Below the pieces are notes generated by a model, which had not been told where the DNA came from, ran no database searches, and was given only the letters and a program-made list of their open reading frames with translations. 39,035 bases of DNA from an uncultured Desulfosporosinus sp. (lineage in GTDB: Bacteria; Bacillota; Desulfitobacteriia; Desulfitobacteriales; Desulfitobacteriaceae): positions 1-39,035 of the forward strand of contig CAKMJS010000019.1 in assembly GCA_927405585.1 (NCBI GenBank), read 5' to 3'. Positions 1 to 39,035 of the stretch are shown piece by piece. Position numbers and translations under genes: made by a program. The number at the start of each line of letters is the position of its first letter. The first letter of the stretch is position 1.

Positions 1-56
1 CTGTTCGAGTCTTGGCGCAGTGGCGGCAGTTCACAGTTTAGCAGGATTAGAGCGCT

Positions 57-105
57 GGCCAAGGATGGCCGAGTGTCCCTGTAGCCAAGGATGGCGAGAA
101 GGGAC
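57..105 (+). repeat. Dispersed palindromic module with two AAGGAT-loop hairpins
   Basis: Two hairpins sit side by side: GGCC-AAGGAT-GGCC at 57-70 and GCC-AAGGAT-GGC at 84-95. They are joined by GAGTGTCCCTGTA and followed by GCGAGAAGGGAC. GGCCGAGTGTCC (67-78) recurs exactly at 35934-35945 and inverted at 34196-34207. ATGGCGAGAAGGGAC (91-105) recurs exactly at 38871-38885 and inverted at 34134-34148. The copies seen lie in non-coding DNA, so this is an interspersed repeat of unknown function. Confidence 0.75.
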
Positions 106-106
106 C

Positions 107-195
107 CCCGTATCTGGGGTCGCTTACACGGAAGTTTGCTAGTTGCTTACGTAAAGACCTCGCGCTCGTGTGACACTGCGTCCCGGGCTTTGGTC
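107..195 (+). repeat. Copy A of a repeat shared with 12434-12527
   Basis: It shares CCCGTATCTGGGGTCG, ACGGAAGTTTGCTAG, TGCTTACGTAAAGAC and a TGTCACACTGCGTCCC-like end with 12434-12527, in the same order and with small differences. In the second place the same bases form the right arm of a large palindrome. Here the left arm is missing. Confidence 0.7.
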
Positions 196-362
196 GAGAG
201 ACTGAGATACGACGCACGGGGGGTAGGGATACGACGATGGGGAAGACGGCACATTTCATGTGTACCGTCTCTTGAATGCCAGTTTTTACATGCAAGTTTT
301 GGGACGGTTCTTGGACTTGCATCATTTTGCGGTGGCGCACAACGAGGGGACGCGTAGCAGTA

Positions 363-909
363 AAGCGCTCCTCGGGGTCACGGCCTGCCCCAAGAGCGCC
401 TTTCTCCAAAAAACAAGCTTTCTTCGCGTCCTCAATACACCCACCCCAAAGGAGTGCTTTTCTGCACGCGGACGCTTCAGTGAAGCCGCGGTCCAGACGG
501 GCACCGACGGTTAGCGCCCCGTTGCGCGCCATTGGTCGCACTTGCAGTTTGCCCAGAGGTTATGGCGCGCTCGCGAACCGTCCCGCTCGTCAGCGGCGTA
601 ACGTGCCGACGCGTGCAGAAAAGCACTCCTCGGGGCCTGCTGCCTGCCCAGCCCCAGGAGCCTTTCTACAAAACCTTTCTTCCTCGCGTCCTCAATACAC
701 TCACCCCAAAGGAGTGCTTTTCTGCACGCGGACGCTTCAGTGAAGCCGCGGTACAGACGGGCACCGACGGTTCGCGCCACGTAGCGCGCCGCAGGTCGCA
801 CATGCAGTTTGCCCAGAGGTTTTGGCGCGCTCGCGAACCGTCTTGCTCGTCAGCGGCGTAACGTGCCGACGCGGGCAGAAAAGCACTCCTCGGGGCCTGC
901 TGCCTAGCC
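363..909 (+). repeat. 260-bp tandem repeat, about 2.1 copies
   Basis: Units begin at AAGCRCTCCTCGGGG: 363-620, 621-880, and a truncated third from 881. The stretch 431-645 matches 691-905 at an offset of exactly 260, with few substitutions. Each unit carries an internal dyad: GGAGTGCTTTTCTGCACGCG at 451-470 is the exact reverse complement of 610-629, and 711-730 matches 870-889 with one mismatch. A nested dyad GACGGTTCGCG / CGCGAACCGTC also occurs. The unit can therefore fold into a large branched hairpin. No coding sense was found. Confidence 0.8.
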
Positions 910-966
910 CTTTCACTATCCATTGGACAAGTATCCTTTATCCCCTGATAGTTACACACAGGGGCC

Positions 967-1026
967 TGTGGATACTGTGGATAAGTGTGCAAAATACGCT
1001 TGTTTTAGGGAATAATCTGTGGGTAA
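967..1026 (-). promoter_or_regulatory. DnaA-box cluster
   Basis: On the minus strand, 976-984 reads TTATCCACA, the perfect DnaA box. It directly abuts a second box at 967-975 with one mismatch (GTATCCACA). A third lies at 1018-1026 (TTACCCACA, one mismatch). The stretch between is AT-rich. Three same-direction boxes within 60 bases in a spacer suggest a DnaA-binding locus. No dnaA, dnaN or rpmH gene is seen nearby, so I do not call it an origin. Confidence 0.55.
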
Positions 1027-1058
1027 CCTTGTTGAAAAGTTGTTCTAGATAGACAACG

Positions 1059-1101
1059 AAAAAGAAAAAAGCATTAGTTGACTAATGTAGTCAACCAATG
1101 C
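1059..1101 (-). terminator. Rho-independent terminator after the zinc-ribbon gene
   Basis: A 14-bp stem (1071-1084 with 1088-1101, one G-U pair on the minus-strand RNA, loop CAT) is followed on the minus strand by a T-rich tract (1059-1070). It lies 28 bases after the stop codon of the gene at 1130-1432. Confidence 0.85.
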
Positions 1102-1129
1102 TTGTCATATCATAATTAAATTTTTAGAC

Positions 1130-1432
1130 TTAGTATTGTTCGCGAGCTGGGCGATGGTGCTGGTAGCACTCACGGCAATATACTGGGCGATCTGAGGTTG
1201 GTTGGAAAGGAACTTGTGTTTCCACTCCGCAGTCCGCGCAAACTACAGTAAACATTTCGCGTGATCTTCCCTCTTGGGAATTACGGTTAGTTTTGCGTAT
1301 GTTGCGGCATTCGCGGCAACGTTGTGGTTCGTTCTCGAATCCCTTTTCAGCGTAGAATTCTTGTTCTCCAACAGTGAAAATAAAAGTAGCTCCGCAGTCT
1401 TTACATACTAGATCTTTGTCTTCAAAGGCCAT
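1130..1432 (-). CDS. Zinc-ribbon domain protein (zf-trcl-like), 100 aa
   Basis: A small soluble protein of unknown function. It has two zinc-ribbon-like halves. Residues 9-50 hold CKDC and later CREC, with the phrase TVGEQEFYAEKGF between them. Residues 60-100 hold CADC and CREC. The first half matches my memory of the Firmicute family called probable zinc-ribbon domain, often found near comF. The frame runs back to 1600, but I chose the ATG at 1432 because it is preceded by AAGGGGA at about ten bases, and because the longer frame would overlap the end of comFC. It follows comFC by 64 bases and ends in a clear terminator, so it is probably the last gene of the comF transcript. Its role is unknown; nucleic-acid binding is possible. 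Confidence 0.75.
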   Translation of the reverse strand: MAFEDKDLVCKDCGATFIFTVGEQEFYAEKGFENEPQRCRECRNIRKTNRNSQEGRSREMFTVVCADCGVETQVPFQPTSDRPVYCRECYQHHRPAREQY

Positions 1433-1496
1433 GAAAGATATTCCCCTTACGTAAAAAAATGTAATAGGCTGTGCCCATCCGATATTTATTATAACC

Positions 1497-2237
1497 CTAA
1501 TCACCCAATGGCACAAGTATTTTTTCCATTCCGGCCGCCAAACATAAGCCATAAATCGCTTTTGCTCCGCTTGAGCGAAGGACTTCTGCCACAGCTTCAA
1601 GCGTAGCCCCTGTAGTCGTTACATCATCCACCAGCCATACAGTTCGCCCAATAATAGACCTCGGTTCACGTACAATAAACGCTCCTTTTAAGTTATGCAG
1701 ACGATCATAACGTGAAAGCAACATTTGAGGTGGTGTTGCCTCGCTTCTTTCAACCCCCTCAATAATCGGCAATCCCAATTCCCAGTGTATGGCTGAGGCC
1801 AATACCTCAGCTTGATTAAAACCTCGTTCTGCTAGACGAGATGCATGCATAGGCACCGCCATAACTCCGTCAACGGCAGGAAGTTGGCTGATTGCCCAAT
1901 TCGTAAAGGGACGAGCAATTTCCTTTAAACGCCGTGGGCGTGCTTCGAATTTAACATTTTGAATCAAATCCCGTAATCCACCGGAGTAATGACCCCAGGC
2001 TGTAACCTGATCAAGATGTTTGGGACCCCTTCCAGCTTCACAGTCAAGGCAATTTGTTTTCTCATTGAGAAGTAACTTACCACACGATCTACAGCGCCCC
2101 AGCTCCGGATGAAGATAGTCTGTTGTACAAGTTGGGCAGACTAAATCGCCTTCGTCTCCACAAATCACACATGTTTGGAGCTCTTCATACCATAAAGTTT
2201 GGGCGAGCTTGACCGCTCCCTTCCAAAACTCCTTCAA
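1497..2237 (-). CDS. comFC: ComF family amidophosphoribosyltransferase-like competence protein
   Basis: ComFC is a cytoplasmic protein needed for DNA uptake during competence in B. subtilis. It works with the ComFA helicase. The 246-aa protein has an N-terminal zinc finger of four CxxC-type pairs (CVIC, CPTC, CRSC, CLDC, residues about 22-67). A phosphoribosyltransferase fold follows, with the PRPP-binding signature VWLVDDVTTTGATL near residue 195. The start is TTG at 2237, preceded by GAGGGGG at eight bases. comFA lies upstream across a 142-base spacer made of 7-bp repeats. Whether the host is naturally transformable cannot be told from this window; comF genes are widespread in Firmicutes. 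Confidence 0.9.
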   Translation of the reverse strand: MKEFWKGAVKLAQTLWYEELQTCVICGDEGDLVCPTCTTDYLHPELGRCRSCGKLLLNEKTNCLDCEAGRGPKHLDQVTAWGHYSGGLRDLIQNVKFEARPRRLKEIARPFTNWAISQLPAVDGVMAVPMHASRLAERGFNQAEVLASAIHWELGLPIIEGVERSEATPPQMLLSRYDRLHNLKGAFIVREPRSIIGRTVWLVDDVTTTGATLEAVAEVLRSSGAKAIYGLCLAAGMEKILVPLGD

Positions 2238-2249
2238 AGCCAGTACCCC

Positions 2250-2373
2250 CTCTCGTGGTTCGTTATGCTCGAATCACGAACGTCGACTGTCGCGCATTGT
2301 ATATCGAAGATTCTATAAAGAAAATCGACTAACGACCAACGACCAACGACTAACGACTAACGACTAACGACTA
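2250..2373. repeat. Heptanucleotide tandem tract between comFA and comFC
   Basis: From 2331 to 2372 there are six perfect-length copies of AACGACY (2331, 2338, 2345, 2352, 2359, 2366). Before that the same 7-bp spacing continues in degenerate form, with CG dinucleotides mostly seven bases apart. The tract stops seven bases short of the comFA stop codon. Confidence 0.8.
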
Positions 2374-2379
2374 AATGTC

Positions 2380-4104
2380 TTATGCATCAATCAGCCCTAG
2401 TTCCATAGCAAGCCGATTTTGCTCCTCAATCCACCGAACTGCGGTCCGCATTGCTGGTGTCATGCGCGCAGAAAGAAATAGAACACTTCCTGCTGGACAT
2501 TCTCTCGTTCGCCCCACCCTTCCAGCCATTTGCACTAAAGCACGTTCATCAAAGACAGGATGATCTGCCTCTAGGACCACCACTTGTATCCCAGGTAGCG
2601 TGACACCTCGCTCCAAAATAGTCGTACTCACAAAAAGATCAAACTCACCCTGACGCAACCGCTCGATTTTGCTTGAACGCTCTGGATCTGCACTGTAGCT
2701 ACCATCAACACACCAACTAGGAAAGCACCTCTGGATACATTTGATCCACGGATCAATCCAAGATATCTTTGGGACGAACATTAACACTGGTCCTTGTATT
2801 CTTAGAGATTTGATTTGAGAAACCCATGCCCCTGTACACCCGTTTGGCGCAATAGTGTGACGAGATTTTTCCCACATTGGTACCGGCAAAGAGGTACGAT
2901 GGTGCCGCGCTGGAAGTCTGATAAGTTGCATTTTGCCTTGCTTAACCGCCTTTAAGCCTTCCGAGGAAGGGGTTGCCGTTAGATAAAGTATTTTACCACC
3001 TTGACGCAGGGCGTGCTTCAAGCCCCACTCCAAAGCGCGGCTCCCCTGATAAGGAAAGGCATCCATTTCATCCATAAATATCACGTCAAAAGCTCTCCAG
3101 AATCTTAATACTTGGTGCGTAGTCGCCAATACCATGCCTCCACCTTGAAATTTCACTGAAGATGTCCCAGTCAACACTTGAAGCGGATAATCTGGAAAGT
3201 CCCGTTGAAGCCTCGGAGCAACGTCATTTATGACATCTTGACGGGGAGCGGCAAAAAGGACCGATTTCCCCTCTTTCAGGGCCCAAGCGGCCGACGGAAA
3301 ACACACCTCGGTTTTTCCAGCACCACATGCAGCCCACAGAAGAGCCGTTTCTTGACAAGGATCTTTAATAAATTCAAAGACTTGTTCACTGGCTATGCGT
3401 TGAGCCTCTGTTAGCTCCCAGTGGGGCTGAAAAATAACCTCAGAAGGACCCTCTAAGAGTGAACGGACGTCTCGATATAGGACACCAAGGGAAGTGCTAG
3501 GCCCGATACTCTCACAACTTCGACAGGTTGCGGCCATTTCGTACTGACTGGGCCACTCTTCCACTTCCCTTTCCCCACATCGTTGACACTGCCAACCGTT
3601 GCCGACTGGCTTGACCGCAGGAACCCACGTCGCACTTCCCTGCTCAACGTTGAATTGGGCGAGTTTTTTTATATCCTCATCTTGGCTCTTGAGCTGACGG
3701 GCAAGACGTCGAAGATCCCCCATAGATAATTGCCTGCCCATGGTCAGTCGATTAAAGGCTTTTTCAACCTCCTTATCTTTCTCGTGAGCTTGATCCTCAT
3801 CCTCGAGCGAATCTTGGCCAAACTCCAGAGAAGGGCTGTTTTCCTTCCAAGTTAAGTCGGACGCGTTCCAGCCAAATCCTTTAAGGATTTTAAGGATTTG
3901 ATGTTTGGGATCTTTACGACTAAATCCTTTATCCCAAAAACCGAAGGGGTCTCGCTGTTGTAGCTGCTCTTGGATTGCCTGTATAGTTGCATATGAGAGA
4001 GGTGCACAAAGATAGCTTGTAACCTTAGAATCCTGATTGATCCTCTCCTGAAATGGAGAGAAACCGACGCTACCGTCTTTATTTAACGTCAGAAAAAAGT
4101 GCAT
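2380..4104 (-). CDS. comFA: ComFA-type DEAD-box ATP-dependent helicase/translocase
   Basis: ComFA is the membrane-associated ATPase thought to drive single-stranded DNA import during transformation. The protein (about 574 aa) has an N-terminal extension and a zinc-binding segment with CQRC and CRSC near residues 175-200. The helicase core follows: Walker A ACGAGKTEV, a DEMD box (IFMDEMDAF), TATPSSEG as motif III, and QMAGRVGR as motif VI. The frame opens with TTG at 4110, directly against AGAGGA. The ATG at 4104 sits six bases from it and is the likelier start. It precedes comFC on the same strand, separated by a 7-bp repeat tract. The order comFA-comFC matches B. subtilis, except that no comFB is visible between them. 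Confidence 0.9.
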   Translation of the reverse strand: MHFFLTLNKDGSVGFSPFQERINQDSKVTSYLCAPLSYATIQAIQEQLQQRDPFGFWDKGFSRKDPKHQILKILKGFGWNASDLTWKENSPSLEFGQDSLEDEDQAHEKDKEVEKAFNRLTMGRQLSMGDLRRLARQLKSQDEDIKKLAQFNVEQGSATWVPAVKPVGNGWQCQRCGEREVEEWPSQYEMAATCRSCESIGPSTSLGVLYRDVRSLLEGPSEVIFQPHWELTEAQRIASEQVFEFIKDPCQETALLWAACGAGKTEVCFPSAAWALKEGKSVLFAAPRQDVINDVAPRLQRDFPDYPLQVLTGTSSVKFQGGGMVLATTHQVLRFWRAFDVIFMDEMDAFPYQGSRALEWGLKHALRQGGKILYLTATPSSEGLKAVKQGKMQLIRLPARHHRTSLPVPMWEKSRHTIAPNGCTGAWVSQIKSLRIQGPVLMFVPKISWIDPWIKCIQRCFPSWCVDGSYSADPERSSKIERLRQGEFDLFVSTTILERGVTLPGIQVVVLEADHPVFDERALVQMAGRVGRTRECPAGSVLFLSARMTPAMRTAVRWIEEQNRLAMELGLIDA

Positions 4105-4128
4105 AAGCAATCCTCTTTCAATCCTTAT

Positions 4129-4167
4129 AAAAAAGAGCTAGGAAGCGTACTGTTTTGCTCCTAGCTC
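4129..4167 (-). terminator. Rho-independent terminator after fabZ
   Basis: The stem pairs GAGCTAGG (4135-4142) and AGC (4144-4146) with GCTCCTAGCTC (4157-4167), leaving one bulged base. Six T residues follow on the minus strand (4129-4134). Confidence 0.8.
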
Positions 4168-4199
4168 ATGCTGACCTTTATTGTTTGTTCACTATATGC

Positions 4200-4649
4200 T
4201 TAATCGCTAACTGGGGCTGGATTCTTCCGCTCTAAGAAGAATTTAAGAATACCTTCAGCAACCAATGTTTCCCCGACATACGCTTTACCCTGGGCGACTC
4301 CAAAACTTTTTCGGAATTTAATGAGCTCTATTTCCAAACGAAGCTGATCTCCAGGAATAACTTGCCTCTTAAACTTAACCTCATCTAGGCCTGCAAACAA
4401 TGCTAAATGGTCGGCAAATTCCGGCATTTTAAGGATGACCACTGCCCCTACTTGGGCAAGAGCTTCCATAATCAAAACTCCCGGCATAATCGGGTGGCCT
4501 GGAAAGTGGCCTTGAAAGTACGGTTCATTGCTGGAGACGTTCTTAATACCTACAGCCCTTTTTCCTTCTTCTAATTCTATGATACGATCTACCATAAGAA
4601 AGGGATAACGATGAGGGATAATCTCTTGGATCTCTTTGCTTTGTAGCAC
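4200..4649 (-). CDS. fabZ: (3R)-hydroxyacyl-ACP dehydratase
   Basis: FabZ dehydrates beta-hydroxyacyl-ACP to trans-2-enoyl-ACP in type II fatty acid elongation. The 149-aa protein is full length for the family. It has the hot-dog fold signatures [11 protein letters not shown] (residues 13-23) and [20 protein letters not shown] (47-66). By family comparison the catalytic pair is His48 and Glu62. The ATG at 4649 is preceded by AAGGAGG. It is a single-gene unit: a terminator follows, and a divergent glycosyltransferase starts 165 bases upstream. No other fatty acid genes are near. Confidence 0.96.
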
Positions 4650-4666
4650 TGAAACTCCTCCTTAGA

Positions 4667-4722
4667 TTCGAAGCTCGATGCTCGAAAATCAACTATCGCG
4701 CCTCGCACTTCGCTATTGCAGA
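4667..4722. repeat. Heptanucleotide tract upstream of fabZ
   Basis: Eight consecutive 7-mers run in register; six read NTCGNNN and two are degenerate: TTCGAAG, CTCGATG, CTCGAAA, ATCAACT, ATCGCGC, CTCGCAC, TTCGCTA, TTGCAGA. The tract lies in the spacer between fabZ and the divergent glycosyltransferase, just upstream of the fabZ ribosome site. Confidence 0.7.
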
Positions 4723-4814
4723 TATGAACCAATTTGCCTTATGATATGAGTGAGTATTTTTTCCTACTAGAAACAAGTATACCCAAGTTGGGGGCTGAAG
4801 GGAAGTGACAAGCC

Positions 4815-5930
4815 TTGAAACCGTACAAAATTTTACATATTATAGGTGGGGGAGAAATCGGTGGTGCTGAGCAACATGTGTTGACTTTGCTTAATGGAAT
4901 AGATCGGACTCGGTTCACCCTACATTTGGCTTGTCTAACTTACGGTCCTTTCGCCGAACTTGCCCGCAAAAGCAAGATTTCTACTAGAACCTTCCCAATG
5001 CGCTTTTCTTTTGACCTTTCTCCCATACTGAGCATTATTCGCTGGGCTCGGCAAGAAGGGATAAATCTTGTTCACACCCACGGTTCCCGGGCCAACCTCT
5101 TAGGCCGTCTAGGTGCAAGATGGTTGGGTGTTCCCAGCCTGACCACTGTCCATAGCTCCCTTGCCCACGATTACCTATCTCCTTGGTCTGCTCGTATAGC
5201 TTTAGGGCTTGACCGACTGACCCTTCCTTTGACCTCCGGGACTATTACCGTCTCCGAGTATTTAGCGACAGAGGTAGCTTCGAGAGGTGGACGAAATATT
5301 GAAACCATTTATAACGGACAAGCTCCCATTTTACTTAATGAATCATTAGCTTCTCGCCAACAATTCCGTTTACAGTGGGGGATTCCTGCGGATGCTCTCG
5401 TTCTCGGAACGATTGGACGCCTCCATCCTACAAAAGGACAGACCTATTTAATTAAAGCTGCCACTCACTTGTACTCCACATTTCCAAATCTGCACCTTTT
5501 GCTTATTGGCGATGGCCCCCTGCGCGGGGACTTAGAGTACCAACTTAAACAGAGTAAAATCCCTCATACTTTAACGGGTTACCTTCCCCAAGCCTACGAA
5601 GCGCTTCCTGCCATGGATCTTTTCGCCTTGCCCTCAGTTAGTGAAGGTATGGGGTTAGTCCTTCTTGAAGCAATGCAGGCTGGAATTCCGATTGTTGCTA
5701 GTTCTGTTGGAGGAATTCCAGAAGTTGTCCGAGCTGGGATAGACGGTCTGCTTGTTCCGCCAGGCGATGTGGCAGGATTTGGTGATGCTTGTTCTAAGAT
5801 TATCGACAACCCAAATTTGGCTAAGTCCCTTATCAGCTCTGGTCTAAATCGCTGGACTAAGTTTTCCATAGCCAGTATGGTTAGGGAAACAGAGCAAGTA
5901 TACATTCGCATACTAACGAAAACTACCTAG
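4815..5930 (+). CDS. GT4-family glycosyltransferase
   Basis: The only plus-strand gene. The 371-aa protein has the two Rossmann halves of a GT-B enzyme. The N-terminal acceptor domain begins KILHIIGGGEIGGAEQH (residues 5-21). The C-terminal donor domain has GTIGRLHPTKGQ near 195, and the retaining-GT4 signature SEGMGLVLLEAM near 277, whose two glutamates bind the nucleotide-sugar. It probably transfers a sugar to a lipid- or cell-surface acceptor; substrate unknown. The start is TTG at 4815: an in-frame TGA at 4806 rules out anything further upstream, and GAAGGGA lies about 11 bases before it. It is monocistronic, divergent from fabZ and convergent with rsgI, separated from the latter by a strong two-way terminator. 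Confidence 0.88.
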   Translation: MKPYKILHIIGGGEIGGAEQHVLTLLNGIDRTRFTLHLACLTYGPFAELARKSKISTRTFPMRFSFDLSPILSIIRWARQEGINLVHTHGSRANLLGRLGARWLGVPSLTTVHSSLAHDYLSPWSARIALGLDRLTLPLTSGTITVSEYLATEVASRGGRNIETIYNGQAPILLNESLASRQQFRLQWGIPADALVLGTIGRLHPTKGQTYLIKAATHLYSTFPNLHLLLIGDGPLRGDLEYQLKQSKIPHTLTGYLPQAYEALPAMDLFALPSVSEGMGLVLLEAMQAGIPIVASSVGGIPEVVRAGIDGLLVPPGDVAGFGDACSKIIDNPNLAKSLISSGLNRWTKFSIASMVRETEQVYIRILTKTT

Positions 5931-5968
5931 CCCACGCTGACGAAGAGACCCAAAGAAGTTATCAAAGA

Positions 5969-6011
5969 AAAGTTGTCCAGCACTTAATGAAATCTAGTGC
6001 TGGACAACTTT
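5969..6011. terminator. Bidirectional terminator between the glycosyltransferase and rsgI
   Basis: A perfect 16-bp stem (5969-5984 with 5996-6011) surrounds an 11-base loop. The arms end in AAA/TTT, giving short U tracts in both directions. It serves the two convergent genes. Confidence 0.85.
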
Positions 6012-6024
6012 ATATAGGTTTTAT

Positions 6025-7176
6025 TCAGATCTTTCTGCTGGAATTTGCCTGATCTTTACTCAAAGATTCTTGCTGATTCTTTTCTTGATCTTTTACTTTT
6101 TGCTTGTCTACGTCGTTATCGTTCTTTTGGTCCTTTTGCAAATCATTGTTTTGAAGCTGGTCTTTTTGCGGATAACTATTGTTATCTTGATTCTTCGGCA
6201 TGTTATTATCTTTGTTCTGATACTTCCGCTGATCCTTATCCTCATTAGTACTTCTACTCTTGTCAATCCAAGGGTTTAGCACCTTAATTGAAGGGAACTG
6301 TTTTCCTACGAGACTAGGTTTTCTTGTGCTATCCTCACTTGGTTTATTTATCGATTCCGCGTCTTTCTTCGATGTGCCCGTCGTTTGAGGTTTAACGGAT
6401 TGACGTTCATTCTTTTCCGCCTTAATCTGCACTTGGACCTGTGGATTTTCTAGTAATCGGACGCGTTCAGAAGTTTGTTTAAGTTTCTCGGGTGGCGTTA
6501 CGACACCTGCCTTATCTGCAGTCTGCCAAAGCGCATACTCTCCTAAGGTTAGGTCCCCCTTTTGGGCAAGCTCCCTTTCTTGAAAAGTAAGGGGAAATAC
6601 TGCAACCTGCGGGGTCAACCCTTTTTTCTCACTGATATCTGTTACCCATGAGATAATTTGATCCTCATTGAGTTCCTTCGGCATTTGCTCTAAGGTTTTG
6701 TTGTTCATTGGAGAATATCCAACCACAACCCAAAAGTGCTCAGGGTTTAGAAATTTTTGTTCATATGCTTGGGTAATAATCTGCTCTAAGACCTCTTCAA
6801 TCGGTTTCTTCTTAAGGTCAAGCTTACTCAGCATACGCTTAGCATCCTCATTTTGGGTCTGAATTTTTATTAAATGCCCTTGTTTATCTAACACAATTTG
6901 CAAACTGGGATTAATATCAACTGAAAGTAGGGCTACAGCCGTTGGCGCTTGATATAGGTTCCACCCTAGTAAGGTTGTTATTGTTATAAGAAAAAGTGCT
7001 ACAGCTCCAGCCCATATGCGTATTCCACCAAATAAATCAATCCCTGTTCTAATTTCAACTTCTTCGCCCACTTCAGCGTTAAGTCGTCTGTGAACTTGGC
7101 GAAAGGTGCCATCCTGACCAAGCACAGTGTAAAGTGATCCGGACTTTTCTAACACCACCGCTTTTAACTTATTCAT
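6025..7176 (-). CDS. rsgI: RsgI-type membrane anti-sigma factor
   Basis: RsgI holds sigma-I inactive at the membrane. The 383-aa protein has a cytoplasmic anti-sigma domain (residues 1-50), one membrane span (about 53-71), and an extracellular domain starting with SVDINPS (85-91). That Asn-Pro motif is the conserved site where RsgI proteins are reported to self-cleave before regulated proteolysis. From about 255 to the end the protein is disordered and rich in Lys, Asn, Asp and Gln, with no carbohydrate-binding module like those in cellulolytic clostridia. Its start overlaps the sigI stop by four bases (ATGA), which implies translational coupling. An envelope-stress or heat signal seems more likely than a polysaccharide signal; this is inference. 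Confidence 0.9.
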   Translation of the reverse strand: MNKLKAVVLEKSGSLYTVLGQDGTFRQVHRRLNAEVGEEVEIRTGIDLFGGIRIWAGAVALFLITITTLLGWNLYQAPTAVALLSVDINPSLQIVLDKQGHLIKIQTQNEDAKRMLSKLDLKKKPIEEVLEQIITQAYEQKFLNPEHFWVVVGYSPMNNKTLEQMPKELNEDQIISWVTDISEKKGLTPQVAVFPLTFQERELAQKGDLTLGEYALWQTADKAGVVTPPEKLKQTSERVRLLENPQVQVQIKAEKNERQSVKPQTTGTSKKDAESINKPSEDSTRKPSLVGKQFPSIKVLNPWIDKSRSTNEDKDQRKYQNKDNNMPKNQDNNSYPQKDQLQNNDLQKDQKNDNDVDKQKVKDQEKNQQESLSKDQANSSRKI

Positions 7177-7886
7177 CCTTTCGCCTCCTTTTCCCGCGTC
7201 AGTACATATTCACGCAAATAAACATAGTCATGTTGGTTAGCTATCAGTAAGGCAACCGCTAAGATATACTTTCGTCCACGTTCTAAAACCTTAGGATGAA
7301 TCTGAGTTTTCAAAGCTAATGCTTGCATGGGGACTTTCCCATTGCGTTCAACCTGGGTCCACAACTCGGAGTCAAAGGCTAATTCCCGGGCCGCACGGAG
7401 CAGTGTCTCGCGGGAATCCCGATGTTTTGGCGAAACCTCCACCAAGTTTTGATAGGTAAGCTGAAACGTGGCCAAGGCTTTGGAGAACTGTTGAATCTCC
7501 GCTGCCCTTTCACTATTTTGCTCTTGTTCCCTAAACTCATCTATGCCTAAACATGTATCGAACCTTCGTCCGATGTCCTCTTGATCGAGGGACATGGATT
7601 GCTTCGAACGATGTCTGCGATAATAATCAATTAGTCGGCGTTTCATTAATACTCGGGCATAGGCTAAAAATGGGACTCCTTTATCCGTTATAAACAAATC
7701 TATCGCTTCATTAAAAGCAATCATCGCTTCTGATAATTCGTCATCTCTACCCCATTCCAGAGAGTGAAAACACGCCTTACTAGCCACATGGCGAATAAAC
7801 GTCTGATATTCGGCCAAGAAAGCTTCTCTGGCTTCCGGGTCCTCTTTCAAACGCTGCCACAGCCTTTTGTCTTCCCATTCTGGCAT
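7173..7886 (-). CDS. sigI: RNA polymerase sigma factor SigI
   Basis: A sigma-70-family alternative factor of the SigI group. The open frame extends to 8039, but the true start is the ATG at 7886: it has AGGAGG at a good distance, gives the family-typical 237 aa, and avoids overlap with tagA. Region 2 features include FLAYARVLMKRRLIDYYRRH (promoter melting). The C-terminal half carries a helix-turn-helix for -35 recognition. The partner rsgI follows with a four-base overlap, so the pair is certain by context. SigI of B. subtilis responds to heat and envelope stress; in Clostridium it can control cellulosome genes. Confidence 0.93.
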   Translation of the reverse strand: MPEWEDKRLWQRLKEDPEAREAFLAEYQTFIRHVASKACFHSLEWGRDDELSEAMIAFNEAIDLFITDKGVPFLAYARVLMKRRLIDYYRRHRSKQSMSLDQEDIGRRFDTCLGIDEFREQEQNSERAAEIQQFSKALATFQLTYQNLVEVSPKHRDSRETLLRAARELAFDSELWTQVERNGKVPMQALALKTQIHPKVLERGRKYILAVALLIANQHDYVYLREYVLTREKEAKG

Positions 7887-7930
7887 GTTTCCCTTCCTCC
7901 TACTCTCCAATACGGAGCGAATTCTTTCTT

Positions 7931-8677
7931 TTAGGGGGTCTTGCGTCTGAATCCCTGCCAAAAAACTTTTAATACAAAACGGGGCAACACAGTTTGTCGT
8001 TTCCAACGCCAGGGTTCCTTCCACAAGCGATAGAGCCATTCTACATGAAGGTCTTGAATGCGTTTCGGCGCGCGTACCACAATCCCAGCCAAAGCATCAA
8101 AGCTTCCACCCACCCCTATACTAACGAAAGCTAATCCAGGATGCTCAGTAAGCCAATATTCTTGACGGGGTGCGCCCAAACCAACAAGCAAGACATCTGG
8201 CTCAAAATTACGTATTTTTTCTAATACTCCAGGTTCTTCTTCCTGGTTGAAGAAACCATGCATTGCATCCCAAGCTATTCCCTTGTACTTCAGAGCTACT
8301 TGATTGGCAGCCTGTTCTGCCACACCTGGTTTTCCTCCCAGAAAGAAAATCCGCCATTTACCCTCATGAGCAACTGGACATAAGGCTTGGACTAAATCAA
8401 TCCCTGTAACCCTTTCTAAGCCTGGTGCCCTTAATCTCCTAGCAGCCCAAACCACTCCAATTCCATCTGCAGTAACAATATCTGCCGAATTGATAAGCCT
8501 TTTTAGCCTTTCATTTCGCGCAGATGCATAGATCATTTCAGGATTGGCAGTAACCACGCGCATCTGGATCTGCCCTTCTACCGCTTGACGGACCCGCTCC
8601 ACTGTCTCTTGCATGGAATATGTATCTACGGTAATCCCCAGAATATCAACTCTCATAGATTGCTCTACCCTTTCCAT
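7931..8677 (-). CDS. tagA: WecG/TagA/CpsF family N-acetylmannosaminyltransferase
   Basis: TagA adds ManNAc from UDP-ManNAc to undecaprenyl-PP-GlcNAc, making the linkage unit of wall teichoic acid or a related glycopolymer. The protein (248 aa from the chosen ATG) has the family blocks VVTANPEMIYASARN, ADIVTADGIGVVWAARRL and LLVGLGAPRQEYW. The frame begins with GTG at 8707. I prefer the ATG at 8677 because AGAGG lies eight bases upstream; an ATG at 8656 is also possible. sigI begins 44 bases after its stop. wecB at 22.4-23.5 kb would supply the UDP-ManNAc donor. Confidence 0.9.
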   Translation of the reverse strand: MERVEQSMRVDILGITVDTYSMQETVERVRQAVEGQIQMRVVTANPEMIYASARNERLKRLINSADIVTADGIGVVWAARRLRAPGLERVTGIDLVQALCPVAHEGKWRIFFLGGKPGVAEQAANQVALKYKGIAWDAMHGFFNQEEEPGVLEKIRNFEPDVLLVGLGAPRQEYWLTEHPGLAFVSIGVGGSFDALAGIVVRAPKRIQDLHVEWLYRLWKEPWRWKRQTVLPRFVLKVFWQGFRRKTP

Positions 8678-8834
8678 TAGGAGTGCCTCTATTTTAACAC
8701 ATCCCACTTAATTATGATGAATGGGCGGAAGTTTCTTGGCCCGTTCGAACATCCTACGCCGGTATGTATTCCTTTAGGGTTCACGGCTTCGGCGATACTC
8801 TCCTCTGGAGACTATGGCGCTATATGCGTTTATT

Positions 8835-8934
8835 GACGAAGTTGCGCTTCGTCTTTCTTGGAACGTCCTCCTAATGTGAAAAAGTCCAAGGCTATCAGCT
8901 CTGCTCCGAACTGATTTTCATTTCGGAGCAGGGC
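8835..8934. other. Two hairpins between mbl and tagA
   Basis: The 273-base spacer holds no gene. GACGAAG (8835-8841) pairs with CTTCGTC (8847-8853) around TTGCG. CTGCTCCGAA (8901-8910) pairs with TTCGGAGCAG (8922-8931). Neither has a proper T tract on the minus strand. They may be weak terminators or processing sites after mbl. Confidence 0.5.
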
Positions 8935-8980
8935 CATTAACCTCGGACAAATTCAAAGGTCTAAGTTTATAAATTCAGAA

Positions 8981-9982
8981 TTACTCTCGCTTGTCTGCCC
9001 TAAAAACTTCCATCAACACCTTACCTGTACCTAAGGCCACGCAAGAAATCGGATCTTCCGCTACACTAACTGGAATTCCTGTCTCGCGGGAGAGACGCGT
9101 GTCAAAGCCGTACATCAAAGCCCCGCCCCCAGTCATGACGATGCCTTTGTCGAGAATATCAGAGGATAATTCCGGCGGGGTACGTTCCAAAACTTCCTTT
9201 ACCCCGGCAACGATCGCTTCGATCGATTCTTCGAGTGCCACAAAACACTCTTGGGAATTCACCTTAATGGTTTTAGGTAAACCACTAATCAAGTCCCGGC
9301 CTCGCACATCAATTTCCGCAGATGGACGACCCTCCGGTATGGCTGAGCCGATCGCAATTTTTATTTCTTCAGCGGTACGCTCACCAATCATAAGATTATG
9401 TTCACGACGAATATAACGGCTAATGGCTTCATCAAATTTATCCCCACCAACCCGCAGGCTCCTCTTTGCCACTATTCCATAAAGCGAAAGCACAGCAATA
9501 TCCGTTGTTCCTCCACCAATATCCACTACCATACTTCCGGTTGGACCAGAAATGTCCAGTCCAGCTCCCAATGCGGCTGCATATGGTTCTTCAACGACTT
9601 TCACATCTTTAGCGCCCGCCTGGTATGCCGCCTGTTTAACCGCCCGTTGTTCCACTTCAGTAACTCCTGAAGGAATACAAACTACGACACGTGTTTTAAA
9701 GAAGGGCCAGCGTTTGGCGCCTGCTTTCTCTAGAAAATATTTCAGCATAAGTTCTGTAGTCTGGTAATCCGCAATCACCCCGTCACGCATCGGCCGAACG
9801 GCTACAATATTCCCCGGCGTTCGGCCGATCATTAAACGGGCTTCTTCTCCTACGGCAATCCGTTTATTTGTATTGCGGTCAATGGCAATTACAGAGGGCT
9901 CATGTAAAACAATCCCTTTGCCTTTGGCATATACCAAAACACTTGCTGTACCCAAGTCAATTCCTAGTTCAATTCCAAACAT
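8981..9982 (-). CDS. mbl: MreB/Mbl-like actin homologue
   Basis: A bacterial actin that polymerises under the membrane and guides the cell-wall elongation machinery. The 333-aa protein has the actin ATPase blocks: phosphate 1 GIDLGTAS (residues 7-14), phosphate 2 VDIGGGTTDIAV, and the adenosine motif VMTGGGALMYG. An N-terminal hydrophobic MFGIELG matches membrane-bound family members. I name it mbl rather than mreB because it directly follows spoIIID, as in B. subtilis, and no mreC/mreD is present. The ATG at 9982 has AAAGGGG about 11 bases upstream. Confidence 0.9.
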   Translation of the reverse strand: MFGIELGIDLGTASVLVYAKGKGIVLHEPSVIAIDRNTNKRIAVGEEARLMIGRTPGNIVAVRPMRDGVIADYQTTELMLKYFLEKAGAKRWPFFKTRVVVCIPSGVTEVEQRAVKQAAYQAGAKDVKVVEEPYAAALGAGLDISGPTGSMVVDIGGGTTDIAVLSLYGIVAKRSLRVGGDKFDEAISRYIRREHNLMIGERTAEEIKIAIGSAIPEGRPSAEIDVRGRDLISGLPKTIKVNSQECFVALEESIEAIVAGVKEVLERTPPELSSDILDKGIVMTGGGALMYGFDTRLSRETGIPVSVAEDPISCVALGTGKVLMEVFRADKRE

Positions 9983-10041
9983 CAGTGGAGATACCCCTTT
10001 CGTTCATCAATAGCTTGTCCATCTCTATTCAATAAATAAAC

Positions 10042-10078
10042 AAATAGCACAATCTCCCTCACGGGAGATTCGCTATTT
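10042..10078 (-). terminator. Terminator-like hairpin after spoIIID
   Basis: AATCTCCC (10051-10058) pairs with GGGAGATT (10063-10070), and AAATAGC (10042-10048) with GCTATTT (10072-10078). On the minus strand TGTTTATTTATT follows. This is a probable end of the spoIIID transcript before mbl. Confidence 0.65.
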
Positions 10079-10174
10079 ATAGTTTAATACTAAGAAGTCA
10101 TTCGTGATTAAATCGCTAATCCCTTTGTGGTTTTCAAATATTTTGCAAATCTCCTCAAAATTTGTTTTGGACGT

Positions 10175-10423
10175 CTAAATTTCCTGGTACTTTTTCCGAG
10201 TCGCCTCTCCTCCTCGAATATGCCGTTCTGCCTTGTTAGTTTCAAGAATATGCTTTACTTCCATGGATAACTTCTCATTTACCAAGGGCAAACGTTCAGT
10301 CACATCTTTATGCACCGTAGATTTACTAACTCCAAAAACATCTGCCGTTTGCCTAACCGTTGCACTCGATTCCAATATGTAAGATCCAATATCGAGCACC
10401 CGTTTGCGAATATATTCTTGCAC
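10175..10423 (-). CDS. spoIIID: Sporulation transcription factor SpoIIID
   Basis: A small DNA-binding regulator of the mother-cell programme, made under sigma-E. The open frame begins at 10486, but the protein should start at GTG 10423: AAGGAGGG lies six bases before it, and the resulting N-terminus VQEYIRKRVLDIG aligns with the B. subtilis protein. This gives 82 aa. The helix-turn-helix is ATVRQTADVFGVSKSTVHKD. The conserved RHIRGGEATRKKY basic segment is at the C-terminus. It lies between spoIIQ and mbl, as in Bacillus. Confidence 0.95.
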   Translation of the reverse strand: MQEYIRKRVLDIGSYILESSATVRQTADVFGVSKSTVHKDVTERLPLVNEKLSMEVKHILETNKAERHIRGGEATRKKYQEI

Positions 10424-10473
10424 GCAGAACCCTCCTTCGTCCACGAGTTTAGTACATTTATATGCGTACTCAA

Positions 10474-10501
10474 TAAAAAAAGACATCCATAAAAGGATGT
10501 C
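10474..10501 (-). terminator. Rho-independent terminator after the spoIIQ-like gene
   Basis: GACATCC (10482-10488) pairs with GGATGTC (10495-10501), with seven T residues on the minus strand (10475-10481). It separates the spoIIQ-like gene from spoIIID. Confidence 0.85.
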
Positions 10502-10537
10502 CTCAGTTGGTAAATGATGTATGTTTATAAATTGCCC

Positions 10538-11167
10538 CTACTTTTTCTCCCTGCCATAGTGTAGATGAGGTTGATCAATTTCGTTCTCACCGACCGTGAA
10601 GAGACCTACCTGACCGAGCGCATCTTGTACCTCCACTGTTTCTCCGACCTGTACTCGTAAGTTCTCTAAACCCGCGTAAGTAACCAACCAACCCTCACCA
10701 CAATCTAGCGTCACTTTCTGACCAAGGATAGGATCTTCCCCAGAAAAAATTACTTTTCCCCCATGGGTTGCTCGGATCATTGTTCCTTCCGGTTCAGCGT
10801 AATCTATGCCAGCATGAAAGAAGTACTTATCGAGTGCTTCAGAATAATAATTCCCTACACTCCTCAGAATGCTCCCTTGTACTGGACTTGGGAAATCTTT
10901 AAGGGTTTTTACTCCCGGGCTTGTTTGATCCTCCGCCGTCTTCTCTTCTGTAGGAGTTTGCGATATCGAACCTGTCTCTTGGTCCTCAGGTTCATGTGCG
11001 ATATGCCCTGCTACAGCTTGCTCTGTCTCAATTGTCGTTAAGAGGATACTCTCTTGGGGTATGAAATATTCGCTTCCTTTGTACCCCATATAAAGAATCA
11101 TACTTCCTACTATTAAATAGAAACTCCAAACCACAACCCTATTTTTTAACCAATGCCAACGATTCAT
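10538..11167 (-). CDS. spoIIQ: SpoIIQ-like M23 peptidase-fold protein
   Basis: SpoIIQ anchors the forespore side of the SpoIIIAH-SpoIIQ channel across the double membrane. The 209-aa protein has one N-terminal membrane span (residues 12-28), an acidic linker (45-95) and a C-terminal LytM domain. Metal ligands are present: His118 and Asp122 in FHAGIDYA, and His203 in HLHYG. The YxHL segment that normally carries a catalytic histidine reads YAGL (164-167), so hydrolase activity is doubtful, as in Bacillus SpoIIQ. The domain ends almost directly after HLHYG. The ATG at 11167 follows GAGGTGGAG. Its position between spoIID and spoIIID supports the name. Confidence 0.85.
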   Translation of the reverse strand: MNRWHWLKNRVVVWSFYLIVGSMILYMGYKGSEYFIPQESILLTTIETEQAVAGHIAHEPEDQETGSISQTPTEEKTAEDQTSPGVKTLKDFPSPVQGSILRSVGNYYSEALDKYFFHAGIDYAEPEGTMIRATHGGKVIFSGEDPILGQKVTLDCGEGWLVTYAGLENLRVQVGETVEVQDALGQVGLFTVGENEIDQPHLHYGREKK

Positions 11168-11251
11168 TCAACTCCACCTCAAAACGTAGCTTTGCCGAAT
11201 GACGCTGTTTTTAGACTACCTTTATTATTTTTACACTTAGACTCCTTGGAA

Positions 11252-12202
11252 TTACTTGAACCCTAAGGCCATAAACTTTGCTCCCGGATAATAATGACTT
11301 AAAATTTCATCAACCTTGAAATTCTTTTTCGCCATATCATTAGCTCCCCACTGTGACATTCCCACCGCATGCCCATTACCGTATGTCGTAATCGTCAGGC
11401 GATCTGGTTGGACAACCCATTCAATGTCCGTTGAAGAAAGCCCTAGCAAGGTTCTTAGCTGAGTTGCCGGGTACACTTTTCCTAACACCTTTACACTCTT
11501 TGCTCTTCCTACAGATGTTCTAACTAGTACTTGGAAATCCCCGGAAGTTAGAGAATGCGGTGTGTAAGTAATTCCTAACTTTTTATATAGCTCTTGGGTG
11601 CTAAAGCTGTAACTCTTGACATACCGTTGTAGATCATCTTCCTCAGAACTAACGTTTTGCAAATAAGGACGTGATGAACTCCACACATCCTCCGAACGCT
11701 CGGTCGGCTTTCTCCCGCTACTACTGTGGTAAACAGCCTCGATATAATCCCCATCGGCTACGAGTACCATACTACGAGTTCCGATCACAGCTTTACTCAA
11801 CTTACTCTTATACTTCCAATAATTTAACCATCCCCACTTATCCCTCATTTGTTTATCGGATAGCCACGCCTGAGTTTGAACTGTAGTATCCACATCATAG
11901 CCACCATCAGGCAAATTCCCTTGAATCAAACGTTTTGCTGCATAGGTCCGCGCTGCAACAGCTTGAGCTTTTAAAGCTTCCTCTCCAAATTCGGCAGGCA
12001 TTTCGGCAGCAACAACCCCAAGGAGGTACTCCTCAAGCGGTAACTTTACAACCCCACCATCAGGCATCATAACTCGAATTTCCACATCATCCGTTGATAT
12101 ACGCTCTTTTTGCCATCGCAAGACGCTCCATGGAATGGTCAAGACAATGCAAAATGATATTACGATAAGCCATACCCATTCTTTTTTCATTCCTCTTTTC
12201 AT
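11252..12202 (-). CDS. spoIID: Stage II sporulation protein D (lytic transglycosylase)
   Basis: SpoIID cleaves glycan strands during engulfment, working with SpoIIP and SpoIIM in the mother cell. The 316-aa protein has an N-terminal membrane anchor (residues about 9-27). The SpoIID domain follows, with LPLEEYLLGVVAAEMPAEF (family core with the catalytic-region glutamate), LKAQAVAARTYA, VYHSSSGRKP and a GHAVGMSQWGA block near the end. The ATG at 12202 is preceded by GGAGGAGA at a good distance. A sigma-E-type promoter lies at 12236-12264. murA lies upstream beyond a 713-base repeat zone. Confidence 0.95.
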   Translation of the reverse strand: MKRGMKKEWVWLIVISFCIVLTIPWSVLRWQKERISTDDVEIRVMMPDGGVVKLPLEEYLLGVVAAEMPAEFGEEALKAQAVAARTYAAKRLIQGNLPDGGYDVDTTVQTQAWLSDKQMRDKWGWLNYWKYKSKLSKAVIGTRSMVLVADGDYIEAVYHSSSGRKPTERSEDVWSSSRPYLQNVSSEEDDLQRYVKSYSFSTQELYKKLGITYTPHSLTSGDFQVLVRTSVGRAKSVKVLGKVYPATQLRTLLGLSSTDIEWVVQPDRLTITTYGNGHAVGMSQWGANDMAKKNFKVDEILSHYYPGAKFMALGFK

Positions 12203-12235
12203 TCAATCTCTCCTCCGGTACAAGCATGATGCTTA

Positions 12236-12264
12236 AATCTATGCAGAAGAGATTTAGAATATGT
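12236..12264 (-). promoter_or_regulatory. Sigma-E-type promoter of spoIID
   Basis: On the minus strand ACATATT (-35) and CATAGATT (-10) are separated by 14 bases. Sigma-E promoters in Bacillus read about KMATATT-N14-CATACANT, so the fit is close. The predicted start of transcription is about 25-30 bases before the spoIID ATG. Confidence 0.65.
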
Positions 12265-12328
12265 GGGACTTGTGTGACACAGCGCTCGGTACTTAGTGGG
12301 ACTTGTGTGACACAGTGCTCAGTACTTA
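12263..12328 (+). repeat. 33-bp tandem direct repeat, two copies
   Basis: 12263-12295 and 12296-12328 are identical except for two bases (CGCTCG versus TGCTCA). The first copy starts at the edge of the spoIID -35 element. GTGTGACACAGCGC (12272-12285) is the exact reverse complement of 12493-12506. Confidence 0.85.
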
Positions 12329-12332
12329 CGAC

Positions 12333-12527
12333 GCAGAGCAAACTAACCGTTTAAGCTCCTAAAGCTGGCGCGGGGTTCCCGACATAAGCGCCGTCCTTGG
12401 CGCTATGCCGGCTTCGCACGTCCTGTGCTCAGCCCCGTATCTGGGGTCGGGAGCTTAAACGGAAGTTTGCTAGCTGCTTACGTAAAGACGTCGCGCTGTG
12501 TCACACTGCGTCCCTAGCTGGGGTCGA
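12333..12527. repeat. Large imperfect palindrome upstream of spoIID
   Basis: Arm 12333-12359 (with CCGTTTAAGCTCC at 12347-12359) pairs with 12450-12478 (GGAGCTTAAACGG at 12450-12462). Pairing continues outward into the 33-bp repeats. The loop holds the hairpins at 12387-12404 and 12416-12428. The right half (12434-12527) is the repeat also found at 107-195. Confidence 0.7.
12387..12428 (-). repeat. AAGGAY-loop hairpins (two)
   Basis: On the minus strand 12404-12387 reads AGCGCC-AAGGAC-GGCGCT: a perfect 6-bp stem, extendable by CAT/ATG past one bulged base. A shorter relative at 12416-12428 has GCAC arms around AGGAC. Both belong to the dispersed CAAGGAYG family. Confidence 0.75.
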
Positions 12528-12540
12528 AGTACAAAGAACG

Positions 12541-12581
12541 CAAAAAAAGGCGCCTCTGAGTCATAAAACTCAGACAACGCC
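12541..12581 (-). terminator. Rho-independent terminator of the murA transcript
   Basis: TCTGAGT (12555-12561) pairs with ACTCAGA (12568-12574), and GGCG (12549-12552) with CGCC (12578-12581). On the minus strand seven T residues follow (12542-12548). It lies about 335 bases past the murA stop, which implies a long structured 3' UTR. Confidence 0.8.
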
Positions 12582-12915
12582 ATAGCCTCTTATTCATATC
12601 TTATTCCTATTCCTCATCACCCTAGCTAGAGGGGCCGCGATCGCACGCTCCGACGCCTATGCGGTCGTCGTAGCCAAACTCGGGTTTAAGCCGCTTTCAT
12701 CAGTAGGGCGGGAAACAAGGACGTTTCCCGCCGGCACTGCGACAAGGATGTCGCATTTGACGGGAACCCTGCCTCTTCCATAACGGATTAAAGCCCTAGT
12801 TTGTCACGACAACCGCATGGCCGAGGAGAGTGTGACGCGGGACCCTCCCACGATGAACGCATGGCCGAGGACGTGTGATCGCGGACCCTCCGAGGACGTG
12901 TGATCGCGGACCCTC
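12582..12915. repeat. Repeat-filled murA 3' region
   Basis: No gene is seen. It holds two perfect AAGGAY-loop hairpins: 12707-12732 (10-bp arms GGCGGGAAAC / GTTTCCCGCC, loop AAGGAC) and 12738-12755 (arms TGCGAC / GTCGCA, loop AAGGAT). A 12-bp palindrome TTGTCACGACAA lies at 12801-12812. Two perfect 25-bp direct copies lie at 12866-12890 and 12891-12915, with a degenerate third from 12814. The last copy ends exactly at the base before the murA stop codon. Confidence 0.8.
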
Positions 12916-14175
12916 CTACGACACTGACTCTTCTCTCACAATATTAGCACCTAAGCGGCAGAGCTTTTCCTCCACCTTCTCATAACCACGATCAATGTGC
13001 TGGATTCCTCGGATACTAGTGGTCCCTTCCGCTGTCAAGGCGGCTAGAATTAAGGCGGCTCCGGCTCGCAAATCAGTGGCAGTCACCGGTGCAGCATTCA
13101 AGCGTTGTATCCCATGAATTATGGCACTACGACCTTCAATTTTAATATCCGCGCCCATACGTTTTAACTCATCAACATGCATAAAACGGTTTTCAAAAAC
13201 GGTCTCTGTAATCAAGCCCGTGCCATTTGACCGGGCAAGAAAAGCCAAAAACGGTGCTTGGAGGTCTGTGGGGAAGCCGGGATGAACTTGAGTTTTAATA
13301 TCCACAGCATTATAGATACCATCTCCGCTAATGCGGATGCCGTCGCCTTCTTCAGACATACGAATCCCGGCCTCTTCCATTTTGGCAATTAACGGCTTGA
13401 GATGATCTGCAATCACGTTTTGAACTAAGACATCTCCACCCGTTGCTGCCGCTATGAGTAGGTAGCTTCCTGCTTCGATACGATCAGGGATTACGGTATG
13501 TGTGGTGCCGTGAAACTCACGAACCCCTTCAATATGAATAATACTAGTACCTGCACCGCGTACTTTGCCACCCATCTCGTTCAGAAAGGTTGCAAGATCA
13601 ACAATTTCTGGTTCCTGAGCTGCGTTTTCTATAAGGGTTGTCCCTTGAGCCATTGCTGCCGCCATCATAATATTTTGGGTGGCTCCAACACTGGGGTAAT
13701 CTAGGTAAATACGGGCTCCCTTTAACCCTTTAGACGAAACGTCTAAGAAGCCATGATCCATAATAACCTCTGCCCCTAAAGCCTCTAATCCCTTTAAGTG
13801 CAAGTTAATGGGACGAGATCCGATCGCGCACCCACCTGGATGGGAAATACGCACATGGCCATTGCGGGCTAAGAGCGGTCCCATCGTGACAATAGACGCT
13901 CTCATTTGAGAAACAAGGTCATAAGGAACCTCAATACAATCTAACTCACGGGCATGGATTTTCAGAGTCGAGCCGTTACGCTCAACCTTTGCACCCAAAG
14001 CCGAAATGATCTGATTCATGACGTTAACATCCAACAAATCTGGAGCGTCATCTAGTTGAACGGGTTCGGCACATAGCAAACTCGCAGCAATTATTGGAAG
14101 TACGGCATTTTTTGCCCCACTCACAGTGATCGTTCCCTCAAGTGCTTTACCGCCAGTGATAATAAATTTGCTCAA
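12916..14175 (-). CDS. murA: UDP-N-acetylglucosamine 1-carboxyvinyltransferase
   Basis: MurA transfers enolpyruvate from PEP to UDP-GlcNAc, the first committed step of peptidoglycan synthesis. The 419-aa protein is full length. The active-site loop HPGGCAIGSRP puts the catalytic cysteine at residue 116, so it should be of the fosfomycin-sensitive type. Lys22 and Asn23 of SGAKNAVLP are the substrate-binding pair. The start is TTG at 14175 with GGGGG about 12 bases upstream, a poor ribosome site; no better start is in frame. Neighbours ywmB and spoIID match the Bacillus murAA locus. The 3' end abuts a 25-bp tandem repeat. Confidence 0.96.
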   Translation of the reverse strand: MSKFIITGGKALEGTITVSGAKNAVLPIIAASLLCAEPVQLDDAPDLLDVNVMNQIISALGAKVERNGSTLKIHARELDCIEVPYDLVSQMRASIVTMGPLLARNGHVRISHPGGCAIGSRPINLHLKGLEALGAEVIMDHGFLDVSSKGLKGARIYLDYPSVGATQNIMMAAAMAQGTTLIENAAQEPEIVDLATFLNEMGGKVRGAGTSIIHIEGVREFHGTTHTVIPDRIEAGSYLLIAAATGGDVLVQNVIADHLKPLIAKMEEAGIRMSEEGDGIRISGDGIYNAVDIKTQVHPGFPTDLQAPFLAFLARSNGTGLITETVFENRFMHVDELKRMGADIKIEGRSAIIHGIQRLNAAPVTATDLRAGAALILAALTAEGTTSIRGIQHIDRGYEKVEEKLCRLGANIVREESVS

Positions 14176-14291
14176 ATGGTGAAGACACCCCCTACCCTTG
14201 ACTCTATTTCCGCTTGCCTAGCCTAGACTAGTTATTATTCTCCTTACATGGTCACTTTTCCTGCTATTTCGACTTTTTTAATTAATTTACT

Positions 14292-14954
14292 TTAAAACTC
14301 TTTCAATAAGGCAGGAATTGCTAAGACCGTTCTTCCTTCGTTATTTTTTCCCCGACTAAGCAATTGTATGTTAATCCTATCTTGGCCGGCTAAAACACTT
14401 GTTGAAAAGCTATTTTGATAGGCAGCAATGGAAATCATGTTGCCTATCAATGCCCACTGAGCAGGGTAAGCGTTCGTCTTGCTCAGATAGGCAGAAATAT
14501 CCATTGCCTGATCGACACGCTCATCTATATAAATCATTCCGTCTGTTTTGGCTAGTTCTCTTGACATAGTAGTATACCATTGATATAAATCAATTTCCTC
14601 GTTTTTGTCAATCATTTGATGTCCAGATAGTGTCACGGCTACTAGTTCCGATCCTACCTTAAGCTCATTATAAGTCCATGTCCAGTCAGGAGTTGGTGGT
14701 TTAGTCCAAGCTCCTTTTGGTATATTCCCATTTTTTAACCACAGTATAATACTGATGTCCGCTTCCTCGGCCTGTACTTCTCCAGAATTTAATAGCAAGG
14801 GCACTGTTTGCTGTACGACTAGAGAAGAATCTTTAATAGGTTTCTCCGCCCCATAATAAATCGAAACTAGACCAATCGTTAATGTAAAGACGATGAGTGT
14901 CATTATTATTAATGTGCAGGGACTCAGCTTAAGCTTCGTATGACCAACAAACAT
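14292..14954 (-). CDS. ywmB: YwmB-like membrane-anchored protein
   Basis: Function unknown. The 220-aa protein has an N-terminal signal anchor (residues about 12-34) and an extracytoplasmic domain with no motif I recognise. I name it ywmB mainly by position between atpC and murA, where B. subtilis has a protein of similar size and topology, and by resemblance to that family's TATA-box-like fold described in databases. The ATG at 14954 is preceded by GAGGAAGAGG. That ribosome site lies partly in one arm of a 10-bp inverted repeat (14965-15013), which could control its translation. A link to spore or envelope biology is guesswork. Confidence 0.65.
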   Translation of the reverse strand: MFVGHTKLKLSPCTLIIMTLIVFTLTIGLVSIYYGAEKPIKDSSLVVQQTVPLLLNSGEVQAEEADISIILWLKNGNIPKGAWTKPPTPDWTWTYNELKVGSELVAVTLSGHQMIDKNEEIDLYQWYTTMSRELAKTDGMIYIDERVDQAMDISAYLSKTNAYPAQWALIGNMISIAAYQNSFSTSVLAGQDRINIQLLSRGKNNEGRTVLAIPALLKEF

Positions 14955-14964
14955 TTGAAAACCT

Positions 14965-15013
14965 CTTCCTCACTCTATATATCTAATCATAGCTTTACCA
15001 AATAGTGAGGAAG
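14965..15013 (-). promoter_or_regulatory. Inverted repeat overlapping the ywmB ribosome site
   Basis: CTTCCTCACT (14965-14974) and AGTGAGGAAG (15004-15013) are exact reverse complements 29 bases apart. In the minus-strand RNA the downstream arm contains GAGGAAG, part of the ywmB ribosome site. The upstream arm could pair with it and hide it. It could instead be a protein operator. Confidence 0.5.
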
Positions 15014-15054
15014 CAAACATACTTATTAATTCAATTCTAAAACTTTTGACATTT

Positions 15055-15091
15055 GTAAACCCCCATTCTATAAAAGTGAATGGGGGTTTAC
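15055..15091. other. Perfect 14-bp hairpin without a T tract
   Basis: GTAAACCCCCATTC (15055-15068) pairs with GAATGGGGGTTTAC (15078-15091) around a nine-base loop. Neither side has a T run. It lies between the atpC terminator and ywmB. It may be a second transcription block or an RNA-stability element. Confidence 0.6.
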
Positions 15092-15163
15092 AGTTATCTG
15101 TACGATTATTCAACAAAACATTAACAAAACATGCCCAGAAGTGATCACTATGCTATTAAAGCG

Positions 15164-15193
15164 AAAAAAGGCCTCGTGGAGAGGACCTTTTTT
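15164..15193 (-). terminator. Terminator of the atp operon
   Basis: AAAAAAGG-CCTC (15164-15175) pairs with GAGG-A-CCTTTTTT (15181-15193), with one bulge. On the minus strand the RNA ends in CCUUUUUU, 34 bases past the atpC stop. The symmetrical A/T ends would also work in the other direction. Confidence 0.85.
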
Positions 15194-15226
15194 CACAGTG
15201 CTATATGCACTTATACAGAAACTTGC

Positions 15227-15631
15227 TTATTGTTTTTCTGCGGCACTAATTCGAGCCGCTGCTCTTCGTAACGCATACTCAGCACGTCGTAAATCGATTT
15301 CATTAGAACGTACTGCCAAACGCTTCAGCGCCCGTTCTTTGGCATCTACCGCACGAGCGAGATCGATTACTTCACTCAACTCGGCTGAATTTGCCAGAAC
15401 TGTTGCCGAATTATCAGCAACTTCTACAAAACCACCAGTGATAGCCACTCGCTTAACCGTGCTATTCATGGTGTAACGTATGACGCCGATATCTAGTCCT
15501 GCAATTAAGGGTGAGTGGTTCGGTAAAATCCCTAATTCACCTAATCCGCCGGGAAGAACAACAAACTCGACCTCTTCCTTCAGGACGTTTCCTTCAGGAG
15601 AGACAATTTGTAGAGAGAATGTTCCTGCCAT
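15227..15631 (-). CDS. atpC: ATP synthase F1 epsilon subunit
   Basis: Epsilon joins the central stalk to the c-ring and can restrain ATP hydrolysis. The 134-aa protein has the N-terminal beta-sandwich with FVVLPGGLGELGILPNHSPL (residues 23-42). A C-terminal helical hairpin rich in Ala, Arg and Glu follows (from about 88). The ATG at 15631 follows GGGGGA, three bases after the atpD stop. It is the last gene of the operon and a terminator follows. Confidence 0.96.
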   Translation of the reverse strand: MAGTFSLQIVSPEGNVLKEEVEFVVLPGGLGELGILPNHSPLIAGLDIGVIRYTMNSTVKRVAITGGFVEVADNSATVLANSAELSEVIDLARAVDAKERALKRLAVRSNEIDLRRAEYALRRAAARISAAEKQ

Positions 15632-15634
15632 GGC

Positions 15635-17068
<1,434 letters not shown>

Positions 17069-17914
17069 TTATTCTAAGGAAGCTGCTCCTGAAACGATTT
17101 CGGATATTTCAGTGGTGATCGCCGCTTGACGGGCTCTGTTCATGGCCAGCGACAACTTATCAATCATATCCTTAGCATTATCCGTAGCTGAACTCATCGC
17201 GGTCATCCGAGCCCCTTGCTCACTCGCTTTTCCTTCCAAGAGTGTCCGAAAGATCTGTGTTTCCACATACTTCGGTAACAGAGTGTTCAGAATTTCTTCT
17301 GCAGAAGGCTCAAAAATATACTGTTTACCTTGCTTGCCTGCAGGTTGTTCAATCGGAAGTAATTTGAGTTGCGCGGGTCTCTGGGTCATCGCTGTAACGA
17401 ACTCAGTATACATGAGGTACACTTCATCCGCTTCGCCTTGCTCATAAAGGCGAACTATTTCCTGGGCAACCTCTTTGGCTTGATTATAACTCGGTTCGTC
17501 TCCGAATCCCGTAAACTCAGCCAAAAACTCAATTTTACCGCGCCGGAAGAAATCTCGCCCTTTGCGGCCTACAGTCACCAACTTAACCTCATGCTGTGTT
17601 TCGGTAATCAACCCACTGGTCTTACGAATGAGGTTCGCATTGTACCCTCCGCAGAGACCACGGTCTGACGTTATCAGCACATAAACCACCTTTTGCACAG
17701 GCCGTTTTTTTAAGAGCGGATGGATAACATCCACGGGAGCCTGTGCAAGGCGTTCTAAAACCCCTTGCAATTGGCGGGCATAGGGGCGAGCAGCGTTAAG
17801 TTTTTGTTGGGCCTTTCTGAGTTTGGCCGCGGAAACCATTTTCATCGCCTTGGTGATTTGCTGCATATTGCGAACACTGCGAATCCGACGACGAATATCT
17901 TGTGCTCCTGCCAC
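17069..17914 (-). CDS. atpG: ATP synthase F1 gamma subunit
   Basis: Gamma is the rotating shaft of F1. The protein (281 aa from the chosen start) begins [20 protein letters not shown] and has the conserved [13 protein letters not shown] helix and the C-terminal [16 protein letters not shown] helix that contacts the catalytic head. The frame opens with GTG at 17923, only three bases from AAAGGAG. The next GTG at 17914 is about 12 bases from it and aligns with the usual first residue of gamma subunits (MA..RDIK-type), so I prefer it. The longer form would add three residues. Confidence 0.95.
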
Positions 17915-17939
17915 CTCATTCACCTACTCCTTTTTAATA

Positions 17940-20015
<2,076 letters not shown>

Positions 20016-20019
<4 letters not shown>

Positions 20020-20513
20020 TGCATTTCCCCTACTTCTTGAATGAATTGTTCAATGAGTTCTCCTTGGCCCTTCAGGTCGAGCTTCTGTCGAATGATCTTC
20101 TCAGCAACTAAGACTGACAGATCGGCAACTTGTGATTTAACCTCGGCAATAGCCCGGTCACGTTCACGTTGAATATCTACAAGGGCAGATTTCTTGATCT
20201 TTTCTGCTTCTTCATGGGAAGCAGCTAGAATTTCGCTCGCACGGGTTTCGCTAACTTTTGTGGCTTTAGCGATTACTTCCTGGGCTTCGTGGCGAGCTTT
20301 ACGCATTTCTTCTTGGTATTCGCGTTTTATTTTCTCTGCCTGTTGTCGTTCGTTTTCTGCACTAGCAAGCATGGATTCGATGTTAGTTCGCCGTTCTTCC
20401 ATCATTTTCATCAGCGGTTTCCAAGCTAATTTACTAAGCAAATAAACAAGCAACAGGAACGATAAGATCGTAGCCGGTACCGTAAAGTCGAATTGAATAG
20501 GATTCCCACCCAA
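20016..20513 (-). CDS. atpF: ATP synthase Fo b subunit
   Basis: Subunit b forms the peripheral stalk. The 165-aa protein has one N-terminal membrane span (residues about 10-28) followed by a long charged helix (from about 32 to 150), rich in Glu, Lys, Arg and Ala, typical of the dimeric coiled coil. The start is TTG at 20513 with GAGGGGGG seven bases upstream. It is separated from atpE by 112 bases containing a strong hairpin. Confidence 0.95.
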
Positions 20514-20558
20514 TGGTCTACCCCCCTCTCAAGTCTAATGGTCGTCGGGATGATTTTT

Positions 20559-20588
20559 TTCAAGGGGGAACTCTCGTTCCCCCTTGAA
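20559..20588 (-). promoter_or_regulatory. Intercistronic hairpin between atpE and atpF
   Basis: TTCAAGGGGGAAC (20559-20571) pairs perfectly with GTTCCCCCTTGAA (20576-20588) around TCTC. In the direction of transcription A residues follow, not T, so it is not a normal terminator. It lies just after atpE and could protect a processed atpE message. Confidence 0.65.
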
Positions 20589-20625
20589 TTAAGTTGGGCC
20601 GTATTCCTAAGCCCAGCACACGAAC

Positions 20626-20895
<270 letters not shown>

Positions 20896-20948
20896 TTATT
20901 CCCTCAGTGAATAACATGCATCACTGAAAACTAACATGAGCGTAAAGC

Positions 20949-21713
20949 TTAATGGGATTCTGAGACAGCCTGTGAAACGTAGGCTGTAGTCAGTACTACA
21001 AACACATACGACTGGATGGCTCCCACAAAAATACTAAAGGCTAGCCAAATCGTGGTCGGTAAAATCCCTGGCAGAACCCAAATCCCTGGAAGCATTAAAA
21101 TAACCCCTAAGAGAATTTCACCAGCGAAGATGTTACCGAAAAGACGGAAGGCAAGCGTCATTGGCTTGGAAAGCAAGTCAATCGCGTGAATGATCGCAAA
21201 CACTGGATACGGCTCAATAAAATGGTGGAAATAATGGAGACCCTTAGTCTTAATACCCAAATAGACAACCAAGAAAATAGTTAACAAGGCTAGTGCCATT
21301 GTCGTATTGATATCCGCAGTAGGCGACATCATGGACGGACTAGCAAAAATATGCCCTAACTGAGCAAAATGTACGTCGTGTAATAAACCGAACGTAAAGT
21401 TGGGAATAAGGCCAAGCATATTGGAAAAGAAAACAAACATGATCAACGTCACCAAATAGCTTAACAGAGGACGGCCCTTCTCATAGTCCATATTGTCCGC
21501 GACAACGCTTTTAACAAAGTCTACAATCATTTCCAAAACGTTTTGCATTTTACCAGGTTTACCACTGGTCAAATTACGAACTCCCAGATAGCAAAACACT
21601 AGAACAGCGGTCATGGATATCCAAGTCATGATCAAAGTTTTTCCGTGAAAGGTCATAGCACCCCAATGCCATATAACTGTTTCATGCACTTCTTTTATCA
21701 CCCCTTTCTCCAT
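20949..21713 (-). CDS. atpB: ATP synthase Fo a subunit
   Basis: Subunit a provides the ion half-channels next to the c-ring. The 254-aa protein has at least five hydrophobic segments. The essential arginine is Arg190 in LAFRLFGNIFAGE. The PTADINTTMALAL block near 131 is also conserved. The frame begins with ATG at 21713, inside the end of atpI and without a clear ribosome site. A GTG at 21701 has GGAG six bases upstream and is an alternative start. Either way translation is probably coupled to atpI. Confidence 0.95.
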   Translation of the reverse strand: MEKGVIKEVHETVIWHWGAMTFHGKTLIMTWISMTAVLVFCYLGVRNLTSGKPGKMQNVLEMIVDFVKSVVADNMDYEKGRPLLSYLVTLIMFVFFSNMLGLIPNFTFGLLHDVHFAQLGHIFASPSMMSPTADINTTMALALLTIFLVVYLGIKTKGLHYFHHFIEPYPVFAIIHAIDLLSKPMTLAFRLFGNIFAGEILLGVILMLPGIWVLPGILPTTIWLAFSIFVGAIQSYVFVVLTTAYVSQAVSESH

Positions 21714-22053
21714 TAATTTTATTTATCGCCATAATAATAAAGGATATAATCACTCCTGCAACAATTCCTATCGCTAAACTGAAAAGCCAACTTTCTTGAA
21801 AGCGAGCAACAGCAACGACCACAAGAGTAACCATGCCTAAACGAGACCAAAGGCCCCTGCGCATCCGTTTAAGCGCTGAACGAATCTCAAGTTCAGAGCT
21901 ACGGCGCGTTTCACGATAGATCCATATAGTATAGCCAAATCCGACCCAGTAGCCAACTAAGCTACCGAGATAGGATTGTTGACCTGATATGGCGATCCCT
22001 ACTAATATATAAGCGGTTCCACTGAACAAGGCTATAATGCTACTTTTTATCAT
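21682..22053 (-). CDS. atpI: ATP synthase assembly protein AtpI
   Basis: AtpI is a small membrane protein that helps c-ring assembly and possibly Mg2+ handling. The protein is about 123 aa with four hydrophobic segments (residues about 6-23, 26-45, 73-88 and 94-112) and a basic cytoplasmic stretch (RETRRSSELEIRSALKRMRR). The frame begins with TTG at 22065. I prefer the ATG at 22053, with GGGG five bases upstream, which overlaps atpZ by 14 bases. It overlaps atpB at its own 3' end, so the three genes are translationally chained. Confidence 0.85.
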   Translation of the reverse strand: MIKSSIIALFSGTAYILVGIAISGQQSYLGSLVGYWVGFGYTIWIYRETRRSSELEIRSALKRMRRGLWSRLGMVTLVVVAVARFQESWLFSLAIGIVAGVIISFIIMAINKINGERGDKRSA

Positions 22054-22270
22054 CTGTTGCCCCAAACTCTTTTAATGTAATTACTAGATAACTCGCTCCC
22101 AGGGCTAGTCCCAGTAACATTAAGCTAAGCGTTAACCATGGCTGAGTATTCCAGCGGGCGTCTAAGTAACTTCCTAAAAGGTAGCCCCCGCCGACTAATC
22201 CCGCCAACGATGCCGCAATATTTGACCCCATTGCAACGGCTTTCTGCCAGGCTTTTGGGTTCCCCGCCAT
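22040..22270 (-). CDS. atpZ: AtpZ/AtpI-family small membrane protein
   Basis: First gene of the atp operon. The 76-aa protein has two hydrophobic hairpin helices (residues about 14-30 and 42-62) with the glycine-rich phrase LAGLVGGGYLLGSYLDARW, typical of AtpZ (F0F1-ATPase subunit). In alkaliphilic Bacillus, AtpZ acts with AtpI in Mg2+ or Ca2+ transport and in ATP synthase assembly. The open frame runs back to 22330, but ATG 22270 has AAAGGA about ten bases upstream and gives the usual MAG.. start. Confidence 0.85.
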   Translation of the reverse strand: MAGNPKAWQKAVAMGSNIAASLAGLVGGGYLLGSYLDARWNTQPWLTLSLMLLGLALGASYLVITLKEFGATDDKK

Positions 22271-22320
22271 TATTCTTCGTTCCTTTACTTCAACTTTCTT
22301 ACTATTCATATAACATTTAT

Positions 22321-22329
22321 ATATTACCA
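22321..22329 (-). promoter_or_regulatory. Possible extended -10 promoter of the atp operon
   Basis: The minus strand reads TGGTAATAT, an extended -10 (TGN-TAATAT), 51 bases before the atpZ start in an AT-rich spacer. No good -35 is seen, and no terminator separates wecB from it, so read-through from wecB is also possible. Confidence 0.35.
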
Positions 22330-22377
22330 TACTTTGGTTCTAGTTTGTGCTTTTTTATACATTGTTTTTTTCTATTG

Positions 22378-23505
22378 CTAGATTTTATTTCCTACTATTA
22401 TTTTAGCAATTCTGGCTGCAGCACACCCATCCCCATAGGGATTGCAGGTCATTGCCATCTTGCAATAGGCGCTCTGGTCAGTAAGAAGGCGCTTCAGTTC
22501 CATAAATACACTGTCGTACTCAGTTCCCACGAGTGAAACTGTCCCAGCTTCTACGGCTTCAGGACGTTCTGTCGTATCACGTACCACTAAGACGGGTATA
22601 CCCAGCGAAGGGGCTTCCTCCTGAATGCCTCCCGAGTCTGTTAGGATCAAATGCGAGCGTGCCATTAGATTTACAAATGGTTCATAGTCCATCGGTTCAA
22701 CAAGTTTCACCCTCGGATGGGATCCTAGTACCTCATTGACCACTTTCCGGACCTCTGGGTTTTTATGGACTGGAAATATCACATACGTATCTGGGAATAG
22801 TTCTAGAGTACTATGCAAAGCCTGATAAATTTGTCGCATGGGTTCACCGAGATTTTCTCGGCGATGAGTTGTGACCAAAATCATCCGAGATGTTTGTCCC
22901 TCTTTGAGGATGGTTTGGATGTGCGGGTCAAGAAAACTATAATCTGGCTTCACCGTGGCCAATAAAGCATCAATGACTGTATTGCCTGTTACAAAGATCG
23001 TTTCCGGTGCAACCCCTTCGAGTAAAAGATTATATTTCGCAGTTTCTGTGGGAGCGAAATGCAGATCTGTAAGTACACTGGCCAGTTTTCGATTTATTTC
23101 TTCTGGAAATGGTGAATACTTGTTTCCTGTTCGTAGTCCGGCTTCTACATGTCCAACTGGGATTTGCGCATAAAAAGCAGCTAGAGCAGCTACAAATGTA
23201 GTTGTGGTATCTCCATGTACCAAGACAAGGTCGGGGAGTTCACGTTGAAAAACCTCTCTGAGCTGGCAAAGTGCCTTAGAGGTGATATCTGTTAGCGTTT
23301 GGCCCTGCTTCATCAGGTTTAGATCATAATCAGGGACTATTTTGAACAACTGCAATACCTGATCTAACATCTCACGATGCTGTGCTGTCACTGTAACCTG
23401 ACAAAGGATTGAGTCTTCTTGTCGAAGCGCTCGGATCACCGGAGCCATTTTTATGGCCTCCGGGCGAGTACCAAACACTATCATCACTTTTTTGGTATTC
23501 TTCAA
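22378..23505 (-). CDS. wecB: UDP-N-acetylglucosamine 2-epimerase (non-hydrolysing)
   Basis: This enzyme interconverts UDP-GlcNAc and UDP-ManNAc, the donor for wall glycopolymer linkage units. The 375-aa protein is full length. It begins with the family motif GTRPEAIKMAPVI and has GHVEAGLRTGN, TTHRRENLG and TDSGGIQEEAPSLGIPVLV, all diagnostic. The start is TTG at 23505 with AAGGGAG seven bases upstream. It lies directly upstream of the atp operon. The TagA homologue at 7.9-8.7 kb would consume its product. Confidence 0.96.
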   Translation of the reverse strand: MKNTKKVMIVFGTRPEAIKMAPVIRALRQEDSILCQVTVTAQHREMLDQVLQLFKIVPDYDLNLMKQGQTLTDITSKALCQLREVFQRELPDLVLVHGDTTTTFVAALAAFYAQIPVGHVEAGLRTGNKYSPFPEEINRKLASVLTDLHFAPTETAKYNLLLEGVAPETIFVTGNTVIDALLATVKPDYSFLDPHIQTILKEGQTSRMILVTTHRRENLGEPMRQIYQALHSTLELFPDTYVIFPVHKNPEVRKVVNEVLGSHPRVKLVEPMDYEPFVNLMARSHLILTDSGGIQEEAPSLGIPVLVVRDTTERPEAVEAGTVSLVGTEYDSVFMELKRLLTDQSAYCKMAMTCNPYGDGCAAARIAKIIVGNKI

Positions 23506-23527
23506 GTTATTACTCCCTTCGACTTGT

Positions 23528-23583
23528 TTCGAGGCTCGATGCGCGATGTTCGAGGGTCGAAGGTTATGTATCGCGCTGCGTTA
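23528..23583. repeat. Heptanucleotide tract between comEB and wecB
   Basis: Consecutive 7-mers in register: TTCGAGG, CTCGATG, CGCGATG, TTCGAGG, GTCGAAG, GTTATGT, ATCGCGC, TGCGTTA. The last three overlap the final codons and stop of comEB, so the repeat has shaped the end of that protein. Confidence 0.7.
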
Positions 23584-24046
23584 TGTCAAGTTGCACTAAC
23601 TCTAAGCCTGCTTCTCTTGCCATGTCTAATGCAAGCTGGTCCGGATAGGAATGAGTATAAATTACACGTTGTATCCCCGAATTAATTAGTAATTTGGTAC
23701 ATAACACGCAAGGTTGATGGGTCACATAAAGATCGGCCCCTATAATCGCAACCCCATGCTTAGCGGCCTGTACTAGAGCATTTTGCTCAGCATGCACAGC
23801 ACGGCAGATCTCATGACGTTCCCCAGAAGGAACGCTTAAGCTCTGCCGTAAGCAACCGACTTCATCACAATGTAGGAGTCCTGACGGACTCCCATTATAG
23901 CCGGTAGTTAAAATTTGTTTGTCTTTAACCATCACAGCTCCAACTTGGCGGCGTAAGCACGTTGAGCGCCCAGCCACCACGAAAGCCAACTGCATAAAAT
24001 AACTATCCCAACTTGGTCGTTTTCCCTGTTTTTCCTGTGTCATCAT
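23564..24046 (-). CDS. comEB: dCMP deaminase (ComEB family)
   Basis: It deaminates dCMP to dUMP, feeding thymidylate synthesis. The 160-aa protein has the cytidine-deaminase zinc site: His85-Ala-Glu87 in AVHAEQNA, and Cys113 and Cys116 in PCVLC. A second cysteine cluster, CDEVGCLRQ (residues 60-68), is normal in this family. The ATG at 24046 overlaps the upp stop by four bases, so the two pyrimidine enzymes are coupled. A second ATG follows at once. The last residues (ITQRDT) are encoded inside a 7-bp repeat tract. Confidence 0.94.
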
Positions 24047-24672
24047 TTTGTCCCGAACAAGCGGTCCCCTGCATCCCCGAGCCCCGGTATGATATATCCG
24101 TGGTCGTTTAACCGTTCGTCCACTGCTGCGACAAAAATATCCACATCATTGTGAGCATTTTGGACGGCTTGTATTCCTTCTGGAGCAGCGATTAGGCACA
24201 TTAATTTAATGTTTTTTGCACCACGATCTTTTAAGAACATAATTGCGGCCGACGCAGAACCACCTGTTGCCAACATAGGATCTATGACAATAAGGTCGCG
24301 TTCCGCAATGTCGCTGGGTAGCTTGCAGTAATATTCTACGGGGAGAAGAGTCTCGGGATCCCTATATAGGCCAACATGCCCGACTTTCGCAGCCGGAATC
24401 AGGCGAAGCATTCCATCGACCATCCCTAAACCAGCCCTCAGGATGGGTACTAAGCCGACTTTCCGACCAGCGAGCACTTTGGCTTTTGCAATCGCAACCG
24501 GTGTTTTTACTTCAATTTCTTGAAGAGCGAAATCACGGGTTACCTCATAGGCCATTAACATCGCGACTTCCTCTACTAATTCCCTAAATTCCTTAGAACC
24601 TGTTTTCTCATCACGAATAAGGGACAACTTGTGTTGAATTAGTGGATGATCAAGAACTTGAAGCTTTGCCAT
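24043..24672 (-). CDS. upp: Uracil phosphoribosyltransferase
   Basis: Upp salvages uracil with PRPP to make UMP. The 209-aa protein is of normal length. It has the PRPP loop [12 protein letters not shown] (residues 129-140), the region [14 protein letters not shown] (74-87) and the C-terminal uracil-binding [12 protein letters not shown]. The ATG at 24672 follows glyA by 17 bases. GGAG lies some distance upstream, a moderate ribosome site. The order glyA-upp matches B. subtilis. Confidence 0.97.
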
Positions 24673-24689
24673 CGTTCCGGTCTCAACTC

Positions 24690-25946
24690 CTAATCTAAAT
24701 TAGCATATAACGGAAACTCAGCGCATAGCGAGCTAACAATTTCCCGTGCCTTTGCCAGTTTATCAGGTTCGTGGTGTGAGGTCAAGGCGTAGTCCATTGC
24801 CTCTGCGATTCTCTTCATTGCCTCCGGATTCATGCCACGTGAAGTAACCGCTGGTGTGCCAATGCGAATTCCGCTTGTGATAAATGGACTGGCCGTATCA
24901 AAAGGAATCGTATTTTTGTTAACAGTAATGCCTACTTCATGCAGCATGTTTTCCGCTTCTTTACCTGTTAACTCTTTGGTCCGCACATCCACGAGCATAA
25001 CATGGTTATCTGTTCCTCCTGAAACAAGGCGAAATCCTCGGTCCATTAACGCTTGGGCTAAGGCTTTAGCATTTTCCACAATGTTTGTCTGGTAGGTTTT
25101 ATACTCCGGCTGTAGAGCTTCGCCGAAGGCGACCGCTTTAGCTGCAATGACATGCATCAGGGGGCCCCCTTGAATTCCAGGGAAAATCGCCTTATCTATC
25201 GCTTGAGCGTACTCGGCTTTACAGAGAATTAATCCCCCACGCGGTCCTCTCAAAGTTTTATGGGTTGTGGAGGTCACGAAATGCGCGTGCGGAACTGGCG
25301 ATGGGTGTAATCCTGCGGCCACGAGACCAGCGAAGTGCGCCATATCAACCATTAAAAAGGCGCCTACTTCATCAGCGATTTCACGCATTTTAACAAAGTC
25401 TATGACCCGTGGATAGGCACTAGCCCCAGCAACAATCATCTTAGGATGATGTTCTAGTGCTAACTGTCGAACTTGATCAAAGTCAATACGCTCCGTTTTA
25501 GGATCAACTCCATAAGGAACAAAGTTAAAATAGACTCCCGAGATATTCACTGGGCTCCCATGGGTCAAGTGTCCCCCGTGCGATAGATTCATTCCCAGTA
25601 CAGTGTCTCCGGGTTTTAAAAACGCAAAATAAACCGCCATATTGGCCTGGGACCCGGAATGAGGTTGAACATTTGCATGCTCTGCACCAAAGATTTTCTT
25701 AACGCGTTCCCGCGCTAAGTTTTCGACCACATCAACAAATTCGCAACCGCCATAGTAGCGTTTTCCCGGATAACCTTCCGCATATTTGTTTGTCAAAACA
25801 GATCCTTGTGTTGCCATCACTGCCCGGCTGACAAAGTTCTCTGAAGCAATTAACTCAATCGTGTTCCTCTGACGATTCTCTTCTTGCGCTATCACTTGAG
25901 CAACTTCCGGGTCTTGGGATTTTACCCATTGATTAATATAATCCAT
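24690..25946 (-). CDS. glyA: Serine hydroxymethyltransferase
   Basis: GlyA converts serine and tetrahydrofolate to glycine and methylene-tetrahydrofolate. The 418-aa protein is full length. The PLP lysine is Lys230 in [13 protein letters not shown]. The conserved [10 protein letters not shown] (residues 31-40) and [13 protein letters not shown] (55-67) blocks are intact. The ATG at 25946 has AGGAGTG at a normal distance. Upstream is a 276-base spacer with a heptad-like tract and a hairpin, which may hold the promoter or a leader. Confidence 0.98.
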
Positions 25947-25980
25947 TTTGTTTCACTCCTAAGAAAAATTTTTTAACGCG

Positions 25981-26066
25981 TTCGCACACGTTCCATCGCT
26001 ATTCACTTGTCGCTAAGGCTAAAACGCAAAACCCTTGTGCTTTCTGCATGTGCGACCGTTGCGTTT
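25981..26066. repeat. Degenerate heptad tract and hairpin in front of glyA
   Basis: CG dinucleotides fall at 25983, 25997, 26011, 26025 and 26053, all multiples of seven apart, in 7-mers such as TTCGCAC, ATCGCTA and GTCGCTA. AAACGCAA (26022-26029) pairs with TTGCGTTT (26059-26066) around 29 bases. The rest of the 276-base spacer shows no gene. Confidence 0.5.
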
Positions 26067-26222
26067 CTTCACGCCTTATCGACTGCGTTCATTGACGCGA
26101 TTCCTCTCTCCGTGCTCTCTAAGTTAAGAAAATTTCTCTAGCTTGGGTCCCACGAGATTTGGAACGACCGAAAATATTGTGGCGCTGTTTGCGTTTGTTT
26201 ATGCAAAAACACTTTGATTATC

Positions 26223-26795
26223 TCACTTTTCAGCGTACACGGCTCGTGGGCCGCCAATGAGGCGTGGGCGGGTGTGTGCTAGAGTTAAGTGTGCTTCTCC
26301 CAGTTCTTTGACATGTATGCGAATAGGTATCGCTACTGGGCGAAGGTGCATGCCTATAAAGGTATCACCGATATCTATACCAGCATGTCCTTGAATTCGT
26401 TCTACCATCAGTGGGGAGGAAAATTCCTTCCAAGCCTGCACCGTCATCGCACCCCCAGCATGCAGACCTGGAAGTACCGTAACTACGTCTAATCCTAATC
26501 CATAGTGCTCCACGCAAGCTTCTTCTACAACTAACGCTCGATTGATATGTTCACATCCCTGCACCGCCAAAAAGACTCCTTGGAGGTGAACTCGTTCCAA
26601 CAAAGGCGGAAGTAATAGCTCGGCAACCTCTAAACTACTCCCCTGACCGATTCGTTGGCCAATAACCTCACTAGTGCTGCACCCCAAAATCAGGATCTGC
26701 CCCCGTTTTAAATTGGCCTTTAGAAAAAAGGAATCGAGTATCTCCTCCCAAACCTTAGTCATCATTTGCATTGTATCTGCAAGGCTTTTATCCAT
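26223..26795 (-). CDS. ywlG: TIGR01440/DUF436 family protein YwlG
   Basis: A conserved cytoplasmic protein of unknown function. The 190-aa sequence has the family blocks ILGCSTSEVIGQRIGQGSS, AVQGCEHINRALVVE and PLMVERIQGHAGIDIGDTFIGMHLRPVAIP. Cysteines in GCSTSE and GCEHIN are conserved as I remember the family. ATG 26795 follows GGAGGA at ten bases. It sits between rpiB and glyA, exactly as in B. subtilis. A link to one-carbon or sugar-phosphate metabolism is only suggested by position. Confidence 0.92.
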   Translation of the reverse strand: MDKSLADTMQMMTKVWEEILDSFFLKANLKRGQILILGCSTSEVIGQRIGQGSSLEVAELLLPPLLERVHLQGVFLAVQGCEHINRALVVEEACVEHYGLGLDVVTVLPGLHAGGAMTVQAWKEFSSPLMVERIQGHAGIDIGDTFIGMHLRPVAIPIRIHVKELGEAHLTLAHTRPRLIGGPRAVYAEK

Positions 26796-26822
26796 AGAAA
26801 GGTATTCCTCCTCTCAATTGAA

Positions 26823-27272
26823 TCAAACATTCTCGCCACGTTCAATGTTAGAGATCAAATCCACACGGTGGGCGTGCCGTCCCCCAGCAAACTCCGTTTT
26901 CAAAAAGATATCTACGATATCGAGAGCAAGTCCGGCACCGATTACACGAGCACCTAAAGATAAAACGTTGGCATTATTATGTTCTCTAGCCATTCGAGCA
27001 GAAAAAGTCTCTGAGCAGACAGCAGCACGAATACCTGGAATTTTATTAGCAGCCATGGAAATCCCCTGTCCCGTTCCACAGATCACAATTCCTAAGTCTG
27101 CTTCTCCCTTAGTAATCGCGCATCCAACAGCAAAACCATACTTAGGATAATCGACTGCATCGGATGAGTAGGTCCCCACATCTTGAACCTTTAAGCCTTG
27201 TGCTTCTAAATGCTTACGAATGGTTTCCTTAAGTTCGTAACCACCGTGATCAGATCCCAACGCAACTCTCAT
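26823..27272 (-). CDS. rpiB: Ribose 5-phosphate isomerase B
   Basis: RpiB interconverts ribose 5-phosphate and ribulose 5-phosphate. The 149-aa protein has the LacAB/RpiB signature: SDHGGYELK (residues 7-15, with His9) and IVICGTGQGISMAANK (62-77), whose Cys65 is the catalytic base. The cysteine favours true RpiB over allose isomerases. Length is normal. The ATG at 27272 has GGAGG seven bases upstream; that site lies inside the end of a small upstream open frame (27275-27379). Confidence 0.95.
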   Translation of the reverse strand: MRVALGSDHGGYELKETIRKHLEAQGLKVQDVGTYSSDAVDYPKYGFAVGCAITKGEADLGIVICGTGQGISMAANKIPGIRAAVCSETFSARMAREHNNANVLSLGARVIGAGLALDIVDIFLKTEFAGGRHAHRVDLISNIERGENV

Positions 27273-27274
27273 GT

Positions 27275-27379
27275 TTATTCCTCCATCTTATCTCTAAGCT
27301 TCAATTCTACATAATAATACATAATCCCTGCCCAAACAGCAAAAAAGAACGCCGCCGCTAGTTTAGACAGCTTTGGCAC
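27275..27379 (-). CDS. Probable 34-aa single-span membrane peptide
   Basis: This short frame was found by reading the rpiB leader. It starts with GTG at 27379 and ends with TAA at 27275, two bases before the rpiB ATG. The peptide begins MPKLSKLAAAFFFAVWAG and ends with a charged tail (ELKLRDKMEE). It therefore has a basic N-terminus, a hydrophobic span of about 16 residues (AAAFFFAVWAGIMYYYV) and a charged C-terminus, the classic form of a small membrane protein. The stop sits so close to rpiB that translation could be coupled. Against it: the ribosome site before the GTG is weak. I do not recognise a family. Confidence 0.45.
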   Translation of the reverse strand: MPKLSKLAAAFFFAVWAGIMYYYVELKLRDKMEE

Positions 27380-27401
27380 TTCTTATACTCATTCGAGCAC
27401 T

Positions 27402-27450
27402 AGGCACAAGGGACTCTATACTCGAACTTCGAAGTTCGCACATTGTGCCT
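27402..27450. repeat. Hairpin with a 16-bp perfect palindrome
   Basis: CGAACTTCGAAGTTCG (27423-27438) is a perfect palindrome made of two NTCGNNN heptads. AGGCACAA (27402-27409) pairs with TTGTGCCT (27443-27450) around it. It lies in the spacer just after the ywlE stop codon. Confidence 0.65.
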
Positions 27451-27455
27451 CCACA

Positions 27456-27893
27456 TCAAGACAGCTGACTTTTTAAGGCGCTCAATAATTCTCGAATCTC
27501 GTGGGCTGTTTGACGATACACTTCGAGAGAACCACTCCATGGATCGTTAACATCCCTTTTTCGATCTCCCCAAGCGCCTAAATACCGTGTCTTATGTGAG
27601 TATTGTGGAAAGAAACGATTTAAGGCTTCTTCTTGAGCTTGGGTCATCGGGATAATCCAATCTACATCAGACATAAGTTCAACGCTAATTCTTCTGCTAC
27701 GGTGTCTCGAAAGGTCGACATTCTGCTCCTTGAGAACTTGTAGTGCCTTGGTATTGGCACTTTCTCCTCCATATGCATCCATCCCAGCAGAACTAATTTG
27801 CACTGAGGTTCCAAACATTTCTTTGGCCAACCCCTCAGCCATTGGACTTCGACATGTATTCCCTGTACAAATAAATAGAATTTTTAGTCCCAT
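27456..27893 (-). CDS. ywlE: Low-molecular-weight phosphatase, probably protein-arginine phosphatase
   Basis: A cytoplasmic phosphatase of the LMW-PTP fold. The P-loop is C9-TGNTC-R15-S16. The residue at the fifth place of the loop is Thr13. In B. subtilis YwlE the equivalent threonine selects phospho-arginine, whereas tyrosine phosphatases usually have isoleucine there. The general acid is probably the Asp of VNDPW (near residue 117). Length (145 aa) is normal. The ATG at 27893 has GGTGG four bases upstream, with a stronger AGGAGG further away. An arginine kinase (McsB) would be expected elsewhere in the genome. Position between mntP and rpiB matches Bacillus. Confidence 0.88.
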   Translation of the reverse strand: MGLKILFICTGNTCRSPMAEGLAKEMFGTSVQISSAGMDAYGGESANTKALQVLKEQNVDLSRHRSRRISVELMSDVDWIIPMTQAQEEALNRFFPQYSHKTRYLGAWGDRKRDVNDPWSGSLEVYRQTAHEIRELLSALKSQLS

Positions 27894-27948
27894 AATACCA
27901 CCTACAGTTCCTCCTAAGTCGATGCGACACTTCTACAAGTGGCTGTTC

Positions 27949-28533
27949 TTAGAAAAGCAATTTGATACCGATAAGCAACAACGCCAAACCTCCAAGCAGT
28001 TCAGCTTTGTCCCCCAATCTCGTTCCTATTACACGCCCTAATACTAAACCCATTCCGGTCATTAGCCCAGCAGTCATGCCTATGATCATGACTGTTATAA
28101 AGAGATCCGCTCTAATCGTTCCCAGTGAAAACCCTACGCTTAGGGCATCTAAACTCACGCTTGCTGCTAAGACATAGATACCGAAGCCACTAAGGGAACT
28201 CTGTGTCGATAAGTTATGTTGAAAAAGAGCCTTTCTAGCTTCCCCAAAAGAAAACCGCTCAATGGTTGGTCGATATACCTTGTAAAGTATTCTCACCCCC
28301 AACACGATCAGTACCAAGGCTCCTAGGCCACTGGCATAACGGCCGAGAATTGATCCTAATGCCTGACCCAACATCATCCCGCCCAGTGGCATGACCACAT
28401 GGAAAATGGCCACAACCAACGACAAGCGTAAAATCATGCTTTTCTTGATACCGTACAAGCCGATGGCTAAAGACAAAGAAAATGCATCAGCTCCTAGGGC
28501 AATTGCAACTGCCACAACCCATCCTAAATTCAT
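27949..28533 (-). CDS. mntP: Manganese efflux pump MntP family
   Basis: MntP exports Mn2+ and protects against its toxicity. The 194-aa protein has six hydrophobic segments arranged as two similar halves. Each half carries an intramembrane acidic motif: ALGADAFSLSLAIG (residues 12-25) and SVSLDALSVGFSLG (about 125-138). The repeated Asp-Ala-(Phe/Leu)-Ser pattern is the family hallmark. The ATG at 28533 follows a GGAGG-like site. No yybP-ykoY manganese riboswitch was noticed in its 85-base leader. Gene order agrees with B. subtilis ywlD. Confidence 0.9.
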   Translation of the reverse strand: MNLGWVVAVAIALGADAFSLSLAIGLYGIKKSMILRLSLVVAIFHVVMPLGGMMLGQALGSILGRYASGLGALVLIVLGVRILYKVYRPTIERFSFGEARKALFQHNLSTQSSLSGFGIYVLAASVSLDALSVGFSLGTIRADLFITVMIIGMTAGLMTGMGLVLGRVIGTRLGDKAELLGGLALLLIGIKLLF

Positions 28534-28618
28534 ACCTTTCCCTCCGTTCCAACTATGTATATGCTCAGGAAAGGGTTTATTAGACGGATTGGGGACTAAT
28601 ACTACAAAGCATTACGTC

Positions 28619-29665
28619 CTAAATATTGAGAGTTAGCTTACCTGACGCTTTCTGTAATCGGTTCATAATAGCTGTCCCTAGACCCCGTTCCTCGACCCCT
28701 TCAGCCAAAATCAAATCCATACCTCGTTCATCACACAGTCGTAACCCCTCAAACAAGTTACTAGCTATTTCTTCCGGTCTATTTTTAGACCCCAGAACAA
28801 ACAAAAGCTCAGGAAACTGGTTATGTAAAAAAGGTGCGACCTCCAGCGAACAAAGAACTCCGACCTTTTTCAGCCTGGCATGACCTTTTTGAATTTCTCG
28901 TCCCATCCGTTGAATAATTCTCTCAGGCGAGCCCATCATCAGAATCATTTCTCCCTTAGGAGCGTAGTGTCTATATTTCATGCCGGGGGCTTTGGGAGCT
29001 TGGGTCTCTGATGGGGCGTCTACCTGCACCTCGCCAAGTACCTCCTCCAACTGTTCCCTTGAAATCCCCCCTGGACGGAGGATGGTGGGAATCCCTCCAC
29101 TTACATCGAGTACGGTTGATTCCAACCCAACGAGGCACGTCCCCGAGTCTAGGATTAGGGGTATTTTACCTTTCATATCACGCCATACGTGGCTGCCGCT
29201 CGTCGGACTAGGTTTCCCCGAGAGGTTAGCACTTGGCGCGGCAATAGGTAGCCCAGTTTCCTCGATAAGCCGGAGGGCAACCGGATGACTAGGCATACGA
29301 ATCGCCACATTGACCAGACCAGCAGTAACAATCTCTGGGAGCTTGGTCGTTTTCGACATAACTAAGGTCAACGGACCCGGCCAAAAATGTTGAACACATA
29401 GTTCTGCTTCTGGAGTCCAGAAAGCAACCAGACTATCTGCCATAGCACGGTTACATACATGCACTATTAAAGGGTTATCCTGGGGTCGTCCTTTTGCTTC
29501 ATAAATCTTAGCACATGCTGAAGCATCCAACGCATTAGCCCCTAAGCCATAGACCGTTTCCGTCGGAAAGGCTACTAATTCTCCTGCTCGCAGCCACTCT
29601 GCACCCTCTCTTAACAACTCAGCTTCTGGATTTACTCCATCAATATAACTTCGTTTTGTCAGCAT
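28619..29665 (-). CDS. ywlC: Threonylcarbamoyl-AMP synthase (Sua5/YwlC)
   Basis: It makes L-threonylcarbamoyl-AMP from threonine, bicarbonate and ATP for the t6A37 modification of tRNA. The 348-aa protein is the long Sua5 type. The N-terminal YrdC domain has the KGRPQDNPLIVHV (residues about 59-71) and SANLSGKPSPT motifs. After a linker containing APGMKYRHYAPKGEM it has the C-terminal Sua5 domain. The ATG at 29665 lies five bases after the prmC stop, with GAGGTGAG upstream. In B. subtilis spoIIR lies between prmC and this gene; here it is absent. Confidence 0.95.
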   Translation of the reverse strand: MLTKRSYIDGVNPEAELLREGAEWLRAGELVAFPTETVYGLGANALDASACAKIYEAKGRPQDNPLIVHVCNRAMADSLVAFWTPEAELCVQHFWPGPLTLVMSKTTKLPEIVTAGLVNVAIRMPSHPVALRLIEETGLPIAAPSANLSGKPSPTSGSHVWRDMKGKIPLILDSGTCLVGLESTVLDVSGGIPTILRPGGISREQLEEVLGEVQVDAPSETQAPKAPGMKYRHYAPKGEMILMMGSPERIIQRMGREIQKGHARLKKVGVLCSLEVAPFLHNQFPELLFVLGSKNRPEEIASNLFEGLRLCDERGMDLILAEGVEERGLGTAIMNRLQKASGKLTLNI

Positions 29666-29670
29666 TCATC

Positions 29671-30516
29671 TCACCTCGCTATGATCACCCGGTCATGCCC
29701 TGTTAAGTCCTTAAAAACTTGTGTTTCATAACCCTTCCCCCGGAAAATTTCACAAACCTCGTCAGCCTGTTTCCAGCCAATTTCCATGAGAATTTTCCCT
29801 TGAGGGTATAATAAGCTCCTTGTCTCTTCTGCTAATCTTCGGTAGAAATCCAACCCGTCTTGTCCTCCTAGAAATGCCAAAGAGGGTTCACGGAAAATCT
29901 CCGGAGCGCACTGACTGTATTCCTCAGCAGAAACATAGGGAGGATTAGTGACAATATAATCCCAGCGCTCCCCTTCTATAGGCTTTACAAAGTCCCCTTG
30001 ACGCCACTGCACTGAGACACTCAAACGTTCAGCATTCTCTCGTGCAACATCTAAGGCATCTTGCGAAAGATCCGTTCCCACCACTTCTGCTTTCGGATAA
30101 TAATGGGCCATCGAGATAGCAAGAGCCCCACTTCCTGTACATAGATCTACCACCTTGATCAATCGTTCCTGCTCTTGTCTTTCTTCCAACCCTATAAGTT
30201 CAAGCCACTTCTCGACCAAAAGTTCACTGTCCGCTCTCGGGATAAGCACCCTCTCATCTATGAAGAAGGAAAGCCCCATGAATTCTTGACACTTTAATAT
30301 GTATTGAAGCGGCTCGTGCTCAGCCCTGCGAAGAACCCTCCCCCGATAGTCCGCCTCCTCTTGCTCAGACAAAATTCGATCCCAATCAAGATAAAGGCGG
30401 TCACGAGGAACGGCCATAACTCCTGCTAATAATAAGTCTGCATCAAAGCGGGCATTCTCAATCCCTTTTTCTAAGAGCCTTGCTTCACCCCAATGCATTC
30501 CCTCCAGAACTTTCAA
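29671..30516 (-). CDS. prmC: Release factor glutamine N5-methyltransferase
   Basis: PrmC methylates the Gln of the GGQ motif of release factors, raising termination efficiency. The 281-aa protein has an N-terminal helical domain, the SAM site VVDLCTGSGALAISMA, and the catalytic NPPY in VTNPPYVSAEEY. The start is TTG at 30516 with GGGGG eight bases upstream; the N-terminus MKVLEGMHWG fits the family. An ATG at codon 7 is too close to its GGAGG. Its substrate gene prfA is directly upstream, across a 63-base spacer of 7-bp repeats. Confidence 0.95.
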   Translation of the reverse strand: MKVLEGMHWGEARLLEKGIENARFDADLLLAGVMAVPRDRLYLDWDRILSEQEEADYRGRVLRRAEHEPLQYILKCQEFMGLSFFIDERVLIPRADSELLVEKWLELIGLEERQEQERLIKVVDLCTGSGALAISMAHYYPKAEVVGTDLSQDALDVARENAERLSVSVQWRQGDFVKPIEGERWDYIVTNPPYVSAEEYSQCAPEIFREPSLAFLGGQDGLDFYRRLAEETRSLLYPQGKILMEIGWKQADEVCEIFRGKGYETQVFKDLTGHDRVIIAR

Positions 30517-30533
30517 AAGAGAAAACCCCCTTA

Positions 30534-30589
30534 CTCGATGTTCGTGGTTCGTGGTTCGAACTACAAATATCGAACATCGCTATTGGATC
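30534..30589. repeat. Heptanucleotide tract between prmC and prfA
   Basis: Eight consecutive 7-mers: CTCGATG, TTCGTGG, TTCGTGG, TTCGAAC, TACAAAT, ATCGAAC, ATCGCTA, TTGGATC. The last two overlap the prfA stop codon (30580-30582) and final codons. Confidence 0.7.
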
Positions 30590-31650
30590 TCCGCCTTCAG
30601 CCGCTCAGCCTGATCTGACGAATTTAGAGCCTGAATTATTTCTTCTAAATCTCCCGTAAGGATTGTCTCCAGACGATGCAACGTTAAACCGATGCGATGA
30701 TCTGTAACCCGTCCCTGAGGGAAGTTAAAGGTCCTAATCCGTTCACTCCGGTCTCCAGTGCCCACCTGACTTCGGCGCTCAGACGCCTGCTCTCCACTCG
30801 CCTCGTCTTGTGCTTTCTCAAGAATTCGAGCACGCAAGACACGCAAGGCTTTCTCTTTATTCTTGAGCTGAGATTTTTCATCCTGACAGGAGGCAATAAT
30901 TCCCGTAGGCAGATGGGTAATTCGCACTGCCGACTGAGTGGTATTCACGCACTGTCCGCCAGGTCCGCTGGAACAATAGACATCGATGCGCAAGTCATTC
31001 GGATGAATCGAGACTTCCACTTCTTCTGCTTCGGGAAGGACGGCCACTGTAGCCGTAGATGTATGGATCCTGCCCGCTGACTCTGTTGCTGGAATCCGCT
31101 GAACTCTGTGCACACCACTTTCAAACTTTAGTTTGCTATAGGCACCATGCCCTTCAATTAGAAAAATAATTTCCTTATAACCACCCTGATCTGAGTAGCT
31201 TACGCTAAGGAGTTCTACCTTCCAGCCACGCCCTTCTGCGTAGCGGGTATACATCTTATACAGATCTCCCGCAAACAAGGCGGCTTCATCGCCACCTGCT
31301 CCAGCCCGAATTTCCATAATAACATTTTTCTCGTCCAACGGATTCTTGGGCAGGAGATAGACCTGAATTTTTGCTTCTAGTTCCTGACAAACGCTCCGCA
31401 ATTTATCTCGCTCCTGCTCAGCCATTTCCTGCATGTCGGAGTCAAGTTTTTCCATGAGTAGGTTTTCAGTTTCCTCAAGTTCACGAAGTACTCCCTGATA
31501 TTCCCTAAAGGTCGTGACTAAATTTGTCATGCCAGCCTGGGCTTTAGCGTATTTTTGCCACTCACTCTGATTGGAAATTATTTCGGGGTCACTAAGCAGC
31601 TCTGTAAATTCATCATATTTCCGTTCAATCTCGTAAAGCTTTTCTAACAT
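30580..31650 (-). CDS. prfA: Peptide chain release factor 1
   Basis: RF1 ends translation at UAA and UAG. The 356-aa protein has the stop-codon reading tripeptide Pro-Ala-Thr in [14 protein letters not shown] and the catalytic GGQ in [17 protein letters not shown]. The Pro-Ala-Thr motif distinguishes it from RF2 (Ser-Pro-Phe). The ATG at 31650 follows GGGGTGTG. It heads the prfA-prmC-ywlC run. A possible extended -10 promoter lies about 120 bases upstream (31767-31775). Confidence 0.97.
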
Positions 31651-31699
31651 TTTTCACACCCCAAAAAATTTACGTAAGTTCTTGATCTAAATCATATGG

Positions 31700-31753
31700 T
31701 CAAGCATCATTACCCCTACTGAAACAACTTACTTGCCAGACGGGTTTACTCAT
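31700..31753 (-). other. Possible 17-codon leader frame before prfA
   Basis: A short frame, ATG at 31753 to TGA at 31700, lies between the predicted promoter and prfA. It would encode MSKPVWQVSCFSRGNDA. GAGGAACGTAGG precedes it. Such short frames occur by chance; this one is listed because it has a start signal and lies in a probable leader. Confidence 0.2.
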
Positions 31754-31766
31754 CCTACGTTCCTCT

Positions 31767-31775
31767 ATTATATCA
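31767..31775 (-). promoter_or_regulatory. Possible extended -10 promoter of prfA
   Basis: The minus strand reads TGATATAAT, a perfect extended -10 (TGN-TATAAT). No good -35 is seen. It lies downstream of the rpmE terminator, the right place for a new transcript starting prfA. Confidence 0.5.
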
Positions 31776-31815
31776 ATGCGCGAGGTCAGAGGTTCGCGCT
31801 TCGCTACGGACATTT

Positions 31816-31846
31816 ACGCAAAAAGCAGAGCTTGCGCTCTGCTTTT
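31816..31846 (-). terminator. Rho-independent terminator after rpmE
   Basis: AAAAGCAGAGC (31821-31831) pairs perfectly with GCTCTGCTTTT (31836-31846). The minus-strand RNA has a GCAA tetraloop and a U5 end. It lies 28 bases after the rpmE stop. Confidence 0.85.
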
Positions 31847-31873
31847 CCACCAGCAACGACCGCAGGCCGTTGT

Positions 31874-32071
31874 TTACATACCATATCTCTTTTTAAACCG
31901 ATCAACCCGTCCGCCGACATCGACAAACCGCTGTACCCCGGTATAGAAGGGATGGCATTTTGAACAGATTTCCACTTTAATGTTCATTCTTGTGCTCCCT
32001 GTTGGGATAACTTCTCCACAAGCACATGTAACAGTGGTTTGTTCATATTTTGGGTGAATTTTTTCTTTCAT
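31874..32071 (-). CDS. rpmE: 50S ribosomal protein L31 (zinc-binding form)
   Basis: L31 bridges the ribosomal subunits. The 65-aa protein has the C+ zinc form: a CACG motif near residue 16 and [12 protein letters not shown] near 37. The end is [13 protein letters not shown]. The ATG at 32071 has AAGGTG seven bases upstream. Own promoter and terminator make it a single-gene unit. In Bacillus the zinc form is the one made when zinc is plentiful. Confidence 0.96.
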
Positions 32072-32149
32072 GTCTTCACCTTCTTTCCCATTTGCATCGA
32101 GGCGCTCTTTTGTCGCACCTTAAAATACAATTCCAGTCAACTCTTACTA

Positions 32150-32179
32150 TTCTAGCATAAAGATCATTAAGCGGTCAAG
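32150..32179 (-). promoter_or_regulatory. Sigma-A promoter of rpmE
   Basis: On the minus strand TTGACC (-35, 32179-32174) and TAGAAT (-10, 32155-32150) are 18 bases apart, and the -10 is preceded by TGC (extended). Transcription would start about 70 bases before the rpmE ATG. Confidence 0.65.
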
Positions 32180-32212
32180 GATCGTGTTCCTAAATTTATC
32201 GTCACCCCTAAA

Positions 32213-33184
32213 TTAACAACCTTTCATGGCATAGCGAGGTTTTTTATCGAAGCTGTGACGTGCTTCAATAAATCTAACCGTCCCGGTCTTTCCTCGAGCC
32301 ACCACGGTATGTGTTAATGCCCCTTTTGCTGTAAAGGTAACCCCTCGCACCAAGGGACCTTCAGTAATTCCTGTGGCAGCAAAAAAAACATCATCACCGC
32401 TTACTAAGTCATCCATTGTCAACAACTTACTAACATCATCAATTCCTAAGGCTTTCGCTCGTGCTACATCTTCCTCATTTTCCGGCCAAAGACGCCCTTG
32501 CATTTCTCCTCCAATACATCGTAGGGCTGCGGCCGCGAGAACCCCTTCCGGAGCTCCGCCAATTCCCATCATCATATCCACACCAGTGTCTTCAAAGGCA
32601 CAGGCCACAGCCGGGGAAACATCTCCGTCTGTAATAAGGCGAATCCTTGCCCCACAAGCGCGCACATCCTGAATCAACTTTTGATGTCTTGGGCGATCTA
32701 AAATCACGACCGTTATATCCTCCATGCTTTTCCCTAACGCCTTTGCTACATTTGAGACGTTCTCGGCTACTGTAGCATCTAAGTTAATCCGCCCAACAGC
32801 TGCCGGACCTACGGCAATTTTATCCATATACATATCTGGAGCATGCAGCAGGCACCCCTTCTTAGCTATTGCAACAACAGCTATCGCCCCAGCCATTCCT
32901 TTGGCAACAATATTTGTTCCTTCAAGAGGATCGACAGCAACGTCCAATTGGGGTTTGTCTCCGTTTCCCACTCGTTCTCCAATGTATAGCATTGGAGCCT
33001 CATCCATCTCCCCTTCGCCGATTACCACTGTACCGTCCATGTGAATAGTATCAAAAACGGCCCGCATAGCTTCAACCGCCGCATTATCCGCTGCATCCTT
33101 ATTCCCTAGCCCAACCCACCGCGCCGAAGCTAAGGCCGCAGCCTCAGTCACTCTAGCAAATTCCATTGTAAGTTCTCTCTCCAA
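32213..33184 (-). CDS. glpX: Class II fructose-1,6-bisphosphatase
   Basis: GlpX hydrolyses fructose 1,6-bisphosphate to fructose 6-phosphate, the committed gluconeogenic step. The protein (323 aa) has the metal-binding blocks GEGEMDEAPMLYIGE and AVDPLEGTNIVAKG, and the substrate block ILDRPRHQKLI. The frame opens at TTG 33190, but AAGGGGG is then too near. TTG 33184 leaves eight bases and gives MERELTMEF, the family N-terminus, so I prefer it. A sigma-A-like promoter is at 33230-33258. With fba and transaldolase upstream it forms a sugar-phosphate cluster like the Bacillus ywjI locus. Confidence 0.95.
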   Translation of the reverse strand: MERELTMEFARVTEAAALASARWVGLGNKDAADNAAVEAMRAVFDTIHMDGTVVIGEGEMDEAPMLYIGERVGNGDKPQLDVAVDPLEGTNIVAKGMAGAIAVVAIAKKGCLLHAPDMYMDKIAVGPAAVGRINLDATVAENVSNVAKALGKSMEDITVVILDRPRHQKLIQDVRACGARIRLITDGDVSPAVACAFEDTGVDMMMGIGGAPEGVLAAAALRCIGGEMQGRLWPENEEDVARAKALGIDDVSKLLTMDDLVSGDDVFFAATGITEGPLVRGVTFTAKGALTHTVVARGKTGTVRFIEARHSFDKKPRYAMKGC

Positions 33185-33229
33185 TTTCAATTCCCCCTTA
33201 AATGCTTAACCTCTGCTTTTAAAACTATA

Positions 33230-33258
33230 ATTATAATAATTATATAGCACATTTTAAA
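33230..33258 (-). promoter_or_regulatory. Possible sigma-A promoter of glpX
   Basis: TTTAAA (33258-33253) and a perfect TATAAT (33235-33230) are 17 bases apart on the minus strand, in a very AT-rich stretch before glpX. Confidence 0.5.
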
Positions 33259-33385
33259 TCTATCACCTTATTGTGACATGCTTTTAGAGGTTTTTCAACA
33301 ACGATTAATATGTAAAACCCTATCAAACGCATAAAAGTTGGCATCAACTTATCTGTATGCAGACAGGCCAATGCCAATTTATATT

Positions 33386-33406
33386 AAGAAAAGGCCATAA
33401 ATGGCC
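33386..33406 (-). terminator. Terminator after the transaldolase gene
   Basis: GGCCAT and ATGGCC (33393-33406) form a short stem, followed on the minus strand by TTTTCTT. A second, weaker stem (TTGGCAT / ATGCCAA, 33336-33382 region) follows. It lies 14 bases after the stop codon. Confidence 0.55.
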
Positions 33407-33420
33407 GAATGTACCTATTT

Positions 33421-34059
33421 CTATCGTTTTTTCCAATCCGCCAAGAATTTTTCAATCCCAGCATCTGTCAATGGATGACGGAATAGCTGTCTCAAGACTC
33501 CAAAAGGGACTGTTGCAAAATCTGCTCCTATTTTGGCTGATTCAGTTACATGAACGGGATTTCGAATGCTGGCAGCAATAGTTTTGGTTGTAATTCCATG
33601 AGCCTGATAAATCTCGCAGATATTTGCTAATAAATCCAAACCATTTTCACCAATGTCATCTAGTCTGCCAAGAAAAGGGCTTACATATGCGGCACCTGCC
33701 CGTGCTGCCAGTAACGCTTGGTTTGCCGTAAACACGAGTGTAACATTTGTTTTAATTCCCTTGCTGCTTAATACCTTTACGGTTTTAAGACCATCTTCCG
33801 TCATCGGAATTTTTACTACAATGTTTGGATGAATAGCAGCTAAGACATGTGCTTCCTGCAACATCCCTTCATGATCAAGGGCTATTACTTCTGCACTGAT
33901 AGGGCCGTCAACGATCCCAACCACCGTATTAAGAAGTTCATGAAAGTCTTTTCCTTCTTTAGCGACTAAACTGGGGTTTGTCGTTAGTCCTCCTATGACT
34001 CCCATATTCCAAGCTTGCTTAATTTCTTCGATATTTGCAGAGTCTAAAAAAAACTGCAT
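33421..34059 (-). CDS. fsa: Small-type transaldolase / fructose-6-phosphate aldolase family
   Basis: A class I aldolase of the TalC/FSA branch. The 212-aa protein is full length. The Schiff-base lysine is Lys83 in [12 protein letters not shown]. It also has [12 protein letters not shown] (residues 4-15) and [14 protein letters not shown] (23-36). B. subtilis has a transaldolase (YwjH) in this position, so transaldolase activity is more likely than FSA, but sequence alone does not settle it. The ATG at 34059 follows AAAGGT. It is separated from fba by 235 bases of repeats. Confidence 0.9.
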
Positions 34060-34133
34060 TCAGCTACCTTCTTTCTTAAAAGTTTATCCGATTGGCCAAC
34101 CTCCACTAACACTCTTGAAAGGAAAAATTAGCG

Positions 34134-34253
34134 GTCCCTTCTCGCCATCCTGCAAGAAGGCTAATCCGTGCGAAGACAGTGTCTTCGGGCTACAGGGACA
34201 CTCGGCCGTCCTTGGCCAGCGGTCCCTTCTCGCTGTCCTTGGCAGCAAGGACA
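34134..34253 (-). repeat. Palindromic repeat cluster between fba and the transaldolase gene
   Basis: Read on the minus strand, this is the 57-105 module again: GGCC-AAGGAC-GGCC (34217-34204), GAGTGTCCCTGTAG, an extra hairpin (CGAAGAC / GTCTTCG, 34171-34187), then ATGGCGAGAAGGGAC (34148-34134). Next to it TGTCCTTG-GCAG-CAAGGACA (34234-34253) forms an 8-bp stem, and a second GTCCCTTCTCGC occurs at 34222-34233. No gene is seen in this spacer. Confidence 0.8.
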
Positions 34254-34294
34254 TTCGGTCAAGCCTGGATAACTTCAACTGAAGTATGTTTCCT

Positions 34295-35149
34295 TTATGC
34301 CTTACCGGTGCTCCCAAAAATCCGAATTTTTTCGCGGATTATTGCAGTTGCGGCTTCACGAGCAGGACCTAACATTTTTCGCGGGTCAATTTCCTTAGAA
34401 TCTCCTTCAAGCACATGGCGAGCAGCCAAGACAAAGGCTTCACGAATATTAGTATCAATGTTAACTTTACAGATACCTCGTGAAATCGCCTCGCGAAGTG
34501 CTTCCTCAGGTACCCCTGATGAACCATGTAAGACTAGCGGAGTAGAAACTCGTTCCCGAATTTTTGTCAGTCGTTCAAAATCAAGTTTCGGAATCCCTTT
34601 GTATTGACCATGAGCTGTTCCGATTGCAATTGCTAAGGCATCCACTTGCGTTGCTTGAACAAAATACTCCGCTTCTGCAGGCTCTGTAAACAACGCCTCT
34701 CGCTCGCTGACCGTAATATCATCTTCCGTCCCACCTATTTTACCCAATTCGGCCTCTACAGAAATACCTAAAGGCCGAACAGCTTCAATCACTTTGTTGG
34801 TTAATGCAATATTATCTTCAAGAAGATGCTTAGACCCATCAATCATGACAGAAGAAAAACCATTACGTGCACACTGCATTACCTGTGCAAAACTTGTCCC
34901 GTGGTCTAAGTGCAAGGCAATTGGAACGTTTGCCTTTTCAGCAGCTAATTTAGTTAAGGTTGAAATGTACTCAATTCCGGCGTATTTTATTGCACCTTGG
35001 CTCGCCTGGATGATTACTGGAGCATTTTCAGCCTCAGCTGCGGCCACGATCGCCTGCACAATCTCCATATTATTACAGTTAAAAGCACCTACGGCATAAT
35101 GTCCTTTTTGTGCCTGATCTAATAACTCGACCATCGATACTAACGCCAT
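34295..35149 (-). CDS. fba: Class II fructose-bisphosphate aldolase
   Basis: A zinc-dependent aldolase joining glyceraldehyde 3-phosphate and dihydroxyacetone phosphate. The 284-aa protein has the class II signature: LHLDHGTSF with Asp82 and zinc ligand His83, AIGTAHGQYKG with a second ligand, and LVLHGSSGVPEE with the third. The ATG at 35149 has GAGGAG five bases upstream and overlaps the upstream unknown gene by ten bases. The neighbours spo0F and transaldolase are as in B. subtilis. Confidence 0.96.
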   Translation of the reverse strand: MALVSMVELLDQAQKGHYAVGAFNCNNMEIVQAIVAAAEAENAPVIIQASQGAIKYAGIEYISTLTKLAAEKANVPIALHLDHGTSFAQVMQCARNGFSSVMIDGSKHLLEDNIALTNKVIEAVRPLGISVEAELGKIGGTEDDITVSEREALFTEPAEAEYFVQATQVDALAIAIGTAHGQYKGIPKLDFERLTKIRERVSTPLVLHGSSGVPEEALREAISRGICKVNIDTNIREAFVLAARHVLEGDSKEIDPRKMLGPAREAATAIIREKIRIFGSTGKA

Positions 35150-35826
35150 TTCTTCTCCTCCTCTATTGTACGTGAAACATGCTGGCCACGTAACGGACTA
35201 TTGATAAGCCAAGTCTTATTCTCTTCTAAATAAACAGATTTTATTCCTTCAATTTGACGAATATTATCTGAACTGTCCGCGTAAATAACTCCCACTGCTT
35301 CACAGCATTCACAATAAAGCTCGACACGATCCGGCAATAATTCAAAAGTTAACTGATGATTTCCACAAGCACACCCTAAATCCCCTTGCCTAGCCAGACG
35401 ATGAAGATAATCTAAAACCCAAAGCATTACTTCAGGATTCTCGAAATCTTCCTCATACCCTAACTCTAGGGCTAATTCCCCAATGGATTTTTCACGCTCA
35501 CGACAGGCCTGGGTGACTTTTTGCTTCGGTCCGATATACCCAACTGAAGCCCCTACATCAGGGCAAGCGAGCGGTAACGCTTCCTTCCCCCAAATTGCAT
35601 GGTTGTTTAATCTCAAATAATGGGTCTCCCCACAGTAAGCACAAGCGTAAGCGATGTTGAACTGTCGTCGGTTCCTGCTGGTTAGCGACATCAGTTGACA
35701 GCCACAACCACAATGCAGATTCTTGCGTCCTTGACTAGAAAATGCAAAGAGAGAGAGGGCATTGAATTCTAGCTCCCCACATTGGGAGCATTGTATAGCA
35801 ATAGTCGTATTTGTCGTTAGAATCAT
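35140..35826 (-). CDS. Cysteine-rich multi-zinc-ribbon protein of unknown function
   Basis: I do not recognise this protein. From the ATG at 35826 (AGGTGG five bases upstream; the frame itself opens with GTG at 35835) it has 228 residues. Three cysteine modules are visible: CSQC with CGCGC near residues 13-44, CAYC with a later PLACPD near 61-88, and CACG with CECC near 156-181. A helical acidic middle (about 108-145) separates modules two and three. Each module looks like a treble-clef or rubredoxin-type zinc ribbon. There is no signal peptide or span. It overlaps fba by ten bases, so it is co-translated with the aldolase. A nucleic-acid-binding or metal-sensing role would be inference. Confidence 0.7.
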   Translation of the reverse strand: MILTTNTTIAIQCSQCGELEFNALSLFAFSSQGRKNLHCGCGCQLMSLTSRNRRQFNIAYACAYCGETHYLRLNNHAIWGKEALPLACPDVGASVGYIGPKQKVTQACREREKSIGELALELGYEEDFENPEVMLWVLDYLHRLARQGDLGCACGNHQLTFELLPDRVELYCECCEAVGVIYADSSDNIRQIEGIKSVYLEENKTWLINSPLRGQHVSRTIEEEKKWR

Positions 35827-35923
35827 AATTCCCACCTCTTCCTACAGCTTATACTTCGTCATGGAAGAAGATTTTCCTGCCTTCCGTTAAAGAAAACTAA
35901 GGTAGCCCCAAAACCACAACGAA

Positions 35924-35968
35924 GGCCAAGGACGGCCGAGTGTCCTGGGCATTCGGCACGAGATACGT
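35924..35968 (+). repeat. AAGGAC-loop hairpin and shared module
   Basis: GGCC-AAGGAC-GGCC (35924-35937) followed by GAGTGTCC matches 57-78 and the inverted copy at 34196-34217. The same spacer carries GGCGGGAAAC at 35991-36000, identical to one arm of the hairpin at 12707-12732 but without a partner. No gene is seen between spo0F and the cysteine-rich gene. Confidence 0.75.
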
Positions 35969-36011
35969 ACTGTAGAGAAAATGTCATTTTGGCGGGAAAC
36001 ACTACTTAAGG

Positions 36012-36383
36012 CTATACCTCGGCTAATATATCTCTTACTCGTTCTCTCAATTCAAATAAATCAAAAGGCTTACCCAAGTAATGAAGAATTCCAAGCTCCT
36101 TAGCTTGCTCCATATTTTGAGCATCACCATAGGCAGTCATCATAATCACGCCGACTTGACGGTCTAAAGCACGAATTTGCCTTAAAGTTTCAATACCGTT
36201 CATCCCCGGCATCTTCATGTCCATCAATATAAGATTAGGCTTGAATGTTTTAAGCATCTCAACGGCCTCTTCTCCGTCTGCAGCCATTTCAACCTCATGT
36301 TGATCCCCTCGGAAGGTCTCAAAGAGTAGGCGACGCACACCAAGTTGGTCATCTACTATAAGAATCTTAGCCACTCCCCACAT
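36012..36383 (-). CDS. spo0F: Sporulation response regulator Spo0F
   Basis: Spo0F relays phosphate from sensor kinases to Spo0B in the sporulation phosphorelay. The 123-aa protein is a lone receiver domain. Its acidic pocket is Asp11-Asp12, the phosphorylated residue is Asp55 in LILMDMKMPGMNG, and Thr83 and Lys105 (GKPFD) complete the switch. There is no output domain. ATG 36383 has AAAGGA five bases upstream; a GTG four codons in is also possible. The link to fba is the same as in B. subtilis. Many clostridia lack a phosphorelay, so a CheY-like role cannot be excluded. Confidence 0.85.
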   Translation of the reverse strand: MWGVAKILIVDDQLGVRRLLFETFRGDQHEVEMAADGEEAVEMLKTFKPNLILMDMKMPGMNGIETLRQIRALDRQVGVIMMTAYGDAQNMEQAKELGILHYLGKPFDLFELRERVRDILAEV

Positions 36384-36401
36384 CCCTTTCCTTTATCTAA
36401 T

Positions 36402-37589
36402 CTAAAATGAATATTCTGTATACGTTGATGAAACTCCTTCTTCAATAATTCGTTCTGACAAAATTCGTCCATCTTGTTTATATTTCCTATGTATCCTGGG
36501 ATTCGCTACTGTCCTGCGCAACGGAATCCTAACCTCATCTCCTAACGCGCAGTCTTGCATACCCACATCAATTACTGTAAGCTGCATACCAATCTTTCCA
36601 GCAACACGGACAGTCCGCCCCTTTAATTCTACTCGCTCTTGGCTAAGAAAAATACCTATTAAAGCCGCAAAATTTTTAATTACTATCTTAAGAAAATCAA
36701 TCCATCCTTGGGGAACAAAGTGGGGAGCTAAACCTAATCCATCTGCATACCCTGCTGGGATCACGGCGAGCTGGGTAACGGACTTCGTACGATAGATGCT
36801 TTGATACCCTACATACGTTCCTTTTGGTACTTGGCGCAGATGAACAATCCGACTTTTAGCAACCCATGGGTCTCTTAATACTATTTTCCCGCCAAAACCC
36901 TGCCCGGGATAATGCCCAATCAATAGTGTCCCGATACGGACAAAGTCAAGATGCCATTCAGGATAATCCAGAAAAGCAGCACTATTGCAGACGTGTTTCC
37001 ATACTGGATGAATCCCCAATTCCTCAAGACGAGCTGTGAGGAGCGTAAACTGTTCATATTGCTCTAATGTATAGCGTTTGTCCCTTTGGGCTGCTCGAGC
37101 AAAATGAGTATATACCCCAACAACCTTAAGCTGAGGAGCACTCGCCAAGTTCCTAGAGAGCTCATCCAGCTCAGATAGCCGAAATCCCGTTCTCCCCATG
37201 CCTGTCTCCAATTTGAGCTGGACTGATACATCCTGGTTCAAGTCTTCACAAACTTCATTCAACTTGGCAATTGAGGACAATTCGGTAAGCGTCAGTTGCA
37301 ATTGAGCTCCAACAGCCTCCGTCCATTCCTCCTGTGTGGTCGGACCTAACACTAAAATTAGTCCCTTTATCCCATGCTTACGCAACATTAAGCCCTCTTC
37401 AACCTTGGTAACCGCAAACGCTTCACATCCAACTCGCTCCAAGGCAAGAGCTACTTGAACCGCGCCTAAACCATAGGCATCCGCTTTTACAACTGCCATA
37501 CATTTCGATTCGGGATGGAGGTGCTTAATTATTTCTTGATAATTGCTTACTATGGCATCCAAGTCCACTTCTATCCAGGTTCCAGCCAT
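36402..37589 (-). CDS. alr: Alanine racemase (divergent)
   Basis: A PLP enzyme making D-alanine for peptidoglycan. The 395-aa protein has the PLP lysine Lys35 in VVKADAYGLGA, the arginine of GMGRTGF, HVCNSAAFLDYP, and the second-subunit tyrosine region GYQSIYRTK. Two oddities: about 20 extra residues follow IPAGYADGLG, and the usual GR(V/I)CMDQ block reads GKIGMQLTVIDVG, so the conserved Cys and Asp are Gly and Gln. It may be a paralogue with altered substrate. The ATG at 37589 is four bases after the femX stop, and its ribosome site GGAGGAG lies in the femX end, so the two are one transcript. Confidence 0.88.
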   Translation of the reverse strand: MAGTWIEVDLDAIVSNYQEIIKHLHPESKCMAVVKADAYGLGAVQVALALERVGCEAFAVTKVEEGLMLRKHGIKGLILVLGPTTQEEWTEAVGAQLQLTLTELSSIAKLNEVCEDLNQDVSVQLKLETGMGRTGFRLSELDELSRNLASAPQLKVVGVYTHFARAAQRDKRYTLEQYEQFTLLTARLEELGIHPVWKHVCNSAAFLDYPEWHLDFVRIGTLLIGHYPGQGFGGKIVLRDPWVAKSRIVHLRQVPKGTYVGYQSIYRTKSVTQLAVIPAGYADGLGLAPHFVPQGWIDFLKIVIKNFAALIGIFLSQERVELKGRTVRVAGKIGMQLTVIDVGMQDCALGDEVRIPLRRTVANPRIHRKYKQDGRILSERIIEEGVSSTYTEYSF

Positions 37590-37593
37590 GGCG

Positions 37594-38676
37594 TTATCTC
37601 CTCCGCACTCGCCGTAACTTTGATATTAATCCCTTCATAACATCAGAATACAGCGGTTCTAAATGATTCCAGAGAAAATAGGTAACTGGGCGATACACTA
37701 GATCCCATTCTCCAATAAACTCAGTGTACTCCCCGTTAAACCCCTTCTTAAAGCGATAAAGTCCATAAAGCGGATTATCTTCCGTCAAGTGTCCAGGGAC
37801 CCCTCGGAAATCATAAAGCGTACACCCCAACGACTTTGCCCAGCGAATCATCTCCCACTGAATTAAGTAGTTAGGCATAACATTTCGATGAGCATTAGAC
37901 GAAGCTCCATATATATACCAGGCTTTATTTCCAATAACAAATGCCAAAGTACCAGATATGATATTCCCTTCATATTCAGCAATAAACAATTCTCCTAAGC
38001 CTACTGGCACTAAAGAATCATAAAGGTCTTCAAAATAGGAATAAGCCCGCACTAAGAAGCGGTCACGTTCGGTAGTTTCTTTAAGAACACGATAAAAGTC
38101 CGGTAAATCATCGCGCGTCCCTTTTCGAATATGTACCCCTTTCTTCTGGGCCAGACGAATATTGTACCGTGTTTTTTGTTGCATATTACTGAGAAGAGTT
38201 TCCTCATCCGGCGAAATATCCAGACGAAACACATACTTAGGCTGAACCCCTTCAAAACCCTTGCCACTCTCAGCAGATCTAAATCCTCTGGAAAGCAAAT
38301 ACTGTTCCAATTCCTTTTCAGAAGACGGCAAATCAGGATCAACCTTGAGGAAAATCGCTCCACGCGATTTTCCTAACTTACGAATCTCAGCCAAAACCAA
38401 ATCAAACAACTCGACGTTCTTCCAGTCAACCACCGGTCCACGAGAAGCATAAAAGATAGGGATTCCTACAACGGGAATCTTCCGCTCAAGAATAGAGACC
38501 GCCGCCACAATTTCACTGCCCTCTTCAACAACCAATCTCCAGGGCACCCATCCCGTCCTGCTCTTAATCTCTCCCCATTCCCAAGATTGGAGTACATGCC
38601 CCTTCGAATGTTTAGCTAAAAACTCATTAAAGCGTGTATGTTCATTTTTATCGATCCACCTAGCAACATAGGTCAT
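37594..38676 (-). CDS. femX: FemABX-family aminoacyltransferase
   Basis: Members add amino acids from aminoacyl-tRNA to the peptide stem of lipid II. The 360-aa protein has two GNAT-like halves. It contains LQSWEWGEIKSRTGW (residues 29-43), the RYNIRLAQKKGVHIR region near 190, and WYIYGASSNAHRNVMPNYLIQWEMI near 260, which are typical of the FemX/MurM branch. It lacks the long coiled-coil insert of staphylococcal FemA. The frame starts at ATG 38676. It is followed at once by alr. Which residue it adds is unknown. The host peptidoglycan may have a branched stem; this is inference. Confidence 0.88.
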   Translation of the reverse strand: MTYVARWIDKNEHTRFNEFLAKHSKGHVLQSWEWGEIKSRTGWVPWRLVVEEGSEIVAAVSILERKIPVVGIPIFYASRGPVVDWKNVELFDLVLAEIRKLGKSRGAIFLKVDPDLPSSEKELEQYLLSRGFRSAESGKGFEGVQPKYVFRLDISPDEETLLSNMQQKTRYNIRLAQKKGVHIRKGTRDDLPDFYRVLKETTERDRFLVRAYSYFEDLYDSLVPVGLGELFIAEYEGNIISGTLAFVIGNKAWYIYGASSNAHRNVMPNYLIQWEMIRWAKSLGCTLYDFRGVPGHLTEDNPLYGLYRFKKGFNGEYTEFIGEWDLVYRPVTYFLWNHLEPLYSDVMKGLISKLRRVRRR

Positions 38677-39035
38677 CGGTTCAGTCCCCTTCCTCTCACC
38701 ATTCTTTCCATGGTTTTACTCCTCTAATCAGTAACTCAATATTATAAATAGCTTGGCTGTCACCAAACCACTGGCGAAGGCAGCAGCCTTAGTTGAACTT
38801 ATTCGCTTGCCATGACTCGAACAAGGATGTTCGAGGTTAGTAACACCGCCATGGATGGCAAGGTGTCGTGATGGCGAGAAGGGACTGGTGCACGATATTC
38901 CCGATATCTACACGGTCGATTACGATGCGTTGGTGGGGGAGCCGGTGGTCGGTGAGAAGACGGCAGGTTTATATAGTCGTGATTGTTCAAAGTGACATTA
39001 GAGACCATAGAATTGCCGACCTTCACCGTCTTGAA
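38677..39035. repeat. Repeat-bearing spacer upstream of femX, cut by the window end
   Basis: No gene is seen. A perfect AAGGAT-loop hairpin lies at 38816-38835 (7-bp arms CTCGAAC / GTTCGAG). A variant, GCC-ATGGAT-GGC, lies at 38848-38859. ATGGCGAGAAGGGAC (38871-38885) repeats 91-105. GATAT-TCCCG-ATATC forms another small stem near 38893. The rest resembles the GC-rich zone at 1-260 only weakly. The promoter of femX probably lies in the first 100 bases, but none is clear. Confidence 0.7.

Follow-up and report, generated by a model that had tools for sequence, protein, structure and literature searches.

The window analyzed here, the whole stretch of 39,035 nucleotides from an uncultured Desulfosporosinus sp., carries tracts of degenerate heptanucleotides in several spacers, next to genes that we take to be comFC, fabZ, comEB, wecB, ywlE, rpiB, prfA, and prmC (names given by reading translations or from the usual gene order). 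With a matrix of the heptad register trained without the window, each spacer was scored against 1,000 dinucleotide shuffles of itself, and none of the shuffles reached the scores of five spacers, namely those upstream of comFC and fabZ as well as comEB-wecB, ywlE-rpiB, and prfA-prmC. Five of the six tracts proposed in a preliminary description of this DNA are thereby borne out, while the sixth (25981-26053) has to be withdrawn, its spacer scoring 6.8, a value reached by 878 of the 1,000 shuffles.

Upstream of comFC, degenerate heptads occupy 2267-2308 on the minus strand with a register score of 28.8 (39.6 for the spacer). By the Shine-Dalgarno region of comFC, a short minus-strand hairpin formed by TCGTGGTTCG and CGAATCACGA (2253-2279) pairs in the fold of 2240-2330, with a z-score of only -1.04. 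On the same strand, a near-perfect direct array of the unit TAACGAC (2323-2371) is separated by 8 nt from the stop codon that ends the upstream gene; TRF delimits it as (CGACTAA)7 at 2326-2374 with 7.0 copies and 95% matches, and its computed fold is not stable. Repeats of other kinds also occur in the window, including a 260-bp unit near the contig start (420-910, 1.9 copies, 93%) and, beside a murA-like gene, a 33-bp unit present twice (12263-12328) and a perfect 25-bp unit present 2.1 times (12865-12916).

The divergent spacer between fabZ and a glycosyltransferase gene contains a tract at 4666-4714 (score 38.3), whose partly complementary arms (4669-4684 and 4697-4712) are paired in a fold with a z-score of only -1.0. 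Further short period-7 runs were returned by TRF at 4668-4686 and 30540-30558. In the comEB-wecB spacer, a CHTCGMR arm spans 23528-23562 on the minus strand (score 43.0), and an opposite arm on this strand (23570-23576, sense GCGCGAT) lies within the last comEB codons, immediately before the stop codon at 23564-23566, and pairs in the fold with sense ATCGCGC at 23541-23547. A short minus-strand tract (27420-27447, score 22.7) follows the ywlE stop codon, and a two-arm tract (30534-30582, minus strand, score 37.0) fills the prfA-prmC spacer, beginning at the stop codon of prfA and reaching the Shine-Dalgarno site of prmC. The earlier statement that two tracts enter the last codons of their genes accordingly applies to comEB, not to prfA, where the tract starts at the stop codon and the last sense codons hold no CG in register. 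Among the six tract regions of the window that were folded, the direct array being left out, only prfA-prmC (z -3.18) and ywlE-rpiB (z -2.38) fell below -2.

A tract absent from the preliminary description ends at a TATAAT upstream of prfA (31772-31806, minus strand, score 20.1), and heptads are found at this place in many congeners. There, heptad arms with very different letters stand between a terminator-like stem and the TATAAT, and none were found in G022, G017, and G010. In several congeners, a presumably DUF1385-like gene lies between this promoter and prfA; in the window, it is seemingly reduced to a few start codons (31651-31770), and it is absent here in G021 and G028.

Period seven in the genus

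The genome of the window was sampled with 336,787 bases of 4.48 Mb, and in its intergenic DNA 168 CG-CG pairs occur at lag 7 as compared to 111 at lag 6 and 116 at lag 8, with high counts also at lags 14 and 21 (167 and 155). Coding DNA has no lag-7 excess (459 CG pairs, with 492 at lag 6 and 427 at lag 8). At the rpiB loci of 20 congeners, the corresponding numbers are 220 for lag 7, 89 for lag 6, and 70 for lag 8. When tracts were counted with at least three of four TCG/CGA words in register, nine Desulfosporosinus samples (1,110,924 bases) yielded 39 intergenic tracts at lag 7 and 1, 2, 2, 6, and 9 at lags 5, 6, 8, 9, and 10, respectively. An excess of lag 7 over lags 6 and 8 had been anticipated genome-wide, and is found in intergenic DNA with samples standing for whole genomes; the words underlying it are TCGA, CGA, and TCG. 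Tract density is uneven, ranging from none in 60 kb of G011 to five in 40 kb of G028. The heptad tracts are thus real, widespread in the Desulfosporosinus samples, and of an already known kind.

In a unit-blind TRF run over the genus set, coding DNA included, period 7 accounted for 41 arrays, period 6 for 25, and period 8 for 9. Counted from the listing, 13 of the 41 have a TCGA unit, 10 another unit with CG, and 18 a unit lacking CG, so that heptads other than the TCGA type also exist in the genus. A perfect CGTTCTC array with 10.7 copies, not of the TCGA unit, is present in the window's own genome (L013, 14581-14655). Separately, a second dispersed repeat with GGTCCCTTCTCGCCATC occurs in intergenic indels of G006, G009, and G012 (L179-L183, L184-L188, and L242 13528-13787), and in G015 a stretch similar to this repeat is contained in a heptad-element loop.

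Tracts recur at orthologous spacers, as the preliminary description required. At prfA-prmC, two or more CG pairs at lag 7 are present in 17 of the 28 genomes of Desulfosporosinus (11 pairs in G027 and 10 in G016). Over all 28 genomes, the pairs sum to 75 at lag 7 and to 6, 0, 6, and 2 at lags 5, 6, 8, and 9; no lag-7 pair was found at this spacer in G001, G018, G002, G011, and G013, and the spacer is 1 nt long in G003 and G019. At comEB-wecB, a lag-7 tract is present in G000, G016, G003, and G026, that is, in four of the 20 genomes in which both genes were found (G019 was left out, both genes missing from the locus). The comEB frame runs into the heptad element in the window, G016, and G003, while in G026 the element follows an earlier comEB stop codon. 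Unit turnover at orthologous loci is large.

Presence and absence at orthologous spacers, together with a unit and polarity common to many loci, could also be expected if a dispersed mobile palindrome of MITE or REP type had seeded the loci and heptad arrays had then grown in place. MITEs have terminal inverted repeats with a target-site duplication, and the heptad elements have inverted arms. However, among 57 elements, matches between loci of one genome reach at most about 52 bp at about 88% identity (overlapping same-spacer neighbors aside), and a non-systematic look revealed no target-site duplication. The one clean presence/absence difference, in which G013 lacks exactly 35 nt found in G004 and G007, reads as a deletion in G013, this being the simpler course because a FastTree tree joins G013 with G004 (support 0.964). 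We therefore regard seeding by a mobile palindrome as improbable. A recent mobile element was rejected, no recent copies being found among the 57 elements; nor do these form the many near-identical palindromes of 20-40 bp per genome that characterize REP or BIME sequences (REP definition in PMC3733652). An associated REP transposase is a further feature of that class.

Unit composition and drift

The oriented unit drawn from 50 distinct tracts with 263 units, those of the window among them, reads C-H-T-C-G-M-R, and G makes up only 3% at position 2; CG plus an adjacent T or A were conditions of detection. A scan with the unit matrix, itself derived from tracts with a step of 7, found 183 segments at this step and 6-32 at steps of 5, 6, 8, 9, and 10. 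Within the 58 tracts that comprise four or more units, neighboring units have 0.535 of their non-CG letters in common, as compared to 0.473 after shuffling of their order, the observed value being reached in 0 of 1,000 shuffles. This likeness of neighbors is expected from slippage. Only 6% of adjacent unit pairs are identical. The consensus of the Spo0A box is TGNCGAA, with G at position 2; an array of Spo0A boxes is ruled out by the 3% G at this position.

The preliminary description had argued that slippage alone would give identical units; the view that a CG spacing kept constant while the units drift calls for more than slippage and drift finds no support. In five pairs of sister species, CG sites of tracts differ at 8-17% (19-66 sites per pair) and non-CG sites of tracts at 3.7-12.8%, as compared to 4.5-5.6% for other intergenic sites, with tract divergence inflated by the use of tracts found in either genome; nothing suggests that tract CGs are protected between sister species. 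Gap events amount to 0.18-0.28 of substitutions. With indels about one fifth as common as substitutions and CGs unprotected, no selection is needed for a drifting array to retain its period. The register can be broken by 1-nt gaps, as seen in the pair G006/G009. The number of heptads is nearly constant between sister species, with a single whole-tract difference of 35 nt in about 14 places aligned (no orthologue was found for six further places), by which hypervariable slippage is ruled out.

The common unit with its near-lack of G at position 2 might also be taken to indicate that the arrays are binding sites of a putative protein that would read the heptads in one orientation on DNA or RNA. 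A second family member, G041, having its own unit with similar polarity (see below) is compatible with such a reader, as is the annotation of paired heptads in Geobacter metallireducens as putative global-regulator sites in the part of PMC2700814 compared. The lack of constraint on CG between sisters and the large unit turnover at orthologous loci nevertheless argue against it, and we consider protein-site arrays a rather doubtful explanation.

Arm layout and folding

A feature that the preliminary description did not contain is that many of the tracts form the arms of polar inverted pairs. By tendency, (TTCGANG)n starts at the upstream stop codon and (CHTCGMR)n ends at the downstream Shine-Dalgarno site. 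More than one tract occurs in fourteen spacers, and 11 of 12 pairs in opposite orientation are ordered TTCGANG then CNTCGAA (8 to 1 by locus, p 0.02), an order that reads identically on either strand. Placement was determined in 616 co-directional spacers, 37 of them with a tract, from loci chosen without near-duplicate genomes; arms and starts were called with a quick gene finder of our making, and we chose the 20-nt cut-offs ourselves. Of 33 CNTCGAA arms, 16 lie no more than 20 nt from a start codon (9.3 expected for uniform placement) and eight no more than 20 nt from a stop codon, while TTCGANG arms are within 20 nt of a stop codon in 10 of 15 cases (1.9 expected) and near a start codon in one. 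Of the 16 start-proximal CNTCGAA arms, nine belong to the prfA-prmC spacer and 15 terminate at the Shine-Dalgarno site, 13-18 nt ahead of the start codon. With each locus counted once (collapsed by hand), the ratios are 8:1 beside start codons and 3:8 beside stop codons (p 0.01). GGGG before the start codon is commoner beside tracts (14 of 37 as compared to 88 of 579, p 0.001), several of these cases being orthologous prmC genes. Many loci have one arm only.

Regions with tracts fold better than controls, with a median z-score of -1.43 for 47 tract regions and -0.27 for 150 control spacers (p 1e-5); 43% of the former and 17% of the latter fall below -2, and locus L023 reaches -7.8. Among 21 elements with two arms, pairing is better between own arms than after swapping (0 of 5,000), a pooled result that is inflated by the self-folding loops of long elements, and in only three of the 21 do own arms take first place in their row. 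At the rpmE-prfA locus alone (rpmE presumably, by the usual gene order), own arms are weakly better than swapped ones (312 of 5,040). One mismatch per heptad is seen in L023 and in one element of G041; as a rule, it is ruled out by pooled Desulfosporosinus mismatch distances, which show no preference modulo 7 (zero in 25 of 162). For seven elements of G041, zero accounts for 32 of 109 distances and two for 35.

Such data raise the question whether transcribed inverted heptads act as intercistronic hairpins in mRNA decay, processing, or translational coupling, with selection acting on their geometry. Arms set against stop codons and Shine-Dalgarno sites as well as the better folding of tract regions would fit such RNA elements, as would two stem changes: in G016, the comEB-wecB stem differs from that of the window on both sides (GCACGAT with ATCGTGC), and G026 has a stem GTTCT/AGAAC where neighbors have GTTCG/CGAAC. 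On the other hand, G-U pairs are in no excess over A-C mismatches (12 vs. 13), which argues against selection at the transcript level and leaves copying at the DNA level or common descent. Moreover, tract sites are unprotected between sister species, many tracts are one-armed, and 27 of the 47 regions have z-scores above -2. A functional role as RNA elements is thus unlikely in our estimate, if less so than the two explanations above. No match at gathering score to a structured RNA family of Rfam 15 was obtained in the window, L010, L023, L242, and L193 (119,035 bases).

Instead, we suggest, giving it about an even chance, that the tracts are a family of degenerate heptanucleotide-repeat elements that grew by duplication and arm copying within bounds set by selection and then drifted; the heptad tracts would then probably be driven by mutation. 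In its full form, an element would open with (TTCGANG)n at the stop codon of the upstream gene, continue with a loop, and close with (CHTCGMR)n at the Shine-Dalgarno or -10 site that follows. Arrays most likely grow through duplication of 7-nt units by slippage, and arms may be copied from each other when the DNA folds into a hairpin. Coding and ribosome-binding sequences under selection would limit the arrays, which may afterwards drift through point mutation, and most tracts would not be individually selected. Local slippage alone does not account for the unit shared across loci and the fixed polarity. The nearly constant heptad number between sister species, the weak preference for own arms at rpmE-prfA, and the period-7 arrays lacking CG also speak against this explanation.

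Related heptads outside the genus

Short tandem heptanucleotide repeats of cyanobacteria are known as STRRs. The tracts belong with intergenic heptanucleotide tandem repeats that are STRR-like in the broad sense by their tandem period of 7 and their intergenic concentration, but not by near-identity of units, most tracts being degenerate with the exception of the array at 2323-2371. The likeness to cyanobacterial repeats that had been pointed out before is sustained by the loci of other taxa, in which 7 is likewise the commonest intergenic period: TRF found 63 arrays of period 7, whereas no other period between 4 and 15 exceeded 10 arrays, and six of eight cyanobacterial loci contribute 33 of the 63. 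In common with Desulfosporosinus, cyanobacteria have intergenic period-7 arrays, whereas many different units per genome occur in their sampled loci and inverted pairing is weaker. Among nearby array pairs, 11 are nearer to inverted than to direct in the cyanobacterial loci (4 direct, 7 ties), 9 in Desulfosporosinus (3 direct, 1 tie), 12 of 12 in G041, and 2 of 2 in other loci, the pairs sharing arrays and thus not being independent.

Published systems are compared here as they appear in passages of the cited papers. According to Mrazek et al. 2007 as cited by MacGregor 2015, heptanucleotides are the most abundant long simple repeats in most bacterial genomes, and polymerase slippage was proposed (PMC4679880). 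Nostoc has a trnL intron whose P6b stem is made on its two sides of degenerate 7-nt motifs (TDNGATT or NNTGAGT); two different motifs reportedly serve one structural role, and 7-nt units are gained and lost, yet this is a single locus in a group I intron and not a set of dispersed intergenic tracts (PMC4476775). The heptamers GGGAATC of Xanthomonas and GGGGA(C/T)T of Nostoc are also mainly intergenic, and two Xanthomonas genomes contain 70 and 75 convergently oriented inverted pairs, but these heptamers are G-rich, quadruplex-forming, near-perfect in their copies, and markedly variable in length (PMC4692102, where heptanucleotide repeats of Calothrix are mentioned as well). Class 3 repeats of Geobacter metallireducens (MTYCTGA) form heptad pairs on opposite strands and were proposed to be regulator or IHF/HU sites; they stem from another phylum, comprise 16 sites, and have a unit other than that of Desulfosporosinus (PMC2700814). 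TAACTGA of Beggiatoaceae is an intergenic heptad shortly upstream of start codons as well, but is one exact unit, nearly always direct (one indirect case reported), and related heptamers are rarely or never repeated (PMC4679880). None of the passages compared describes a polar layout relative to stop codons and Shine-Dalgarno sites, and among the matches listed from the open-access literature, a weak basis, none names repeats of this kind in Desulfosporosinus or other Firmicutes.

Beyond Desulfosporosinus, TCG/CGA tracts are at background: 15 loci of the family yielded a single weak tract, and the pooled loci L075-L153 (L075 being a Desulfosporosinus MAG) gave 13 at lag 7 as compared to 9-25 for the remaining lags between 4 and 13. 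In G041, a genome of genus g8 in the same family, unit-blind TRF of 140 kb yielded 29 intergenic arrays of period 7, whereas no other period between 4 and 12 had more than two. The unit of this genome, derived from 125 heptads selected for CTGA in register, is CTGAMTH, near to the rotated Geobacter unit CTGAMTY, and intergenic heptads of this unit are dense in L234 and L264-L269. TCAG arms of G041 lie within 25 nt of a stop codon in five of nine cases and never within 30 nt of a start codon, while CTGA arms are near a start codon in 6 of 14 cases and never near a stop codon; the order TCAG then CTGA occurs five times, the reverse order never, and the same orientation twice. No period-7 arrays were found in 22.8 kb of G042, the sole other g8 genome sampled, or in 7-40 kb each of four g3 genomes, and five of the ten remaining family genomes sampled have 1-3 such arrays and five none.

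With a layout alike and letters different in G041, the geometry of heptad hairpins may be more conserved than their sequence. There is accordingly a slim chance that a class of polar heptad hairpins keeps its geometry (7-nt steps, polarity, and arms at stop codons and Shine-Dalgarno sites) while its letters vary, with TCGA in Desulfosporosinus and CTGA in G041, a reading made less likely because the sample of G042 lacks arrays and the second unit comes from one genome. If it were true, a reader or enzyme acting on geometry would be implied, for example, a templated or slippage-prone polymerase with a 7-nt step. A heptad-rich genus, G041 with the same polarity in other letters, and heptad-free g3 samples together offer a system in which mutational bias could be separated from function.
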